From Halorhabdus utahensis DSM 12940 (GTDB taxonomy: Archaea > Halobacteriota > Halobacteria > Halobacteriales > Haloarculaceae), in contig NC_013158.1 in NCBI RefSeq assembly GCF_000023945.1, forward strand, positions 558,001 through 622,000: a stretch of 64,000 nt of DNA, read 5' to 3'. Numbering within the stretch: the stretch's first letter is position 1; each line of letters opens with the position of its first letter. Shown in pieces: positions 1-64,000 of the stretch. The notes under the pieces were generated by a model. That model had not been told where the DNA came from. It was given only the letters and a program-made list of their open reading frames with translations, and searched no databases. Both the position numbers and the translations under genes were made by a program.

Positions 1-2
1 AT

Positions 3-1157
3 CTGAGGACGCAGCTCGGGGCGATCGAGGATATGGCCGCCGACGCCGAGTCGGTGATCGCCACGATCCGCGACGCTGGCGTCCGGGGTGGCGACGAGTT
101 CCGCGAGCGATTCGTCGACCACGTCGTCAGCGAAGCCGGCGTCGATGTCGGGGCCGTCAGGGAGGCGATGGTCACCGACGCCCCGGACGTGACCGACTTC
201 GTTTCGGAGACGCTTCGCGGCCTCGCCGCGGATCGACGTGACGCCGTCGAGGAACGCGAGGCGGACGTCCGCGAGCGCCTCGAAACGAGCCTGGAACTCG
301 CCCGCGAGGACGTCGACGCCGCTGTCGACGTCGTCGACGAGATTGCCCGAGACGTCTCGCTGGCCCGGTTCGCTCGTGCGTTCGATCTCACCGCGCCGAC
401 CTATCGTGAGGGACGGGTGCTAGCCGTCGAGAACGCTCGCAACCTCGAACTGATGGGTGGAGATGTCGCCGTCCAGCCGGTCACCTACGGGATCGGCGAC
501 CACTCGCTGTCGGTGGCCGGCGCGAACGAACCGCCACGGGGCGACCGCGTCGCCGTCCTGACAGGAGCCAACAGCGGCGGGAAGACGACGCTGCTGGAGA
601 CGCTCGCGCAGGTGCAGTTGCTCGCCCAGATGGGGCTGCCCGTGCCAGCGGATGCCGCCGAAGTGGGGGTCGTCGACGCCGTGGTCTTCCACCGCCGACA
701 CGCGAGTTTCAACGCGGGCGTGCTCGAATCGACACTCCGGACAGTCGTCCCGCCCCTGACTGACGAGGGACGAACCCTGATGCTTGTCGACGAGTTCGAG
801 GCGATCACCGAACCCGGCAGCGCCGCCGATCTCCTTCACGGCCTGGTCACGCTGACGGTCGACCAGCCGGCGCTTGGCGTGTTCGTCACCCACCTGGCTG
901 ACGACCTGGAACCGCTCCCATCGGCAGCCCGAACTGACGGCATCTTCGCCGAAGGGTTGACGACGGATCTCGAACTCGAAGTCGACTATCAGCCCCGGTT
1001 TGGCACGGTCGGGCGCTCGACACCGGAGTTCATCGTCTCGCGACTCGTGGCCGACGCCGACGATCGACGCGAACGCGGCGGGTTCCAGACGCTTGCCGCG
1101 GCCGTCGGCGAGCAAGCCGTCCAGCGGACACTGTCGGACGCCGAGTGGTCCGGTTGA
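3..1157 (+). CDS. MutS-like DNA repair/recombination ATPase, 3' part (truncated by window edge)
   Basis: The frame is open to the left edge, so the real start lies outside the window; 384 residues remain. An acidic, probably helical stretch (about residues 1-120) precedes a MutS-family ABC ATPase domain. Walker A reads GANSGGKTT (about residues 188-196) and Walker B reads LMLVDEFEA (about 260-268), followed by a conserved-looking VTHLADDL segment. No MutS mismatch-recognition domain is visible in this part. The layout fits archaeal MutS2/MutS5-like proteins, which are linked to recombination control rather than canonical mismatch repair. The family is sure from the ATPase motifs; the subfamily and DNA substrate are inferred. 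The next gene starts about 100 nt downstream. Confidence 0.85.
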   Translation: MRTQLGAIEDMAADAESVIATIRDAGVRGGDEFRERFVDHVVSEAGVDVGAVREAMVTDAPDVTDFVSETLRGLAADRRDAVEEREADVRERLETSLELAREDVDAAVDVVDEIARDVSLARFARAFDLTAPTYREGRVLAVENARNLELMGGDVAVQPVTYGIGDHSLSVAGANEPPRGDRVAVLTGANSGGKTTLLETLAQVQLLAQMGLPVPADAAEVGVVDAVVFHRRHASFNAGVLESTLRTVVPPLTDEGRTLMLVDEFEAITEPGSAADLLHGLVTLTVDQPALGVFVTHLADDLEPLPSAARTDGIFAEGLTTDLELEVDYQPRFGTVGRSTPEFIVSRLVADADDRRERGGFQTLAAAVGEQAVQRTLSDAEWSG

Positions 1158-1253
1158 GGCCTTCGGCCGGGGCATCCCGCCGCACTGGCTCGTCTAAAGG
1201 CCCACAATGTTGGGGCCCGGGGCGTAGGAACACGGAAGCCTAACACCAATTCG

Positions 1254-1889
1254 ATGGCAACGGGTGAGAAAGACGGCTGTCTCGACACCGAAGCCGGGAA
1301 GCAACTCCTTGAATACGCCCGAGCGGTCGTGGCGGCTGTCGTCACAGATGGGTCCCCGCCGCCGGCTCCCGATCTACCAGTCCTCTCAGAGAAACGGGGG
1401 ACGTTCGTCACCCTGAAGAGCGACGGCGAACTGCGGGGCTGTATCGGCCGTCCGCGACCCGACCAACCGCTGGAAGCGACCCTGAACGCTGCCGCGACCG
1501 AGGCGGCGACGGCGGACCCACGGTTTCCCCCGGTTTCGCCGGATGAACTCGAGACGATCACGGTCTCCGTTAGCGTGTTGACACCGCCGGAAGCGCTTCC
1601 GGACATTGATCCGGCGGACATCGTCGTCGGTCGTGACGGCTTGATCATCGCGACGGGCCGACAGCGCGGACTCCTGCTCCCGCAGGTCGCCGCCGATCGG
1701 GACTGGAGTGCAGAGAAATTCCTCCAGGAGACCGCGAGGAAGGCCGGATTGTCACCTGATGGCTGGCAACGCGAGAACACGACAGTCAAGCGATTTTCGG
1801 CGCAGGTGTTTGCCGAGGAGTCTCCGCACGGGAGCCTTAGAGTGCAGGATTACACGCAGGCCGCGGTGGACGGGCAGCCGACAGACTGA
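1254..1889 (+). CDS. AMMECR1-domain protein (TIGR00296 family)
   Basis: This 211-residue protein carries the AMMECR1 signature ELRGCIGRPRP at about residues 57-67, with the expected alpha/beta body and a conserved GLLLPQVAADRDWSAEKFL segment near residue 145. The family is universal in archaea and eukaryotes. Its biochemical role is unsettled; the fold has a cleft proposed to bind a ligand, and in many genomes it travels with Memo and radical SAM genes, none of which is visible here. It is co-directional with a DUF357 gene 54 nt downstream, which could share its transcript. Family assignment is firm; function is unknown. Confidence 0.9.
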   Translation: MATGEKDGCLDTEAGKQLLEYARAVVAAVVTDGSPPPAPDLPVLSEKRGTFVTLKSDGELRGCIGRPRPDQPLEATLNAAATEAATADPRFPPVSPDELETITVSVSVLTPPEALPDIDPADIVVGRDGLIIATGRQRGLLLPQVAADRDWSAEKFLQETARKAGLSPDGWQRENTTVKRFSAQVFAEESPHGSLRVQDYTQAAVDGQPTD

Positions 1890-1943
1890 ATCAGCGTCGA
1901 TACAGTCGACAGACTGAGGAGCCAACCCCGTGAACAGCGACCC

Positions 1944-2228
1944 ATGCCAGCCGACCTTGCCGAGAAGACCGACCGCTACGAGCGATTGCTGACCGAAGCC
2001 CTCGAGGCAGCCACGGTTCGTCCACCCGAGGGGACGCCCCTTGGGGAGGCAGCCGCGGAGTTCGAAGAGATGGCCCAGTCGTATCTCGAAGACGGCCGTC
2101 ACTTTCGTGACGATGATGATCTGGTCAACGCACTTGCAGCGTTCTCCTACGGCCACGCCTGGCTCGACGCCGGTGCTCGGGTGGGGCTGTTCGACGTCCC
2201 CACGGATGGACACCTCTTCACCGTCTAA
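1944..2228 (+). CDS. DUF357 family small helical protein
   Basis: This 94-residue acidic, mostly helical protein contains the DUF357-like pattern YLEDGRHF followed by DLVNALAAFSYGHAWLDAG, an archaeal-only family of paired helices. No catalytic motif is visible. It follows the AMMECR1 gene by 54 nt in the same direction and may be co-transcribed with it. The function is uncharacterised; a role as a small scaffold or adaptor would be speculation. Confidence 0.8.
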   Translation: MPADLAEKTDRYERLLTEALEAATVRPPEGTPLGEAAAEFEEMAQSYLEDGRHFRDDDDLVNALAAFSYGHAWLDAGARVGLFDVPTDGHLFTV

Positions 2229-2421
2229 GTTTTCGATCAACGAGCATTACTGCCGATGACGTCGGCCGAGGTATATCAGGCTGAGGTGGGTTATAGATGG
2301 TAGGTGCATTCGGGGGGATTTCGGGATGGATACTGGTATGCAAATTCCTGCCATGGAGACGCGGCATATATAAGACTTAGGCAAAGATTTAAATATTCAC
2401 ATCACTTACTTTATATCACAA

Positions 2422-2465
2422 CGGGTAATCCAGCGCTTTAATATTTTGTCTCCCGCTGTTACCCG
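2422..2465 (+). promoter_or_regulatory. Inverted repeat flanking the TATA region of the tfb gene
   Basis: The left arm CGGGTAATCCAGCG (2422-2435) is answered by CGCTGTTACCCG (2454-2465). Pairing is perfect except for two extra bases on the left arm. The arms bracket the AT-rich core TTTAATATTTT (about 2437-2447), the best TATA candidate for the TFB gene starting at 2478. An operator or an RNA hairpin in the leader are both possible. Two more AT-rich tracts upstream (about 2387-2396 and 2409-2417) could be alternative promoters. Confidence 0.55.
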
Positions 2466-2477
2466 AAACCCCCCATC

Positions 2478-3470
2478 ATGAGTGAAACATCAACCCGGTC
2501 ACGACCAACAGAGCGAACTAGCGAACGCAAGACTGACGAAAAAGTCGAGCACGAGGAAACAAAGACGGACGTCTGTCCGGAGTGCGGTGGCGGCCTGGTA
2601 ACGGATTCCGAGCGCGGCGAGACGGTGTGTGGTGAGTGTGGCCTCGTCGTCGAGGAGGACGAGATCGATCCTGGCCCCGAGTGGCGCGCGTTCGACGCCG
2701 CCGAGAAGGACCAGAAGTCCCGTGTCGGTGCCCCGACGACGAACATGATGCACGACAAGGGACTCTCGACCAACATCGGCTGGCAGGACAAGGACGCCTA
2801 CGGCAACTCCCTCTCCAGCCGCCAGCGCGAGAAGATGCAGCGGTTGCGCACCTGGAACGAGCGCTTCCGAACCCGCGATTCAAAGGAACGCAATCTCAAG
2901 CAAGCCCTCGGCGAGATCGACCGCATGGCAAGCGCGCTTGGTCTCCCCGAAAACGTTCGGGAGACCGCCAGCGTCATCTATCGCCGTGCGCTGGACGAGA
3001 ACCTCCTCCCCGGACGCTCCATCGAGGGCGTCGCCACCGCATCGCTCTATGCGGCCGCCCGCCAGGCCGGCAACCCCCGCAGTCTCGACGAAATCGAGCG
3101 CGTCTCCCGGATCGGCCGGATGGAACTCACGCGGACGTATCGATACGTCGTCCGCGAACTGAACCTGGAAGTACAGCCAGCCGATCCCGAGAGCTACGTC
3201 CCACGGTTCGTCTCCGACCTCGAACTGAACGAAGAAGTATCCCGGCGAGCCCGCGAACTCGTCGATTCAGCCCGAAAAGAGGGGGTTCTCAGCGGGAAGA
3301 GTCCCGTCGGGATCGCCGCCGCCGCGATCTATGCAGCAGCCCTCTTGAGCAACGAACGAGTGACCCAGGGTGAGATTTCGGAGGTGGCAGACATCTCAGA
3401 GGTCACGATCCGGAATCGCTACAAGGAACTCCTCGAGGCAAAATCAGTCGACGGCACGCGAGTACAGTGA
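2478..3470 (+). CDS. tfb: Transcription initiation factor IIB (TFB)
   Basis: This 330-residue archaeal TFB recruits RNA polymerase to TBP-bound promoters. The N-terminal zinc ribbon is visible as CPECGG (about residues 34-39) and CGECG (about 53-57). It is followed by the B-reader/linker region (DPGPEWRAF) and two cyclin-like repeats (about residues 130-220 and 225-320), including ASLYAAARQAG and AAAAIYAAAL signatures and the C-terminal helix-turn-helix. About 30 residues rich in Thr, Arg, Lys and Glu precede the zinc ribbon. Haloarchaea usually encode several TFBs; which paralogue this is cannot be told here. The 250-nt upstream region is AT-rich and contains an inverted repeat around the TATA candidate, which hints at regulation. 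Confidence 0.97.
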   Translation: MSETSTRSRPTERTSERKTDEKVEHEETKTDVCPECGGGLVTDSERGETVCGECGLVVEEDEIDPGPEWRAFDAAEKDQKSRVGAPTTNMMHDKGLSTNIGWQDKDAYGNSLSSRQREKMQRLRTWNERFRTRDSKERNLKQALGEIDRMASALGLPENVRETASVIYRRALDENLLPGRSIEGVATASLYAAARQAGNPRSLDEIERVSRIGRMELTRTYRYVVRELNLEVQPADPESYVPRFVSDLELNEEVSRRARELVDSARKEGVLSGKSPVGIAAAAIYAAALLSNERVTQGEISEVADISEVTIRNRYKELLEAKSVDGTRVQ

Positions 3471-3521
3471 TCCCGGGGGGCCGCCACAAGAGTCTTAACC
3501 GATGGCGGTGAGGCTCAATAT

Positions 3522-3908
3522 ATGGTAGAATTCAATCCGCTACAGCTCGGGCTGGACAGCCCACAACAGCTGGGACTGGAAGTGGGTGGTGGCGCGGTGA
3601 TCGGCGGCGTGATCGGGTTTGCGGCCAAGAAGATCGCGAAACTCATCGCAATCATCATCGGGCTGGAACTTGCGCTGTTCAAGTTCCTCGAGACCAGGGG
3701 AATTCTGGAAGTGAACTGGGATGCGATCTCCGGCGCAGCGGAAAATGCAACCGGCGTCGCGACCAACGCCACCGGGATGGTCAACAACTCGACAGCCGGT
3801 GGTGCTGCAACCGCCCAGCCCCCGTCGTGGGTGATGAGCGCCCTCTCGACGCTGCCGATCGGTGCCGGTTTCACCGGTGGCTTCCTGGTCGGCTTCAAGA
3901 AAGGATAG
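3522..3908 (+). CDS. FUN14 family membrane protein
   Basis: This 128-residue small membrane protein has glycine-rich transmembrane segments: GGGAVIGGVIGFAAKKIAKL followed by a second hydrophobic helix (about residues 24-62), and a C-terminal GAGFTGGFLVGFKKG typical of FUN14. The loop between is Asn/Thr/Ala-rich with several N-x-S/T sequons, compatible with an exterior position. FUN14 proteins are mitophagy receptors in eukaryotes; the archaeal role is unknown. It stands alone with its own promoter-like TCTTAACC about 27 nt upstream and a GGTGAGG Shine-Dalgarno-like stretch near 3507. Confidence 0.85.
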   Translation: MVEFNPLQLGLDSPQQLGLEVGGGAVIGGVIGFAAKKIAKLIAIIIGLELALFKFLETRGILEVNWDAISGAAENATGVATNATGMVNNSTAGGAATAQPPSWVMSALSTLPIGAGFTGGFLVGFKKG

Positions 3909-3962
3909 TCGAAGGCGGCGTGATCGTCGGTTTTATTTTCCTTCACAGTGGGTCTGTGATCG

Positions 3963-4373
3963 ATGGAAATCCGGGAGCTGATCGACGAATCCGACCGCGA
4001 AGATGCGGCCCCCATCCTCAAGCAGCTCTGGACAGATCGCGACCGTGAGGAAATCCTGACGTGGACGGCCGAAGACGACTACTACCTGTTTGGTGCGTTC
4101 GAGGACTCCACACTTCTCGGCGTGGCTGGCGTTCGGATCGACGATTTCCTGCACCATCAGCACCACGTCTGGTTGTACGATTTCGTCGTGGATGAGCCAC
4201 GACGCGGGGAGGGCATCGGGACAGCGCTACTCGAACACGTCGAATCCTGGGCTATCGAACACGACTGTGAGAGCGTCGCGCTGGCGTCGCCACTCGACGG
4301 CGAGGAAGTCCACGAATATTACGGCAAGCGCGGCTTCGAGAAGTGGGGATACGCCATCGAAAAAGAGCTGTGA
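3963..4373 (+). CDS. GNAT family N-acetyltransferase
   Basis: This 136-residue single-domain GNAT enzyme has the acetyl-CoA pyrophosphate-binding motif RRGEGIGTALLEH (about residues 80-92), preceded by the beta-4 strand VWLYDFVVDE, and the terminal GFEKWGYAIEKEL signature near the C-terminus. The substrate cannot be predicted. It converges on the phosphoribosyltransferase gene on the other strand, the two stops being 10 nt apart. Confidence 0.88.
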   Translation: MEIRELIDESDREDAAPILKQLWTDRDREEILTWTAEDDYYLFGAFEDSTLLGVAGVRIDDFLHHQHHVWLYDFVVDEPRRGEGIGTALLEHVESWAIEHDCESVALASPLDGEEVHEYYGKRGFEKWGYAIEKEL

Positions 4374-4383
4374 CCGAGCGTCG

Positions 4384-4953
4384 CTACCCGTCGCCCTGTT
4401 CGTCGACGATGATGACTTCCATGTCCTCGACGTCGACGTTGATCAGTGTCTTGACGTCGAAATCGGAGTCATCGATCTTGTTCTCGCCGCCGACTTTCTT
4501 GATGACCGCGACGATATCGACGATTTCCGCGCCGATCTCTTCGAGCGCGCCGGTGATGCCAGCCAGCGTCCCGCCCGTCGAGAGCACGTCGTCGAGGACG
4601 AGCACCTTATCGCCCTCGTAGACGTCGTTGACGTACATCTCGCTCTCGGAGTAGCCCGTGACCTGCTGCAGCGAGACTTCGCCCTCGAGTCCGTACTGAC
4701 GCTTGCGGATGACCACGAGTGGGATATCGGTCATCAACGAGACAGCCGTCGAAATGTGGATGCCCATCGCCGCGGGCGTGACGATCTTGTCGACGTCCTC
4801 GAGTTCTGCCTTCCGGATGATCCGGATGACGATCTCACGAAGGAGTTCGGGGCGGAGCATCGGGACGCCGTCGCTGATCGGGTGGACGAAGTACTGATAC
4901 TCCTCCTTCTCGATGACTGGGGCGTCGAGCAACGACTGTTTGAGCCGGTCCAT
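4384..4953 (-). CDS. hpt: Hypoxanthine/guanine-type phosphoribosyltransferase
   Basis: This 189-residue type I phosphoribosyltransferase for purine salvage transfers the phosphoribosyl group of PRPP to a purine base. The PRPP loop [13 protein letters not shown] lies at about residues 117-129. The upstream [15 protein letters not shown] segment and the [10 protein letters not shown] flexible loop match the archaeal Hpt/Apt-like group. Haloarchaeal members have been annotated as hypoxanthine or adenine enzymes, so base preference is uncertain. The gene is monocistronic as far as can be seen: 43 nt separate its start from the stop of the membrane protein gene behind it on the same strand. Confidence 0.9.
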
Positions 4954-4996
4954 GCCCGCGGTACTGCCCCCGCGATTAAAAGCTACACTGATTCGA

Positions 4997-7045
4997 TCAC
5001 GCGAGCGTCACGGCATCGGCAAGGAGACGCACGAACGGCACGGCGTGATCACCACCGTTCGGATAGGTCCCGATGGCGTCCGTATAGCCGATGCTCACGA
5101 GGACGACGAAGGCGGTCGTCGCCGCTGCGGTGAGTCCGAGCATGACAGCGAGCGAACGACCGACGGAGAGGTTCTCGAAGACGGCACTCGAAACAGCGGT
5201 CACCGCAAGCGCGCCGGCGAGTCCGAGCGCGATCACCGCGTGTAACTGGACGGCCTCCCCGAACGTCGACGTGAGGGCGACGACTGCGATCACCAGGACC
5301 TGGCCACCGATGAACAGGCCAACCGTATACCCCCACCACAGTGAGGGCGCGTGTGCCTCGATGGGTCGTCGAATGCTGGGACTCCGGAGGCAAAAATACA
5401 GCCCGATCGGGAACACCGGGAGCAGATACCGGACAGTCAACTGGGCGTGCAACGGAAGACGCGGGAGGTACAGCAACGTGAGGGCGATGGCGTACGCTCC
5501 GAGTCCGATATCGGCGGTCCCAACGGGTCGACGAAGCCAAGACGTGAAAGACGACGTCCGATTCAAGAATCGCTGGGTCGCTGCGACCGGCAATGCAAGC
5601 AATCCGCCGAGCAACGGCATCGACTCCAATACCGTGAGGCTAATCGCCGCCGTGCCGTCCTCTCCTGCCACGCCAGCCAGATACCCACTTCTGAGGAACG
5701 TCTGATACACTCGGACCGGTTCTGTCACTGCCGTCATTATGCCCTCGGAAAGTTCCGAACCGAGTCGTTCGAGCGAGTCGAATACAGACTGAAGCGTCGC
5801 CGACACGGCCGCGCCCGCGCCGACGACGAGCCCGACGACATCCGGGAAGAGGGAGTCAGGAGACTCCGGTGGACCGTCGTCAGTGGAGCCAGCGGGTCGA
5901 TCACCGTCGGAAGCATCTCCCGGCCCCGATGAACCGCCGGCATCCGCCGACGGGTCGGCGTTCACGAGTTCCTGTCCATGGTAATTTGGCAGTTCCCGCG
6001 GCGGTTCGAACGGATCACCGCTGATGGCAGCGTTCGTCGCCGCAAGCGGGACGAGCGAAAGCCCGAGGACCAGCAGGATCGCCGCGGTCGTCCGGCCAGG
6101 TCGCCACGCGGTCTCGCCCGTCAACAGATCGGTGAAGAGGAGTACGAGAAACAACAGCAGTCCCTCGGCGGCGTGGATCCAGGCGGTCGCGCCGACGAAT
6201 CCGTAGGCGAGCGCGTGTGTCCAGCGCTTTCGAGCGTCCGATCGTTTCGGGGACGGACCGCCCGCCCGAGAGAGGGCGAGCGTCGTGACGGCGGCGAGTG
6301 GAAACAGTGTGGTGAAGACGTGGCGCTTGGGGATCGGAGCCCACAGCAAGACAGGCGTGCCGAGGACGCCGAGGATCCCCGCCGCGACGCCGACCCGGGC
6401 CGTTTGCAACCGCCTGCAAAGCCGATACAGGACAACACCGACCAGTCCGCCGGCGATAATGCCCGTCAGCTGCAGCGCCGCAAACGGGAGATAGACGGTA
6501 TCGAAATCAGTGGCGATGGCCACGTTCGCCAGGAACGATCCGGTCGCGAGAAGGCTTCCAGCGACCGTGAACATGCGCTCGCGCTGGACCAGCGATCCGA
6601 GGACCGAACCCAGTCCTAACACGGAAAGGGACCACAGCGCGGCGAGCAGGATGCGAGGATCGACGAGCATCGAGAGCCCGGATAGTAACCAGTAGGCCGG
6701 CAGTGAGAGGACGAGTTGCCCGAAGTTGCGTCCATAGAGCTGTCCGTTGACGACGTGCATTCCGGGCGTCGCCAGGCTCTCGCCGTAGACTATTCGCCTG
6801 ACGTCGAGGTGCCCCTCCGTCAGGGCCACGAAGGCGTTGCCAACGGTATAGCTGTCCGTGATGAAAATGCCGACCCGCCAGATGAGTCCGCTCACGACGA
6901 GCGCGAGCAAAAAGACGAACAGCCCCCACCGATCGCCAAAGACCCCGCGTTCCAGTCGTCGGCCGGCGTGAGCGAGGCGTCGGTACCGCCGTCCCCACGG
7001 TTGGTTCCGGTCGAAGAGTCGGAGTGACGTTCCGTCACTGGTCAT
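4997..7045 (-). CDS. Large multi-pass membrane protein, possibly GT-C-like
   Basis: This 682-residue protein has about a dozen hydrophobic helices. An N-terminal membrane segment (about residues 40-65) is followed by a large loop with [18 protein letters not shown], reminiscent of the first external loop of GT-C glycosyltransferases or dolichyl-phosphate-dependent enzymes. An acidic Asp/Gly/Ser/Pro-rich insert (about 350-405) splits the hydrophobic region. No diagnostic catalytic motif is certain, so GT-C membership is only a suggestion. It overlaps its upstream partner (7042-7536) by 4 nt in ATGA form, implying translational coupling. Confidence 0.6.
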
Positions 7046-7536
7046 CGGACCACCTCGATAGAGACATTGTGGCGATCGAGAACCCGGACCGACTCGCCGA
7101 TCCGGACCGAAACGTCGAGGACACCACGGTAGGAGTCAGCGCCGATCCGATCGGGGGCCAGCGAATGCGAATCGATCGTCATTGTCACAGAACCTGTATT
7201 CGAAGGCGAAAGAAAGTACGTCGCGGAGTGAGTGAGACCGAGTTCCGGGACCTCAAGCGTATAGACGACCAAAGGCTGGCCGCTGACGGCCTCGACGTCG
7301 AGCGTCGCCGGTGGGATCGACAGGGCGTACGCGTCCGCACCGAACCCGCCTTTCTCGAGTGAACCGGTATCGGGCAGCGTCTCGACGGTTGCGTCGATCG
7401 CTCCCTCGCCGAGATCCGGTCCGACCGATGCCGCCGGCGAGGCCGTGAAGTCGACGCCAACGAGCGGACCCGAAAGTACCGAGATACCGACGATCACCGT
7501 CAGACTCGCGACGACAGCCACACGGGACCCATCCAT
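7042..7536 (-). CDS. Small exported/membrane-anchored protein of unknown function
   Basis: This 164-residue protein has an N-terminal hydrophobic segment VAVVASLTVIVGISVLSG (residues 7-24), probably an uncleaved anchor or signal. The rest is a beta-rich extracytoplasmic domain with no recognised family. It is translationally coupled (4-nt overlap) to the large membrane protein downstream, suggesting they act together at the cell surface. Upstream, the minus-strand GGGTTTAACTC (about 7560-7570) sits 25-34 nt before the ATG, a plausible TATA element for a leaderless message. Confidence 0.65.
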   Translation of the reverse strand: MDGSRVAVVASLTVIVGISVLSGPLVGVDFTASPAASVGPDLGEGAIDATVETLPDTGSLEKGGFGADAYALSIPPATLDVEAVSGQPLVVYTLEVPELGLTHSATYFLSPSNTGSVTMTIDSHSLAPDRIGADSYRGVLDVSVRIGESVRVLDRHNVSIEVVR

Positions 7537-7675
7537 CGTGGGTGAATGTGTCGAACACTGAGTTAAACCCGTTGCTCTGTGCCAGCCACAGGCAGAGCCA
7601 CTGGCGTCTCACTAGCGTGGGTGAACGGTAGGCTCGACGGGTGCAGTCGGGGTATTTGAGAAGGGTTAAGTCGCC

Positions 7676-7694
7676 CCTCACAGGAACTGTGAGG
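7676..7694 (+). promoter_or_regulatory. Perfect 8-bp hairpin covering the mrpA ribosome-binding region
   Basis: The arms CCTCACAG (7676-7683) and CTGTGAGG (7687-7694) are perfectly complementary with a GAA triloop, ending one base before the GTG start at 7696. The right arm contains the only Shine-Dalgarno-like sequence (GTGAGG) for the first gene of the Mrp operon. In RNA, the hairpin would hide it; in DNA, it could be an operator. Neither is demonstrated. Confidence 0.5.
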
Positions 7695-7695
7695 T

Positions 7696-10101
7696 GTGCA
7701 ATCACCGAGTCAGAGCGTCCTCCTCGTCGTGCTGGCGTTGCCGTTTCTGGCCGCAGCGGTCGCGCCGCTGGTCTATCGCCTGGTTGGCGAGCGCGTCGCC
7801 TACTTCGGAGCGGCGGTCGCAGCACTCGCCTTCGGGCTGATCGGCACCCAGTACGGGGCTGAGGGGGTCGTCTCGATACCGTGGATCCCATCGCTTGACG
7901 TTTCGCTCGCACTGTACGTCGATGGCCTCTCGCTGTTGCTCGGGTTCGTCGTCAGCGGGATCGGTATCCTGATTTTCACCTATTCGGGCGGATACATGCA
8001 CGACGAACCGGGGAAAGCGAAGTTCTACACGACGTTGCTCGTGTTCATGGGCGCGATGCTCGGGGTCGCCTTCGCCGCCGACCTCCTCGCGCTGTTCGTC
8101 TTCTGGGAACTCACGAGCGTCTCGTCGTTCATCCTGATCGGCCACTACCAGGACGATCCAGACTCCCAATACGCCGCCCGGAAGGCAATGATCATCACGG
8201 TCGCCGGCGGGCTGTTCTTGCTCATCGCCTTCCTCCTGTTGCATACCGTCTCAGCAGACGTCATGGGGACGGCGACGTTCCGGCTGGCCGGCGAGGGCTC
8301 GATGATCGAAAACGCCGGGGCGATGCGGGAGAGACTTCGGTCGGCGGGACTGTTCGTGCCAGTTCTGGCGCTGCTCGCGGTCGGTGCCGCGGCCAAATCC
8401 GCGCAGGTGCCGCTGCACATCTGGCTGCCCAACGCCATGGAGGCCCCGACACCGGTCTCGGCCTTTCTCCACTCGGCGACGATGGTCAAAGCCGGCGTGT
8501 ATCTCATCGGCCGGTTCCGGCCGCTGCTTGGCTCGACCGAGTGGGAACTCCTGTTTGCCGGCCTCGGCCTGCTGACGATGACCGTCGGCGCGATGCTCGC
8601 GATCAAAGCCGACGATATCAAGGAACTGCTCGCGTATTCGACGGCCTCGCATCTCGGGCTGATCGTCGCCGGGTTCGGCATACAGTACAAATACGGTGCA
8701 GAGACAGGCGCGTTCCACATCCTGAATCACGCGCTGTTCAAGGCGGCGCTGTTCCTCGTCGCGGGGATCGTCGCCCACGAGGCCGGCAGTCGGCTGCTGT
8801 CGGAACTCGGCGGCCTCTGGCGTGACCTCCCGATCACCGCCGCCGTGGCCGTCGTGGCGGCCCTCGGCATGGCCGGCCTCCCGCCGTTCAACGGTTTCTA
8901 CTCCAAGGAACTGCTGTTCGAGGCGACCTTCCACGCCGCCGAGCACGCAGGTGGGCTGTGGTGGCTACTTCCGGTCGTCGCGGTCTTCGGGAGTATCTTC
9001 ACGTTCCTGTATTCGATCAAGTTCCTCTCGCTGTTCTTCGGCGACCGGCCGGACGCCCTCGAGCACGTCCACTCGCCGCCCCTGCCGATGCTCGCGCCGC
9101 CGGTCATCCTCGCCACGCTGGCGGGTGTGATCGGCCTCGGCGGTATCGGTGGGACACTCGGCATGCACTTTGATCCGCTCGAAGATTTCGTCGAACGGGT
9201 CATCGTGGCCGCCGGTGTCGAGGATCCACACTTCGGGTACTATCTTCCCACCTCACTCACGCCGGCCGCGGGCATGAGTGCGGTCACGATCGGAGTCGGC
9301 GTGGTCGCCTATCCCTACTACGATCGGCTCGCGGCCGTGGTCGATCGGCTGGCGTCGATCAAGCCGCTGTCGCCGAACTGGTACTACGACGGGCTCGTCG
9401 GCTGGCTCGATCAAACGACGGTCGTCACCGAGCGCATCCATACCGGGCGGATTCGGACGTACGCGAGCTGGCTCATGCTCGGCGTCGCCGCACTGGCGGT
9501 CGGTGGCTACGTCGCTGCCGGGATCGTCCTGCCGGCGCTGTCCTCGATCACGCTGGCTGCCCCGATCGTCATCGTGCTTGGCGTCGCCGTCGTGGCGGCA
9601 CTGGCCGTGACGATCGCACCCTCACATGTCGCCGGCGTCCTGACGCTGTCGATCCTCGGGTTCATGGTCGCCATCTTCTACATCCTGGCGAACGCGCCGG
9701 ATCTGGCGCTGACTCAGCTCGTCATCGAGACGCTCGTGCTCGTCCTGTTCCTGCTCGTGTTGAACAAGTTGCCGGCGTTCTACGGCGATCTGAAACGCCG
9801 CCAGATAGTCACGGACACCATCATCTCGGGGGTCGTCGGCGTGACTGTCTTCCTGACGGTGCTCGTCTCGACGGCCGCAACGCCGGGGAAGCCGATCTAC
9901 ACGTACTTCCTCGAACGCGGTGGGGTCCCCACAGAGCACGGCCAGTGGTTGCTCGAGTGGGGTGGCGGAAGCAACATCGTGAACGTCATCCTCGTCGACT
10001 TCCGGGCCTTCGATACGATGGGGGAAATATCCGTCGTCGCCATGGCTGCGCTCTCGATCATTACGATGATCGCGATGCGGCAACGAGGTGAGACACAATG
10101 A
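7696..10101 (+). CDS. mrpA: Mrp-type Na+/H+ antiporter subunit A
   Basis: This 801-residue MrpA/MnhA is the large proton-channel-like subunit related to NuoL. The NuoL-type region spans about residues 1-500; TM helices contain WELTSVSSFILIG, KSAQVPLHIWLPNAMEAPTP and FNGFYSKELLFE motifs with the expected Lys and Glu residues. The C-terminal part (about 620-795) carries fused MbhD-like (ILANAPDLALTQLVIETLVL) and MbhE-like (NIVNVILVDFRAFDTMGE) domains, the normal arrangement for MrpA. Translation starts at GTG. It is the first gene of a seven-gene operon; its stop overlaps the mrpB start by 4 nt. The complex exports Na+ in exchange for H+ in the cytoplasmic membrane. Confidence 0.96.
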   Translation: MQSPSQSVLLVVLALPFLAAAVAPLVYRLVGERVAYFGAAVAALAFGLIGTQYGAEGVVSIPWIPSLDVSLALYVDGLSLLLGFVVSGIGILIFTYSGGYMHDEPGKAKFYTTLLVFMGAMLGVAFAADLLALFVFWELTSVSSFILIGHYQDDPDSQYAARKAMIITVAGGLFLLIAFLLLHTVSADVMGTATFRLAGEGSMIENAGAMRERLRSAGLFVPVLALLAVGAAAKSAQVPLHIWLPNAMEAPTPVSAFLHSATMVKAGVYLIGRFRPLLGSTEWELLFAGLGLLTMTVGAMLAIKADDIKELLAYSTASHLGLIVAGFGIQYKYGAETGAFHILNHALFKAALFLVAGIVAHEAGSRLLSELGGLWRDLPITAAVAVVAALGMAGLPPFNGFYSKELLFEATFHAAEHAGGLWWLLPVVAVFGSIFTFLYSIKFLSLFFGDRPDALEHVHSPPLPMLAPPVILATLAGVIGLGGIGGTLGMHFDPLEDFVERVIVAAGVEDPHFGYYLPTSLTPAAGMSAVTIGVGVVAYPYYDRLAAVVDRLASIKPLSPNWYYDGLVGWLDQTTVVTERIHTGRIRTYASWLMLGVAALAVGGYVAAGIVLPALSSITLAAPIVIVLGVAVVAALAVTIAPSHVAGVLTLSILGFMVAIFYILANAPDLALTQLVIETLVLVLFLLVLNKLPAFYGDLKRRQIVTDTIISGVVGVTVFLTVLVSTAATPGKPIYTYFLERGGVPTEHGQWLLEWGGGSNIVNVILVDFRAFDTMGEISVVAMAALSIITMIAMRQRGETQ

Positions 10102-10655
10102 GTGGTGAGTCGACCCCGACAACGACCGATGCGGAGACAGCAGTCCCGCAGGTGACCGACGGGGATACGACAGTCATCGCACGGACGGTCGTCCGCATCG
10201 TCGTCCCGATCATCCTGCTGGTGGCGATCGCGCTCCTGCTCCAGGGACACAACCAGCCCGGTGGTGGCTTCATCGCGGGCGTGTTGACGACGACGGGGAT
10301 CGCGCTCGTGTACATCATCTACGGGTTGCATTACGTCGAGGACAACCTGTTGTCGGGGACGATACTGCCGCGGTCGTTCCCGCTGGACGTCGGTGACACT
10401 GGCTCTGAAAGTTCCGCGTCGATCACCAAGGAGTTCGGCGAGGTGTTCACGATCGGGCTGATTATTGCGGCCGGTGGCGGCGTGGCCGCGATGGCGTTGG
10501 GATATCCATTCCTCACACAGGCCGTGGTCTTCCTCGAACACCTCCCAATCTACGGCGAGGTCGAGATCGCAAGCGCGCTCGTCTTCGACCTGGGCGTCTA
10601 CGTCGTGGTCGTCGGTGGCCTCCTCACGATCCTCGCGGTGGTGGGTAACGAATGA
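10098..10655 (+). CDS. mrpB: Mrp Na+/H+ antiporter subunit B
   Basis: This 185-residue MnhB-domain protein has about four transmembrane helices. A hydrophilic N-terminal tail of about 30 residues is followed by IVVPIILLVAIALLLQGHN and the family signature PGGGFIAGVLTTTGIALVYI. It is an essential membrane subunit of the Mrp antiporter. It overlaps mrpA (4 nt, ATGA) and mrpC (4 nt), so translation is probably coupled. The Thr/Ala/Glu N-terminal tail is longer than in bacterial homologues, a common haloarchaeal trait. Confidence 0.95.
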   Translation: MSGESTPTTTDAETAVPQVTDGDTTVIARTVVRIVVPIILLVAIALLLQGHNQPGGGFIAGVLTTTGIALVYIIYGLHYVEDNLLSGTILPRSFPLDVGDTGSESSASITKEFGEVFTIGLIIAAGGGVAAMALGYPFLTQAVVFLEHLPIYGEVEIASALVFDLGVYVVVVGGLLTILAVVGNE

Positions 10656-11035
10656 TCGAGACACTGCTTTCAGCATCCGGCGGGGCGACGAGCGGTGGCG
10701 AGCCACAGATCATTCTGGCCGTCGTGCTCGGCCTCCTGTTCGCGCTGGGGACGTTCCTGATCCTCCGGCGCGACGTCGTCCGGGTCGTCTGGGGCGTCTC
10801 GATCATCAGCCAGGCGGCGAACGTCTACCTGGTGACGATGGGCGGCCTCCGTGGCAGCGTCCCGATCGTGAGCCACGGCGGTGGCGGTCACGGAACGCCG
10901 ACGGACCCGCTGGTCCAGGCCCTCGTCCTGACGGCGATCGTCATCGGCTTCGGGACGACCGCCTTCGCGCTCGTGTTGACGCTCAGAGTCTATGAGGAAC
11001 ATGGGACGATCGATCTCTCGGAGGTGAGTGAATAA
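10652..11035 (+). CDS. mrpC: Mrp Na+/H+ antiporter subunit C
   Basis: This 127-residue NuoK/MnhC-like subunit has three TM helices: AVVLGLLFALGTFLILRR, VVWGVSIISQAANVYLVTMG and ALVLTAIVIGFGTTAFALVL. The DPLVQALVLTAIVIG segment is characteristic. The loop between helices 2 and 3 carries a glycine/histidine cluster (SHGGGGHG). The stop codon TAA shares its last base with the mrpD ATG, and a good GGAGGTGA ribosome site for mrpD lies inside the end of this gene. Confidence 0.95.
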   Translation: MIETLLSASGGATSGGEPQIILAVVLGLLFALGTFLILRRDVVRVVWGVSIISQAANVYLVTMGGLRGSVPIVSHGGGGHGTPTDPLVQALVLTAIVIGFGTTAFALVLTLRVYEEHGTIDLSEVSE

Positions 11036-12654
11036 TGGCGCTTGCACACGTCGTCGTGGCACCGCTCGTGATCACGCTGGTAACGGCGATTCTGACGCTG
11101 TTGACGAGACGCTACGGCAGACTCCAGCGCGCGATCAGTCTGCTGGGCATCGGTGGCTACGTTCTGGCTGTCGGGGCCATCGCCAGTCGGGTCTTTTCGA
11201 TCGGCGTGCTCACCGGAGCAAGCGGGGAGACGACGACGCTGACCTATCAGCTGTCGGACTGGGGAGCGCCCTTCGGCATCTCGCTGGTGGCCGACGCACT
11301 CTCGGCGTTCATGCTCGTGCTCGCGGCGATCGTCTCGGTCGCTGCGCTGGTGTTCTCAGCACGGTACGTCACCGAGTACGGCCAGCGCGTCGCCTACCAT
11401 TCGCTATTTCACTTCATGCTGACGGGTGTCACCGGAGCGTTCCTGACCGGCGACATCTTCAACCTCTTCGTGTGGTTCGAGGTCATGCTCATGCCGAGTT
11501 ACGTCCTCGTCGTCTTCTACGGACGCAGCGAGCACACCCGCGCGGCGCTGCAGTACACGGTGCTCAACCTCCTGGGCAGTGCGCTCATGCTGGTGTCGAT
11601 TGGCGGGCTCTACGCGACGACGGGGACACTCAACATGGCGGATATGTCACGCCGCCTCACCCACGCGAGTCAGTACGGCATCGATCCCGCGCCAGTACTG
11701 GGGTTGAGTGCGATCCTGCTCGCGGTCTTCGCGCTCAAGGCCGGCATCGTTCCGTTCCAGTTCTGGGTGCCGGCCGCCTACAAGGCCGCACCGGCTCCGA
11801 TCTCGGCCATGCTCGCCGGCGTCACGAAGAAGGTCGGCGTCTACGCGATCGTTCGGCTGGTGTTTACCGTGCTGGGCGGTGCCAGCCTCGACAGCGCGCT
11901 CGGACTCGGGCTCTCGGGGTCGGCCTTCAGCGACTTCCTGGGTCCCGTCCTGTTCATCATGGCCGTCGGGAGTATCTTCGTCGGGGGGCTCGGTGCCGTC
12001 TCACGCAATGACCTCGATGGCGTCCTCGCGTATTCGAGCATCGGGCAGGTCGGGTTCATCGTCCTCGCCATCGCGCTCGCCGCGGGGACTGACGGACCAA
12101 TCAGGATAGTCTCGCTGATCGCCGTGCTCGTCTACTCGCTGAACCACGCGATCGCGAAGTCGCTGCTGTTCCTGATCAGCGGGGTGATCCAGGAGAGCGT
12201 CGGCTCAACCCGGTTCAGTGCGGTGGGTGGCCTCGCCTCTCGGCGGCCGATTCTCGCCGGGTCGTTCTTCCTGGGCGCACTCGCGATGATCGGCATCCCG
12301 CCGTTGACCGGGTTCTTCGGAAAACTCCTCGTGTTCGATTCGGCTGGCCGGGCACTCGAAGCGGGCGTTCCGTTCGCCGAACTCGCACTCGGGGCCGCAC
12401 TCCTCGGAGCGATCCTGACGATCATCTACATGTCCCGTGCCTGGAGTCAGGTGTTCTGGGGGAGCCAGACCGAGCCAGTCGCCCACGCCTATCGGCCGAC
12501 GACGCTCGTCGCGATCGTCGCCGGGTTCTCGCTGCTGGTCGTCGTACTGGGCGTCGGGTTCGATCCGGTCTATCGAGTGGCGGAGACAGCCGCGAACGCG
12601 GCCATGGACCACGCCGGCTACGTTGATGCCGTGGGTCCGGAGGTGGGACAATGA
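11035..12654 (+). CDS. mrpD: Mrp Na+/H+ antiporter subunit D
   Basis: This 539-residue NuoM/N-like proton-translocating subunit has about 14 TM helices. Diagnostic segments are FNLFVWFEVMLMPSYVL (Glu in TM5), ALKAGIVPFQFWVPAAYKAA (Lys in TM7) and YSLNHAIAKSLLFLISG. The C-terminal region has IIYMSRAWSQVFWG, typical of MrpD. It pairs with MrpA in the antiporter. The start is fixed by the 1-nt overlap with mrpC and the end by a 4-nt overlap with mrpE. Confidence 0.96.
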   Translation: MALAHVVVAPLVITLVTAILTLLTRRYGRLQRAISLLGIGGYVLAVGAIASRVFSIGVLTGASGETTTLTYQLSDWGAPFGISLVADALSAFMLVLAAIVSVAALVFSARYVTEYGQRVAYHSLFHFMLTGVTGAFLTGDIFNLFVWFEVMLMPSYVLVVFYGRSEHTRAALQYTVLNLLGSALMLVSIGGLYATTGTLNMADMSRRLTHASQYGIDPAPVLGLSAILLAVFALKAGIVPFQFWVPAAYKAAPAPISAMLAGVTKKVGVYAIVRLVFTVLGGASLDSALGLGLSGSAFSDFLGPVLFIMAVGSIFVGGLGAVSRNDLDGVLAYSSIGQVGFIVLAIALAAGTDGPIRIVSLIAVLVYSLNHAIAKSLLFLISGVIQESVGSTRFSAVGGLASRRPILAGSFFLGALAMIGIPPLTGFFGKLLVFDSAGRALEAGVPFAELALGAALLGAILTIIYMSRAWSQVFWGSQTEPVAHAYRPTTLVAIVAGFSLLVVVLGVGFDPVYRVAETAANAAMDHAGYVDAVGPEVGQ

Positions 12655-13247
12655 GACGCTGGCCCGTCATCGGCGCAGCGCTTGCAGTCCTGTGGCTGTT
12701 CGTCAACGGCGTCGAACCAGCCCCCATGCCACTCGCCGGCGCGGCGCTCTCCGGCCTCGCCGTCGGGATGCCGATCGCGTACCTCTTCCGTCGGTTCTAC
12801 GCGAGCAAGATCGCAATCGGCGGATTGCTCCGGTCGATTCCGGCGACGGTAATCTATCTCGTCCTGTTCCTGACGGAACTCATCACCGCGAACGTCGACG
12901 TGGCCTATCGGGTACTCGCCCCGTCGATGCCGATCGAGCCGGCCGTGATCGAGATCCCGCTCCGTGTCGAGTCCGACGCCGCGATCACGACGATCGCAAA
13001 CAGCATCTCACTGACCCCGGGGACGCTCACGATGGACTACGACGGGGATCGAAACTCGCTGTACGTCCACGCGATCGCCGGCCGCGAACGCGATCTCGTG
13101 GTCGCCCCGATCCGCCAGTGGGAAGGGTACGCGCTTCGGATCTTCGACGAGGAGCGGTCACCGACCGATCCAGTCCCGGATCCGGACGCAGATACTGAAG
13201 AGACTCCGAATGGAGACACAGACGGAGGTGAATCCGATGGCAAGTGA
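12651..13247 (+). CDS. mrpE: Mrp Na+/H+ antiporter subunit E
   Basis: This 198-residue MnhE family protein has a short N-terminal hydrophobic pair (about residues 5-45), then AIGGLLRSIPATVIYLVLFLTELI and the conserved ANSISLTPGTLTMDYDGD signature (about 121-138). An acidic C-terminal tail of about 35 residues is rich in Asp, Pro and Thr. The last 11 nt overlap mrpF if that gene starts at 13237. Confidence 0.94.
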   Translation: MRRWPVIGAALAVLWLFVNGVEPAPMPLAGAALSGLAVGMPIAYLFRRFYASKIAIGGLLRSIPATVIYLVLFLTELITANVDVAYRVLAPSMPIEPAVIEIPLRVESDAAITTIANSISLTPGTLTMDYDGDRNSLYVHAIAGRERDLVVAPIRQWEGYALRIFDEERSPTDPVPDPDADTEETPNGDTDGGESDGK

Positions 13248-13527
13248 ATTCCCAGCGTTGCTCGCCACAATACTCGATGCAGCCCTGATCATCGCGAGCG
13301 CAGTGACCCTCCTGGCAGCCTACCGCGTCATCCGCGGGCCGACCGTCCCGGACCGCGTCGTCGCCCTGGATACGATCGGGACGAACGTCGTCGCCATCGC
13401 GGTCCTGTTTGCGCTCACGACCGATACGGGACTGTTTGTCACAGTTGGCCTCGTGCTCGCCATCATCGGGTTCATCAGCACGATCACCGTCGCTCGCTTC
13501 ATCACAGAGGGGGACATCATCCAATGA
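13237..13527 (+). CDS. mrpF: Mrp Na+/H+ antiporter subunit F
   Basis: This 96-residue MnhF subunit has three TM helices and the signature RVIRGPTVPDRVVALDTIGT. An upstream start at 13210 exists, but the ATG at 13237 is preferred. A strong Shine-Dalgarno GGAGGTGA lies at 13224-13231, 5 nt before it, and the resulting protein matches the usual length (about 90-100 residues). It overlaps mrpE by 11 nt and mrpG by 4 nt. Confidence 0.94.
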   Translation: MASEFPALLATILDAALIIASAVTLLAAYRVIRGPTVPDRVVALDTIGTNVVAIAVLFALTTDTGLFVTVGLVLAIIGFISTITVARFITEGDIIQ

Positions 13528-13883
13528 CGCTGCTCCAGACACTGCAGGCCGTCGTCGTCGGCGTACTGGTCGTGACAGGGACGTTTTTCCTCCTCATCGG
13601 GACGATCGGCCTGCTCCGGCTCCCGAACGTGTACAACCGGTTGCACGCGACGAGCAAGGCGACGACACTCGGCGCTGCCTCGCTGTTTCTCGCCGGGTTC
13701 GTCTACTTCGGCCCGCGTGGGGCAGGACTGATCTCGCTGGTCGGGATCGTCTTCCTGTTTCTGACGGCCCCGACCGGCGCACACATGATCTCCCGGTCGG
13801 CACAGAAGATCGGCGTCCCGTTCGTCGAGGGTGTCTCCTGGCCGGTTCCGGACGACGTTGATGAGCAGGGAGAAACAGACTGA
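13524..13883 (+). CDS. mrpG: Mrp Na+/H+ antiporter subunit G
   Basis: This 119-residue MnhG/PhaG family protein has three TM helices and the signature GLLRLPNVYNRLHATSKATT (about residues 30-49). It is the last gene of the A-B-C-D-E-F-G operon, and all seven subunits of the canonical complex are therefore present. A convergent gene (coaBC) ends 31 nt downstream. The short polar C-terminal tail DDVDEQGETD is acidic, as is usual in haloarchaea. Confidence 0.95.
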   Translation: MTLLQTLQAVVVGVLVVTGTFFLLIGTIGLLRLPNVYNRLHATSKATTLGAASLFLAGFVYFGPRGAGLISLVGIVFLFLTAPTGAHMISRSAQKIGVPFVEGVSWPVPDDVDEQGETD

Positions 13884-13914
13884 CGCAGGCTGGCGACGAT
13901 CAGCCTGGCGACGG

Positions 13915-15075
13915 TTATTCCGGAAGCTCGACTGCGAGTTCCTCGGCGATCCGCCCACCGAGTGACGCTTTCGACCCCTGGAAGTCCTCAGTCGTCTCCG
14001 GCCGGACGAGCAATGCCCGCGTCTCTTCACCACCAGCGGCCCCCACATCGTTAGCGACCACAAACGACAGATCGACCCGCGACAGCAGATCGCGCGCTGC
14101 CGAGGTCAGCGATTCGTCGTTGGCGTCAGCCTCCAGTTTGAACCCGACCATCGCCAGGTCCGGCGCGCGCTCACGAACCCGATCGAGGAGTTTCGGCGTC
14201 GGTTTCAGATCGAGTGTGAGATCGTCCTGTCCCGACGTGATCTTCCCCGCCCGCTGCTCGACAGTGTAGTCGCCGATCGCCGCCGCCGAAACGAGCGCGT
14301 CTGCGGCTGGCGCATGCTCTTCGGCAGCCGCCACCATCTCCGCCGCACTCTCGACTGATTCGACTGTGGCATAGGGCACGTTCGGCCCGTCGTGAAGGAG
14401 TGTCACATCGGCCCCGCGGACGTAGCAGGCTTTCGCGATCGCCCGGCCAGTCGTCCCCGACGCCCTGTTCGACAGCGTTCGAATCGCGTCGATCGACTCC
14501 GTCGTCGCGCCGCTGGTGACGACGACCTCCTTCCCTTCCAGGGGGCGCTCGCCGGCCGCCCGGGCCGTCTCCAGAACGATCGATTCCTCGCTCGCGATCT
14601 TGGCCTTCGACTCTTCGATCCGTGGGTCAGCGAAGGAGACGCCCCACGATTCGAGGCGCTCGATCGCCTCAAGGACACCCGGGTGGTCGTACATCGGTTC
14701 GTGCATCGCGGGTGCGATGACGACCGGAATGCCGGCACCCAACGCTGTCGTCGCGCAGGTCGTCACCGGCGTGTCGTCAATTGCGCTCGCAATCTTCCCG
14801 ACAGTATTGGCCGTCGAGGGCGCGATCAGGAGCACGTCACCCCACGGATCCTCGCCGAAGAAGGTGACGTGCTCGACGCTACCCCCGATCTCGGTGACGA
14901 CCTCGCCATCGGTCGCCAACTCGACCGCCCAGGGGTGAATGATGTTCGTCGCCGACCCGGTCATGACCGCCCGAACCGTCGCCCCGCGTCGGCGGAGTTC
15001 GTGGGCCAACTCGACGGTCTTGACCGCCGCGATCGACCCCGTCACACCCAGGACGACGTTCGTGTCTTCGAGCAT
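13915..15075 (-). CDS. coaBC: Bifunctional phosphopantothenoylcysteine decarboxylase/phosphopantothenate-cysteine ligase
   Basis: This 386-residue enzyme makes 4'-phosphopantetheine for coenzyme A. The N-terminal CoaC flavoprotein domain (about residues 1-180) shows GVTGSIAAVKT, the catalytic-type His in EHVTFF, SxAN-like APSTANTVGKIASAI and the substrate-binding APAMHEPMY. The C-terminal CoaB ligase domain (about 185-385) shows TSGATTESIDAIRTLSN and VGFKLE. The length matches archaeal CoaBC. It is convergent with the Mrp operon; 78 nt separate it from trpB. Confidence 0.95.
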   Translation of the reverse strand: MLEDTNVVLGVTGSIAAVKTVELAHELRRRGATVRAVMTGSATNIIHPWAVELATDGEVVTEIGGSVEHVTFFGEDPWGDVLLIAPSTANTVGKIASAIDDTPVTTCATTALGAGIPVVIAPAMHEPMYDHPGVLEAIERLESWGVSFADPRIEESKAKIASEESIVLETARAAGERPLEGKEVVVTSGATTESIDAIRTLSNRASGTTGRAIAKACYVRGADVTLLHDGPNVPYATVESVESAAEMVAAAEEHAPAADALVSAAAIGDYTVEQRAGKITSGQDDLTLDLKPTPKLLDRVRERAPDLAMVGFKLEADANDESLTSAARDLLSRVDLSFVVANDVGAAGGEETRALLVRPETTEDFQGSKASLGGRIAEELAVELPE

Positions 15076-15153
15076 GTCCGAATAGTTCGTGACGGGGGTG
15101 GAAAAGTCATTACACCCGTCGCGGGGCCGCTACAGCGACGACCGAAGTTCTGG

Positions 15154-16317
15154 CTATCCGAGATCGAAGTGCTCGGCGGCGGTCTCCATGTCCTTGTCGC
15201 CCCGGCCGCTCAGGTTCACGAGGATCGTGTCGTGCTCGTCGGCGATCTGTTTCGCCAGCGCAAGCCCGTGGCTCGTTTCCAGGGCCGGGATGATCCCTTC
15301 GAGCATGCTCAACTCCCGAAACGCCTCCAGGGCCTCGTCGTCGGTGATCCCGCGGTAGTCACATCGACCCACGGCCCGGAACATCGCGTGCTCGGGACCG
15401 ACGCCCGGATAATCAAGCCCGGCCGAGACGGAATGGACCTCCGTCTCATCGTCGATGACGCGGGTCTTCATCCCGTGGAGGACGTCGTCTTCACCATCGG
15501 CCAGCGGCGCGGCGTGTCGGTTTGAGTCGGATCCTTCACCGCCACCCTCCGCGCCGTAAAAGGCCACGTCGTCGTCACGGAACGCGTCGAACAGCCCGAT
15601 CGCGTTCGAGCCGCCACCGACGCAGGCGACCGCAGCGTCCGGCAACCCGCCGATGCGGTCGCGGATCTGCTCGCGTGCCTCCTCGCCGATCACGGACTGG
15701 AACTCCCGAACCATCCGCGGGAACGGATCGGGACCGACGACCGAACCCACCAGATAGTGAGTATCCTCGACGTTCTGGGCGAAGTCCTCCAGTGCCGCGT
15801 CGACAGCGTCGGCGAGCCCCTGCCCGCCGCGGGTGACCTCGTTCACTTCCGCGCCCATCAGCCGCATCCGGAAGACGTTCATCCGCTGGCGGGCGACGTC
15901 CTTCTCACCCATGTAGATCTCGGTGTCTAAATCCAGCATCGCGCCGACCATCGCCGTCGCGGTACCGTGCTGGCCCGCACCGGTCTCGGCGATCAGCCGG
16001 TCCTTGCCGGCCTTCTTCGCCATCAGCGCCTGCCCGAGCGTGTTGTTCAGCTTGTGTGCGCCACCGTGGAGCAGATCCTCACGTTTGAGGTAGATCTCCG
16101 CGCCGTATGCCTCCGAGAGTCGCTCGGCGTGATACAGCGGCGTCGGCCGCCCGGCGAAGTGTTCGAGGTGGTCGCGAAACTCGTCCTGGAAGTCGTCGCT
16201 GAGGGCCACGTCCTCGAACGCGGCGGCGAGTTGTGCGAGCGGTTCCATGAGCGGATCGGGCACGTGGCGACCGCCGTAGTCGCCGAACGTCCCCGAATCG
16301 TCGGAGTCGTCTGACAT
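15154..16317 (-). CDS. trpB: Tryptophan synthase beta chain (TrpB1 type)
   Basis: This 387-residue PLP enzyme joins indole and serine to make tryptophan. The PLP lysine lies in KREDLLHGGAHKLNN, and the catalytic Glu is in AETGAGQHG. The glycine-rich phosphate loop is CVGGGSNAIG, and the COMM region is complete, so it is the canonical TrpB1 type that partners TrpA. A GTG start 21 nt upstream is possible, but the ATG at 16317 is preferred because a TATA-like CCTATAGTC on the minus strand lies about 27 nt before it. No trpA, trpC or other trp gene is adjacent, so the partner must be encoded elsewhere. Confidence 0.95.
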   Translation of the reverse strand: MSDDSDDSGTFGDYGGRHVPDPLMEPLAQLAAAFEDVALSDDFQDEFRDHLEHFAGRPTPLYHAERLSEAYGAEIYLKREDLLHGGAHKLNNTLGQALMAKKAGKDRLIAETGAGQHGTATAMVGAMLDLDTEIYMGEKDVARQRMNVFRMRLMGAEVNEVTRGGQGLADAVDAALEDFAQNVEDTHYLVGSVVGPDPFPRMVREFQSVIGEEAREQIRDRIGGLPDAAVACVGGGSNAIGLFDAFRDDDVAFYGAEGGGEGSDSNRHAAPLADGEDDVLHGMKTRVIDDETEVHSVSAGLDYPGVGPEHAMFRAVGRCDYRGITDDEALEAFRELSMLEGIIPALETSHGLALAKQIADEHDTILVNLSGRGDKDMETAAEHFDLG

Positions 16318-16468
16318 TGGTGTGTGGTTCGTGGTCACGACTATAGGCGTACCGAAATCAGCGGCGTCGAGATCGAGATGTTACTGTCGCCTGCCGACGT
16401 ACCAAAGAGGTGAGACGCTATCGCTACTCGCCGTGAAAACAAGAAAACAGAGTGGGGTTAAATATCGC

Positions 16469-16864
16469 TTACCACTCGCTCAGAATGGCCGTCTGATCGC
16501 CGTCAGGTGAGTTCCAGATGACCTGGACAGTGTCACTCGAGGATATCCCAGTGACGTCTATTGAGTCACCGGCAGATATCTCAGATGCGGTCCAAGTTCC
16601 CGGACTCCCAGCTGAGGCTTTTATATCAATATTGGCCGACTGCAGCGACTGGCCGCCGCTGTGAGTGATCGTAAGCGTATTACTACCGTCGTGATCGTAC
16701 GTGAACGTCGCGGACGGTGCCGTATCGCTGATCTGTTCGCCCAGCCCGAGGACGAACGTCGCGATGACGGCCGCCAGAATCACCGTGATGGCGACCATCA
16801 GGATCACGCCGATGACTGGTGACACGCCCGATTCGTCGTCTCTGAAGTATGTTATTGGATTCAT
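16469..16864 (-). CDS. Archaeal type IV pilin-like protein
   Basis: This 131-residue protein has the class III (prepilin) signal DDESGVSPVIGVILMVAITV. It shows an acidic/charged leader, a cleavage region just before the hydrophobic helix and the haloarchaeal pilin_N (DUF1628-type) pattern GVSPVIGVILMVAITVI. The remaining roughly 90 residues are a Ser/Thr-rich beta domain. A PibD-type prepilin peptidase would process it. Products of this family form adhesion pili. The gene is isolated, with no biosynthesis genes nearby. Confidence 0.85.
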   Translation of the reverse strand: MNPITYFRDDESGVSPVIGVILMVAITVILAAVIATFVLGLGEQISDTAPSATFTYDHDGSNTLTITHSGGQSLQSANIDIKASAGSPGTWTASEISAGDSIDVTGISSSDTVQVIWNSPDGDQTAILSEW

Positions 16865-17215
16865 TGTTTTCCTGGATTTCGAGCAGCGATAGCCGGACTC
16901 ACTGTATCATCGTCCGTGACTTGTTCGCTGATTTTATCTGTGTCTCTGGTATGTCGCCGCCACCGGGGGACTCAGTGTCCGCCAAACTGACGGCGCTTGG
17001 TATATCTGGGCACTATCACGACATAAAGCTTCCTGGCAAGTTATAGAAGATGATAACACCGGCGGGCCTCCAGGTCCGAGCCACTGGTTCGCCACACGAA
17101 CTGTGCGCCGAAAGACGAGACGTCGACCTGCCCGAAAGCCCCGATCTGCCGATCGAACACCGTGAGCAACGGAGGGCTGCGGAAAAACGACCGCCCTCGG
17201 CACACTCGGCGACCC
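16865..17215. other. Intergenic region of about 350 nt between pilin-like gene and halocyanin
   Basis: No convincing gene is visible; the short frames here lack recognisable composition. The right part is the leader/promoter region of the pilin-like gene, with an AT-rich minus-strand AGATAAAATC near 16930. The left-facing halocyanin message ends at 17216. A small stem, GAGGGC (17172-17177) with GCCCTC (17193-17198), lies just after its stop and has a T-run on the minus strand in the loop, so it could aid termination. Confidence 0.4.
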
Positions 17216-17845
17216 TCACTCGACGTCGCCGTAGTCACCACCGTACTTCATGAAGAAATACGCCAGTCCCAACACGGCAGTCATCGCGAACCCGGACGTC
17301 ACGCCGAACAGCTTCGCACTCTCGGGGACGACTGGGCCGCTCGGACCTTCGACTTCGACCGTCGGCACGTCATCGCCGACGACGATCGCACCCTTCATGC
17401 CGTTCAACTCGTGGGGTTCACAGTAGTATTTGTGGATCCTGGCTTCCGAAAACGTCCGTTCGTAGGTCGTGCCGGCCTCCGCGACGGCCGACCCCGATGT
17501 GAACGAGTCGTCCTCAGCCACGACGTTGTGAGCGTTGCCACGGCCCGTCCACTCCCAGGTGACGGTCGTATCGGGGTCGACCCACACCGCCGCCGGCCCG
17601 AACCCGAAGTACCCTTGATTGGCCTCGACACCAACTTCGACCGTGACTTCGTCTTCGCCACGGCGGTCGACTGTCGATGAAAAGTTGCTCACGCCCGAGA
17701 ACCACCCGCTGTAATCGATCTGGCCGCTGCCACCTTCCTGGGCCGCGGCGGAGCCGACGCCACCAATGGCTGCCGTGCCGCCAGCAGCCGCGCCACTGGC
17801 ACGAAGGAGCGCCCGACGCGAGAATTCGACACTATCGTCGGTCAT
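17216..17845 (-). CDS. Halocyanin-type blue copper protein (copy 1)
   Basis: This 209-residue exported copper protein carries electrons at the cell surface, in the place cytochrome c or plastocyanin takes elsewhere. It has a twin-arginine signal (SRRALLRASG, residues 9-18), then a halocyanin/plastocyanin domain with all type 1 copper ligands: His in NAHNVV, and Cys, His and Met in YYCEPHELNGMKG. A C-terminal hydrophobic helix (FAMTAVLGLAYFFMKYGG) could anchor it. A longer frame exists, but the ATG at 17845 is chosen because it begins the Tat signal and a TATATAT box (17871-17877) lies about 27-30 nt upstream. Its copper domain is strikingly similar in DNA to the second halocyanin at 23797-24435. 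Confidence 0.93.
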   Translation of the reverse strand: MTDDSVEFSRRALLRASGAAAGGTAAIGGVGSAAAQEGGSGQIDYSGWFSGVSNFSSTVDRRGEDEVTVEVGVEANQGYFGFGPAAVWVDPDTTVTWEWTGRGNAHNVVAEDDSFTSGSAVAEAGTTYERTFSEARIHKYYCEPHELNGMKGAIVVGDDVPTVEVEGPSGPVVPESAKLFGVTSGFAMTAVLGLAYFFMKYGGDYGDVE

Positions 17846-17870
17846 AGTGGTACCTTGCTCCCATCGGTGG

Positions 17871-17877
17871 TATATAT
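17871..17877 (-). promoter_or_regulatory. TATA box of halocyanin copy 1
   Basis: An alternating TATATAT tract is centred about 29 nt upstream of the ATG at 17845, the standard archaeal spacing for a leaderless or nearly leaderless transcript. It is seen directly in the sequence; use in the cell is inferred. Confidence 0.6.
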
Positions 17878-18120
17878 GTTGGCCCCCACAATAGTCGCCG
17901 GTTGGCGGCTGTTCGAAATCATCGCGGAGCACCCACACGCCGAGATCGATCACCGAGGGCGCAGAGACGGCGAATCGCTCGTCGAAGACAACGGCATACT
18001 CAGAGAGCGAGCGCTCACCTTCGCTGTGCTCCCGGCTATCACGAACGACGAGCCATCGCGTGGTGGGGATATCACCCTGGTGCGGAGGGTTTTTGGCCGC
18101 GACCGGCGACAGTTCGAGTG

Positions 18121-18897
18121 ATGAGTGAGGAGCTGGGCGCTGGGCCAGTCACCGTCGTCGGTGACGACGCCGGTGTCGTCGGGGAGCTCGTCAGATCGGT
18201 CGGTGTCCAGGTCGTTCCCGGATCACCTGCCGAGACGAATGAACAAGCCACAGCCGTGATTGCCGTCGGTGAAGCAGCCGTACTCGACCTCGCCCGCGAG
18301 GGATGCCAGACGCCGATTCTCCCGGTCGCGGTCGATGGCGGACTCGGCGGCGTTCCTGCAGACGCCCTCCAGTCTGCCATCGAACGGGTTCGAGACGGGG
18401 ACTACACCCTCCGGGAAACCGCAACCCTCGACGTACGCGTCAACGATGAACACGTCGAGACGGCGCTGGCTGATGTCATGCTGGTGACCAGCGAACCGGC
18501 CCACATCTCGGAGTATTCGCTTTCGACGCCCGCCGACGCAGTTGCCACGTTCCGGGCCGACGGCGTCGTGATCACGACACCGGCCGGGAGTCGGGGCTAT
18601 GCCCGCCGCGTAGGCGGCCCGGTCCTCGATCCGGCTGCCGAGGTCCTCGCGGTCGTGCCAGTCGGCATGTTCTCGACGACCAAAGATCACTGGACGCTAT
18701 CGCTTCCCGACAGTGGCCCTGCCCTGTCAATGTCGATCAGGCGTGACGAAGCGCCCGTGTCGCTCCTGGTCGACGATCGAACCTACGGTCGAGTCGGCCC
18801 GGAGGACCGACTCTCGGTCGGCCGGGGCGAGACGCTTGCTGTGGTGTCGCTCCCGGAAAGTGACCCGCCGTTCGACATCGATCGTGATCGTACCTGA
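18121..18897 (+). CDS. NAD kinase-like protein lacking the catalytic motifs
   Basis: This 258-residue protein resembles archaeal ATP-NAD kinases in its C-terminal half: TTPAGSRGYARRVGGPVLDP (about residues 154-173) matches the TPTGSTAY...GGP region of the NAD kinase beta-sandwich. The N-terminal half lacks the GGDGT nucleotide motif (AVGEAAVLDLAREG stands in its place). The LNE/D motif is also altered (ALADVMLVTSEPAHIS). It may be an inactive or re-purposed paralogue. The ATG at 18121 follows the in-frame region without an obvious ribosome site. It runs divergently from the halocyanin gene. Confidence 0.7.
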   Translation: MSEELGAGPVTVVGDDAGVVGELVRSVGVQVVPGSPAETNEQATAVIAVGEAAVLDLAREGCQTPILPVAVDGGLGGVPADALQSAIERVRDGDYTLRETATLDVRVNDEHVETALADVMLVTSEPAHISEYSLSTPADAVATFRADGVVITTPAGSRGYARRVGGPVLDPAAEVLAVVPVGMFSTTKDHWTLSLPDSGPALSMSIRRDEAPVSLLVDDRTYGRVGPEDRLSVGRGETLAVVSLPESDPPFDIDRDRT

Positions 18898-19066
18898 ACA
18901 GCCACTTGCCGAAAACGTGCAGCCAATCGTAGCCTGATACTTGTCGCGGAGCGGTCGGAATCCAATCGCAGAGAGATTCGAATGATTCGCAGGCGGGGGC
19001 ACCCGACTTGCCGGCAAGAGTACCGGTTTGAAAACACTCTAATGAACACCGCACGTGGGCTCAACC

Positions 19067-19504
19067 ATGGTATCCGTTTCGCTGTTCGGGCCACTGGACA
19101 CACTCCTCGGGAACAACGTTGTGTATCTTTTGCTGGTGCTGGCTGTCGTCAATATGGTCACGCGAATACTAGCCCACAGACGTCACGTCAGCCAGGCGGC
19201 GAGTGGGGGAGCCGATGCAGTGTCGCGATTCCTGCCCCACGTCGTCTCGAACGGCCTGCTCATCCTGGCGTCGTTTTACTACCTGACGCTACACCACCAC
19301 GGCGGGTTCGTCACCACGGTGCTTGTACTCGGACTCTTTCTGACGGACTTCTTCGAGTTCGAGGCGCGCAAGGCCGAAGCTCGCCGCGAGGTTACCCTCG
19401 ACCGGCCGAAAGGCGCGATCACCGCGTCGCTGTTGATGCTCGGATACGTCGGCTACCAGAGCCTGTTCTTCATCGTCGCCCCGGCCTGGAACGCAGTCAT
19501 CTGA
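19067..19504 (+). CDS. Conserved haloarchaeal membrane protein
   Basis: This 145-residue protein has about four hydrophobic segments: NNVVYLLLVLAVVNMVTRIL, then HVVSNGLLILASFYYLTL, VTTVLVLGLFLTDFFEF and ASLLMLGYVGYQSLFFIV. A histidine-rich stretch (ILAHRRHVSQ) lies between the first two. A GTG start 12 nt upstream is possible; the ATG at 19067 is preferred. It sits beside the bc-type complex genes, and similar small membrane proteins accompany that complex in other haloarchaea (recently numbered DUF73xx families; exact number not verified). Function unknown. Confidence 0.7.
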   Translation: MVSVSLFGPLDTLLGNNVVYLLLVLAVVNMVTRILAHRRHVSQAASGGADAVSRFLPHVVSNGLLILASFYYLTLHHHGGFVTTVLVLGLFLTDFFEFEARKAEARREVTLDRPKGAITASLLMLGYVGYQSLFFIVAPAWNAVI

Positions 19505-19584
19505 TCCGGTAGCGGGTATCGATTTTTCTCGACGACGATTCGTCAGACAGAAAACTTATACCGAGTTGGTGTCGTTCAGTTATC

Positions 19585-20247
19585 ATGCCCTCGTTCACAC
19601 TGACGTATATATGTCTGGGCGCTGCCGGGCTTGCGGTCCTTGCCGGGGTGGGCCTCCTGTCTCGGGCTCGCAATCCCATTCAAACGGCACGCAAAGCCAA
19701 GGCAGGGATCGCCGCTGTCGCCGTCGGTGTGCTCCTGTTTCTCGCCGCAGCTTGGTACACGTTCCGTGCCGCACAGTATTCGTATGAACTTGGGGACTGT
19801 GAGGACTGGATGAGCTTCAGCGACAACACGACGTATTCGAACCTTTCGGCGACCGGGCAGGACATCTTCAGGAGTACGCTGGAAGCCGATGGGAGCTATT
19901 ATTCGGTGCAGTCGGCTCCGGATTTCGAGTACGTGACAGACGCCATCATGCGAACGCCGATCGAATACCAGGGAGAGTGTTACGCGATGCTCGCCCACGA
20001 TGCGGGGCTCGGCTGGGGCATCATGATCGTTGGACCGATCTTCCTGCTCGGTATTGTGGTGACAACGATTGGGCTGTTGCGGATCCGCTCGGGGGACTGG
20101 AGCCTCCGGCTAGTTTGGCTCGTTCTCCTCGGGCTGGTTGTCGCCTGGGTGGCGTTACATTCCCCGTGGCCCCTTCTCGGAGGCGTCGTCGCGACCCTCC
20201 TGATTGGCCTCTGGCTATGGCTTCGACCCATTGAGAGACTCCGATAG
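19585..20247 (+). CDS. Membrane protein of unknown function
   Basis: This 220-residue protein has TM helices near residues 5-25 and 42-62 and a pair or more after residue 145. An extracytoplasmic domain of about 80 residues (about 65-143) contains several aromatic residues, two cysteines and N-x-S/T sequons. No family is recognised. A TATA-like CTTATACC (19555-19562) lies 27 nt before the ATG, indicating its own leaderless promoter. It is convergent with the respiratory operon, whose last stop is 27 nt away. Confidence 0.65.
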   Translation: MPSFTLTYICLGAAGLAVLAGVGLLSRARNPIQTARKAKAGIAAVAVGVLLFLAAAWYTFRAAQYSYELGDCEDWMSFSDNTTYSNLSATGQDIFRSTLEADGSYYSVQSAPDFEYVTDAIMRTPIEYQGECYAMLAHDAGLGWGIMIVGPIFLLGIVVTTIGLLRIRSGDWSLRLVWLVLLGLVVAWVALHSPWPLLGGVVATLLIGLWLWLRPIERLR

Positions 20248-20273
20248 CCGGTCCAGAAACGGAGACAGCCGTC

Positions 20274-20537
20274 TTATTTTCGATCGGCGTAGGCCTCACG
20301 GGCCTGATTGATCGCGGGAACGAGCACCCAGAAGGCGAGTGCCCCCAGGATCGCGAAGTAAAACAGCCCTTCGCCGACGACCATGGCGATCTGGGTGTAG
20401 AAGTCGGGGTTCTCCGGGTAGGTGCCAAGGAGCTGTGGTCCTTGGAAGGAAGGCGTCTTGTACCAGCCGGCGACGACCAGCCACCCGAGCCCGGCCGTCA
20501 CCAGGATACCGAACCCTTTCATGAACTCGTCAGCCAT
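20274..20537 (-). CDS. Small membrane protein of the bc-type complex operon
   Basis: This 87-residue protein has two TM helices (FGILVTAGLGWLVVAGWY and a second around GLFYFAILGALAFWVLVPAI) with a short loop YPENPDFYTQ. It is the last gene of the seven-gene halocyanin/Rieske/cytochrome b operon. Its ATG overlaps the stop of the upstream gene by 8 nt (ATGGCTGA), fixing the start at 20537 rather than the longer frame. Similar small subunits accompany the haloarchaeal complex, but no role has been assigned; a structural or supernumerary subunit is the natural guess. Confidence 0.75.
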   Translation of the reverse strand: MADEFMKGFGILVTAGLGWLVVAGWYKTPSFQGPQLLGTYPENPDFYTQIAMVVGEGLFYFAILGALAFWVLVPAINQAREAYADRK

Positions 20538-20901
20538 CCGTCTCACCTCCCTCACCGGCCATGCCTTCAGTACGGAACCGTGTCGAGAACGCATAGACGA
20601 CCGCACCGAAGAGGATCGAGCCGAGCCCCAGCAACGCCAGCAGCGGATCGATCGCCGAAACCGCAGCCATGCCGCGGTTGGTCGCCGTATCGAGCACGAC
20701 GAACCCGACGACGATCGCCAGAATCGCAAACAGCGTCGAGAAGACCGTCACGGCCTTGTAGACGCGAAGCGGGACGATGACATCCCGGCGGCCCGCATCG
20801 CTGGCTCCAGTACTCTCGGCCTGGTCGGTCTCGGCACCGGCGTCGGTCGCCGTCGATTCGGTCGGCGTCCCGGCGGATTGAGTTGCGTACGTCATTGTCA
20901 T
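20530..20901 (-). CDS. Small membrane protein of the bc-type complex operon
   Basis: This 123-residue protein has an N-terminal tail of about 40 residues rich in Thr, Ala, Glu and Gly, followed by RDVIVPLRVYKAVTVFSTLF and two TM helices (about residues 50-72 and 82-105). The start at 20901 overlaps the stop of the cytochrome b C-terminal gene by 4 nt (ATGA), arguing for translational coupling. An alternative ATG lies two codons later. No known domain; probable subunit or assembly factor of the quinol:halocyanin oxidoreductase. Confidence 0.75.
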   Translation of the reverse strand: MTMTYATQSAGTPTESTATDAGAETDQAESTGASDAGRRDVIVPLRVYKAVTVFSTLFAILAIVVGFVVLDTATNRGMAAVSAIDPLLALLGLGSILFGAVVYAFSTRFRTEGMAGEGGETDG

Positions 20902-21719
20902 TTTGGTGGACGAAGCCGGTAGTACCGGCGGTTGAGTTCGAACATGTAGCCCTCCCGCATCGACTTCAACGCCGCGTAGGTGATGAACGCGCCCACGAAC
21001 GGCAGCAGGAACGTCAGGTCGAACAGGAGATGCGAGTCGAGGGGAAGGAGGTTCTTGATCGACAGCGCTGCGAGCGTCACCGAGAGGATGACGCCGAAGA
21101 CCCCAACGGCCGCCCAGAACGGCTGTTCGACCGGGCGACGGGCGCTGCCCTTATTGATGAACGGTACGACGGCGATCGCACCGACGACGACGAGGTTCGC
21201 CAGCACGCCGAACGTCCGGTCGGCCATGAGCTTCTGGTCGCCAAGCAGCGCGAGGTCGGGGTTCAGCGGCCCGAGCTTTAGCAGGCCAAAGGACCAGTAG
21301 AGATACCAGTCCGGCAGGATCGTCGGGGGCGTGACCCCGGAGTTGGCCGGCGCGCCGATGTGTGGCGGCAGCGCCGCCGCCAGGAACACCAGCATGCCGA
21401 CGAAGAAACTCGTCAGCGCGAGGTTCCGAACGACCTCGTGGGGCCAGGTCGGAAATCCCAGCACGTCGCGTTCGACGTAATCCGACTCCTCACGGAGATC
21501 CTGGTCCTCGCGGCGTGAGCGTTCGAAATACTCGTAGGTCGTCCGGGCGAGCCCCTGCCGGCGTTCCTTGCGCTCGCTCCAGGTCGGCGTCTCGTCGTCC
21601 GGCGGGACGATCCCCGTCTCACCGCCATCGGTCCGGACGGGCGTCTCGTCAGTCCGGACGGGGTCCTCGTCGGTCGGTTGCTCGCTGACTCCGTCGTCGG
21701 GTGAATCGTGCTCGGTCAT
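20898..21719 (-). CDS. petD: Cytochrome b C-terminal (subunit IV/PetD-like) protein
   Basis: This 273-residue protein corresponds to the C-terminal half of cytochrome b (subunit IV of b6f). The N-terminal 100 residues are acidic and hydrophilic. Four TM helices follow, the Qo motif appearing as PDWYLYWSFGLLK in place of the classical PEWY. A much longer frame exists, but the ATG at 21719 follows the cytb stop after 2 nt and gives a normal reading. It forms the quinol-oxidising core with the adjacent cytochrome b and Rieske proteins in the cytoplasmic membrane. Confidence 0.9.
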   Translation of the reverse strand: MTEHDSPDDGVSEQPTDEDPVRTDETPVRTDGGETGIVPPDDETPTWSERKERRQGLARTTYEYFERSRREDQDLREESDYVERDVLGFPTWPHEVVRNLALTSFFVGMLVFLAAALPPHIGAPANSGVTPPTILPDWYLYWSFGLLKLGPLNPDLALLGDQKLMADRTFGVLANLVVVGAIAVVPFINKGSARRPVEQPFWAAVGVFGVILSVTLAALSIKNLLPLDSHLLFDLTFLLPFVGAFITYAALKSMREGYMFELNRRYYRLRPPK

Positions 21720-21721
21720 GG

Positions 21722-22525
21722 TTAGTGCGGTTCGGCGATGCCCTGCATCCAGACGATTGCGATGTGAACGGCGATCAACGTGGTGACCACGAACGGGAGG
21801 AAGAACACGTGGAGGATGTACATCCGCTGGAGCGTCGCCGGGTTCGGTGTGAACCCACCGAAGATGAGCTGGGCGACCCACTCACCGATGAGTGGGATCG
21901 ATAATGACATCTCGACGCCGATCTGGCCGGCCCAAAAGGCGAGTTGGTCCCACGGCAGCAGGTACCCCGAGTAGCCAAACAGCAGCGTCAGGCTAATCAG
22001 GACGATGCCGAGCAGCCAGTTGAGTTCGCGTGGCTCCTTGTACGCGCCGGTGAAGTACACCCGCAGCATGTGGAGGAAGACGGCGGCGACCATGACCTGG
22101 GCCGCCCACCGGTGGATACTCCGGAGCATGAACCCGAAGTTCAGGTCGGTCATGATGAACGTGAGCGACTCGTAGGCGATCGTCGGATCGCCCGACGCGC
22201 CCAGCGCACCCGGCGAGTAGTAAAACCCGAGCAGGGCACCTGAGATCGCCGCCACGATGTACGCGAGCGTCGAGAACGAGCCCAGCGCGTACAGCGGATA
22301 CCAGTACCAGAACTTGTTGTCGAGCCCGTACTGCTCGGTGTGGCTCTTTGGCATCTGCATGTTGACCTTGTAGTACAGGCCTTCCAGAATTTCGAGGTAA
22401 TCGACGATCCGCAGTCGCTTGTCGAACCAGATGAGGACTGTCAGGTACATGCGTTCGACCCGCGAGAAGTCCCGCTTCTCCATCCAGGCGTCGTGGTCGT
22501 GATCGTCGGGACGTTCGAGACTCAT
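21722..22525 (-). CDS. petB: Cytochrome b6-like protein (PetB)
   Basis: This 267-residue four-helix di-heme cytochrome b is the core of the quinol:halocyanin oxidoreductase. Heme ligands are visible as His pairs: HRWAAQVMVAAVFLH (H-x13-H) and HVFFLPFVVTTLIAVH (H-x14-H). The unequal spacing is the b6-type pattern, agreeing with the split into PetB and PetD genes. An amphipathic N-terminal region (LRIVDYLEILEGLYYKVN) precedes TM1. It is followed after 2 nt by petD and preceded by the Rieske gene. Confidence 0.93.
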   Translation of the reverse strand: MSLERPDDHDHDAWMEKRDFSRVERMYLTVLIWFDKRLRIVDYLEILEGLYYKVNMQMPKSHTEQYGLDNKFWYWYPLYALGSFSTLAYIVAAISGALLGFYYSPGALGASGDPTIAYESLTFIMTDLNFGFMLRSIHRWAAQVMVAAVFLHMLRVYFTGAYKEPRELNWLLGIVLISLTLLFGYSGYLLPWDQLAFWAGQIGVEMSLSIPLIGEWVAQLIFGGFTPNPATLQRMYILHVFFLPFVVTTLIAVHIAIVWMQGIAEPH

Positions 22526-22529
22526 CTAA

Positions 22530-23399
22530 TCATTCCCCCGGGCGCGGCAGCGCCGTGAACTGTCGTTGGACTGGTTGGAACGGATCGTACACCGACTGGT
22601 GGCACTGACAGTAGACTTCGTTCTCGGCGTTGAAGCGTTCGCTCCCGCCGTACGCCTTGAACCCAGGCACACAGCAGAAGTGTGTACACTTGTTGAGCCA
22701 GGCCATCACGTCGTCCTCGGTCGCGGCGTCGAGGAACGACCGGACGTCGGGCGATAGTTCGCTGTACTCGCCCTCACCGTTGACCATTTTCGAGACTTCA
22801 GGGCTGCGGAGCACCTGGACCGGGATCGTCTGGACGTTGTCGCCCTCCGAGCGCCAGCCCGCCGACGCCGGCTTCCCGAGGCCCGACTCGCCGATGTCGT
22901 TGCCCCATTCCTCGTAATCATCGAAATCAGACAGGGTGAGCGCCTGCCCGTCCTCGATGTCGCTTTGCCAGTCGTAGGTCCCCGAAGACGAGCGAAAGGC
23001 GTCGTCCTGATCGGCGTCAGGACTGATTCCGGCGTACGTCTGGACGCCACAGTACTGGAACCACGTCGAGCTATACGTCGTCCCGCCCAGGTCCATCTCG
23101 GCGACGGTGACGGTCTGGCCCTGGACAGTCGTTTCCTGGGTGTCCGGCCAGACGCCAGCGATCGTGTCGTCATCCTGGATCTCGACCGGAACGATCGGCA
23201 TCCCGCGCGGGGCCGGCCCGTCGGTGTTCTTGATGCCGATGTACGGCGTGATCCCGCCGCCGACGCCCGACGGTGCCGTCGTCAGCCCGATGGCGGTCGC
23301 GCCGCCGGTCGCGACGGTGCCGAGAACGGCCGATCCGACGACGCCCTTGACGAAGCGCCGGCGGCCCGATTCGTTTGGATACTTGTCTTCGTGTGCCAT
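22530..23399 (-). CDS. Rieske iron-sulfur protein of the bc-type complex
   Basis: This 289-residue protein has the two Rieske cluster motifs: CTHFCCVPGF (Cys and His ligands, plus the extra Cys for the disulfide) and CQCHQSVYDP near the C-terminus. The N-terminus has twin arginines (GRRRFVKGVVGSAVLG) before a hydrophobic helix, consistent with Tat-dependent insertion and an N-terminal anchor. Between lies a large insertion domain (about residues 60-215) not found in bacterial Rieske proteins. It transfers electrons from quinol to the copper protein. It lies two bases from the upstream gene's stop. Confidence 0.93.
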   Translation of the reverse strand: MAHEDKYPNESGRRRFVKGVVGSAVLGTVATGGATAIGLTTAPSGVGGGITPYIGIKNTDGPAPRGMPIVPVEIQDDDTIAGVWPDTQETTVQGQTVTVAEMDLGGTTYSSTWFQYCGVQTYAGISPDADQDDAFRSSSGTYDWQSDIEDGQALTLSDFDDYEEWGNDIGESGLGKPASAGWRSEGDNVQTIPVQVLRSPEVSKMVNGEGEYSELSPDVRSFLDAATEDDVMAWLNKCTHFCCVPGFKAYGGSERFNAENEVYCQCHQSVYDPFQPVQRQFTALPRPGE

Positions 23400-23401
23400 G
23401 G

Positions 23402-23797
23402 TTATCGTTTGTAATAGGGGTAGATCGCGCGTTTGAAACTCTCCGTTGCGCCGTCAGTCAGCGACTCGCCGTCGGCGTCCTCCTCACGGATGTAAAGATC
23501 CTCCCACTTGCGGCGTCGCTTCTTGACGATCATGACATCGGGGAGGAACTCCTTGCGGTACAAAAGCAGGATAAAGGCGAGGTTGACGAACATCGTCGCG
23601 AGGACGGTCCCGAGAAACATGTTCCCGAACCCGCCGTCGTTCGCTGCGATGCCCCAGCCGTTGATGAGGCCATAGGTGAAGATCCCGACAAGCGCGATCT
23701 CGACGAGCGTCAACAGCACGATCGCGACGGCGGCGGCCGCGCTCTCCCGTGGCGGTTCGTAGCGGTGGATGTCGCCGTAGGTGCTGCCGGAGGACAT
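23402..23797 (-). CDS. Membrane protein between halocyanin and Rieske genes
   Basis: This 131-residue protein has two TM helices (about residues 21-45 and 53-75): AAAAVAIVLLTLVEIALVGIF and MFLGTVLATMFVNLAFILLL. A basic segment (KKRRRKWEDLYIREED) marks the cytoplasmic side. No recognised domain. Its ATG shares a base with the halocyanin stop (TGATG), and its stop is 2 nt from the Rieske start, so it is firmly inside the operon. Small proteins of this type are found with the bc-type complex across haloarchaea and await characterisation. Confidence 0.75.
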   Translation of the reverse strand: MSSGSTYGDIHRYEPPRESAAAAVAIVLLTLVEIALVGIFTYGLINGWGIAANDGGFGNMFLGTVLATMFVNLAFILLLYRKEFLPDVMIVKKRRRKWEDLYIREEDADGESLTDGATESFKRAIYPYYKR

Positions 23798-24435
23798 CAG
23801 TTGTTCCCCCCGCTCGTGTGTGCGGACTCGCCGTATTTCAGCAGGTAGAACGTGAACGCGAGCGTCGAGGAGATACCCAGCAGCGTGGCGATCCCGACGT
23901 AATGGGGCTGAAACGGAACACCCATGTGCTTGGGGTTGACCGGCGTCGACGCACCGGCCGCGACAGTAGGCACGTCGTCGCCGACGACGATCGCCCCTTT
24001 CATGCCGTTCAGTTCGTGGGGTTTACAGTAGTATTTGTGGATCCCCGCTTCCGAGAACGTCCGTTCGTAGGTCGTGCCAGCCTCCGCGACGGCCGACCCC
24101 GATGTGAACGAGTCGTCCTCGGCCACGACGTTGTGAGCGTTGCCCCGCCCCGTCCACTCCCAGGTGACAGTCGTGTCCGGATCCACCCACACCGCGGCCG
24201 GTCCAAACCCGAAGTACCCTTGATTGGCCTCGACACCAACTTCGACCGTGACCTCATCCTCGCCCCGGTGGTCCTCTGTCGATGAGAAGTTGCTCACGCC
24301 CGAAAACCACCCGCCATAATCCGGCTGGGCGCCGCCCGAGCCGTCTTCCTGGGCGGCGACGGAGCCAACCGCCCCAGCGGCTGCTGCCCCGCCGGTCACC
24401 GTCCCGGCAGATCGGAGAAAGTCCCGTCTATGCAT
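23797..24435 (-). CDS. Halocyanin-type blue copper protein (copy 2, first gene of bc-complex operon)
   Basis: This 212-residue Tat-exported copper protein has the signal RRDFLRSAG at residues 3-11 and a halocyanin domain. The ligands are His in NAHNVV and Cys, His and Met in YYCKPHELNGMKG. A C-terminal TM helix (IATLLGISSTLAFTFYLLKYG) anchors it. The ATG at 24435 is preferred over a GTG 12 nt upstream because it begins the Tat signal; a TATA element lies near 24462-24469. Leading the operon, it is the likely electron acceptor or donor of the Rieske/cytochrome b complex. Its copper domain closely matches copy 1 at 17216-17845. Confidence 0.93.
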   Translation of the reverse strand: MHRRDFLRSAGTVTGGAAAAGAVGSVAAQEDGSGGAQPDYGGWFSGVSNFSSTEDHRGEDEVTVEVGVEANQGYFGFGPAAVWVDPDTTVTWEWTGRGNAHNVVAEDDSFTSGSAVAEAGTTYERTFSEAGIHKYYCKPHELNGMKGAIVVGDDVPTVAAGASTPVNPKHMGVPFQPHYVGIATLLGISSTLAFTFYLLKYGESAHTSGGNN

Positions 24436-24461
24436 GTGTATCCACACTCAGAGTTGTGTTT

Positions 24462-24469
24462 GTATAAAA
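24462..24469 (-). promoter_or_regulatory. TATA box of the halocyanin/bc-complex operon
   Basis: The minus-strand reading TTTTATAC lies about 30 nt upstream of the ATG at 24435, so the seven-gene operon probably has a very short or no leader. This supports a separate promoter from the upstream gene ending at 24564. Confidence 0.55.
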
Positions 24470-24563
24470 CCGCCAATTACGGTTCCATTTACCGGTTACC
24501 CCTGGCGAATCGAGCGCACTGCGAACCGGGACGATCGATCGGCCCATCGGCCGTGCTGATCGG

Positions 24564-25391
24564 TCACTCCGCATCGGTATCACCCACTACCGTGTCGTCG
24601 GTCGACGCCCGTTCACGTGGCCGATCGCCGTCCTGGTTCGGTTCGGGCTGTCGGACACTCCCGGCGGCGAGTTCCGCGTCATCATCGGGAACGAACGCCG
24701 GCCGCTCGTCGCCCTCGGCCCCCATCTGCCGGAGGCGCGTTCGGTAGGCGTCAGCGCGGAAAGCCTCCGACAGGCGAGCGTTGGCGACTACCACCAGCAG
24801 GAAGAGTCCGATTCCCAGCAGGAACAACCCGGCGACGAACGCGATCCCGTTGCCCAGAAAGCCGTACCCGAGCAACACCACTCCCCCGAGCAACTGGGCG
24901 ATCGAGAGCAACTGGATCATGACGTTGCCGAGTTCACCGTCGCCCTCCTCGACCTCGTCAGGGTCGGGAAGCACGTCACCCCTCGGCGGGTCGGGCACGT
25001 CGTAGGAGTCCATCGAGCACAACGCCACCGACGGCTCGACGTCCCGGCGCACCGTGCCCTCTCCCTCGACGGAACCGTCACCGTAGACGACGGCGTAACT
25101 CTCGTCGGAGTACGCAAGCAACCGGTCGTCCTCACGCTCGATCCGAGCGAAGACGTCCCGATCGGCGACGCGCTGACGGAGGTCGGCTTCGAGGCGGTCG
25201 AGCAACTTCTCGCCGGTGATCCACGTCTCCGTGTCGAAGGCCGCCTCCCACTCCTCGCGGTCCATCTCGTCCATCTCGGCCGGTCCAAAGGATTCGAAGT
25301 CGTATTTCTCCTCGACCTGCTCGCGAAGTTCCGACAGCGACGGCTCGCTGTCGCCCGCAGGTGCATCGTTCGTGGACTCGGCAGGAGCCAT
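24564..25391 (-). CDS. Acidic membrane protein of unknown function next to the bc-complex operon
   Basis: This 275-residue protein has a long acidic N-terminal cytoplasmic domain (about residues 1-150) with coiled-coil-like helices. It is followed by two adjacent TM helices (LLSIAQLLGGVVLLGYGFL and FVAGLFLLGIGLFLLVVVA) and a C-terminal acidic tail. No catalytic motif is seen. Its stop lies about 130 nt before the halocyanin start on the same strand, with a TATA box between, so it is probably a separate transcript. Comparable proteins neighbour this complex in other haloarchaea, which suggests an assembly or regulatory role. Confidence 0.65.
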   Translation of the reverse strand: MAPAESTNDAPAGDSEPSLSELREQVEEKYDFESFGPAEMDEMDREEWEAAFDTETWITGEKLLDRLEADLRQRVADRDVFARIEREDDRLLAYSDESYAVVYGDGSVEGEGTVRRDVEPSVALCSMDSYDVPDPPRGDVLPDPDEVEEGDGELGNVMIQLLSIAQLLGGVVLLGYGFLGNGIAFVAGLFLLGIGLFLLVVVANARLSEAFRADAYRTRLRQMGAEGDERPAFVPDDDAELAAGSVRQPEPNQDGDRPRERASTDDTVVGDTDAE

Positions 25392-25536
25392 CGGGATCGC
25401 ATACGGCCCGTGGATGCTTACCGTTTCTGATAGGCAGTATGATCTGTCCGGGTGTTCTCTGACTCGGCCGGTGGGATAGAGAGTGCTGGCCCATCGCTCC
25501 GACGCGTTTTAACGGCCGCCGGCCGAACTGCACTCG

Positions 25537-26112
25537 ATGGCCAGCCACGGGGCACTCGCGGCGACGGTACTGCTAGTCGACGGCGTGACCGATGCGATCG
25601 ACGGGATCGTGCCGACGCTCGGCGACGACGCGATCGCAACGATCGTAGTGCTTGCAGTCTCGCTCAGTCTCCCCTGTTTCCTCTACGGTGCCTGGCTGAT
25701 GATCGTCCACGATCCCGTCACCTGGCGGGTGCTTCGAACCCACCTCGCCGTCGTCGGGCTCGGGCTGGCGCTGACGACTGTCCCGCTCGTGTGGTGGATG
25801 ATCCCGAAGCTCTGGAGTCAGGTTTCGGGCTTCGCTGTCGTGCATGCGTTCCTCGGCCTCCAGGCCTACGCCTTCTTCGCGCTGGCTGGGACCGGAATCG
25901 TCCGCATCCTCCGGGCGAAGTGGGCCTCCGAGGCGTATCGTCGCGCTTCGTCCTTCGATCTGGATGACCTCGAAGCGGAGACGGCAGACCTAGAGCTGGG
26001 CCACTGGCGCGCACGCCTTCGGATCGGCGTCGTCGGGTACACGAGCTTCTGGATCCTCGCCTACCTGACGGGGATCGTCCGGTACGTTATCAAGTACCAA
26101 CCACTCGGGTGA
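25537..26112 (+). CDS. Membrane protein divergent from the bc-complex cluster
   Basis: This 191-residue protein has about five TM helices (about residues 32-54, 65-88, 95-122 and 165-185). One segment, HAFLGLQAYAFFALAGTGIVRI, carries a histidine and several aromatic residues in the membrane. A TATA-like GTTTTAAC (25506-25513) lies 27 nt before the ATG. No known family. It is divergent from the 24564-25391 gene with about 145 nt between them and may belong to the respiratory neighbourhood. Confidence 0.65.
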   Translation: MASHGALAATVLLVDGVTDAIDGIVPTLGDDAIATIVVLAVSLSLPCFLYGAWLMIVHDPVTWRVLRTHLAVVGLGLALTTVPLVWWMIPKLWSQVSGFAVVHAFLGLQAYAFFALAGTGIVRILRAKWASEAYRRASSFDLDDLEAETADLELGHWRARLRIGVVGYTSFWILAYLTGIVRYVIKYQPLG

Positions 26113-26142
26113 CGATACGTGCCACAGCCGGGCGAGCACCCG

Positions 26143-26829
26143 TCACTCCCAGGCCTCGCCGCTCGCGAGATCCACGTCACTGTCAAGTTTCGACGACGGA
26201 CAGACGTCTTCGAGTGCACAGTCCCCACAGTCCGGATTCCGTGCCGTGCAGACGGCCCGACCGTGGCTGATCATGAGATGAGTAAACGCCTGCCACTCGT
26301 CTTCAGGGATGATCTCCATCAGATCGTCCTCGATGGCATCGGGACGCTCCTCCTCGGTGAGTCCCAGGCGACGGGTGAGTCGCTGGACGTGCGTATCGAC
26401 GACGATCCCCTCGACAACGTCGTGACCGTGCTGGAGGACGACGTTCGCGGTCTTCCGACCGACGCCTGGCAGGGCAGTTAGCGCGTCCATCGTATCCGGT
26501 ACCTCGCCGTCGTGCTCTTCGACGAGGATCTCGCCGATCCCTTTGAGGTAGCCGGCCTTGTTGTTGTGAAACGTGATGCCGTAGATGTCCTCGGCGAGTT
26601 GTTCCTCGTCGGCGGCGGCGTAGTCTTCCGGCGTCTGGTATGTCTCGAAGAGTTCGGGCGTCGTTTCGTTGACGCGCTCGTCGGTACACTGTGCCGAAAG
26701 GACGACCGCCACCAGCAGTTCCAGTCGGTTCGAGAAGGTGAGCGAAATTGTGGTATCTGGGTAGGCGTCGTGCAATCGTTCGATGACTTCCGTGGCCTGT
26801 GCTGACCGCGAGTCCAGCGAAGTTCCCAT
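26143..26829 (-). CDS. nth: Endonuclease III (DNA glycosylase/AP lyase)
   Basis: This 228-residue enzyme removes oxidised pyrimidines and nicks the resulting abasic site. The helix-hairpin-helix LTALPGVGRKTANVVLQHG (about residues 115-133) contains the catalytic Lys. The catalytic Asp follows in VDTHVQRLTRRLGL. The 4Fe-4S cluster loop is complete: C-x6-C-x2-C-x5-C in CTARNPDCGDCALEDVC at about residues 195-211. The length is normal. It is divergent from a GNAT gene across a 128-nt region containing repeats. Confidence 0.96.
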   Translation of the reverse strand: MGTSLDSRSAQATEVIERLHDAYPDTTISLTFSNRLELLVAVVLSAQCTDERVNETTPELFETYQTPEDYAAADEEQLAEDIYGITFHNNKAGYLKGIGEILVEEHDGEVPDTMDALTALPGVGRKTANVVLQHGHDVVEGIVVDTHVQRLTRRLGLTEEERPDAIEDDLMEIIPEDEWQAFTHLMISHGRAVCTARNPDCGDCALEDVCPSSKLDSDVDLASGEAWE

Positions 26830-26871
26830 ATATTTCCTGCGGGCGGGTCGCCCTTTGCGGTGTCGGGTTCG

Positions 26872-26927
26872 GCGAGTACTGTCGGCATCAGTTTCGCGAG
26901 TACTGTCGGCTCCCCGAGACCGACAGT
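26872..26927 (+). repeat. Tandem 15-bp repeat plus hairpin between nth and the GNAT gene
   Basis: GCGAGTACTGTCGGC occurs at 26872-26886 and again at 26896-26910, a 24-nt pitch. The second copy's ACTGTCGG (26902-26909) can pair with CCGACAGT at 26920-26927, which is followed by a short T run. A shared operator or a hairpin in the GNAT leader are the likely readings. Confidence 0.5.
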
Positions 26928-26957
26928 TTTGTGAGCGATCGGATAGATCGACAGTCC

Positions 26958-27494
26958 ATGCCTGGGCCGACGTTCCTCCGAGGCGATACCGTGACGTTGC
27001 GACCGATCGAGACCGACGACGCCGAGTTCCTCGCGGAGACGATCAACCATCCCGAGGTCTGGCCGACGCTCGGGGCGTACGAACCACTGAATAACCAGCA
27101 GGAGCGCGAGTGGATCGAAAGTCTCGGCGACAGCGATGACGTCCACCTGTTGATGTGTGTGGACGGCGAGCCAGTCGGGACAGTTGGCCTCAACGAAATG
27201 ATGGACGTCTGGGGGATCGCCGAACTCGGCTACTACGTTCACCCGGACGAGCAGGGCAACGGCTACGCGACCGATGCCACGCGTCGGATGGTCCGCTACG
27301 CGTTCGAGGACCGTCGTCTGGAGAAGATCTATGCCAACGTCTATCCGGACAACGATGCCTCCCAGGCGCTGCTCGAAGCCGTGGGATTCCAGCGTGAAGG
27401 CGTCTTCCGTGATCACGCGTTCGTCCGGGGCGAGCGAATCGACGTGTATCGTTACGGACTGTTGGCCAAGGAGTTCGAGGCCGACGGCGAGTGA
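26958..27494 (+). CDS. GNAT acetyltransferase, RimJ/RimL type
   Basis: This 178-residue protein begins RGDTVTLRPIETDDAEFL, the classic RimJ/RimL opening. It has the acetyl-CoA site HPDEQGNGYATDATRRM (about residues 94-110) and the ending NDASQALLEAVGFQREGVFR. Such enzymes acetylate protein N-termini, ribosomal proteins or amino-sugar nucleotides; the substrate here is unknown. A longer frame extends 159 nt upstream, but it runs through the repeat region; the ATG at 26958 gives the expected N-terminus. Confidence 0.88.
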   Translation: MPGPTFLRGDTVTLRPIETDDAEFLAETINHPEVWPTLGAYEPLNNQQEREWIESLGDSDDVHLLMCVDGEPVGTVGLNEMMDVWGIAELGYYVHPDEQGNGYATDATRRMVRYAFEDRRLEKIYANVYPDNDASQALLEAVGFQREGVFRDHAFVRGERIDVYRYGLLAKEFEADGE

Positions 27495-27533
27495 CGACGG
27501 AAAGCCTTTGACGCTGGGTGCCGGCATGGGCGT

Positions 27534-28331
27534 ATGGCCGTCCGTCGGTTGTTGCGCGGGCAGATCGCCTGGCCACAGCTCGAAGCGATCGTCGAGACCG
27601 TCCTGGATCGCTACGACGAGCCCGCGGGCCGCGTCGAGTTTTTGGACGCCAACAACTGGCTGTCGGTGCCACTGGTCGTCAACGATCGGTACTTCGTGAA
27701 GATCATCTCCAGACAGCACTCGCTGGTCCACGCACTGTTGACGACCGGTCGCAATCTCGGCGCGTTCACCAGCGGGACCGAGGGGTTTTTCGAACACTTC
27801 GGGACACCACTCGAGATGGCCGAACACGAACTCGAAGCGGCCCAGCGGATGCAGTCGGTCGGTGTCAACGTCCCCGAGCCGGTCGAGGCCTTCGAGGTTG
27901 CGGACTACGGTGTGCTCGTCTTCGAATACGTTCCGGCATTCCGGACGTTCGAAGCGGTCGAGGTCGCCACCGCCCGTCAACTCGCACCGGACCTCTTCGT
28001 GGCGCTGGATCGGATGCATCAGGCGGGGCTCGCCCACGGCGATCTCCGGAGCGAGAACGTCCTCGTCGTCGAGGGCGAACTCTACTTCATCGACGCGACG
28101 AGCGTCCGTGGCGACATCGCGGACGCCCGAGCGTACGACATCGCGTGTGCGCTGGGCGTGCTCTCGCCGCTGCTGGGTCCGGCCGAGACTGTCGGGCTCG
28201 CCGTCGAAATCTTCGGCGCCGAGACGCTGCTCACCGCCCGGGACTTCCTTGACTTCGTGACGATCCGCCCGGATCACGACTTCGACGCGGCCGCCGTGAA
28301 AGGCGAGATCGAGAAAGTCGCGACGGGGTGA
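27534..28331 (+). CDS. RIO/Bud32-like atypical protein kinase
   Basis: This 265-residue lipid/protein-kinase-fold protein has the catalytic loop HGDLRSENVLVV (about residues 166-177) and the metal-binding segment YFIDATS in place of DFG. The likely ATP-site lysine is in YFVKII, and the RIO-like flexible loop is replaced by SGTEGFFEHFGTPLEMAEHE. It is shorter and more divergent than canonical Rio1 or Rio2 and lacks their winged helix, so the rRNA-maturation role cannot be assumed. It is a typical haloarchaeal RIO-like kinase with unknown target. It is co-directional with the GNAT gene 39 nt upstream. Confidence 0.78.
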   Translation: MAVRRLLRGQIAWPQLEAIVETVLDRYDEPAGRVEFLDANNWLSVPLVVNDRYFVKIISRQHSLVHALLTTGRNLGAFTSGTEGFFEHFGTPLEMAEHELEAAQRMQSVGVNVPEPVEAFEVADYGVLVFEYVPAFRTFEAVEVATARQLAPDLFVALDRMHQAGLAHGDLRSENVLVVEGELYFIDATSVRGDIADARAYDIACALGVLSPLLGPAETVGLAVEIFGAETLLTARDFLDFVTIRPDHDFDAAAVKGEIEKVATG

Positions 28332-28342
28332 AACGACGACGG

Positions 28343-29245
28343 CTACTGCTGTCGGGCACGCGCGGTCACCACAATCCCGATCAGGACGACGACACCACCG
28401 ACGACGGTGGCAACCCCCGGAATCTCTCCAAGCAACACGAGCGCCAACACCGTCGAGCCGAGGGGTTCGCCCAGCAGCGACGCGCTGACGACGCTCGATT
28501 CGAGGTGACCCAGCGCCCAGTTGACGACCGTGTGGCCGAACACCCCCGGACCGACTGCCATGCCGAGAAAGAGCAGCCACTCCCGCGGGGGATACGCAAC
28601 GAGCGGCGCACCCTGGAGACCGAGCAAGACGAGCAGGGTCATCGAAGCGACCGTGTAGACGACGATCACGTACGGCAACAGCGCCAGCCGCTGGCGGATC
28701 GACCGCCCGGCGAGGACGTACCCCGCCATCGCGAGCGCACCGAGCAGTGCGAGCGCGTTACCGTACAGCGGGTTCGGACCGAGAACCCCCACACCGAGGA
28801 GATCCGCGGCCGACATCCCCGCGATTCCGGCGACGGCGACGACGATCCCGGCGACTGTTCGAGGACCGACCCGCTCGTCCAGCAGGAGCGGCGCGGCGGC
28901 AGCGACGAACAGCGGTTGTGACTGCACGAGCGTCACCGAGGCAGCTACGCTAGTCCACGCCAGACTCTCGAACCAGGCGGCGAAGTGGATCGCCAGGGCG
29001 ACGCCTGCCAGCGCACCGCCGGCCAAATCGCGCCACGCAAGCCGCCGAAACGCCGATCGCTGTCGCCACCATGCGACAGGCGCGAGCAATAACGTCGTAA
29101 GGAGGACGCGGTAGAACGCGGCGACGATCGACGGGGCGGCGCTCCAGCGGATCAGAATGGCACTGGTCGAGACCGCAAGCACCGCGACCGACAGCCCCGC
29201 GAGCGGCGGGGCGCTTTCGATCCGATCGACGAACGAACGCGACAC
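28343..29245 (-). CDS. EamA/DMT superfamily transporter
   Basis: This 300-residue protein has ten TM helices in two homologous EamA halves. The first ends near LLDERVGPRTVAGIVVAVAG and the second near LLGEPLGSTVLALVLLGEIP, both typical domain-end motifs. The family exports or imports metabolites such as amino acids or nucleosides; the substrate is not predictable. It converges with the kinase gene (11 nt between stops). Confidence 0.88.
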   Translation of the reverse strand: MSRSFVDRIESAPPLAGLSVAVLAVSTSAILIRWSAAPSIVAAFYRVLLTTLLLAPVAWWRQRSAFRRLAWRDLAGGALAGVALAIHFAAWFESLAWTSVAASVTLVQSQPLFVAAAAPLLLDERVGPRTVAGIVVAVAGIAGMSAADLLGVGVLGPNPLYGNALALLGALAMAGYVLAGRSIRQRLALLPYVIVVYTVASMTLLVLLGLQGAPLVAYPPREWLLFLGMAVGPGVFGHTVVNWALGHLESSVVSASLLGEPLGSTVLALVLLGEIPGVATVVGGVVVLIGIVVTARARQQ

Positions 29246-29317
29246 GCCGGGTGATCGCGGGCAATTCGCTTACGCCTTGCGGGTTGCCGATGCCGACGGC
29301 GGCCCGCTGGAGGCTTC

Positions 29318-29809
29318 TCACTCCAGAAGCTGCTTCGTCTCTCGATGGCGATACCGGAACATCGGCGCGAAGCCGACCACTGCGAGCGGGCTCGCGAGCC
29401 TGCCGAGCGCGCCACCAGCCAGTCGGTACTCGACGTGATCAGTGATTCGCGTCCCACCCTCGACGGCCTCGAAACGGTGGGTGTGTCGCCAGTGGGCGAA
29501 GGGGCCACCGGACATCTCGTCGACGAAATAGCCCGTCTCTCGTCCATCGCCGCCCGTCCGTTCGCGCTCGACGATCCGTGTCGTCGACTCCTGGCGTGGC
29601 CCGACGCCGAACGGGCGAAGCGACACGATCGCCGTCGTGCCGACGATCATTTCGTCGGGATCTTCCTCGCCGTCGGGGCCACGGACGGATTCGGCTCGGA
29701 GATTGACCCAGCCCGGCGTCAGGGCGTCCAGCCCGTCGATCGTCGAGTGAAACTCCCAGACGTCTTCGAACGGGGCGTCGACGTGGACTGATCGCTCGTA
29801 AGTGGACAT
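29318..29809 (-). CDS. SRPBCC superfamily protein (START/polyketide cyclase-like)
   Basis: This 163-residue helix-grip-fold protein opens with ERSVHVDAPFEDVWEFHSTI and has the terminal GFAPMFRYRHRETKQLLE helix. In the middle, WRHTHRFEAVEGGTRITDHV is the characteristic beta-strand pair. The family binds hydrophobic ligands or catalyses cyclase-type reactions; the ligand is unknown. It lies between the DMT transporter and glutamate dehydrogenase, with no operon overlap. Confidence 0.85.
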   Translation of the reverse strand: MSTYERSVHVDAPFEDVWEFHSTIDGLDALTPGWVNLRAESVRGPDGEEDPDEMIVGTTAIVSLRPFGVGPRQESTTRIVERERTGGDGRETGYFVDEMSGGPFAHWRHTHRFEAVEGGTRITDHVEYRLAGGALGRLASPLAVVGFAPMFRYRHRETKQLLE

Positions 29810-29886
29810 ACACCAGTTAGGAGGCGGATCGGCAAAACGTCACGGGCGGCTCAGCGGATCGACCGTGGTGAGTGAAAGTAGCCGTG

Positions 29887-31143
29887 TTAGCCCCAGTGGC
29901 CTGCCTGCTCACTCGCCGAAAGCACACGACGGAGGGCAACGACGTAAGCTGCAACCCGCAGCGTCGCGAGGTCTTCGTCCTCGTAAGCGGACACGAGATC
30001 ATCGAAGGCAGTGACGATCACGTCTTCGAGTTCCTCGTTGACGCGCTCCTCGCTCCAGTAGTTGCGCTGGCGGTTCTGCACCCACTCGAAGTACGAGACG
30101 GTGACGCCGCCCGCGTTTGCCAGGATGTCCGGAATGACCAGGACATCCTCGTCGGCGAGAACCTCGTCGGCTTTCGGGGTCAGCGGCCCGTTGGCTGCTT
30201 CGACGATGACGTCCGCCGTGACATCGGCGGCGAGTTCCTCGTCGATGGCGTTTTCGAGTGCCGCCGGCACCAGAATATCGACGTCCAGCGTCAGGAGTTC
30301 GTCGTTGGTGAGTTCCTCGTCGGCACCGGCGTAGCCGACGACGCTGCCCGTCTCTCGCTTGTGGTCTTTGACCGCGCGAGCATCGAATTCGCCGTCGGTC
30401 CGGATCGCACCCGAGGAGTCCGAGACGGCGACGATCGAGGCCCCGAGATCCTCGAGCAGATCGGCGGTGATCCAGCCCGCGTTGCCGTAGCCCTGGACGG
30501 CCACGGTCGCCTCGCTGATGTCCCGATCGAGGTACGAAAAGGCCTCGCGGGCGACCAGCATCGACGAGCGACCGGTCGCCTCGACGCGACCCTCGCTGCC
30601 GCCACTGTCGAGGGACTTCCCGGTGACGACACCGGGTTCGGTGGTGTTCTCCAGTGTCTCGTAGGTGTCCTTGATCCAGTTCATCTCGCGCTGGCCGGTG
30701 TTGACGTCCGGCGCGGGAACATCTCGATCCTCACCGATCAGCGGTCGAAGTTCCACCGCGAAGGCTCGCGTGATGCGCTCGAGTTCGCTCTCGGAGTACT
30801 CGCTCGGGTCGATGACGATGCCGCCCTTGCCGCCGCCGAGCGGGATCCCGACCGTCGCACACTTATAAACCATCCAGCCCGACAGCGCCTTGACCTCGTC
30901 GCGGTTGACGCCCGGATGATAGCGGATACCACCCTTGTATGGGCCGCGGGCGTCGTTGAACTGCGATCGGAACGCTTTGAACGTCTCGAGGCTCCCGTCG
31001 TCCATCTCGACAGTGAGCGTCGTCTCCAGAACGCGCTGGGGGTGTTTCAGGCTCTCCAGGACGTCGTCGCCGGCATCAAGGGACGCCGACGCGTCGTCGA
31101 TCTGTGACTGTAAGCTCTCGAACGGATTGACCGAATTTGACAT
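29887..31143 (-). CDS. gdh: Glutamate dehydrogenase
   Basis: This 418-residue hexameric-type glutamate dehydrogenase interconverts glutamate and 2-oxoglutarate plus ammonia with NAD(P). The substrate lysines lie in [14 protein letters not shown] and [11 protein letters not shown] (about residues 85-122). The Rossmann nucleotide site is [17 protein letters not shown], and the C-terminal Glu/Leu/Phe-Dehydrog domain ([16 protein letters not shown]) is complete. Coenzyme preference is not obvious. A TATA-like CTTAACAA lies about 27 nt upstream on the minus strand. GOGAT is also encoded in this window. Confidence 0.95.
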
Positions 31144-31309
31144 ACGTCCACTTCCGGGAGGGTATTGTTAAGTCCATCGTTGTCGTTCAACCATTCACAT
31201 ATATTGCCGCGTCTGGCCGGCCGATGGTCACCCACTCGAACGGAATGGCCCATCGAGGACACTGGAGCGGCCCCAAACACTGAGGAGGAGGCCGCTTGAG
31301 TTCACGCAC

Positions 31310-32041
31310 ATGACGTTCAGCATCTGTGTTCGCGAACGGTACACCGACGAGAACGGGACCAACCAGACTCGATTCGGGGTTGCCGTGACGACACGTCTCC
31401 CGGGAGTCGGAACGCTGTGTCCGTTCGCCAGCGAACACGGGGCCGTCGCGACCCAGAGTCACGTCAACGTCGAACTTGGCCGGAAAGGCGTCGAGTATCT
31501 CGACGACGGGCTTGCCGTCGAGGATGCGCTCGAAGCGCTGCTCAACGCAGACGACGGACGGCCACAGCGCCAGGTCCACGGCGTCGGCACAGCGGGGGAG
31601 TTCACGTTCTCAGGCGAGGAGTGCAAACCCTGGTATGGCGACCGCGTCGGTAACAATTTCACCGTCGCCGGGAACCTCCTGACGGGCGAGTCGGTTATCG
31701 AGGAAGCGGCGGCGACCTACGAAGACAGCGCGCCGCCACTCGGCCCCGACGCGGACGTCGACCGTCCACTTGCGGCGCGATTGATCGACGCGCTGGCGGC
31801 CGGTCACGCCGAGGGTGGCGACAAACGCGAGGAGTTGCCCGTCCAGAGCGCCGCGCTGATCGTCGAAACGACCGAAGACCGCTCGATGGACCCCTATTAC
31901 AACGACCTCCGTGTGGACGCGACCGAGACGCCGATCGAGGACCTCCGGGAGACGTACGAACAGGCCGAACGCGGGTTCGAGATGACCCGCGAACGGTACG
32001 AGGACGCTGACGACGGGGACAATACCGAGGACGCCGGATGA
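31310..32041 (+). CDS. DUF1028 family protein (Ntn-hydrolase-like fold)
   Basis: This 243-residue protein has an N-terminal MTFSICVRE followed by FGVAVTTRLPGVGTLCPFA and GAVATQSHVNVELGRKGVEYL, and central NNFTVAGNLLTGESVIEEAA. These are the hallmarks of DUF1028, thought to have an Ntn-hydrolase fold with an uncharacterised amidohydrolase-like role. The region after residue 150 contains the expected ALDAAxAAGGDKRG-like ALAAGHAEGGDKREELPVQS. The C-terminus is acidic. It is divergent from gdh; about 165 nt separate the starts. Confidence 0.85.
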   Translation: MTFSICVRERYTDENGTNQTRFGVAVTTRLPGVGTLCPFASEHGAVATQSHVNVELGRKGVEYLDDGLAVEDALEALLNADDGRPQRQVHGVGTAGEFTFSGEECKPWYGDRVGNNFTVAGNLLTGESVIEEAAATYEDSAPPLGPDADVDRPLAARLIDALAAGHAEGGDKREELPVQSAALIVETTEDRSMDPYYNDLRVDATETPIEDLRETYEQAERGFEMTRERYEDADDGDNTEDAG

Positions 32042-32051
32042 ATGTTACAGG

Positions 32052-32123
32052 GGCAATATTTTCAGCGGGAAACGGGATAATATTCGAATATGAATATCCA
32101 GGGCTAGAAAGAGAAATATTGCC
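32052..32123. repeat. Nested inverted repeats downstream of the DUF1028 gene
   Basis: A perfect 10-bp inverted repeat (GGCAATATTT 32052-32061; AAATATTGCC 32114-32123) encloses a 12-bp perfect palindrome ATATTCGAATAT (32080-32091). The stretch is far more AT-rich than its surroundings. It begins 11 nt after the DUF1028 stop. A terminator, operator or remnant of a mobile element are all possible. Confidence 0.5.
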
Positions 32124-32297
32124 ATAACAATCAGTGATATATACGGCTATACTCCCTTTGCCACAATCAGTGTGCTAGTCAGTTCCGCTTCGTTGTTTTT
32201 CCGAAGCGAGCCCTGTCCCACCCATGCCAGATCCGAGCACACCGCTCATCACCGTGACGAATATTTATCAGCTATCCAAACGAAAATAGTCACGGAA

Positions 32298-32507
32298 ATG
32301 AGTGGAATCGTGACCTCGGGTTTCATCGTCCTGCTACTCCTGCAGTTTTTCCTCTGGGTCGGCATGGAGATCGACGTCAAACGGTCCGAGAACGGCGATC
32401 TACGGTGGTTCGCAGTCGCCGGGATCTTTCCGGTCATCGGACTGGGTGTCTCTCTCTGGTACGTGCTGAATCGACGTGATTTGCGGGACACCAGCGACGG
32501 TAGGTGA
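32298..32507 (+). CDS. Small two-helix membrane protein
   Basis: This 69-residue protein has two TM helices (GIVTSGFIVLLLLQFFLWVG and FAVAGIFPVIGLGVSLWYVL) separated by a charged turn VKRSENGD. The C-terminus is polar. No family is recognised. A longer frame begins at 32172, but the ATG at 32298 gives a compact membrane protein and follows an AT-rich AATATTTATC about 30 nt upstream. It could be real or a minor accessory peptide. Confidence 0.5.
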   Translation: MSGIVTSGFIVLLLLQFFLWVGMEIDVKRSENGDLRWFAVAGIFPVIGLGVSLWYVLNRRDLRDTSDGR

Positions 32508-32578
32508 CCAGCAGATGCGACGCCGAAATGATTCACGGGAAAGTAATCCGCACGATATACCGGTGTGCTCGTAGGGCG

Positions 32579-33184
32579 TCACTCCCCAACCAGAGCAAGT
32601 GTCGACCCGTCCCGAGAGTCGACTCCAGCAAGAGCAATGAAGAACGCCAAGGCGAGCGCCAATCCGCCGATTGACTGGAGCCACGTATGTGCATCGGCAA
32701 GTGGCCGAGCGACGACCATACCGAGCGCCACTAGACTGAGCGGAAGGAATCGTCGATCAACCAGCAACAGGTAGCCAGCCGGTGTCATCGCATACAGGAC
32801 GTGGCTCGAAATATCCCAGAACGGCGTGATGAGAAGGTGCGGGATCGTCACCGCCACGAGAAGAAGTGCAAACTCGGGGATGATGTCCCCCCAGTTCCAG
32901 ATGCGCCACCCCAGCCAGATCGCCAGCATGCCGATGGCCAACCCCGCACTGCCCGTTGCGTCAACCCCCCACTCCGGGAGTGGTCCCACGACGTGCGGGA
33001 CTCCCTGATAGATTGCGAATGCCACGACCCACCCAAACCCGAGGACTCCGAGACGCTTGCCGAGTCCCACGAGGGAGTTACTGGCGGACGTGCGCCATTC
33101 GTATCCGATGAGACAGAGGCTACAGAGCAGCACGAAGATTTCGGGGGCAAACACCGCCGAATACGTCCGCGCTATTTCGGACAT
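32579..33184 (-). CDS. Membrane protein of unknown function
   Basis: This 201-residue protein has about six TM helices: IFVLLCSLCLIGY, VLGFGWVVAFAIYQGVP, LAIGMLAIWLGWRIW, EFALLLVAVTIPHLLI and two at the C-terminus. No catalytic motif is recognised; it resembles generic haloarchaeal membrane proteins. A good GGTGAGGTGA ribosome site lies just before the ATG at 33184. It is the last ordinary gene before the tRNA-Arg-linked island. Confidence 0.65.
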   Translation of the reverse strand: MSEIARTYSAVFAPEIFVLLCSLCLIGYEWRTSASNSLVGLGKRLGVLGFGWVVAFAIYQGVPHVVGPLPEWGVDATGSAGLAIGMLAIWLGWRIWNWGDIIPEFALLLVAVTIPHLLITPFWDISSHVLYAMTPAGYLLLVDRRFLPLSLVALGMVVARPLADAHTWLQSIGGLALALAFFIALAGVDSRDGSTLALVGE

Positions 33185-33490
33185 GTGTCACCTCACCTTC
33201 CGGGAGCCTTGTATCGATTTCGATCGGATTATCGAACCGTTCTCAAAGGTTGTGGTGGCTCACGCGGCAAGTTCTTTGCTCGTGACACCCACTCGGCCGC
33301 TCGCCCTTCGAACGAAAGCATCCGGCGCTCTGTTCGGTCGGAGATCACCCCGATGCTGTCGGGTGATTATGACCGCAAAAATCCGCTACGGGCGGGAAGG
33401 ACTCTCGTTCGACAATCGAACGGATCGTCCTTTAGGGCGTGAGACGATTAAATTCAGGGGTTTGAAAATTACAATGAGCGAACTGAACTA
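33185..33490. other. Non-coding edge of the tRNA-Arg-linked island
   Basis: About 306 nt without a credible gene. It contains the left 120-bp direct repeat (33281-33400), a short hairpin with arms CGTTCGA (33406-33412) and TCGAACG (33416-33422), and the end of the toxin pseudogene at 33491. Short open frames crossing the repeat are not supported by composition. Confidence 0.5.
33281..33400 (+). repeat. Left 120-bp direct repeat (R1) with tRNA-Arg-like tail
   Basis: 112 of 120 positions match 36118-36237 by my count, in the same orientation, 2837 nt apart. The last 16 bases (33385-33400) match the tRNA-Arg 3'-end junction at 36777-36792 at 15 of 16 positions. This suggests a decayed attachment site. 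Confidence 0.75.
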
Positions 33491-33831
33491 TCAGTCCAGC
33501 GCACCAAGGTGAGTCGCTGCTTCACGTGCAATCTGTTCAACAGTGTCCGCTACCAGTTGGCCTTCTATCTCGTGAATGTCAGCGTGTTTGATCGTGACGA
33601 GGACCCACGGATTGACGTAGCTCTCACGGGGAAGTCCCCCACTCGTGAAGTCCGTGTCGGCGAGTGGGATCGCTACTGAGCGTCGTGTCGTCGTGACGAC
33701 CGCATAGACGGCTTCTTCGTCTCGAAACGGCGGGGTATCAGTACTCAGGCAGACGTATGGTCGATACTCGTGTGGACCCAGAGGTCAGGCCCTTTCACCA
33801 CCGTCCCGCGAGCATACTCGGACGCCGTCAT
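33491..33831 (-). pseudogene. PemK/MazF-like endoribonuclease toxin, frameshifted
   Basis: The minus-strand frame starts with ATG at 33831, overlapping the stop of the regulator gene by 4 nt (ATGA). It reads MTASEYARGTVVKGPDLW, then hits a stop. Shifting the frame by -1 at the GGG run (plus strand 33777-33779) gives GPHEYRPYVCLS, then AVYAVVTTTRR, SVAIPLADTDF, SGGLPRESYVNPW and a 3' end at 33491. The repaired product would be 113 residues and has the PemK/MazF signature (RGxVV..., RPxVxLS, GGLPRxSYV). The total of 341 nt is one base short of a whole number of codons, so one G has probably been lost. Sequencing error or programmed frameshifting are alternatives. The intact partner is the winged-helix protein upstream. 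Confidence 0.75.
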
Positions 33832-34151
33832 TCCTCGGCCGCACCGTAATAGTCGTCTGTCGTCGAGGCGGAGCTTGCAGCCTGCTGTCCAGCGTACGAG
33901 GCCAGGCGTTCATCGTCCCCAATCGCCCAGTAGCGCCCCTGATGTCGGACGAGTCCACGGTCTTCGAGACGGGACAGGACGACTCCGACGCTCCCCCGGG
34001 GGATGTCTGTCGCTTCGTGGATTTCGGTCTGTGTGAACGCTTGCTCGTCGTTGGTTGCCAAGAAGGTGAGAACAGTGTGTGGCTGTGTCCCCTCCTGAAT
34101 ATCGAGAGCGTCCTCGGGACCGCTCTCGAATCGATCGATGTTGATCGGCAT
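33828..34151 (-). CDS. Winged-helix regulator, probable antitoxin of the PemK-like pair
   Basis: This 107-residue protein has a MarR/TrmB-like winged helix-turn-helix (about residues 24-75): TVLTFLATNDEQAFTQTEIH, ATDIPRGSVGVVLSRLEDRG and LVRHQGRYWAIGDDERL. The C-terminal 25 residues (Ala/Ser/Thr/Asp/Tyr-rich) look disordered, as toxin-binding tails of antitoxins often are. It overlaps the toxin pseudogene by 4 nt. A minus-strand TTATTAC about 25-30 nt upstream of the ATG may be its TATA. Self-repression of the pair is likely but inferred from context only. Confidence 0.75.
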   Translation of the reverse strand: MPINIDRFESGPEDALDIQEGTQPHTVLTFLATNDEQAFTQTEIHEATDIPRGSVGVVLSRLEDRGLVRHQGRYWAIGDDERLASYAGQQAASSASTTDDYYGAAEE

Positions 34152-34333
34152 GTGTAATAGATAGTTGTAGAATGTAATAAGACGTTTGGTGAGGCAGTAG
34201 CTCCACCGTGCGCATCTTGCACGGCGTTTCTTCCAAGGGTAGTCACACCCGAGTGCTCAGTATAGTGAGTAAAGTGACCGCTGGGGCAATAGTTCATGGG
34301 AGACGGCGATTCCCAACACAAGTACAGTCTCGC

Positions 34334-35734
34334 CTACAAGGTGAACACGTAAGCCGAACCCGCTCGTTTTCCGTTTGGATCTTCGTCGTGGGGGGCACCA
34401 ATGAGTGCGGTGGTAGCATCATCAGACACTGCCATTGATACACCGAATCTGTCTCCACTGTCGCCATCAGCTGAGGCGAGTTTGGCCTGCTGGCTCCAAG
34501 ATCCGCCATTTGCCTCGAAGATGTATGCCGAGCCTGCCTGTTCGCCGTTTGGGTCCTCGTCTTGAGAAGCGCCGATAATGGCAGTGGCTCCAGAACTTGA
34601 CAGTGTCACTGGGGAGCCAAACCAGTCCGTACTGTCGCCATCATCCGGAGTGAGCTTGGCCTGCTGGCTCCAGGATCCGTTACGGTCCTGGAACACGTAC
34701 GCCGAACCCGCCTCCTCGCCGTTGGAGTTCTTGTCCCTGTGGGCACTAATGATTGCAGTCGTGGCGTCACCCGATACTGCCGCTGCCGAGCCGAATCCGT
34801 CGTTACTCTCGCCATCGTCAGGCGTGAGTTTGGCTTGTTGACTCCAAGATCCGTCGTCGGCCTTGAACACGTACGCCGATCCTGCAATCTCACCATCAGA
34901 AGGGTCATGATTCTGGGCACCAATGATTGCCCTGGTCCCGTCACTTGACATGGCCACTGACATACCAAATCTATTTCCACTGTCGCCATCAACTGGAGTG
35001 AGCTTGGCCTGCTGGCTCCAGGATCCGTTACGGTCCTGGAACACGTACGCCGAGCCCGCCTCCTCGCCGTTGGAGTTCTTGTCCCTATGGGCCCCGATAA
35101 TAGCAGAAGTCCCGTCACTTGATACTGCCGCTGACACGCCAAAGAAGTCTTCTCTGTCGCCATCGCCAGGGGTGAGTTTAGCCTGCTGACCCCATGAGTT
35201 GTCGTTGTCTTCGAAGACGTACGCCGAGCCCGCTAAATCGCCATTGGGATCTTCGTCGCCGGTGGCCCCGATAATCGTAGTGGTCCCGTCACTCGACATG
35301 GCCACAGATCTGCCGAACCAGTCTTCACTGTTGCCATCATCAGGGGTGAGTCTGGCTTGTTGATCCCAGGACTCGCCACTGGTTTCGAATATGTATGCCG
35401 AGCCTGCTCCATCGCCGTTGGTGCCTTCCTCAAAGAGCGTGGTGATTATAGCAGTGGCCCCCTCACTCGACATTGCTACTGACCGGCCGAACCAGTCACC
35501 ACTGTCGCCATCGGTGGGATACACTTTAGCTGCTTGTGTTTTCACTTCATTTGTTTCCGTGAGTGACGTAGTGGGGGTTGGTGACTCCGTTGGTGATTTG
35601 ATCGCTGTCTCAGAAAAGTTGGTCGGCAGGTCACGCGATTGCGTTTCTTTCCCCTCGCGATTGCTGATACAGGCAGCGAGAACACCAGTCCCAGCAATGC
35701 TACAGAGGCTGAGGAATCGTCTTCTATCAGTCAT
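34334..35734 (-). CDS. FG-GAP repeat lipoprotein, seven-bladed beta-propeller
   Basis: This 466-residue exported lipoprotein has a Tat signal with lipobox: DRRRFLSLCSIAGTG then LAAC (Cys about residue 22). A Ser/Thr/Glu/Pro linker (about 25-75) precedes seven repeats of about 54-58 residues. Each has the pattern DGDSxDWFGxSVAMSSDG, then IIGA..DEDPNGExAGSAYVF and SWSQQAKLTP. These are FG-GAP/Kelch-like blades, enough for a closed propeller with Asp/Asn calcium loops. The ATG at 35734 begins the signal; GTTTTATATCC (minus strand) lies 27 nt upstream. Composition is more AT-rich than neighbouring core genes. Blades 3 and 5 share nearly identical DNA. A surface-binding or adhesion role is probable; the ligand is unknown. 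Confidence 0.88.
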   Translation of the reverse strand: MTDRRRFLSLCSIAGTGVLAACISNREGKETQSRDLPTNFSETAIKSPTESPTPTTSLTETNEVKTQAAKVYPTDGDSGDWFGRSVAMSSEGATAIITTLFEEGTNGDGAGSAYIFETSGESWDQQARLTPDDGNSEDWFGRSVAMSSDGTTTIIGATGDEDPNGDLAGSAYVFEDNDNSWGQQAKLTPGDGDREDFFGVSAAVSSDGTSAIIGAHRDKNSNGEEAGSAYVFQDRNGSWSQQAKLTPVDGDSGNRFGMSVAMSSDGTRAIIGAQNHDPSDGEIAGSAYVFKADDGSWSQQAKLTPDDGESNDGFGSAAAVSGDATTAIISAHRDKNSNGEEAGSAYVFQDRNGSWSQQAKLTPDDGDSTDWFGSPVTLSSSGATAIIGASQDEDPNGEQAGSAYIFEANGGSWSQQAKLASADGDSGDRFGVSMAVSDDATTALIGAPHDEDPNGKRAGSAYVFTL

Positions 35735-35755
35735 AGTATTATAATTTAATAGATT

Positions 35756-35766
35756 GGATATAAAAC
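35756..35766 (-). promoter_or_regulatory. TATA element of the FG-GAP lipoprotein gene
   Basis: The minus-strand sequence GTTTTATATCC is centred 27 nt before the ATG at 35734. The spacing fits a leaderless transcript. Confidence 0.55.
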
Positions 35767-36117
35767 TTATCAGGGCTACAAAAACGGGAGCGTGGATTGG
35801 AAATCCCAATCTCTCAACTACCCCGCCAGATTGACCAGAAGTGGACGTATCGGAGCGTCTATACTACTCTTGTGGTATTGGACCTATCTGCATACAGATG
35901 TATTGCTCGATAATCACGTTCGTTCTAACAGGTGATACAGCGAAGTCCACCTGAATAGAAACACACGGCGCTTGCTGAATAGATCCGATATATGCAGTAG
36001 CCCCTTTCGGCAGGCCATGAACGGTTTGAACGAGGATCTCTCTGCGGACTGCGATCACGCCCCATCAATCAGCGTTGAGTTTCTGAACAGGCGCCAAATT
36101 GGTTGCACGCGAATTCC

Positions 36118-36237
36118 CGTGACACCCACTCGGCCGCTCGTCCTTCGAACGAAAGCATCCGGCGCTCTGTTCGGTCGGAGATCACCCCGATGCTGTCCGG
36201 CGATCACGACCGCAAAAATCCGCCACGGGCGCGAAGA
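36118..36237 (+). repeat. Right 120-bp direct repeat (R2) with tRNA-Arg-like tail
   Basis: Partner of 33281-33400 (8 mismatches by my count, mostly transitions). Its last 16 bases (36222-36237) match the tRNA-Arg 3' junction at 14 of 16 positions. Together the two copies bracket the toxin/regulator/FG-GAP segment. Confidence 0.75.
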
Positions 36238-36258
36238 GATACTAGTGTACGGCGAGCA

Positions 36259-36631
36259 GAGCGAGCCGTTTCGCTCGACCGAGCGTCGCGAGGCTCGAAC
36301 GAAGTGAGAGCCTCGGAATTGCGAACGGCGACCAGCAGGAGCCGTGAGCAGCGAGGTCGAGGTGTTTTTGGTCCACCGGTAGACTCGCTTCGCTCGTCTA
36401 CCGAGACCTGCTTCGCTTTGCTCTGCAGGACAGCTTTTTGCGAGTCGAGCGGGACCGAAGGTCCCGCTGACCGTGCGAATGGCGTGGGAGCTTGGCTCCC
36501 ACGGATAGTGCGAGCGGGCAGCGAGGCGGTTTTTCAACCGCCTCGAAGTCGCGGCGCGTAGCGCCGCGCACGGCCCGCGAGCATTCGGACGCTTCGCGTC
36601 CGTGAGCAGAGAGCGGTCGCCTATGGCGACC
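36259..36631. repeat. Array of about ten short perfect hairpins beside tRNA-Arg
   Basis: Perfect inverted repeats, arm coordinates: 36259-36264/36271-36276; 36289-36296/36308-36315; 36377-36384/36396-36403; 36407-36411/36425-36429; 36448-36456/36460-36468; 36483-36491/36495-36503; 36522-36531/36536-36545; 36550-36557/36561-36568; 36586-36592/36596-36602; 36615-36621/36625-36631. Arms are 5-10 bp. Five of the last six have triloops (GAA, TTG, GTA, TTC, TAT). No coding potential is evident. It may be a structured RNA, a recombination substrate or clustered transcription/protein sites. Confidence 0.7.
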
Positions 36632-36650
36632 CGACGACGTAAAAAGGTGG

Positions 36651-36673
36651 ACGGGCGCGAAGGGATTTGAACC
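36651..36673 (+). repeat. 23-bp duplicate of the tRNA-Arg 3' end (att-like)
   Basis: These 23 bases are identical to 36780-36802, i.e. the acceptor 3' strand and T-arm of tRNA-Arg(CCG) seen from the plus strand. A 16-bp inverted partner (15 of 16 matching) lies at 36722-36737. Duplicated tRNA ends are the usual scar of integrase-mediated insertion. Confidence 0.75.
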
Positions 36674-36780
36674 GGATGCAGACGTTCCTGCTCACTTCGT
36701 TGCGCGGGCTGCGACTGCCTGGGTTCAAATCCCCTCGATGGCACATTTGCTGCTCGCGGGATGCTCGCAGCAAAATGCTA

Positions 36781-36853
36781 CGGGCGCGAAGGGATTTGAA
36801 CCCTCGACATCTTGGTCCGGAACCAAGAACTCTGTCCACTGAGCTACGCGCCC
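36781..36853 (-). tRNA. tRNA-Arg (anticodon CCG)
   Basis: A 73-nt gene folds into a full cloverleaf on the minus strand. The acceptor stem is GGGCGCG/CGCGCCC with discriminator G. The D stem is GCTC/GAGT with an 8-nt loop, the anticodon stem CTTGG/CCAAG with loop TTCCGGA, the variable region 5 nt, and the T arm GAGGG-TTCAAAT-CCCTT. The anticodon CCG reads the arginine codon CGG. No intron and no encoded CCA are visible. Copies of its 3' end lie downstream, marking it as an integration target. Confidence 0.95.
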
Positions 36854-36944
36854 TCTCTTGATCGTTCCGGACAGACGGATAAAACGGTTGTGAACTACTT
36901 CGACGAAACCATCGCTCGTAAACTGAGTCGAAACAGGAACACAG

Positions 36945-37526
36945 TCAGGGCGTCTCGCTGGTCTCGATCGTGAAGTCCGTGGTCGGGTGGGCCGTGCAGG
37001 TCAGACAGTAGCCGTTTTCCATCTCCTCCTCGCTCAGCGTGTCGTTGTTCGAGTGTTTCACGAAGTCCTCGGCCGGGCCGTCCTCGACGTGGCCCGAACA
37101 GGACAGACACTGGCCCTGACGGCAGGAATACGGAAGGTCCCAGTCCTCGTCCTCGCCGGCCTCCAGGATCGTCTCGTTGTTTGCCACCTCGATCGTCTTG
37201 CCTTCCTTCGCAAATTCGATCTCGTAGTGTTCAACCTCGTCCTCCGGGATCGCCTCGGGATCGAAGCCTTGGTCTGCCTCGTCAGCGTCGCCGTCGGCGA
37301 GTTCGCCCTCAGCATCGCCGCCTGCCGGGATTGCCGCGCCGCCACCGCCGATCGACCGGTTCATCGGTTCCGGAAAGTCGGTCTCCGGAACGGCGGCCGC
37401 TCGCCGTTCGAGCAGCGTGGTGGAGATGTCTTCGGCAGGCTCCCAGCCAGTCCCCTTCGCATAGTGGAGGAGCACCGCGGTGAACGTGAATCCGATCCCG
37501 AGTGCGATGCCCAGTGCCTCAACCAT
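36945..37526 (-). CDS. Membrane-anchored 2Fe-2S ferredoxin-like protein
   Basis: This 193-residue protein has an N-terminal TM helix (EALGIALGIGFTFTAVLLHYA, residues 3-23). A linker of about 75 residues, rich in Gly, Ala, Asp and Glu, follows. The plant-type ferredoxin domain (about residues 98-190) has cluster ligands CRQGQCLSC and the distal Cys in GYCLTC, giving C-x4-C-x2-C...C. It would pass electrons at the inner face of the membrane. Haloarchaea also have soluble ferredoxins of this type; this anchored form may serve a membrane enzyme. No partner is encoded next to it. Confidence 0.88.
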   Translation of the reverse strand: MVEALGIALGIGFTFTAVLLHYAKGTGWEPAEDISTTLLERRAAAVPETDFPEPMNRSIGGGGAAIPAGGDAEGELADGDADEADQGFDPEAIPEDEVEHYEIEFAKEGKTIEVANNETILEAGEDEDWDLPYSCRQGQCLSCSGHVEDGPAEDFVKHSNNDTLSEEEMENGYCLTCTAHPTTDFTIETSETP

Positions 37527-37868
37527 TGGTGTACGGCGGTACGGAACACGGGTTTAATTAGCTGTTGTTAGTCCCAATTTGGCCCGGTAGGGTAGCTGGC
37601 CCTGCGGGCGGTTCGCGTACACAGTCCGGGTCGCTGTAGCCATCTCGGGCAGGCGAACAGCGAATGGGTATCCGATATCCGAGTTCGTGACCAACGCGGA
37701 GAAATCCACAGACGCCGAAACCGTGATTGGGGGGTTCGGGCGATGGCAACGGACAATAGCTAATCAGGCCGTCGTCGGCTGGGTTTTCCCACCCGAGAGT
37801 TCGACAACCGTCGGACTCAAGATATATCACTGAGACGTACGAGTGACCGAACGGAGGATCACAAAAAT
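37527..37868. other. Intergenic region of about 340 nt upstream of the thiolase gene
   Basis: It holds the thiolase promoter at its right end. The rest (about 37560-37770) contains open frames on the minus strand, one of them running into the thiolase gene, with no recognisable domain. It could be a dispersed non-coding repeat or a short unannotated RNA; I see no clear stem-loop architecture. Confidence 0.35.
37821..37860 (+). promoter_or_regulatory. TATA box and ribosome site of the thiolase-DUF35 operon
   Basis: GATATATC (37821-37828) lies about 45 nt before the ATG at 37869, and GGAGGATC (37853-37860) is a Shine-Dalgarno sequence 8 nt before it. This transcript therefore has a leader, unlike many neighbours. 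Confidence 0.55.
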
Positions 37869-39032
37869 ATGTCCACACCGATCGCTGGAGTCGGAATGAC
37901 GAAGTTCGGCGAAATGGCCGACCGGACGGGTCGGGATCTGTTCGCCGAAGCCGGCGAGACAGCAATCGAAGACGCGGGAATCGACCGCGGAGAGATCGAC
38001 GCGCTCTATCTCGGGAATTTCATGGGCGAACTCTCCGAGCGCCAGGGCCACATGGGTCCGTTGATGGCCAAAATGCTCGGGTTGGACGTCCCTGCGACGC
38101 GCGTCGAAAGCGCCTGTGCCTCGGGCGGGATGGCCGTCCGACAGGGCATTCAGGCTGTGCGTGCCGGCACTGCCGACGTCGTCCTCGTCGGCGGGGTCGA
38201 GCGGATGCACAACATGGGAACCACCGGCGCGACCGGCGGGCTCTCGGTCGCGGCCGACGATCTCTGGGAGATCAAACACGGGATCACCTTCCCCGGCGCG
38301 TACGCCCTGATGGCGAAGCGATACTTCGAGACCCACGGCGGCGACCGCGAGGATCTCGCCGAGGTCGCGGTCAAGAACCACGCGAACGCCGCGAACAACC
38401 CGCTTGCGCAGTACCAGACCGAGATCACGATCGAGAAGGTCCTCGACGCGTTCCCGGTCGCCGATCCGCTGGGGCTGTTCGACGCCAGTCCGATCACCGA
38501 CGGCGCGGCCGCGGCGATCATCGTCAGCGAGGAGTACGCCGCCGAGCACGACCTCGACGCGCCGGTATCGATCACCGGAACCGGTCAGGGAACGGACGAT
38601 CTCGCGCTGCAACACCGGGACTCGATCACCTGGACGCCCGCGACGGCCGACGCCGCCGAAGAAGCCTACGCCGACGCCGGCATCGACGCCGACGACGTCG
38701 ACTTCCTCGAAGTCCACGACTGCTTTACGATCGCTGAAGTCCTGGCGCTCGAAGGATTGGGACTCTACGACGAAGGCGAAGCGATCACCGCCGCCCGCGA
38801 GGGCGAGACGACTGCCGACGGCGAGTTGCCCGTCAATCTCTCGGGCGGCCTGAAAGCCAAGGGGCACCCGGTCGGCGCGACCGGACTCGCTCAGATCAGC
38901 GAGATGACGAAGCTGTTCCGTGGCGATCACGTCAACAGTGACGCCGTGGAAGACGCCGAAGTCGGACTCACGCACAACGCCGGTGGGACAGTGGCTTCAG
39001 CTGTCGTGCACGTTCTGGAGGTGGAACAATGA
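37869..39032 (+). CDS. Acetyl-CoA C-acetyltransferase (archaeal thiolase)
   Basis: This 387-residue thiolase condenses two acetyl-CoA to acetoacetyl-CoA or cleaves 3-ketoacyl-CoA. The nucleophilic Cys is in VESACASGGMAV (about residues 77-88), the catalytic His region is LEVHDCFTIAEV (about 281-292), and the C-terminal GLKAKGHPVGATGL motif holds the second His. This is the archaeal/SCP2-like group that pairs with a DUF35 protein, which here overlaps the stop by 4 nt. In methanogens the two form a complex with HMG-CoA synthase at the head of the mevalonate pathway; whether this copy serves isoprenoid synthesis or acyl breakdown is not settled by sequence. Confidence 0.92.
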   Translation: MSTPIAGVGMTKFGEMADRTGRDLFAEAGETAIEDAGIDRGEIDALYLGNFMGELSERQGHMGPLMAKMLGLDVPATRVESACASGGMAVRQGIQAVRAGTADVVLVGGVERMHNMGTTGATGGLSVAADDLWEIKHGITFPGAYALMAKRYFETHGGDREDLAEVAVKNHANAANNPLAQYQTEITIEKVLDAFPVADPLGLFDASPITDGAAAAIIVSEEYAAEHDLDAPVSITGTGQGTDDLALQHRDSITWTPATADAAEEAYADAGIDADDVDFLEVHDCFTIAEVLALEGLGLYDEGEAITAAREGETTADGELPVNLSGGLKAKGHPVGATGLAQISEMTKLFRGDHVNSDAVEDAEVGLTHNAGGTVASAVVHVLEVEQ

Positions 39033-39412
39033 GCGACGAAGTCCGTGACGATGGCTACGACGACTTCATGGACGCCTTGGAGGAGGGCGAGCCCTACTAC
39101 GTCGAATGTGCGAACGGCCACGCTTCACTGCCGCCGCGGCGACTCTGCCCGGAATGTGCAACCGACGACCTCGGTGAGGCACCGCTGGCCGAGACCGGCG
39201 AGTTGCTGACGTACAACGTCACGCACGTCCCGACGCCGGAGTTCGCCGACGACGTGCCGTTCGTCCTCGGGATCGCCGAGTTCGGCGACGTCCGCCTGAC
39301 CGGCCAGGTCCGCGCCGACAGCGAAGACGTGGAGGTCGGCGACACCGTCTCGATCGGTACTGACGTCAGCGAGACTGACGGCGAGCGCTACATCGCGTTC
39401 GATCTCGAATAA
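39029..39412 (+). CDS. DUF35 / Zn-ribbon OB-fold acyl-CoA-binding partner of thiolase
   Basis: This 127-residue protein has a rubredoxin-like zinc ribbon (CANGHASLPPRRLCPEC, about residues 23-39; the first Cys pair is incomplete, C-x2-G instead of C-x2-C) and an OB-fold (about 48-125) with TYNVTHVPTPEFADDVPFVL. DUF35 proteins bridge thiolase and HMG-CoA synthase and provide a shared CoA site in archaea. The 4-nt overlap with thiolase supports a stable complex. The missing zinc ligand may mean the ribbon holds no metal here. Confidence 0.88.
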   Translation: MSDEVRDDGYDDFMDALEEGEPYYVECANGHASLPPRRLCPECATDDLGEAPLAETGELLTYNVTHVPTPEFADDVPFVLGIAEFGDVRLTGQVRADSEDVEVGDTVSIGTDVSETDGERYIAFDLE

Positions 39413-39513
39413 CTCGGAGTCGGTCTTCGCTTCGGGTCGTGTCGACAGCGTGCAGATTTTCAGGACTCCGACGTTCCGCAACTACTTTGCTCCGTGCCGT
39501 CCCCTCCTCGCAC

Positions 39514-41094
39514 ATGAAGGTAGCCGGAATGGCCTCGAACAGAGGTCGCAACCTCATGAACCTCGCCGACCGCACGCCGGGTGGGGCCGAGTTGTCCGTC
39601 GTCCTGACGAACGACGCCGACGCACCGGTCCTGGAGAAAGCCGAAGAGCGCGGAATTCCCACCGAGGTCGTCGAACACGAGGCAAGTGAGTCACGTGAAG
39701 CACACGAACAGCGTGTCCTCGATGCACTCGCCGACTACGAGTTCGATCTGGTCGCCCTCGACGGATACATGCGGATCCTGACGGAGACGTTCCTCGAGGA
39801 GACACCGACGACACTGAACGTCCATCCCGCGCTCCTGCCTGCGTTTAAGGGCATGGACGTCCACGAGGACGTCCTCGAAGCGGGCGTCAGGATGACGGGC
39901 TGTACCGTCCACGTCGTGGACGAGAGCGTCGACGACGGCCCGATCGTCACCCAGGAGCCCGTCCCCGTTCGCGAGGGCGATACCGTCGAGGATCTCAAGG
40001 AGCGCGTCCTTTACGAGGGCGAGTTCACAGCCTATCCCCGTGCGATCCAGTGGTTCGCCGAGGATCGCGTCGAAATTGACTGGGAGGAAGGCACGGTCGC
40101 CATCGAGGGTGACGACGGCGGGGCCTACCCCGAGCGCCGGCTTGCGAGCGACGACCGTGTCCGGGAGTTGCGCTACGGCGAGAACCCCCATCAGGACGCC
40201 GCGCTGTACGCGGATCGAACCTGTGAGGAAGCGAACGTCGTCGACGCCCCCCAGCTCAACGACGGGGCGAAGGGGATGGGGTACAACAACTACAACGACA
40301 CCGACGCGGCCCTCAACCTCGTCAAGGAATTCGACGAGCCCGCTTGCGCAGTCATCAAGCACACCAACCCGGCGGGCTGTGCGGTCGCCGACTCGATCAG
40401 CGAGGCCTACGCCGACGCCCTGGCGACCGATCCCAAGAGCGCCTTCGGCGGCATCGTCGCCCTCAACCGCGAGTGTGACGCCGCGACGGCCGAACAGATC
40501 ATCGAATCGTTCAAGGAGGTCGTCGTCGCGCCGGGGTACACCGACGACGCGCTGGACGTACTCTTCGAGAAGGACAATCTCCGCGTGCTGGATGTTAGCA
40601 ACCAGTACGAGCCAAGCGAGACTTTGACTGAGAAACCGATCGTCGGCGGCCGCCTCGTCCAGGATCGGGATCTCCAGACCGTCACCGAGGACGATCTGGA
40701 GGTCGTCACTGAACGGGAGCCGACCGACGAACAGCTCGAAGCGATGCGCTTTGCCTGGCAGACGATCAAACACGTCAAGTCCAACGCGATCGTCTTCGCA
40801 AAGGGGACAGAAACCGTCGGCGTCGGTGCGGGGCAGGTTTCGCGGGTCGATGCTGTCGAAATCGCGAAGATGAAAGCAGACAGCGACGCCGAGGGCAAGG
40901 ACGCTGACGGGGCCGTGATGGCCTCAGACGCCTTCTTCCCGTTCCCGGACGGGATCGACGCGGCCGACGAGGCCGGTATCGAGGCAGTCATCCAGCCCGG
41001 GGGCAGCGTCAACGACGACGACGTGATCGAGCGCGCCGACGAACTCGACATCGCGATGGTGTTCACCGGCTCGCGTGCGTTCCGACACGACTGA
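39514..41094 (+). CDS. purNH: PurN-PurH fusion: GAR transformylase plus AICAR transformylase
   Basis: This 526-residue fusion carries two formyl transfers of purine synthesis. The N-terminal PurN domain (about residues 1-185) starts KVAGMASNRGRNLMNL and has the formyltransferase residues in NVHPALLPAFKG and the Asp in DDGPIVTQ. The C-terminal AICAR transformylase domain (about 205-526) has ELRYGENPHQDAALY, IKHTNPAGCAVA and AFGGIVALNREC. The IMP cyclohydrolase (MGS-like) domain of bacterial PurH is absent; archaea use PurO for that step. The ATG at 39514 is chosen over a longer frame because it begins the PurN fold. Confidence 0.93.
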   Translation: MKVAGMASNRGRNLMNLADRTPGGAELSVVLTNDADAPVLEKAEERGIPTEVVEHEASESREAHEQRVLDALADYEFDLVALDGYMRILTETFLEETPTTLNVHPALLPAFKGMDVHEDVLEAGVRMTGCTVHVVDESVDDGPIVTQEPVPVREGDTVEDLKERVLYEGEFTAYPRAIQWFAEDRVEIDWEEGTVAIEGDDGGAYPERRLASDDRVRELRYGENPHQDAALYADRTCEEANVVDAPQLNDGAKGMGYNNYNDTDAALNLVKEFDEPACAVIKHTNPAGCAVADSISEAYADALATDPKSAFGGIVALNRECDAATAEQIIESFKEVVVAPGYTDDALDVLFEKDNLRVLDVSNQYEPSETLTEKPIVGGRLVQDRDLQTVTEDDLEVVTEREPTDEQLEAMRFAWQTIKHVKSNAIVFAKGTETVGVGAGQVSRVDAVEIAKMKADSDAEGKDADGAVMASDAFFPFPDGIDAADEAGIEAVIQPGGSVNDDDVIERADELDIAMVFTGSRAFRHD

Positions 41095-41238
41095 AGCGGA
41101 CGAAGTCACTCCACCTCGATCGTTGGACCACTGAGCCGGGCCAGCAGTTACCCGACGAACGCAACGGTGTGGCGTCCATCCCGTGCTGTAGAAATGCGAT
41201 TGCTTTTAGGTGTTTGACGGGGAGTATAGGATAGACAC

Positions 41239-42150
41239 ATGAGAAAGCGAACGATCGCCCTGCTTGCCCTCCTCGGGCTCGTGGTCCTCGCGGGGTGTAG
41301 TGGGGAAACGACTGATACCGAGACGTCGATCGAGACAGACGGAACGCCGACCGACACATTCACCGATACGCCAACGCCGACAGAGACCGACACACCAACG
41401 GCGACAGAGACAGAGACGCCGACCGAGACGGAGACGCCCGACGAGACAACGGAGCAAGCGGATCCGTCTGGGTTGCAAGCCGATGTCGTCGCGGCGGCTG
41501 AGTCCGTCGAGTCCTATCACGTCTCCGCGAACACGACGATCGTCCAGGAGGCCAACAACCAGCGCCAGGAACAGATGATCAACTCCGAGGGGATGTTCGA
41601 CCGGGCCAACGAACGACTGGTGATGAATCAAACCGTTCACGTCTCCGGAATAACCCAGAACATCAGTACGTACTTCCAGAACGGGACAGTCTACGAATTC
41701 AGTCCGACCTACGCCAGACAATACGGCTCTGAGTGGGTGACGCTCGACCCCGAGCCGGGCTTTTTCACCCAGCAGGACACACTGGCCCGCCAGCAGACGT
41801 TCCTCGCTAACGCCTCGGTTTCGAGGGCCGGCACCGAGACGATCGACGGCATCGAGACCCAGGTACTCGAAGCCGACGTCAACGAAACGGCGACGTCGGC
41901 CGCCATCGCGGCCCGATTGGGAGCCACGGGCAGCAATGTCGAGTACAACGTGACCAACGTTGACCAGCACCTCTGGATAGACACCGACACGAATCAGCCA
42001 CTCCGGACAGCGTTCTCGATGAACGCCACCATCACCCAGGCCGGCCAGACGGTCGACCTGACGATGAACGCGGACATGCGGTTTACCTACGACGGCGAGG
42101 TCTCGATCACGATTCCCGAGGGTGCCGAATCGGCCGTCTCAATCGACTGA
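41239..42150 (+). CDS. Exported lipoprotein with LppX/DUF6612-like layout
   Basis: This 303-residue protein has signal LLALLGLVVLAGC (lipobox Cys at residue 20). A linker of about 50 residues dominated by Thr, Pro and Glu (residues 22-72) is a likely stalk, perhaps O-glycosylated. A beta-rich domain follows (about 78-300) with SYHVSANTTIVQ, many N-x-S/T sequons and LWIDTDTNQPL. The domain resembles LppX/LprG/DUF6612-type ligand carriers in layout; this is a suggestion, not a firm assignment. It is followed in the same direction by another lipoprotein. Confidence 0.7.
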   Translation: MRKRTIALLALLGLVVLAGCSGETTDTETSIETDGTPTDTFTDTPTPTETDTPTATETETPTETETPDETTEQADPSGLQADVVAAAESVESYHVSANTTIVQEANNQRQEQMINSEGMFDRANERLVMNQTVHVSGITQNISTYFQNGTVYEFSPTYARQYGSEWVTLDPEPGFFTQQDTLARQQTFLANASVSRAGTETIDGIETQVLEADVNETATSAAIAARLGATGSNVEYNVTNVDQHLWIDTDTNQPLRTAFSMNATITQAGQTVDLTMNADMRFTYDGEVSITIPEGAESAVSID

Positions 42151-42207
42151 ACGGGATCCAGATCCCGAGTCCGCCGGCTTTTATTGGGGCTGAATCCTTC
42201 GGGTCGA

Positions 42208-43638
42208 ATGACCGGTATGACACGAGGTCTCCGTATTGTCGCCGTGGTTGTCGTCCTCCTGATTGCGGGCTGTCAGGCCCCCGTAATCGGTCCGGACGCG
42301 ACCGAGACGGACCTGCCCGACTCGACGCAGACGGACGCGGACGTCGAGACGACAGAACCAGTGCCCACAGACGAGACGACACCGACCAGTACCGACGTGG
42401 CCGAAACAGAGACAGAGAAGACGACGACAGAACAGTGGGAAACGACGACAACGACGGCGACTGAGACGACTGAATCGACGGCGTCGAACGGGACGGACGG
42501 AACCAATTCGATCGCCGTCGAAGGTGGGAACCTCACTCTCTCCGCCGATCAGGTGTTCGCCGACGTCAAAGACGTGATGGCCGCCGATGTGACCCCGCCC
42601 CGGCAGGTCACCGTCTTCGAGAACGAGTCCGAAATGACGGCCACCCTCGGCGGAGGTGCGACCGGCGTTTCTCGATTCAACCGGATTCTCGGACTCCAGC
42701 CGGGCGAGGGACTGAACGGGACGGAGTTCGAGCGCATGGAGAACGGCCTCACGTTCAATACCGGGTTCATCTACATCGTGCAGAGTCCGGACGGTGATCC
42801 GGCAAGCACGGAGTGGGTCCTCGCCCACGAGTTCGGCCACTACGTCAATCTCCGACTGGATCGCGTGACTACACTGCAATCGAACCTCGGCCGGACCACC
42901 GACGAAAGCTACGTCGTGCGCGCGGTCCGCGAAGGGGCGACAGTCCTGACGACGGACGCCTATCTCGCCCGTCACGGCAACCGAACCGAGCCGACGGCCC
43001 CGCTGTACGACCAGCTGCTTGCGGCAGTGTCGCCGGGTGAGATTGACCGATACGGCTTCAGCCAGTACGCCTTCGGCCACCGGTACGTGGCCGACCGAAT
43101 CGACGATCCGGCCGACCTCGATAGTGTCTTTGAGAATCCGCCACAAACCAGCGAACAGGTCATCCACGGGTACGCGCCGGATACGGAACCACCCGCGGAG
43201 CTGAACGTTACCGTCAATGCGAGCGGAGCCTGGCGGTCCGGCGGCTCCGATCGCCTCGGCGAGGCGTTCGTCCGGTACGCTCTGGAGAACGGCGTCGCCC
43301 CCGACCGGGCGGCTGAAGCGGCCGCCGGCTGGGGAGTCGATCGACTGCATTATCTCCGGCCGACGACAGGCGGCGATTCGAGTTACGCCTGGACGTTCCG
43401 ATGGGACGACGCGGCGAACGCGACGGAGTTCGAGCGGACCATGCGGGACTCCCTCAAAGAGCGTGGTGACCGAACGGAGAACGCCTGGTCGCTCGGAAAC
43501 GCCACGGCGACCCTCCACAGTCCAACCGACCGAACGACCGTGCTCCTGTTGGGCAACGAAAGCCTTGTCGACAACACGGCCGTCACGTCTCCGGACTCCG
43601 GACAGATACGGATCGAATTGCCGAAGGCGGACGACTGA
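42208..43638 (+). CDS. Exported lipoprotein with HEFGH metallopeptidase-like motif
   Basis: This 476-residue protein has signal RIVAVVVVLLIAGC and a Thr/Glu-rich stalk (about residues 25-95). The domain at about 105-420 contains WVLAHEFGHYVNLRL, an HExxH zinc-peptidase motif. About 25-35 residues later come AVREGATVL and YLARHGN; a Glu there could be the third ligand. A C-terminal beta domain follows. The ATG at 42208 is preferred over 42217 or the TTG at 42184, because TTTTATT (42179-42185) lies about 27 nt upstream. The family is not recognised; a gluzincin-like protease is the best guess. The adjacent lipoprotein may be a partner. Confidence 0.7.
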   Translation: MTGMTRGLRIVAVVVVLLIAGCQAPVIGPDATETDLPDSTQTDADVETTEPVPTDETTPTSTDVAETETEKTTTEQWETTTTTATETTESTASNGTDGTNSIAVEGGNLTLSADQVFADVKDVMAADVTPPRQVTVFENESEMTATLGGGATGVSRFNRILGLQPGEGLNGTEFERMENGLTFNTGFIYIVQSPDGDPASTEWVLAHEFGHYVNLRLDRVTTLQSNLGRTTDESYVVRAVREGATVLTTDAYLARHGNRTEPTAPLYDQLLAAVSPGEIDRYGFSQYAFGHRYVADRIDDPADLDSVFENPPQTSEQVIHGYAPDTEPPAELNVTVNASGAWRSGGSDRLGEAFVRYALENGVAPDRAAEAAAGWGVDRLHYLRPTTGGDSSYAWTFRWDDAANATEFERTMRDSLKERGDRTENAWSLGNATATLHSPTDRTTVLLLGNESLVDNTAVTSPDSGQIRIELPKADD

Positions 43639-43725
43639 GAAGCCCGAGCCCCGGATGTCAATCCGCTGTTTCGAGAGCCGACAGACTCCGATAACCTAAA
43701 ACGCGCCGGACCGGTTCCCACAGAT

Positions 43726-46167
43726 ATGCACTATCACGAGGCCGCAAACTTTCTCTTCGATCTGCGGCGGTTTGCCCCCAGACCGGGGACTGACGCCACT
43801 CGCGAGTTACTTGCGGCACTGGACGATCCACACGAGTCGATCTCGGCCGTCCAGATCGCAGGGTCGAACGGCAAAGGCTCGACCGCACGGATGCTCGAAG
43901 CCGTCCTCAGAGAGGCGGGCCTCGACGTGGGGCTGTACACCTCGCCGCATCTCGACGACGTTCGCGAGCGCGTCCGGGTGAATGGCCGGAAGATTCCGAA
44001 AGCGGCGCTCGTCGAATTCATCGAGGAAGTCGAGCCCTACGCCACCGACCGGGCCGCCGCCGGCGACTCGCCGACGTTCTTCGAGACGCTGACCGCGCTG
44101 GCGTTCTGGGAGTTCGACCGCCAGAACGTCGACGTCGCCATCCTCGAAGTGGGGATCGGGGGACGCTACGACGCCACGAGCGTCGTCGACCCGATCGCGA
44201 GCGCCGTCACGAGCGTGACGCTCGAACACACCGACCTCCTGGGCGATACCGTCGACGAGATCGCCCGGGACAAGGCTGCCGTCGCCCCCGCGGACGCGCC
44301 GCTCGTGACCGCCGCGACCGGCGACGCGCTGGCAGCCATCCACGACGAAGTCGAGGACGTCATTCGTATAGGGAGCCCGGACGAGGACGCCGACCTGACG
44401 GTCGAGCACGGGGGACGCGACGGGATCGAGAGTCCGATCACGCTGTCCGGACAGGGGTTGGACGTCGAGACGCGACTCCCACTGCTGGGCGAGCATCAGG
44501 CACGCAACGCCGGTGTCGCGGCCGCCCTCGCACGACAGGTCGCCGATGTGACTGACGAAACACTTGCTACCGGCCTGCGTCGCGCCCACTGGCCGGGCCG
44601 GTTCGAGGTGCTGGATCGCGAGCCGCTGGTCGTCCTCGACGGCGCTCACAATCCCGGCGGCTGCGAACGCGTCGCCGAGACGCTCGACACCTTCGAGTAC
44701 GACGAGTTGCACCTGGTCGTCGGCGCGATGTGTGACAAGGACCACCACGGCATCGCGGACGCGCTGCCGGCCCCCGATCACGTCACCGCCACCCACCCAG
44801 ACGTCGACCGCGCCGAGGACGAGCAGGTAGTCGCCCACGCTTTCGAGTCCGAGACGGCTGCGGAGGTCCAGACGCGCTCGGACGTCGCGGGCGCGCTCGC
44901 AGATACGCTCGACGCAGCCGGGCCGGACGACGCCGTGCTCGTCTCGGGATCGCTCTATGCCGTCCGGGAGGCCCGAACGCGCTGGACACGGCCGAACGTC
45001 CCCAAGCGCGTCGAATCCATCGCGGACGCCGAGGATGTCCTCGAGGGATCCCACGTCACCGAGGCCGGCACCTGGCGGATGCGCGGCAAGGGCGTCCACC
45101 GCGTGCTCAAGACCCGCGTCCAGCCACGGCAGGCCCAGTATCTCAAGGAGGAACTGCTCTCACTCGGCGGGGAGTGTGCCGTTTCCGGCCTCGGGGACCA
45201 GGATCGCGAGCACGTCGACGCCGTCATGATGGGCACGCTCGCGCAGTTCAAGCGCCTCGCCGGGAAACTCGACGGCCAGCCCTACGGCCTCTCGCCCTTT
45301 GCCGACGAGATCAGAGAATCCCTCGAGATCGGCGTCGCCCCGGACGAGCGTGGATACCCCTGGGAGGACGGCACCGCGGTCATGGGCATCCTGAACGTCA
45401 CGCCCGACAGCTTCCACGACGGCGGCGAGCACAACGCCGCCGACGAGGCGGTCGAGCGCGCCGAGGAGATGATCGATGCGGGCGTCGACATCGTCGACGT
45501 CGGCGGTGAGAGCACCCGCCCCGGGGCCGATCCGGTCCCCGCCGAGAAGGAACGCGATCGGGTCGTTCCAGTGATCGAGCGGCTCGCAAGCGAGGACATG
45601 ACTATCTCGATCGACACGCGGAAGGTTCCCGTCGCCGAGGCCGCCCTGGAAGCCGGCGCGGACATCCTCAACGACGTCACCGGCCTCGACGACCCGGCGA
45701 TGGCTCACCTCGCCGCCGAACACGACGTCCCCATCGTCGTCATGCACTCGATCGACACGCCGGTCGATCCAGACCACGACGTCCACTACGACGACGTCGT
45801 CGAGGACGTCATCGAGGAATTGACCGAGCGCGTCCTGCTGGCCGAGAAGGCCGGCCTGGATCGCTCACAGATCCTCGTCGACCCCGGCCTGGGCTTCGGG
45901 AAAACCGACGCCGAGAACTTCGAGGTTCTGGATCGCCTGGGGGAGTTCGAGGCGCTCGGCTGTCCGTTGCTGGTCGGCCACTCGCACAAGTCGATGTTCG
46001 AGATGATCGATCGAGGCCCGGATGAGCGTTACGAGCCCACGGTGGCGGCGACGGCACTCGCCGCGGAGCGCGGTGCGGACGTGATCCGGGTGCACGACGT
46101 GGCGGCGAACGTCGCAGCGGTCGACGTCGTTGAGGCGGCCGACGATCCGGGTTCGTTTGACGGCTAG
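43726..46167 (+). CDS. folCP: FolC-FolP fusion: dihydrofolate/folylpolyglutamate synthase plus dihydropteroate synthase
   Basis: This 813-residue fusion covers two consecutive steps of folate synthesis. The Mur-ligase-type FolC half (about residues 1-415) has the P-loop QIAGSNGKGSTARML and the DGAHNPGGCERVAETL motif. A middle linker leads to the FolP half (about 545-810) with GILNVTPDSFHDGGEH, VDVGGESTRPGADPVP, SIDTRKVPVAEAA and LVDPGLGFGKT, all pterin- and PABA-binding elements. The same fusion is known in haloarchaea. The ATG at 43726 begins MHYHEAANFLFDL; no extra N-terminal domain is present. Confidence 0.93.
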   Translation: MHYHEAANFLFDLRRFAPRPGTDATRELLAALDDPHESISAVQIAGSNGKGSTARMLEAVLREAGLDVGLYTSPHLDDVRERVRVNGRKIPKAALVEFIEEVEPYATDRAAAGDSPTFFETLTALAFWEFDRQNVDVAILEVGIGGRYDATSVVDPIASAVTSVTLEHTDLLGDTVDEIARDKAAVAPADAPLVTAATGDALAAIHDEVEDVIRIGSPDEDADLTVEHGGRDGIESPITLSGQGLDVETRLPLLGEHQARNAGVAAALARQVADVTDETLATGLRRAHWPGRFEVLDREPLVVLDGAHNPGGCERVAETLDTFEYDELHLVVGAMCDKDHHGIADALPAPDHVTATHPDVDRAEDEQVVAHAFESETAAEVQTRSDVAGALADTLDAAGPDDAVLVSGSLYAVREARTRWTRPNVPKRVESIADAEDVLEGSHVTEAGTWRMRGKGVHRVLKTRVQPRQAQYLKEELLSLGGECAVSGLGDQDREHVDAVMMGTLAQFKRLAGKLDGQPYGLSPFADEIRESLEIGVAPDERGYPWEDGTAVMGILNVTPDSFHDGGEHNAADEAVERAEEMIDAGVDIVDVGGESTRPGADPVPAEKERDRVVPVIERLASEDMTISIDTRKVPVAEAALEAGADILNDVTGLDDPAMAHLAAEHDVPIVVMHSIDTPVDPDHDVHYDDVVEDVIEELTERVLLAEKAGLDRSQILVDPGLGFGKTDAENFEVLDRLGEFEALGCPLLVGHSHKSMFEMIDRGPDERYEPTVAATALAAERGADVIRVHDVAANVAAVDVVEAADDPGSFDG

Positions 46168-46176
46168 AAGGACGCG

Positions 46177-47235
46177 TCAAAACAGCCCGTGTGATGCCTG
46201 GACCCGGCGATAGAGGTCGAGATACGACTCCAGGACGGCGTCGTTGTCGTAGGATTCGAAGGCGTCGTCGATCGTCCGGCGCTCGATGTCGCCGGCCGAG
46301 ACGATCGCGTCGGCGAGTTCCTGAGGATCGGTCACGTGGAAACTCCGCGGATGGTTCTCGATCAACTCGTGCGCACTCGATTCGGCCTGGTACTCGACGA
46401 TACCGACGCACCCTGCCGCGAGCGCCCAGAGCAACTCGCGGGCGAAGTGTTCGCGATAGGCGGTCTGGACGAACGTGTGGGCACCGCGGTAGATCGCGAG
46501 GCGTTCGGCGCGCGAGCACTCGCCGGCGAAGGTGATCCGGTCGTCGATCCGGAGGTCCGCGGCCTGGCGTTCGTAGTCCGCCCTGAGCGGCCCATCGCCG
46601 ATGATCGTCGCGCTCCAGTCTCGATTGCGCAATTCCGCCAGCGCGAGCAACAGGCTCTCGACGTTGGCCGAGTCGTCGAGTCGGTGGGCGAAGGCGACGT
46701 CGGTCTCCTCGGCAGGCACCGTCTCGGAAACCAGCGAGAAGTCGATCGCGTCCGGAATCACCGTCGTTCGTTGGTCCGGGATTCCCTGCTCCCGGACGCG
46801 GGTCCTGACGAGTTCCGACGGCGTGATCACCGTCGTTGCCTCACGGAACGCCTGTCTGAGAAGGCGAGACTCCGAGAGCCCCTCGTCACCGTAATAGTCG
46901 ATCACCAGCGGTGTACGCGCGAGCGTCCCACCCGCGCTTGCGGCGAACACCCCCGCCAGTGGATACAGACGGGCGTGAATCACGTCCGGGCGATAGCGAG
47001 CCAGCACGATGGGAAGCCGTGCGGCGAAGGAGGCGCGAGCGGGCGAGACGGTCACCGCGCGGTAGGTGAGTCCGTCTACCTCCCGGCGGTCGGCCGGGTC
47101 GTCCCACCAGGCCGCACAGAAGACGGTCACGTCGTGGCCGCGGTCGGCGAGGCTGCCTGCGAGACGCTCCAGGCGACGGTTCCCATCCGTGTCCCGATGA
47201 CGGGCGGTCCGCATCGAGACAAAGGCGACCCGCAT
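46177..47235 (-). CDS. Glycosyltransferase family 4 (GT-B) protein
   Basis: This 352-residue GT-B enzyme starts MRVAFVSMRTARH with an N-terminal Rossmann domain (LAGSLADRGHDVTVF). The C-terminal nucleotide-sugar domain contains NRDWSATIIGDGPLRADYE, ITFAGECSRAERLAIYRGAH and the donor-binding region around AAGCVGIVEYQAESSAHELI. The usual EGFG-type Glu motif is replaced by YREHFARELLWALAAG. The sugar and acceptor are unknown. The start at 47235 is chosen as the first Met of the Rossmann strand; a longer frame exists. It converges with folCP, the stops being 9 nt apart. Confidence 0.85.
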   Translation of the reverse strand: MRVAFVSMRTARHRDTDGNRRLERLAGSLADRGHDVTVFCAAWWDDPADRREVDGLTYRAVTVSPARASFAARLPIVLARYRPDVIHARLYPLAGVFAASAGGTLARTPLVIDYYGDEGLSESRLLRQAFREATTVITPSELVRTRVREQGIPDQRTTVIPDAIDFSLVSETVPAEETDVAFAHRLDDSANVESLLLALAELRNRDWSATIIGDGPLRADYERQAADLRIDDRITFAGECSRAERLAIYRGAHTFVQTAYREHFARELLWALAAGCVGIVEYQAESSAHELIENHPRSFHVTDPQELADAIVSAGDIERRTIDDAFESYDNDAVLESYLDLYRRVQASHGLF

Positions 47236-47286
47236 ATCCGCGATGAGTACGCGGGGTGTCAAAAAGGCCCCGTCTTCCTCGGCGGG

Positions 47287-48345
47287 TCAGATGACGCCAG
47301 TGACTTCGGCCGCCTCGCGGGCAGCGGGTTCGCTCATCCCATTGCCGAGGATCGTATATCGGTCGCGGATCTCGTGGGCAGTGGTGAGCGCCTCGATCAC
47401 GGTCGCCTCGTCGATGCCGAGTTCGTCGGCGGTCGTCGGCGCACCGATAGCCGCCAGGGCATCCCGAATATCGCGCCATTCGCCGTTCTCGCCGCTGTGG
47501 AGGTACTCGACCATGATCGAGCCGACGCCGACCTGGTGGCCGTGCAACGCGGCGTCCGGGACCAGCCGGTCGAGTTGGTGGGAGAAGAGGTGCTCGGCAC
47601 CCGAGGCCGGTCGGGAACTGCCGGCGATCGACATGGCGACGCCCGAGGAGACCAGTGCCTTCACGACGACCCAGGCGGACTCCTCTAACCCCTGTTTGAT
47701 GGAGTCAGCACGCTCGACGAGGAGTTCGGCAGTCATCCGTGCAAGCGCACCCGAGTACTCCGAGTAGTAGACGTTCTGAAGGCGCTGGGCGAGTTGCCAG
47801 TCCTTGACGGCCGTGTAATTCGAGATGATGTCCGCACAGCCTGCTGTCGTGAGCCGCCAGGGGGCGTCCGCGAGAATGCCAGTGTCGGCCACGACAGCGA
47901 CTGGCGGGTTCGCCGCGACGCTGTGGCGAGTCCCGTCTTCGGGGACTGACGCGCGCCCGCTGACGATCCCGTCGTGGCTGGCGGCCGTCGGGACCGAGAC
48001 AAACCCGACGCCGAGTTCGTCGGCAGCCATCTTCGTGAGATCGATCGGTTTCCCCCCGCCGACGCCGATCAGATAATCGACGTTCGCCTCCTCAGCGGCG
48101 TCGATGACGCGCTGGACGGCCGCGAAACTCGCCTCGTCGACGAGAACCTCCGCCGGCTCGTGGCCGCGGTCCGCGAACTGCTGGCGGACGGCGTTACCGG
48201 CCACTTCCCGCGGAATCTCGCCGGTCACGATCAGCGGTCTGCCCGTAAGGTGGAGTTCCTCGACTGCCTCGACAGTCCGATCGAGGACGTCGTGCCCGAC
48301 GAGGACGTTCCGTGGCAGGCGGATCCACGTCGACTTCTCGAACAT
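47287..48345 (-). CDS. egsA: sn-Glycerol-1-phosphate dehydrogenase
   Basis: This 352-residue enzyme reduces dihydroxyacetone phosphate to sn-glycerol-1-phosphate, the archaea-specific lipid backbone. The nucleotide loop is GVGGGKPIDLTKM (about residues 93-105). Zinc ligands are visible as Asp in PTAASHDGIVSG and His in SGAEHLFSHQLD and LHGHQVGVG. The length matches archaeal EgsA. It is on the same strand as the glycosyltransferase 51 nt downstream; there is no overlap. Confidence 0.96.
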   Translation of the reverse strand: MFEKSTWIRLPRNVLVGHDVLDRTVEAVEELHLTGRPLIVTGEIPREVAGNAVRQQFADRGHEPAEVLVDEASFAAVQRVIDAAEEANVDYLIGVGGGKPIDLTKMAADELGVGFVSVPTAASHDGIVSGRASVPEDGTRHSVAANPPVAVVADTGILADAPWRLTTAGCADIISNYTAVKDWQLAQRLQNVYYSEYSGALARMTAELLVERADSIKQGLEESAWVVVKALVSSGVAMSIAGSSRPASGAEHLFSHQLDRLVPDAALHGHQVGVGSIMVEYLHSGENGEWRDIRDALAAIGAPTTADELGIDEATVIEALTTAHEIRDRYTILGNGMSEPAAREAAEVTGVI

Positions 48346-48491
48346 GTGAGCACACTCGCCGCGGGGCCTGATAATCCTTTGCGGTCGGCGTCTCGATGTC
48401 GGTCCGGGGACGGTCCGGTCGAACGAGCCTCGTTCCCAGCGCGTGGGATCCGGCCACGCGTCTTTATCCGTCCCGACCGATGCCCGGACGT

Positions 48492-48938
48492 ATGGCAGAC
48501 GACATAGTCGACCTGCTCGAACGGGCGTATCTCGACGAGATCGAAACGGCGATGAACTACCTCGCCAACGCGACGTACCTCGAAACCATCAGCGGCGAGA
48601 CGGTCGCCGAGTCCCTGAAGGAAGACGTCGAGGAGGAACTCGACCACGCCGAGGAACTCGGCTACCGGCTCCGGTACTACGGCGAAGTGCCGCCCGCGTC
48701 GGCCGACTTCGAGGCGCGACAGGACTCGCTGCAGCCCCCCGAAGACGGGAGCGACGTCCTCGCCGTCGTCGAGGGCGTGATCGACGCCGAGGAGGACGCC
48801 ATCGAGACCTACGAGGCGCTCATCGAGGCGGCCGTGGACGCGGACGATCCGGTGACCGAGGACCTTGCCGTTAAACTGCTCGCCGACGAACAGGCCCACC
48901 TCGCGGAGTTCCTGAGCTACCGGAAGGGACTGGAGTGA
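48492..48938 (+). CDS. Ferritin-like/rubrerythrin-fold protein
   Basis: This 148-residue four-helix protein has carboxylate-bridged di-iron type ligands: DEIETAMNYLAN, EELDHAEELGYR (ExxH), DAEEDAIETYEAL and DEQAHLAEF (ExxH). The helix order and paired ExxH motifs indicate a ferritin-like fold, perhaps for iron storage or peroxide handling. The ATG at 48492 is supported by a TATA-like CTTTATCC (48462-48469) 27 nt upstream; the longer frame is rejected. Confidence 0.85.
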   Translation: MADDIVDLLERAYLDEIETAMNYLANATYLETISGETVAESLKEDVEEELDHAEELGYRLRYYGEVPPASADFEARQDSLQPPEDGSDVLAVVEGVIDAEEDAIETYEALIEAAVDADDPVTEDLAVKLLADEQAHLAEFLSYRKGLE

Positions 48939-49081
48939 GCGGCCCGTCGACGTGACGGCCAGGCCGATAGTGAAACCGGGGGTGTGGCGCCCGACTGTCG
49001 GGTGGCACTCGTTTCGACGTCGGGGCTGCATCGCACCGCTCACCACATCGTTTTTTATCGACGCCGGCGAACCGTCGACCG

Positions 49082-49534
49082 ATGCGCACCTTCGAAGGCG
49101 ACACCGGCGAAGTGGTCCTACAGCTCGAACCGGGCGACAAAGCCTTAGAATCGATCGAGGCGGCGATCGACGAGCACGGCATCGACACCGGGTACGTCGC
49201 CTCCGGGATCGGCTCGCTGACGCAGTTGCACATCCACTACGTCTCGGGATACGACTCCTTCCCCGACTTCCCCGACGAGGACGAGGAGATCGACGAGTAC
49301 GTCAAGGAGGAGGCGGCCTGGGAGGTCGGCTCGCTCCAGGGCGCGATCGCCGACGGCGAACCCCACCTCCACATCACGGCGTTCGACGCCGAGCGTGAGA
49401 AGATGCTGGCGGGCCACCTCGAACCCGACTCGATCGTCCACGCGCTGATGGAAATCGTCATCCAGCCGATCGAGGGCGTGGAGCTGACCCGTCGCCCCGA
49501 GCAGATGGACATCCCGATGCTCCAAGAGCGGTAA
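49082..49534 (+). CDS. PPC/DUF296 domain protein
   Basis: This 150-residue PPC (plant and prokaryote conserved, DUF296) domain protein has VLQLEPGDKALESIEAAIDE, TGYVASGIGSLTQLHIHY and HLHITAFDAEREKMLAGHL, the trimeric-fold signature with a conserved His cluster. In plants the domain accompanies AT-hooks; archaeal stand-alone forms are uncharacterised. A TATA-like TTTTTTATC (about 49051-49059) lies 26 nt upstream of the ATG. Confidence 0.88.
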   Translation: MRTFEGDTGEVVLQLEPGDKALESIEAAIDEHGIDTGYVASGIGSLTQLHIHYVSGYDSFPDFPDEDEEIDEYVKEEAAWEVGSLQGAIADGEPHLHITAFDAEREKMLAGHLEPDSIVHALMEIVIQPIEGVELTRRPEQMDIPMLQER

Positions 49535-49658
49535 ACGGCACGTCTGTCCCGAGCGTTGAAGATGGAGACGAGATCGTTCCGGGAACGGTTCCGACTACGC
49601 TCCGTGACCTGGTGGATGAGCCACTATTAACTGATAGGGAAGGTAACCGTCAATCTGT

Positions 49659-50084
49659 ATGGACTTGAAGCGATACGCTTTCGTCGATCAGCCGCTCGCA
49701 GTTGCCCTCCGGATCGGTCCCCATGCCCTCTCCCTCGGCGGGTGTCTCCTCGGCATTCTGACCGTCGTTCCGGTGTCGAGTGTGGCCGGGATTCAAACCG
49801 GCCGTCTCGGGGCTGGCGCGTTTGCCCTGGCGCTCGCAGTCGTCGCGGGCACGGGGGTCGCCGATGACCGGTATCTCCGTCCCGTGGTGGCGACAGTCCT
49901 CGCGATCGCCCTGGGCACGATCGCGATCAGTCCGGACACGATCGTGGATGCCGCGACTGTAACCCAGATCACGATGACAGCCTACGTGGTCTGGATCGTC
50001 ATCGGACAGCTGGCGAATATCGGCATGGACCAACGCGAGGATCCGGCCGTGGGCGATCATCCCAGAGACGAGTGGTCGGAGTAA
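49659..50084 (+). CDS. Membrane protein of unknown function
   Basis: This 141-residue protein has about four hydrophobic helices (LSLGGCLLGILTVVPVSSVAG, FALALAVVAGTGVA, VVATVLAIALGTIAI and ITMTAYVVWIVIGQL). The C-terminus is polar and acidic. No domain is recognised. A CTATTAACTG element lies about 30 nt before the ATG. It is isolated between the PPC protein gene and the convergent RraA-like gene. Confidence 0.6.
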   Translation: MDLKRYAFVDQPLAVALRIGPHALSLGGCLLGILTVVPVSSVAGIQTGRLGAGAFALALAVVAGTGVADDRYLRPVVATVLAIALGTIAISPDTIVDAATVTQITMTAYVVWIVIGQLANIGMDQREDPAVGDHPRDEWSE

Positions 50085-50256
50085 GTGACGGAGTACGATC
50101 GGTCGCTACGGGTCCACGTTCGAATCGAACGGGTCAACGATGGGATCACGTCGGTAGTTTCGGCGACGGTGAGCCACGAGTACCTGAAAACAGCCTTCAT
50201 TTCATCCCGTCTTCAACGACGCACGCCAAACGCGGCCCTGTGTTGTCCGAGACACG

Positions 50257-51012
50257 TCACTCCAGCGTGAAGTCGTGTTCGAGGCCGATCTTGTCGTAGT
50301 ATTCACGGCGGTTGTCCTGGTCGTTTTCGAGAACCTCCCAGGCCGTCTCGGCGACCGTGCGGGCGTGTTCGATCGGGACCGTCACCACGCCGTCGCCGTC
50401 GGCGACCACGACGTCGCCGGGCCGAATCTGGCACCCGCTGATGTTGACCGGAACACCCTCCTCGGCGAGTTCGGCGCGACCGGGCGGGATCGTCTTGTTG
50501 ACTTCCTTGCTGTAGACGGGGATGCCCTGCTTGATGACTTCGTCTGTGTCCCGGGGACCGCCGTCGGTCACGAGCCCGCGAACACCCTCGTTGACGAAGG
50601 TCAACAGATTGAACGACCCGAAGATCCCGACTTCCATGTCGTGGGCCTCGGCGACGAGGATGTCGCCCTCACGCATCGCGTCGGTGTCGGGGTCGGGTGA
50701 CTTGTTCGTCCACCACTCGCCAGCCCATTCGTGATGAGAGGTCTGGAAGTCGAGTTCCTCGTAGTGGGGCAAGTCCCGGCGCTCGTTCGTCGGGAGATAC
50801 CGGGCCGTGTACGCGAACCCGGTAATCTGGTGGGAGAAGTCCTCGACGTCGCGATACAGCGGCCCGATGTCGTTCGAGACGCGGTTCTGGTTGTGAAAGC
50901 CGTGATAGTCCAGGCCATCGGTGACGTCAGCGACGCGAAGGCCGTCGTACAGCTCGAGGATCTCCTCGCGCTCTTCGTCGGTCATCGCCTGCTGGGGGTT
51001 GTCGTCTCCCAT
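50257..51012 (-). CDS. RraA family protein (HMG/oxaloacetate aldolase-like)
   Basis: This 251-residue RraA-fold protein has the signature NEGVRGLVTDGGPRDTDEV (about residues 140-158), followed by VNISGCQIRPGDVVVADGDGV, the usual metal/substrate loop. An N-terminal helical segment, LYDGLRVADVTDGLDYHG, is typical. Homologues are 4-hydroxy-4-methyl-2-oxoglutarate aldolases or oxaloacetate decarboxylases, and once were annotated as menaquinone methyltransferases. An insert (about 55-105) makes it longer than bacterial RraA. The substrate is uncertain. Confidence 0.83.
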   Translation of the reverse strand: MGDDNPQQAMTDEEREEILELYDGLRVADVTDGLDYHGFHNQNRVSNDIGPLYRDVEDFSHQITGFAYTARYLPTNERRDLPHYEELDFQTSHHEWAGEWWTNKSPDPDTDAMREGDILVAEAHDMEVGIFGSFNLLTFVNEGVRGLVTDGGPRDTDEVIKQGIPVYSKEVNKTIPPGRAELAEEGVPVNISGCQIRPGDVVVADGDGVVTVPIEHARTVAETAWEVLENDQDNRREYYDKIGLEHDFTLE

Positions 51013-51120
51013 GGCACTCCCTGACCACCAGACGAGGGTTAAGTGTTACTCCGGGTGTAATCAATCGAGAACGAGACGGTCACACTGGGGACACCGTCGC
51101 CCCGCTCAGCCCACCGCCGG

Positions 51121-52599
51121 TCACTGCACCAGCGGTTCGTTCGGCGTCTCCAGACTCGGCGGCAGGTCGGTCTCGCCGGTGAGATGCAGGTCGACGTGGC
51201 GAGCGACGTCCCGGCCGCTGCCGATGGCCCAGACGATCAGCGACGGCCCCATGTCGGCGTCGCCGGCGGCGAAGACGCCATCGACACTCGTCATCATGTC
51301 CTCGTCGGTCGCGAGCGTCCCATCGTCTTCGAGTTCAATGCCAAGCGGTTCGAATGGACTCGATTCGGGTGCTTCGAAGCCGACCGCGAGGATCACGAGG
51401 TCCGCGGGAATCTCCAGGTTGGCCTCGCTGACCTTCTTTTCGGGCGGTCCCTCGCCGCCCTCCTCCCAGATGACCCGATCTGCTTCCAGGGTGTCGACGA
51501 CGCCGTCGCCGTCGGCGTCGACGAAGGCGTTGGTGTCGACGCAGTATTCCTCGATCGCCCCCTCCTCCTGGGCGTAGGTCTTCTTGTAGGTCTGGGGCTG
51601 GTCGGGCCAGGAATTTTCCGGCGGGCGCTCGACGGGCGGCTTGGGCAGGAGTTCGATCTGGACGACCTGGTCGGCCCCTTGCCGGTGGGCCGTCGCGACA
51701 CAGTCCGCACCGGTATCGCCGCCGCCCAGCACGACCACGTCCTTGCCGTCGGCGTCGATATCGGGACCGGGGACGTCCTTGCGGGCATTGCGGCGGTTCT
51801 GCTGGGTCAGGTAGTCCATCGCGAAGTGGATGCCATCGAGATCACGGCCCGGCAGCGGGAGGTCGATCGGCTTCTGTGAGCCGACCGCGATGACCGAGGC
51901 ATCAAAGTCCTCCTCGATCCGCTCGACGGGGACGTTGCCGCCGATTTCGGCGTTCGTCTCGAACGTAATGCCTTCCTCGCGGAGCTGGTCGACCCGCCGC
52001 TCGACGCGATCCTTGGCGAACTTCTGGTCAGGGATGCCATAGCGCATCAGCCCGCCGATCTCGTCCGCCCGTTCGAAGACGGTCACGTGGTGGCCGGCCC
52101 GATTCAGCTGCTGGGCCGCGGACAGTCCCGCCGGCCCGCTGCCGACGATCGCGACCTCGTAGTCGGTGCGCTGCTCGGGCGGTTCGGGCTGGATCCAGCC
52201 CTCCTCCCAACCGCGGTCGGCGATCGCTCGCTCGATCGACTTGATCGTCACCGGGTCGTCGTTGTACGCGAGCACGCAGGAGTTCTCACAGGGTGCGGGA
52301 CAGTTGTAGCCCGTAAACTCGGGGAAGTTGTTGGTCGCGTGGAGGCGTTCGAGGGCGCGTTTCCAGTCGTCACGGTGGACCAGGTCGTTCCAGTCGGGGA
52401 TGATGTTGCCGATCGGACACCCACCCATGCAGGTCGGCGTCCCACAATCCATGCAGCGCTCGCCCTGCTCGGCTAAGTGCTCGTCGTCCCACTTCTCGGC
52501 CCAGACCTCGTCGTAATCGTCTTTCCGCTCGTCGGGATCGCGCTTGCCGATCGGGCGACGACGGTGCTGTCGGTAGCCGCCGGGGTGGCGTTCGGTCAT
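51121..52599 (-). CDS. gltD: Glutamate synthase small subunit
   Basis: This 492-residue flavoprotein supplies electrons from NAD(P)H to the large subunit. An N-terminal cysteine-rich region binds 4Fe-4S clusters (GERCMDCGTPTCMGGCPIGN, with more Cys in NCPAPCENSCVLAY). FAD and NAD(P) Rossmann motifs appear as VAIVGSGPAGLSAAQQL and VVVLGGGDTGADCVATAH. The ATG at 52599 shares a base with the large subunit's TGA stop, so the two genes are translationally coupled. The length is usual for GltD. Confidence 0.95.
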   Translation of the reverse strand: MTERHPGGYRQHRRRPIGKRDPDERKDDYDEVWAEKWDDEHLAEQGERCMDCGTPTCMGGCPIGNIIPDWNDLVHRDDWKRALERLHATNNFPEFTGYNCPAPCENSCVLAYNDDPVTIKSIERAIADRGWEEGWIQPEPPEQRTDYEVAIVGSGPAGLSAAQQLNRAGHHVTVFERADEIGGLMRYGIPDQKFAKDRVERRVDQLREEGITFETNAEIGGNVPVERIEEDFDASVIAVGSQKPIDLPLPGRDLDGIHFAMDYLTQQNRRNARKDVPGPDIDADGKDVVVLGGGDTGADCVATAHRQGADQVVQIELLPKPPVERPPENSWPDQPQTYKKTYAQEEGAIEEYCVDTNAFVDADGDGVVDTLEADRVIWEEGGEGPPEKKVSEANLEIPADLVILAVGFEAPESSPFEPLGIELEDDGTLATDEDMMTSVDGVFAAGDADMGPSLIVWAIGSGRDVARHVDLHLTGETDLPPSLETPNEPLVQ

Positions 52600-55500
52600 C
52601 AGTCGTCACCCTCCGTTGGGTACGTCGGGGTACTCGGCTGTGGCGGCGGCGACGCCCGGATGTCCTCGCCCTCGGCCAGGCGCTGCTCGACGACCGCGGC
52701 GTAGGCATCGGGCATCACCTTCACGAACTGCTCGACGTAGGTGTCCCAGTTGTCCAGGATCTCCGCGGCTCGATCGCTGTCCGTGTAGCGAGCGTGGTTC
52801 TCGACCAGCCGACGGATCATCCGACGGTCGCGCTCCTCGAGGGCTTCGAGGTGGACCATCTCCGTGTTGACTCGCTCCTCGAAGTCGCCGGCTTCGTCGA
52901 GGACGTACGCCTCGCCGCCGGACATGCCGGCCCCGAAGTTCTTGCCCGTCTCGCCGAGGATCACGGCGACGCCGCCGGTCATGTACTCACAGCCGTGGTC
53001 GCCGACACCCTCGACGACGGTCTTGACGCCGGAGTTGCGGACGGCAAAGCGTTCGCCGGCTCGGCCGTTGAAGTACGCCTCGCCGTCGGTCGCGCCATAG
53101 AGGGCGACGTTGCCGGTGACGACGTTCTCGCTCGCCTCGTAGCCGGCTTCGGCGGGCGTCTCGACGATCAACTTCCCGCCCGAGAGCCCCTTGCCGGCGT
53201 AGTCGTTGGTGTCGCCGGTCAGCGTGAGGGTCACGCCGCTGGCGAGGAACGCACCGAGGCTCTGGCCGCCCGTCCCCTCCAGATCCAGCGTGATCGTGTC
53301 GTCGTCGAGTCCGTCCTCGCCGTGGGCCTTCGAGATATCGGAACTCAGGATCGTCCCGACGGTCCGGGCTTCGTTACCGACCCGGGATTCGATCTCGACG
53401 TCCTCGCCGCGCTCGATGGCTGGCTCGGCCGCCTCGATGAACTCGTAGTCGACCTTCTCGTCGAGTTTGTGGTTCTGCTCGCGGGTCTTGACCGGGTCTT
53501 CGTCGGTGTCCGGCCGCCAGAGGAGTTCCGAGAGATCCATGTGTTCCGCCCGGGGATGGTCGACGTCCTTCTGGGCGAGCAAGTCCGTCCGGCCGATCAG
53601 TTCGTCCATCCGCTCGACGCCCAGTTCCGCCATGATCTCCCGGACTTCCCGGGCGATAAAGCGCATGTAGTTGGCGACAAATTCGGGGTCGCCGGGGAAC
53701 TTCTCACGGAGCTCCTCGTCCTGGGTTGCGACGCCGACCGAACAGGTGTTGCAGTGGCATTTCCGCAGCATGATACAGCCACAGGTGATCAGCGGCGCGG
53801 TCCCGAAGCCGTACTCCTCGGCCCCCAGGAGGGCGGCCATCGCGACGTCACGGCCGGTCTTGAGCCCGCCGTCGACGCGGACGCGGATGCGCGACCGGAG
53901 GTCGTTTTCGAGCAGGACCTGGTTGGCTTCCGAGATCCCGAGTTCCCACGGGAGGCCGGCGTGTTTGATCGACGTCTTCGGCGACGCGCCGGTCCCGCCG
54001 TCGTGGCCCGAGATGAGGACGGCGTCGGCCTTGGCCTTCGAGACGCCGGCGGCGATGACGCCGACGCCGGCCTCGCTGACAAGCTTGACGTGGACGTCGG
54101 CGTCCGTGTTCGAGCACTTGAGATCGTGGATGAGCTGGGCGAGGTCCTCGATGGAGTAGATGTCGTGGTGGGGCGGCGGGCTGATCAGGGGTACACCAGG
54201 GGTCGTCGAGCGCGTCTCGGCGATCAACTCGTTGACCTTCTCCCCGGGCAGGTGCCCGCCCTCGCCGGGCTTTGAGCCCTGTGCCATCTTGATCTCCAGA
54301 TGGTCGGCGTTGGCGAGGTAGTTCGACGTGACGCCGAAGCGGGCTGACGCGACTTGCTTGTCCGCACACTCACGTACAGTGTTGAACCGTTCGGTCGGTT
54401 CGCCGCCTTCGCCCGTCGATGCGAACCCGCCGACGCGGTTCATCCCCTCGGCGAGCGTCTCGTGTGCTTCCGGTGAAATCGACCCGAAGGACATCGAGGC
54501 GCTGAAAAATCGCTGGGTGATCTCCTCGACGGGCTGGACGTCTTCGAGCGGGATCGACTCCCGATCCTCGGTGTCGAACTCCAGGAGTCCCCGGAGGGTC
54601 TGGAGGCGCTCGGTCTGGTCGTTGATCATCTCGGCGAACTCCTCGTAGGCCTCGTAATCGCCGTGATTGGTGGCGTGCTGGAGCTTGCCGATGGTGCTCG
54701 GGTTCCACTGGTGGAACTCGCCGTCACGTCGCCAGTAGAACTCCCCGCCCTGATCGAGATCGAGGTTGCCCGCGACCGACTCCTCGAAGCCGTTCTCGTG
54801 ACGGTCGAGGACGTCGGCCTCGAGCTGTTCGACGCCGATCCCCTCGGTCCGGTTTTCCGTGCCTTCGAAATACTCTTCGACGAAGTCCGAGGCGAGGCCG
54901 ACAGCCTCGAAGATCTGTGCGCCCTTGTAACTCTCTAAGGTCGAGATGCCCATCTTGGCCATCACCTTCTGGAGGCCGTCCTCGACGGCGTGGCGGTACT
55001 GCGCGAGTGCCGCCTCCCGGTCGACGTCGATGACGCCCTCGTAGACCTGCTCCTCGATGGTCTCGTAGGCGAGATACGGGGTGATCGCGTCCGCGCCGTA
55101 TCCCACGAGCGTGGCGAAGTGATGGACGGCGTTGGGCTGGCCGCTCTCGAGAACGATCCCGGCGTGGGTCCGCAGCCCCTCACGGACGAGGTGATGGTGG
55201 ACGCCGCCGACCGCGAGCAGGCTCGGGATCGGCACCCGGTTGGGGCCCGTTGCCGTGTCCGAGAGCACCACGATCTCCGCGCCGCCCTCGATGGCGTCGA
55301 CGGCTTCCCGGCGGACACGCTCGACGGCGGCCGCAAGCGACGTGGTTTCGGGATCGTACGTGATGTCGACAGTCGCCGAGCGGATGCCGTTTGTCTCGAT
55401 CGCGCTGATCTTGGCTTGCTGGGCGCGCGTGAGGATCGGCGAATCCAACCCGAGTTGTCGGCAGTGTTCGGCTGTCTCCCCGAGGAGGTTGTGCTGTCGA

Positions 55501-57131
55501 CCGAGGTGTTGCTCCAGAGAGGTGACCGTCTCCTCGCGAATGTAGTCGATCGGCGGGTTCGACACCTGGGCGAACAGCTGCTTGAAGTAGGTAAACAGCG
55601 TCTTGTTCCGGCTCGACAGGACCGACAGCGGCGTGTCGTTACCCATCGCGCCGATGGGGTCTTTCCCCTCGTCGGCCATCGGTTCGATCAGGCGCTCGAC
55701 GTGATCGAGGGTGTACCCGAACGCCCGCTGGTATTTCGAAATATCCTGCTCGACGTAGGTCGGCGTCTCGGCGACGGCCTCCTCGACAGCGTCGAGCGTC
55801 ACCCGGTTCTCGTCGAGCCACTCGCCGTACTTCTCGTCCGTGAGACGGTCGAAGATCTCGTCGTCGGGAACGATCCGCCCGGCATCGCCGTCGACGTAGA
55901 ACATCTGGCCCGGTTCCAGACGGTCGGTTCGTTTGACGTTCGCGGCGTCGACTTCGAGCGCGCCGGTCTCGCTGGCCATGATAAGCCGGTCGTCCTCGGT
56001 GACGAGATACCGGGCCGGGCGTAGCCCATTGCGGTCGAGGATCGCACCGACGTCGTAGCCATCGGTGTAGGCGATGAGTGCGGGGCCGTCCCAGGGCTCA
56101 TTGATCGTCGAGTGGTACTGGTAAAACTCCCGGCGGGCATCTTCGAGTCGGTCGTTGCCCTCCCAGGCCTCGGGCACGAGCATCCGGAGGGCGTGGGGCA
56201 GCGATCGCCCGCCCTCGACGAGCAGTTCGAGGACGTTGTCGACAACGGCTGTGTCGCTTTGGCCCTCTTCGGTGATCGGCTTGAGTTTCTCCAGATCGCT
56301 GCCGAAAATATCGCTCTGGAGGTCTGCTTCCCGGGCGTGCATCCAGTTGAGGTTGCCCCGGAGGGTGTTGATCTCGCCGTTGTGGATCATGTTGCGGTAG
56401 GGATGGGCGAGCTCCCACGCGCCGAGGGTGTTCGTCGAGAATCGCGAGTGGACGAACACCAGACTCGTTTCGACGCGTTCGTCGCCGAGATCCTCGTAAT
56501 AGGTTCGGACCTGGCCGTTTGTCAGAAGCCCTTTGTAGACGACTTTCCGGCGGTCGAGCGAACAGATGTAGAATCGTTCGCTGCCGATCGGTTCCTGGGC
56601 TTCGACACGGCTCTCGATGACGTTCCGGAGGACGTACAGCGCCGTGTCGAGTTCCTCGGGACTGACGTCGGCTTGCGGTTTGACGAAGAACTGGGCGACG
56701 TCGGGTTCCGTCGCCAGTGCTGTCTCCCCTAGCCCGTCGTTGTTCGTCGGAACGTCCCGCCAGGCGACGACATCGAAGCCCTCGTCGGCTGCGGCAGTCT
56801 CGATGAGGGCCTGGAGTTCGTCAGGTTGCTTGTCTCGCGGCAGGAAGACCTGCCCGACACCGTATTCATCGAACCCGCCCAGTCCGTCGACTTCGTCGAC
56901 GAAAAAGTCGTGTGGCTTCTGGATGAGAATGCCCGCGCCGTCGCCGGTGTTCTCTTCGGCACCGCGCGCCCCTCGATGGTCTAAGTTCTCGAGCAGCGAG
57001 AGTCCGTCCTCGACGAGTTCGTGTCCGCCGTCGCCGTCAAGATCGACGAGGACGCCGACACCACAGTTTGCCTTCTGTCTCGACCGGTCATGGAGACCCC
57101 GTTCCCGGTCGCTCACGAATGTCTCAGTCAT
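52599..57131 (-). CDS. gltB: Glutamate synthase large subunit
   Basis: This 1510-residue enzyme makes glutamate from 2-oxoglutarate and glutamine. The N-terminal class II amidotransferase domain begins at Cys24 (ANCGVGVLVDLDGDGG), after an apparent propeptide of 23 residues. The FMN/synthase domain (about residues 870-1230) contains KPGEGGHLPGEK, SGHDGGTGASPKTSIKHAG and the 3Fe-4S cysteines in CGCIMLRKCHCNTCSVGVAT. The C-terminal GXGXG beta-helix (about 1290-1480) ends with GVGDHGCEYMTGGVAV. The ATG at 57131 puts Cys24 in place; a longer frame is rejected. It is the complete bacterial-type subunit, with gltD directly behind. Confidence 0.96.
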   Translation of the reverse strand: MTETFVSDRERGLHDRSRQKANCGVGVLVDLDGDGGHELVEDGLSLLENLDHRGARGAEENTGDGAGILIQKPHDFFVDEVDGLGGFDEYGVGQVFLPRDKQPDELQALIETAAADEGFDVVAWRDVPTNNDGLGETALATEPDVAQFFVKPQADVSPEELDTALYVLRNVIESRVEAQEPIGSERFYICSLDRRKVVYKGLLTNGQVRTYYEDLGDERVETSLVFVHSRFSTNTLGAWELAHPYRNMIHNGEINTLRGNLNWMHAREADLQSDIFGSDLEKLKPITEEGQSDTAVVDNVLELLVEGGRSLPHALRMLVPEAWEGNDRLEDARREFYQYHSTINEPWDGPALIAYTDGYDVGAILDRNGLRPARYLVTEDDRLIMASETGALEVDAANVKRTDRLEPGQMFYVDGDAGRIVPDDEIFDRLTDEKYGEWLDENRVTLDAVEEAVAETPTYVEQDISKYQRAFGYTLDHVERLIEPMADEGKDPIGAMGNDTPLSVLSSRNKTLFTYFKQLFAQVSNPPIDYIREETVTSLEQHLGRQHNLLGETAEHCRQLGLDSPILTRAQQAKISAIETNGIRSATVDITYDPETTSLAAAVERVRREAVDAIEGGAEIVVLSDTATGPNRVPIPSLLAVGGVHHHLVREGLRTHAGIVLESGQPNAVHHFATLVGYGADAITPYLAYETIEEQVYEGVIDVDREAALAQYRHAVEDGLQKVMAKMGISTLESYKGAQIFEAVGLASDFVEEYFEGTENRTEGIGVEQLEADVLDRHENGFEESVAGNLDLDQGGEFYWRRDGEFHQWNPSTIGKLQHATNHGDYEAYEEFAEMINDQTERLQTLRGLLEFDTEDRESIPLEDVQPVEEITQRFFSASMSFGSISPEAHETLAEGMNRVGGFASTGEGGEPTERFNTVRECADKQVASARFGVTSNYLANADHLEIKMAQGSKPGEGGHLPGEKVNELIAETRSTTPGVPLISPPPHHDIYSIEDLAQLIHDLKCSNTDADVHVKLVSEAGVGVIAAGVSKAKADAVLISGHDGGTGASPKTSIKHAGLPWELGISEANQVLLENDLRSRIRVRVDGGLKTGRDVAMAALLGAEEYGFGTAPLITCGCIMLRKCHCNTCSVGVATQDEELREKFPGDPEFVANYMRFIAREVREIMAELGVERMDELIGRTDLLAQKDVDHPRAEHMDLSELLWRPDTDEDPVKTREQNHKLDEKVDYEFIEAAEPAIERGEDVEIESRVGNEARTVGTILSSDISKAHGEDGLDDDTITLDLEGTGGQSLGAFLASGVTLTLTGDTNDYAGKGLSGGKLIVETPAEAGYEASENVVTGNVALYGATDGEAYFNGRAGERFAVRNSGVKTVVEGVGDHGCEYMTGGVAVILGETGKNFGAGMSGGEAYVLDEAGDFEERVNTEMVHLEALEERDRRMIRRLVENHARYTDSDRAAEILDNWDTYVEQFVKVMPDAYAAVVEQRLAEGEDIRASPPPQPSTPTYPTEGDD

Positions 57132-57354
57132 CGTGTGAACTATTCGCAGGGACACGCATAAGCAGGGGGTTGCGCGCAGGAATTGCACACCCCTCGCTGC
57201 CACCCGGACGTGTGGAGTCCCTCCCGCTGTGGAAGTGGGTATTCGTCACGCTTCCCAGGGGAAAGCGACGTGATCGTCCATTCCTTTCGCGTCGGATTTG
57301 AATACATAATGATCGTCCCTGTCCCTCGGCCGCGGTCCGGATTCGACTTTCCAG

Positions 57355-57810
57355 TTACGGTTCGATCTGTTTCTCAAAGACTGTTCCCGGAAGGCCGTGC
57401 CAGTCGTCGGTACCGACAGCGGTGAATCCACAGGCCTCGAAGAACCCGGCGGATACCTCGGGCGCGACGGCTCGGAGGTGCGACCAGTTGTGGTCACCAG
57501 CATGGCGCTGGGCCGCTTCGAGCAGCGACCTCGCGAACCCCTCGCGCCGGTAGTCCGGGCTGGTGTATATGCCGTGAACGTTCCCGTCCTCGACGACCAC
57601 GTAGCCGACAGACGTGATCGACGTCTCCGCCACCAGCACCGTCCCCGAGCCCTCGACCCACATCGGCAGCCGATCGTCAGGTGTCGCGACCAGGTCAGCA
57701 AAGCGCTCCCGGTCGTAGACATCGCTGCACGCCGCCTCGATCGCCTGCCGACGGAGTATCTCCAGACTGGGGACGTCCTCGCTGGCTGCCTCGCGTATCG
57801 TGATGGACAT
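57355..57810 (-). CDS. GNAT family N-acetyltransferase
   Basis: This 151-residue GNAT enzyme has GYVVVEDGNVHGIYTSPDYRR then EGFARSLLEAAQRHA (acetyl-CoA motif R/Q-x-x-G-x-A near residues 88-93) and ends GFFEACGFTAVGTDDWHGLP. The substrate is unknown. A minus-strand CATAAATG (57836-57843) is centred about 29 nt before the ATG, indicating a leaderless message. The region upstream to 58092 holds no clear gene; it has a second AT-rich TTTATATGTATTC near 57966-57978 that could be a promoter for either strand. Confidence 0.88.
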   Translation of the reverse strand: MSITIREAASEDVPSLEILRRQAIEAACSDVYDRERFADLVATPDDRLPMWVEGSGTVLVAETSITSVGYVVVEDGNVHGIYTSPDYRREGFARSLLEAAQRHAGDHNWSHLRAVAPEVSAGFFEACGFTAVGTDDWHGLPGTVFEKQIEP

Positions 57811-58092
57811 GTTGGATACCGTAACGCGCTCGACCCATTTATGTCATCGCCGCCACGCCGGCCGATAGCGGCGGCTCGGCGAGTCCGACTTCGGGCGAAT
57901 CTACGATGGTAAATAGCCAAGGATATGCCGCCGTCTGCCGATCGTCCGACCCAAGTCTGACGCCCATTTATATGTATTCAAGGGCCAGAATCGAACGGGG
58001 GCACGCGAAATGTCACACGCTCCCTCCCCACTTTCGTCGCGGAGCGCACCCCGTGAGTCCTCAACTAGGTAGCACCAGCAACCCGAAACGGC

Positions 58093-59007
58093 TCACGGCA
58101 CGATGGCGATCCAGGCCGACAGTGTAAACGCCGAGGCGACAGTCGAGAGAAAGACGAGGATCGACGCCAGCCGACGGTCGCCACCCATCTCGGTGACGTA
58201 GACGAACGTCGAGACGGCCGCGGGAGCGCCGAACATCACGACAGCGGTCCGGAGCGTCCAGAGGTCGGCACCCAGGGCGGCGTAGACCACCCAGGCGACC
58301 ACCGGCATCACGAGGAGTTTCATCGCGAGTACTGGCCCGACGATCGAGCGATCGGCTTCCATGGACTGGAGCTGGATGGAGCCCCCGACACAGAGCAACG
58401 CGACCGGCAGCGCCGCCTCGGCGACCAGCGCGATCACGTCGGCCGGGATGCCGGTCACCGTCGCCGGCGAGCGCGAGACCGCAAGCCCGATGACGAGCGC
58501 GACGAGGACGGGGTTGGTGGCCAGTCTCCGGACTTCGCTACGGAAATTCCGGCTGTTGCCAGTCACCGCGACCAGGATCGAGACGGTCAGCGGGATCTGG
58601 ACGAGCGCGCCCATCCCGAGGATGACGCTGCCGATCCCGGCCGCGCGTTCACCGAGCGCACTCGCGACCACCGGGAGGCCGATATAGCCCAGGTTCGTGT
58701 GATATGACTGGACCGTCGCGGCGGCCCGCGCCCCGTCGTCGTCGATCCGGCGGTGGACGAGCCACCCGACGCCGGCGGTTATTCCCAGGACGCCGACCAG
58801 CCCAACCAGCAGCGTCGGCGTGACGATCTCAGACAGCGGTTTGTCGTACGTCGAGTTGAACACGAGTGCCGGCAACACCACGTAGAAGGCGACACTGTTG
58901 AGCCACTCGACCCGCGTCGCGTCGAGGACGCCGACCCGCCGGAGCCCGACCCCCACGGTGAGCAAACCGATCATCACGGCCAGCCGCGTCAACACGTCCA
59001 TCGGCAC
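58093..59007 (-). CDS. AEC (auxin efflux carrier) family transporter
   Basis: This 304-residue membrane protein has ten TM helices in two five-helix halves. Family features are LNSVAFYVVLPALVFNSTYD and YHTNLGYIGLPVVASALGE (the mid-protein NxGxxGLP motif) and the C-terminal AVMFGAPAAVSTFVYVTEMGG. AEC proteins export organic anions such as malate; the substrate is unknown here. A second ATG two codons later could be the start. It lies 97 nt downstream of the UbiX gene, same strand. Confidence 0.87.
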   Translation of the reverse strand: MPMDVLTRLAVMIGLLTVGVGLRRVGVLDATRVEWLNSVAFYVVLPALVFNSTYDKPLSEIVTPTLLVGLVGVLGITAGVGWLVHRRIDDDGARAAATVQSYHTNLGYIGLPVVASALGERAAGIGSVILGMGALVQIPLTVSILVAVTGNSRNFRSEVRRLATNPVLVALVIGLAVSRSPATVTGIPADVIALVAEAALPVALLCVGGSIQLQSMEADRSIVGPVLAMKLLVMPVVAWVVYAALGADLWTLRTAVVMFGAPAAVSTFVYVTEMGGDRRLASILVFLSTVASAFTLSAWIAIVP

Positions 59008-59104
59008 TCACTCATCCGTCAGCGCGCTTGTGTCTTTCCTGTCGGTACTGGTTTGGGATGAGATCACACCGAAAACGGGCACAACTGCGGGGATATCGGT
59101 CGAC

Positions 59105-59677
59105 TCACGACGAGTTCCACTCGTCGTAGCGGTCGTGATCGAGGTCGAAGCGTTCGAGGATCTTCCCGACGACGTGATCGACGAAGTCCCCGGGTTCCTC
59201 GGGATCGAAATAAAAGCCGAGCATCGGCGGCACAACGTCGACGCCCAACTCGGCGAGTTTGGTCAGGTTCTCCAGATGTAGTTGACTCAACGGCGTCTCC
59301 CGGGGAACGACCACCAGCCGGCGGCGTTCCTTGAGACAAACATCGGCCGCCCGCGCGACGAGGTCATCCGACCGGCCGGTCGCCACGTCGGAGACGGTCG
59401 CCATCGACGCCGGGACGATCACCATGCCGTCGGCGTCGACCGACCCCGAAGCGATCGGCGCGTGGATGTCGCTCTCGCCGTACATCGCCGCTGACGCGTC
59501 CCGAAGCCGATCCATCGTCTCCTCGCGGGAGCCGGATTCGTGGGTCATCACCGATTCAGCAGCGTCGGTGACGACCGTGACCACCTCGGCGTGTTCGGCG
59601 AGCGCTTCGACCGTTCGAACGGCGATCGGAATGCCCGACGCGCCGGTGATCCCGACGATGACTCGCTCCATGCTCAC
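59105..59677 (-). CDS. ubiX: UbiX-type flavin prenyltransferase
   Basis: This 190-residue flavoprotein makes prenylated FMN, the cofactor of UbiD decarboxylases. The FMN site starts VIVGITGASGIPIAVRTVEA, the conserved catalytic Ser/Glu/Arg region is VIVPASMATVSDVATGRSDD, and the ending KERRRLVVVPRETPLSQLHL is characteristic. It overlaps the stop of the aconitase-X small subunit gene by 4 nt and is last in an operon that starts with a UbiD enzyme, so it supplies the cofactor for that partner. Confidence 0.94.
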   Translation of the reverse strand: MSMERVIVGITGASGIPIAVRTVEALAEHAEVVTVVTDAAESVMTHESGSREETMDRLRDASAAMYGESDIHAPIASGSVDADGMVIVPASMATVSDVATGRSDDLVARAADVCLKERRRLVVVPRETPLSQLHLENLTKLAELGVDVVPPMLGFYFDPEEPGDFVDHVVGKILERFDLDHDRYDEWNSS

Positions 59678-60102
59678 ACCCGCCTGATGGTGCCCGCGTC
59701 GGCGTCGACCGCGACGCGTTCCCCGTCTTCGAGCGTTTCCAGGTCCGCGTCGGGCGAGTCCAGGCAGGGAATCTCCCCGAGGATCGCCCCCGTGGCCACG
59801 ATCGTCTCGGTCTCCTCGTTGACGATCGCGGCGGGTGCACAGTCGTTGTTCGCCAGCCCGTAGAGGACATACGAGCCCACCGTCGACCCTTTCCCCCGCG
59901 GGAAGACCAGGACTTTGCCCGCAATGTTCTCGCCCTCCAGGGGATGACCGTCCTCAATGAACTCGCCGGTGTCCGGCTCGACTGCGCCGTAGAAGCTGAT
60001 CGGCACGTCGGAACGGAGGACTTCGCCGCGGCCCTGCCCCTCGGTGATCGGCTCGGCGTCGATCGCTCCTTCGGCCGCCGAGTCGCTCGATTCAGAACTC
60101 AT
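59674..60102 (-). CDS. Aconitase X small subunit (DUF126), probable phosphomevalonate dehydratase small subunit
   Basis: This 142-residue swivel-domain protein (DUF126) matches the small half of aconitase X. The signature is GKVLVFPRGKGSTVGSYVLY then ANNDCAPAAIVNEETE, with the conserved Ser that in aconitases contacts the substrate. An acidic N-terminal tail of about 25 residues precedes it. The ATG at 60102 overlaps the large subunit's stop by one base (TGATG). In archaea the two-subunit enzyme dehydrates mevalonate 5-phosphate; this role is inferred from the operon with UbiD and UbiX. Confidence 0.88.
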   Translation of the reverse strand: MSSESSDSAAEGAIDAEPITEGQGRGEVLRSDVPISFYGAVEPDTGEFIEDGHPLEGENIAGKVLVFPRGKGSTVGSYVLYGLANNDCAPAAIVNEETETIVATGAILGEIPCLDSPDADLETLEDGERVAVDADAGTIRRV

Positions 60103-61280
60103 CACTCTGTCACCTCCGCAAGGAGCGCCTCCTTGTCGTTGAACGCCACGTCCTGGTTGCAAAAGCCGGGGAGATACGTCGCGGCCTTCGCCGAGTCGGT
60201 CGCGCTGGACTCATAACCCAGCTCTTCGATTGGCGAGACGACGTTGCAGGTGTCCGCAAGGACTTTGCCGCCGGCTGCCTCGATCGTTTCAGTCAGCCCG
60301 TTCCGGTCGGCCCAGGTCTTGACCGACGCGCTCGTACAGACCCACAGATCGCTGGAGAGCGTCTTGCCCTCGACGGTCGCGGCCACGTCCTGGATCTCCT
60401 CGGGTGAGCAATGCGGACACCCGATGACCACGAGTTCGGGATCGTCGGCGGTCGTGAGTTCCTCGTATTCGGCCTGTAACTCGCCCTCGCCGAAGGTCGC
60501 CGTCTCGACGTTCTCGGGCGGCTCCATCTCGGTCGTGACACCCTCGACGAAGTGGAGCGCGACCGCGCCCGTGGCGGCCATCGCCGCCCCGAGGGCCTTC
60601 AGGTCGTCCGTCCCGCCCGAATTGATCCCCGTGAAGTAGGGCTTGCCGTCCTCGACGAGGCGCCCCGTCCAGGAGCCCAGCGCCGCGAAGTCGGCCTGGC
60701 TCTCGATGTTGGCCTCGACGTCGATCCGGAACGTCGGCTGGCGGTTTTCTTCCAGGTGGAGGCCGTATCTCGGCGTCCGACCCGTGATCGCCGCCGCCAG
60801 CGCGGAGGGGCCGCCCTCCCGATTGGTCTTCGCCCCAACCACGCTGTTGACGAAGGAGACGGCCGAGGATTCGGCCCAGGCGACGTGCTGGCCACGCCGC
60901 GGGAGATTGCCCGCGAGGTAGGGTGTACAGGTAAACGAGAGGACGATCCCCATCTCCTTGAGTGCATCCCGGATGCGTTTCTGTTTCTCGGCGAACGCCT
61001 CGTCGATGCCGAGTTCCTCCCAGCGCTCGAAGTCCATCCCGGCCGGGTTGGCGAACGTGGGAACCGACGCTTCCGCGCCTTCCTCCGCAAATCCCTCCAG
61101 GAACTCGACGCCGGGATCGCCGATCGACTTATAGGAAATGCCGGAGGCCTGGGCCGATTCGATCTCGATCATCTCCTCGGCCCCGTAGATATCGCCGAGC
61201 TTCACGAGCAGTTCCATCGCCTTCCGGACAGCGTCGTTGTCCGATTCGAGCAAGTCTTCCTCGTGTTGTGTCAGGTGCAT
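60102..61280 (-). CDS. Aconitase X catalytic subunit (DUF521), probable phosphomevalonate dehydratase large subunit
   Basis: This 392-residue AcnX large subunit has cysteines for an iron-sulfur cluster in SFTCTPYLAGNLP (about residue 113), IGCPHCSPEEI (about 287) and LADTCNVVSPI (about 353). The family's WAESSAVSFVNSVVGAKTNR and GPSALAAAITGRTPRYGLHL segments are intact. Aconitase X members act on cis-3-hydroxyproline or, in archaea, mevalonate 5-phosphate. The separate small subunit and the UbiD/UbiX neighbours point to the latter. It starts 16 nt after the UbiD stop. Confidence 0.9.
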   Translation of the reverse strand: MHLTQHEEDLLESDNDAVRKAMELLVKLGDIYGAEEMIEIESAQASGISYKSIGDPGVEFLEGFAEEGAEASVPTFANPAGMDFERWEELGIDEAFAEKQKRIRDALKEMGIVLSFTCTPYLAGNLPRRGQHVAWAESSAVSFVNSVVGAKTNREGGPSALAAAITGRTPRYGLHLEENRQPTFRIDVEANIESQADFAALGSWTGRLVEDGKPYFTGINSGGTDDLKALGAAMAATGAVALHFVEGVTTEMEPPENVETATFGEGELQAEYEELTTADDPELVVIGCPHCSPEEIQDVAATVEGKTLSSDLWVCTSASVKTWADRNGLTETIEAAGGKVLADTCNVVSPIEELGYESSATDSAKAATYLPGFCNQDVAFNDKEALLAEVTE

Positions 61281-61296
61281 GTGTCTCTCCGTTGGG

Positions 61297-62598
61297 TCAC
61301 TGATAGTCCGCGAGATCTATCTCGTCGGCACCGGGAACGGTCACTTCCGCGAAGTCGGCCCGGTCCCGGTCGCCGGGCACGGTCGCGTCGACGATCCACT
61401 TCGCGAGCGTCCCCCGGTCGTAGTCCTGGGAGGGGTCCAGCGACGAGCCCTTGGCGTTCTCGATGACGGTGATGTCCTCGTCGGGTTGCATCCGCGTGGC
61501 GGTGGCCCACTCGACCGCGGTGGGATCGGCGGGGTCGATGTCGCTGTCGACGACGGTGACCTTCTTCATCGAAGGGTGGCCCGCCAGCGCGGCCATCCCG
61601 GCGTTTTTGGGGTCGCCTTCCGAGCGCTTCTCGAGCTGGACGACGCCGTGGAGCCACGAGCACCCGCCCGGCGTCAACACGACGTTCTCGACCGTCGGGA
61701 CGGTGTTCTCGACGATCCGGTAGATCCGGGGCTCCTGGGGGATGCCCATGAGGTTGGCGTGTTCGGTGCGACCGGGGACGATGATCCGCGCGTAGGGATC
61801 GGGTCGCATGTAGAGGTCATCGACCTCGACGACGGGTTGCTGGCGCGTCCGATCCCACGTCCGCGAGAGGTCGACGAAAGGGCCTTCCTCGCTCCGCTCG
61901 TCGGTGATCGTCGCCCGCATGACGATCTCGGCGTCGGCCGGAACCTGGATTCCGTCGGCGTCGGCGGTCGCAAGCTCGCCATCCAGCAAGCGATTCGCCA
62001 GCGCGAGTTCGCTCTTCTCCGGCGCAAACGACGTGGCAGTCGCCAACTCGACTGCCGGATGGACGCCCATCACGATCGCCACGTCCAGCCCACCTTCCGT
62101 CCGGGAATACATATCGTGGAGGTGGCGTTCGACCAGCCGCATCACGAGTCGATTGCCTTCGTCGAACATCATCCGGTGGAACGAGCAGTTGGTGACGCCA
62201 GTTTCTGGATCCTCGGCGATCACGACCGAAGACGCGAAGTACTGGCGTTCGTGCTCGTCATAGAAGATCGGGATCGGGACGTGCTCGTCGATGGTCGGCT
62301 CGCTCGCGACGTGCTCGAAGGACGGGTCAGCCGTCTCTTCGACGGGCAGCGGCTCGTTCATCGCCGACCCCATCGCATCGACGATCGAGGCGGCCTCGAC
62401 GCCGAGCGCCCACCCGATCATCTCCCGGGAGCCGAGCGTGTTGGCCACCGCGCGAACGTCAGGATACCCCTCGACATCCTCGAAGACAGTCGGCTGTGTC
62501 TCCTTCTGGACGGCCAGGGCCGGGAGTTCGAATCGGGGATCGACTGGATCGGTGAGTGTCGTCTGTGCTTCCTCCCGCAGAAAGTCTCGTAACCCCAT
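61297..62598 (-). CDS. UbiD-family decarboxylase, probable anhydromevalonate phosphate decarboxylase
   Basis: This 433-residue UbiD enzyme uses prenylated FMN. Visible are the flavin/metal region ETGVTNCSFHRMMF with the catalytic-type Arg, and ERSEEGPFVDLSRTW with the conserved Glu pair. HPAVELATATSFAPEKSELA and the C-terminal IDPADPTAVEWATATRMQPD complete the family pattern. It is first in the operon UbiD - AcnX large - AcnX small - UbiX, which fits decarboxylation of trans-anhydromevalonate 5-phosphate to isopentenyl phosphate. A GTG start 18 nt upstream is possible; the ATG at 62598 (MGLRDFL) is preferred. Its upstream region is shared with the divergent alaX gene. Confidence 0.9.
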   Translation of the reverse strand: MGLRDFLREEAQTTLTDPVDPRFELPALAVQKETQPTVFEDVEGYPDVRAVANTLGSREMIGWALGVEAASIVDAMGSAMNEPLPVEETADPSFEHVASEPTIDEHVPIPIFYDEHERQYFASSVVIAEDPETGVTNCSFHRMMFDEGNRLVMRLVERHLHDMYSRTEGGLDVAIVMGVHPAVELATATSFAPEKSELALANRLLDGELATADADGIQVPADAEIVMRATITDERSEEGPFVDLSRTWDRTRQQPVVEVDDLYMRPDPYARIIVPGRTEHANLMGIPQEPRIYRIVENTVPTVENVVLTPGGCSWLHGVVQLEKRSEGDPKNAGMAALAGHPSMKKVTVVDSDIDPADPTAVEWATATRMQPDEDITVIENAKGSSLDPSQDYDRGTLAKWIVDATVPGDRDRADFAEVTVPGADEIDLADYQ

Positions 62599-62731
62599 CG
62601 TTGGCGGTGATTGCACGCCATCCTATTCATGTTCCGGGGCGCACTCCCGGAACGTGAGAATGCGTCTCGTCAGGCAGATGGCCGTCGAAATCTCGGGAAC
62701 ATTTGTGGGGCTGGATCGTGAACCAGCCCAT

Positions 62732-63457
62732 ATGACCGAACTGCTGTACCTGCCGGACGCCGACGACGTGACCGACTTCGAGGCGACGGTCGTCGAAGCG
62801 ACCGAGGAGTCGATCGTTCTCGATGGAACCTACTTCTACCCGGAGGGCGGGGGTCAGCCGGCCGATCGTGGGACGATCGAGTGGGACGGGGGCGCTGCGG
62901 CGGTCGTCGACGTCCGAAAGGACCACGGCGAGGTTCACCACGAGATCGACGACGTCGAGGGCGATTTGCCGGCGGAAGGCGAAACAGCCATAGGACAGAT
63001 CGACGAGAACCGCCGCGAGGCCCACCGCCGAATGCACACCGCCCAGCACATCCTCTCGCGAGTCGTCCTCGGAGCATTCGACGCCACCACGGCGGGCAAC
63101 CAGATCCACGCTGACTGCTCCCGGATCGACTTCGAGCCTGCCGACTTCGACGACGCGGACCTCGAACTGATCGAAGAGCGAACCAACGAGGTGATCGAGC
63201 GCGATCTGCGGGTCAATAAGGACGAGCGACCACGGGAGACCGTCGAGGAGACCGTCGCCGAGGGACGGTCGAACCTTTCACTCCTTCCAGATCACGTCGA
63301 GGAATTGCGGGTCGTCGAGATCGATGACTTCGACATGTGCCCTTGCGGCGGAACCCACGTCGACCGGACGGGCGAGATCGGCCCGATCGAGATCACGAAT
63401 CGACTCTCGAAGGGTGCCGAGGTCGAGCGGATCGAGTTCGAGTTTCGCGAGGACTAA
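62732..63457 (+). CDS. alaX: Alanyl-tRNA editing protein AlaX
   Basis: This 241-residue stand-alone editing domain removes serine or glycine mischarged on tRNA-Ala. The N-terminal OB-like part has TYFYPEGGGQPADRG. The zinc-binding editing core has RMHTAQHILSRV (HxxxH) and CPCGGTHVDRTGEIGP (CxxxH), a complete ligand set. Size and the GGGQ glycine motif match the AlaX-M class. The ATG at 62732 is chosen; the longer open frame upstream overlaps the UbiD gene and is rejected. It is divergent from the UbiD operon. Confidence 0.95.
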   Translation: MTELLYLPDADDVTDFEATVVEATEESIVLDGTYFYPEGGGQPADRGTIEWDGGAAAVVDVRKDHGEVHHEIDDVEGDLPAEGETAIGQIDENRREAHRRMHTAQHILSRVVLGAFDATTAGNQIHADCSRIDFEPADFDDADLELIEERTNEVIERDLRVNKDERPRETVEETVAEGRSNLSLLPDHVEELRVVEIDDFDMCPCGGTHVDRTGEIGPIEITNRLSKGAEVERIEFEFRED

Positions 63458-63527
63458 GGGCGGCAGATTCTCGATGGGATTTCGTCCTGGCGAGGATTGG
63501 TGCCGCTGTACATCGTCGCTGTGGGTT

Positions 63528-63998
63528 TCAGTGACCGGCCCGGTAGCTCCAGACACCGCCAACACTGAGTACAATACCGACGATAGAAATTCCAACGCCA
63601 CCGATAACGGACACTGGACTCATCTCGATGACAACGTGGAGTAGATACAGTGATCCGTTGTAGCTGACGAAATACTTGTTCACGATGTCGTTTCGATAGT
63701 GAAATTGAGGGCCGTCATCCGACGCTCCATAATCGGTATAGGTGGACTGCGGGGAGTGGATGGCACCTTCGACAGCGGTCTGTTCCGCCGGGGAGAGCGT
63801 GGCAAACTCGATCGGGTCGATTTCAGTTGCAGCGGACGATTCCAGCGAGGTTGCCATCGCTGCTTCGCTCGGCTGTTGGTCGACAACCGTGGTTGTATGC
63901 GTCGGGAAGCCGAGATAGATCAATCCAACACCGGCGATGAGCATGAGAGCACCGAGGCCGAAAGCGAAGGTGGACTTCTTCGGCAGTGCCATCGCCAT
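63528..63998 (-). CDS. Two-helix membrane protein of unknown function
   Basis: This 156-residue protein has TM helices near residues 10-31 (FAFGLGALMLIAGVGLIYLG) and 128-150 (SVIGGVGISIVGIVLSVGGV). They enclose an extracytoplasmic domain of about 95 residues with FATLSPAEQTAVEGAIHSPQ, then a predicted beta region. The LSPAEQ.AV pattern is shared with haloarchaeal membrane proteins of unknown role (similarity recalled, not verified). An ATG two codons later is an alternative start. The gene ends 70 nt from alaX, convergently, and lies against the right edge of the window. Confidence 0.6.
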   Translation of the reverse strand: MAMALPKKSTFAFGLGALMLIAGVGLIYLGFPTHTTTVVDQQPSEAAMATSLESSAATEIDPIEFATLSPAEQTAVEGAIHSPQSTYTDYGASDDGPQFHYRNDIVNKYFVSYNGSLYLLHVVIEMSPVSVIGGVGISIVGIVLSVGGVWSYRAGH

Positions 63999-64000
63999 GT

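Follow-up and report, generated by a model that had tools for sequence, protein, structure and literature searches.

A UbiD/AcnX/UbiX operon of Halorhabdus utahensis as a probable archaeal-type mevalonate branch alongside the haloarchaea-type branch

Does a haloarchaeon have two ways of making isopentenyl phosphate? Halobacteria have been treated as users of the phosphomevalonate decarboxylase (PMD) route only (PMC10040528, PMC9385802) and listed as exceptions to the archaea-type route (PMC11052028), and the pair of dehydratase and decarboxylase is believed to have given way to PMD (PMC9254496). In the literature compared, with the founding 2018 paper on Aeropyrum pernix outside that comparison, we found no report of the dehydratase/decarboxylase route in Halobacteria. 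The window analysed here, a 64,000-nucleotide stretch of the Halorhabdus utahensis genome, holds four genes that an earlier note had read as an anhydromevalonate-phosphate branch, possibly parallel to PMD and isopentenyl-phosphate kinase (IPK). That reading is supported, at the level of sequence, by AcnX scores, by the AcnX and UbiD trees and by the presence of PMD, mevalonate kinase (MVK) and IPK.

Genes of the operon

The operon is where the earlier note had placed it, as four closely packed genes on the minus strand. UbiD (62598-61297, 433 aa from its ATG; a GTG at 62616 is likewise open) is followed after 16 nt by the AcnX large subunit (AcnX-L, 61280-60102, 392 aa), proposed to be PMDh-L, the large and catalytic chain of a phosphomevalonate dehydratase. 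AcnX-L overlaps by 1 nt with the small (swivel) subunit (AcnX-S, or PMDh-S; 60102-59674, 142 aa), and 2 nt separate the latter from UbiX (59671-59105, 188 aa from its ATG, with an alternative GTG start at 59677), the flavin prenyltransferase that would make the prenylated-FMN cofactor of UbiD. The two AcnX subunits are separate chains encoded by neighbouring genes, and they are paired in 18 of 18 carriers of the operon. An alignment of upstream regions showed the TATA-like sequence CATGAATAGG (62622..62631, minus strand), identical in seven Halorhabdus species, as a candidate promoter element of a leaderless transcript; it precedes the ATG of UbiD by about 28 nt.

The compared genes (those of the operon and PMD) have dN/dS values of 0.04-0.18, indicating purifying selection, and contain no stops, which ruled out a pseudogene or relic. 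Since the operon is also conserved in 18 genomes, its presence is not due to chance. A gene for an AEC-type transporter lies downstream of UbiX; among carriers it is found beside Halorhabdus operons only, and for that reason we left it out of the system. A scan of genome contigs yielded two named Halorhabdus records, one bacterium and nothing else.

Assignment of the AcnX, UbiD and UbiX proteins

In profile searches, AcnX-L scored 494 bits against PF04412 and AcnX-S 113 bits against AcnX_swivel (PF01989); a further family profile gave 254 and 85 bits, respectively, as two chains. We used the Thermococcus phosphomevalonate dehydratase (TkPMDh) as the characterised reference, in place of Aeropyrum enzymes. 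Its structure 7CNR is the nearest to AcnX-L, at 345 bits versus about 190 bits for type I AcnX; the latter shares the AcnX subfamily, within the aconitase superfamily, but is a single chain with different cluster ligands. Chain B of 7CNR is the top PDB match of AcnX-S, whose KGSTV motif is invariant. Cysteines C118, C288 and C345 of AcnX-L align with the TkPMDh cluster cysteines C110, C283 and C342, and all three are invariant in the 18 haloarchaeal and 35 other rows of the alignment.

The roles of the TkPMDh residues that contact mevalonate 5-phosphate come from its crystal structure, and we based our residue tests on the structure solved with that ligand, 7CNS (PMC8184944). Contacts G48, S50, N79, E129, S130, S131, K361 and Y365 of TkAcnX are invariant in the 18 haloarchaeal sequences. 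The exceptions are V49, a main-chain contact, which is replaced by Ile, and N53, a phosphate contact, which is Ser in the haloarchaeal carriers and Thr in 30 of the 35 other archaea. Trees placed the haloarchaeal AcnX in a single clade with f33 and TkPMDh, among archaeal AcnX and apart from type I; the root is unsure because the outgroup branches are long. These results support the prediction that the two AcnX subunits make up a type IIb AcnX, the phosphomevalonate dehydratase, and not a hydroxyproline enzyme.

UbiD scored 305 bits against TIGR00148 (cut-off 245) and fell below the curated cut-offs of VdcC (206 of 650 bits), TIGR03701 (95 of 496) and PRK10922 (80 of 788). Archaeal UbiDs linked to AcnX are its sister group, and the other UbiDs of haloarchaea lie elsewhere, with clade values of 100/92 and 100/97 in two trees that did not include a characterised anhydromevalonate-phosphate decarboxylase (AMPD). 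Its acidic motif, EGPFVD, is the same as in AcnX-linked archaeal AMPDs, and of 94 columns that AcnX-linked UbiDs conserve, 70 are unchanged throughout the 18 haloarchaeal carriers. Relative to other AcnX-linked UbiDs, 17 conserved columns are changed, three of them adjoining the catalytic motif. Several of the same changed residues occur in f33, which is 84% complete and has AcnX and no PMD match. AcnX-linked UbiDs are present in many other Halobacteriota. The AcnX iron-sulfur cysteines described in the earlier note are thus there, all three of them, and the last acidic residue of the UbiD motif is Asp, not Glu. UbiX exceeded the cut-offs of both TIGR00421 (189 bits, cut-off 109) and NF004685 (205 bits), and its PDB matches are flavin prenyltransferases. 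For UbiD, assignment as a putative AMPD rather than an aromatic enzyme is supported.

The PMD route and the distribution of both routes

The search for PMD suggested by the earlier note found an intact gene about 60 kb outside the window (NF040704, 587 bits, cut-off 475). MVK and IPK (NF040647, 185 bits, cut-off 120) are also intact elsewhere in the H. utahensis genome. With all three in the genome that bears the operon, both predicted routes to isopentenyl phosphate coexist, a situation that the note had raised only as a condition. The sequences show the genes of both routes to be present and intact, with binding residues kept and purifying selection acting on both sets of genes.

PMD was found in 393 of 394 Halobacteria genomes, and the operon in 18 of the 394 (6 of 86 genera, 3 families), every one of which also has PMD. 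An in-frame TAA had been flagged in the PMD of two carriers (G319 and G362); it reflected a match overrunning the normal stop, both frames are intact, and we rejected PMD loss. Four genomes, from two genera, have PMD directly downstream of UbiX in the same operon, which ties these genes to mevalonate 5-phosphate by context.

Possible role and origin of the second branch

AcnX-L and AcnX-S would act as a [4Fe-4S] phosphomevalonate dehydratase converting (R)-mevalonate 5-phosphate to trans-anhydromevalonate 5-phosphate. UbiD, with prenylated FMN made by UbiX, would decarboxylate this product to isopentenyl phosphate, from which IPK would form IPP. PMD is expected to carry out the same net conversion in a single ATP-consuming step, so the two routes would have a common substrate and product. 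Less certainly, the two-enzyme route may be favoured at low oxygen or low energy, with PMD serving oxic conditions, since one ATP would be saved and sensitivity to oxygen is expected of its Fe-S and prenylated-FMN enzymes. We are fairly confident that the operon encodes a working archaeal-type lower mevalonate branch alongside the haloarchaea-type branch.

An oxygen-sensitive, ATP-saving parallel route is the explanation we favour, though it is unproven, because the carriers assigned to species are strict or facultative anaerobes. H. utahensis ferments anaerobically, and H. desulfuricum is a facultative anaerobe. Heme-copper oxidase is missing from 3 of 58 genomes (G001, G007 and G093), and all three are carriers. 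They retain PMD, within the operon, which counts against a pure oxygen switch, under which PMD would be needless. Independent carrier lineages are few, so the tie between carriage and anaerobic life is suggestive. NrdD was discarded as a general marker of anaerobiosis, being too rare and restricted to a single genus.

The same three genomes would fit a reading in which the two routes are plainly redundant, or the operon boosts flux or primes the prenyl donor for UbiX, with no link to oxygen. Similar purifying selection on both routes agrees with this too, but the anaerobic lifestyles of the species-assigned carriers and the absence of the operon from most members of a class that is mainly aerobic do not, and we regard it as a serious contender that is rather doubtful. 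That the enzymes take a different mevalonate-like substrate, so that all isopentenyl phosphate comes from PMD and the operon has some other role, seems to us improbable. Nearly all mevalonate 5-phosphate contacts are kept in AcnX, and PMD, a user of that compound, is inside the operon in four genomes. The 17 changed UbiD columns, some adjoining the catalytic motif, could point to another substrate, but f33, without a PMD match, has several of the same changes; the presence of PMD in every carrier does make the operon dispensable for isoprenoids in principle. A catabolic or secondary operon of hydroxyproline-type AcnX and aromatic-acid UbiD is very improbable and was rejected on scores, residues and trees: the profile match in its favour is well under its 700-bit cut-off, the AcnX subunits are unfused, the nearest structure and ligand residues are those of the type-II enzyme, and AcnX and UbiD both group with archaeal pathway enzymes, the opposite of the clustering that the earlier note had named as contrary evidence.

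Regarding the origin of the archaeal-type branch, the haloarchaeal AcnX sit beside TkPMDh and f33 and are separated from 40 other Halobacteriota rows (100/99), in a tree whose root is unresolved because it has one sequence only from outside the phylum. Simple vertical descent from the phylum ancestor is unsupported by this placement. As to possible lateral spread among the haloarchaea themselves, family f1 is one clade in the PMD tree; it is not one clade in the operon tree, yet its monophyly there is not rejected (AU p = 0.099). The haloarchaeal branch may be a distinct PMDh/AMPD lineage outside those of most of the phylum, so lateral gain rather than ancestral retention is possible. As a tentative overall model, certain sporadic, anaerobiosis-capable haloarchaea might run two mevalonate branches with the same substrate and product, with oxygen or energy state deciding between them and the archaeal-type one being this distinct and maybe laterally acquired lineage.

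The same four enzyme families make up the A. pernix anhydromevalonate-phosphate pathway (PMDh of AcnX type IIb, AMPD of UbiD type, UbiX and IPK). The H. utahensis system resembles the archaeal pathway in its type IIb AcnX residues, its EGPFVD motif and its adjoining genes, an arrangement seen in many archaea. It differs in its host class, in the intact PMD alongside, in having its own PMDh/AMPD clade, in the Ser at the phosphate contact and in the 17 changed UbiD columns. MVK, PMD and IPK are shared with the haloarchaea-type pathway of Haloferax volcanii, in which AcnX was searched for and not found. What H. utahensis has in addition is the predicted two-enzyme route to the same isopentenyl phosphate, whose genes form one operon with PMD in four genomes. 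Two mevalonate branch types per genome also occur in metagenome-assembled genomes (MAGs) of Asgard Hodarchaeales, where a single contig bears PMK/DMD together with AMPD/AcnX (PMC11052028). Those MAGs are uncultured and combine archaeal and eukaryote types, whereas the haloarchaeal carriers are cultured organisms combining archaeal and haloarchaea types with a common substrate and product.

Some Halobacteria thus appear to carry, beside the PMD route, a second mevalonate route that the literature compared denies to the class. Having both branches together in cultured organisms, some in one operon, makes the proposed replacement by PMD directly testable. The salt-tolerant PMDh and AMPD predicted here may also be of use for low-ATP isoprenoid production.

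Operon architecture and family assignment

An earlier note placed four coupled UbiD/AcnX/UbiX genes at 59105-62598 of the window (558001-622000 of the single 3,116,795-bp H. utahensis contig), and gene calls and family scores bore this out. The genes are tightly packed on the minus strand in the order UbiD, AcnX large subunit (AcnX-L), AcnX small subunit (AcnX-S), UbiX. Profile searches gave 494 bits for AcnX, 113 bits for AcnX swivel, 305 bits for UbiD (TIGR00148, cut-off 245) and 189 bits for UbiX (TIGR00421, cut-off 109). The closest named records to H. utahensis are Halorhabdus amylolytica and H. salina (94-95% identity). Upstream comparison found CATGAATAGG about 28 nt before the UbiD ATG, identical across seven Halorhabdus species; it is a candidate promoter for a leaderless transcript. 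About 100 nt past UbiX lies an AEC-type membrane transporter gene (58093-59007, minus strand), which adjoins the operon in Halorhabdus and had no match near the operon in other carriers.

The nearest solved structure to AcnX-L is the Thermococcus kodakarensis phosphomevalonate dehydratase (TkAcnX, 7CNR), at 345 bits; type I hydroxyproline dehydratases scored about 190 bits. 7CNR was also the first structure match of AcnX-S. The TkAcnX residues holding the cluster and mevalonate 5-phosphate have been listed (PMC8184944), and these contact residues are mostly kept. The three iron-sulfur cysteines, noted earlier in H. utahensis, and G48, S50, N79, E129, S130, K361 and Y365 (TkAcnX numbering) are invariant in 18 haloarchaeal and 35 other archaeal AcnX sequences. 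S131 is invariant among the 18, as is the KGSTV motif of the small subunit in haloarchaea. At the N53 position all haloarchaea have Ser and 30/35 other archaea have Thr; at V49, haloarchaeal AcnX has Ile. The type I row, 7D2R, is an engineered S449C/C510V mutant whose cysteines are not wild type.

When checked by phylogeny, the operon UbiD grouped with AcnX-linked archaeal UbiDs, as their sister, and was separate from the UbiDs of about 500 aa in other haloarchaea. The operon UbiD and the AcnX-linked UbiDs share an EGPFVD motif, which reads EGPFGE in 6H6X, the closest UbiD of solved structure. The operon UbiD departs from the AcnX-linked ones at 17 conserved columns (e.g., LSRTWD in place of ITGTYD). 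Some of these changes recur in the UbiD of f33. This lineage belongs to the same phylum and has AcnX, and its 84%-complete assembly gave no PMD (phosphomevalonate decarboxylase) match.

Distribution and origin

Among 394 Halobacteria genomes (86 genera), AcnX scored above cut-off in 19, and 18 of these have UbiD, AcnX-L, AcnX-S and UbiX together, always with the operon-type UbiD. These carriers span three families: 7/7 Halorhabdus, 4/5 of genus g7, and one or two genomes from each of g2, g17, g53 and g82. UbiX is 79-98% identical to the H. utahensis copy within Halorhabdus and g7 and 57-59% elsewhere (loci L078, L081, L086-L088, L092, L094), a steeper fall than that of AcnX-L; either exchange of the gene or faster evolution may explain this. 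The 19th genome, G273, from another haloarchaeal family, has a diverged two-subunit AcnX (35% identical; L095 7208-8494 and 6762-7211, both minus strand) without the rest of the operon. It adjoins a DctM-type transporter and an FAD oxidoreductase, with no UbiD or UbiX nearby, and probably has a different substrate.

PMD exceeded its cut-off in 393/394 Halobacteria, the sole exception being an 87%-complete genome. Outside the class, AcnX is in nearly every sampled Halobacteriota genome, and only one genome (G446) among those tested with the PMD protein gave a strong match.

Haloarchaeal AcnX forms one clade (100/100) with f33 as sister (100/96), and a 100/99 branch splits these and the T. kodakarensis enzyme from 40 other Halobacteriota sequences, including lineage f12. 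The UbiD tree gives weak agreement, placing f33 as sister at 91/55. In trees whose root is not settled, lateral gain of haloarchaeal AcnX is plausible. Forcing family f1 into one clade on the operon tree gave an AU p of 0.099; vertical loss and lateral spread within haloarchaea both fit this test, the operon tree and the PMD tree.

Genes for two routes in one genome

The genome search for PMD proposed earlier found it at 681833-682825 of the H. utahensis genome (NF040704, 587 bits, cut-off 475). Mevalonate kinase and isopentenyl-phosphate kinase (IPK; NF040647, 185 bits, cut-off 120) adjoin each other near 2.065 Mb, so both routes' genes coexist. A simple Nei-Gojobori count against three other Halorhabdus genomes put dN/dS at 0.04-0.14 in UbiD, AcnX-L and AcnX-S, at 0.14-0.17 in PMD and at 0.17-0.18 in UbiX, which indicates that selection maintains both routes.

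In four carriers (G349, G093, G007, G001), PMD directly follows UbiX on the same strand, and G093 and G349 yielded no other PMD. Because PMD uses mevalonate 5-phosphate, this adjacency points to the same substrate for AcnX and UbiD and is the strongest contextual evidence for it. Beside the operon PMD, another, more distant PMD-like gene is present in G001 and G007 (L201 1048-2466, plus strand; L202 1480-2451, minus strand). It is about 57% identical to H. utahensis PMD and, at 393 bits, under the NF040704 cut-off of 475. In G093 a gene for a TnpB-family RNA-guided endonuclease follows closely downstream of the PMD-bearing operon (L087 11169-12389, plus strand).

The operon and IPK most likely run in parallel with PMD from mevalonate 5-phosphate. 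AcnX-L/S, with a [4Fe-4S] cluster, would form trans-anhydromevalonate 5-phosphate, which UbiD, with prenylated FMN supplied by UbiX, would convert to isopentenyl phosphate, and IPK would yield IPP. From their cofactors, AcnX-L/S and UbiD are both expected to be oxygen-sensitive. Heme-copper oxidase was absent in 3/58 genomes tested (40 of them picked by hand), namely the carriers G001, G007 and G093. Since these keep PMD, plain redundancy of the two routes, or priming of the prenyl donor needed by UbiX, may explain the operon; an oxygen switch between routes fits Halorhabdus but misfits these three genomes.

A link between the operon and anaerobic life is suggestive, with few independent lineages and some putative identities. 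The three oxidase-lacking genomes, all carriers, are part of the case for it. G001 is putatively the anaerobe Halodesulfurarchaeum formicicum HTSR1, and carrier G362 is putatively Halalkaliarchaeum desulfuricum AArc-Sl, a member of a group that respires sulfur and is facultatively anaerobic. The anaerobic ribonucleotide reductase NrdD occurs in 6/394 Halobacteria genomes, all Halorhabdus (e.g., G000:C1:1577076-1578800, minus strand). H. utahensis is described as mainly an aerobe that can also grow anaerobically by fermenting glucose (PMC3035240).

The anhydromevalonate-phosphate route is described as using less ATP than the PMD route (PMC10040528, PMC11052028). Published reviews and enzyme studies treat Halobacteria as an exception to it (PMC10040528, PMC9385802, PMC11052028), and the literature searched, whose coverage is incomplete so that an earlier mention is possible, did not describe it for haloarchaea. 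The enzymes themselves all belong to known kinds; the finding lies in where they occur and in the genes that accompany them.
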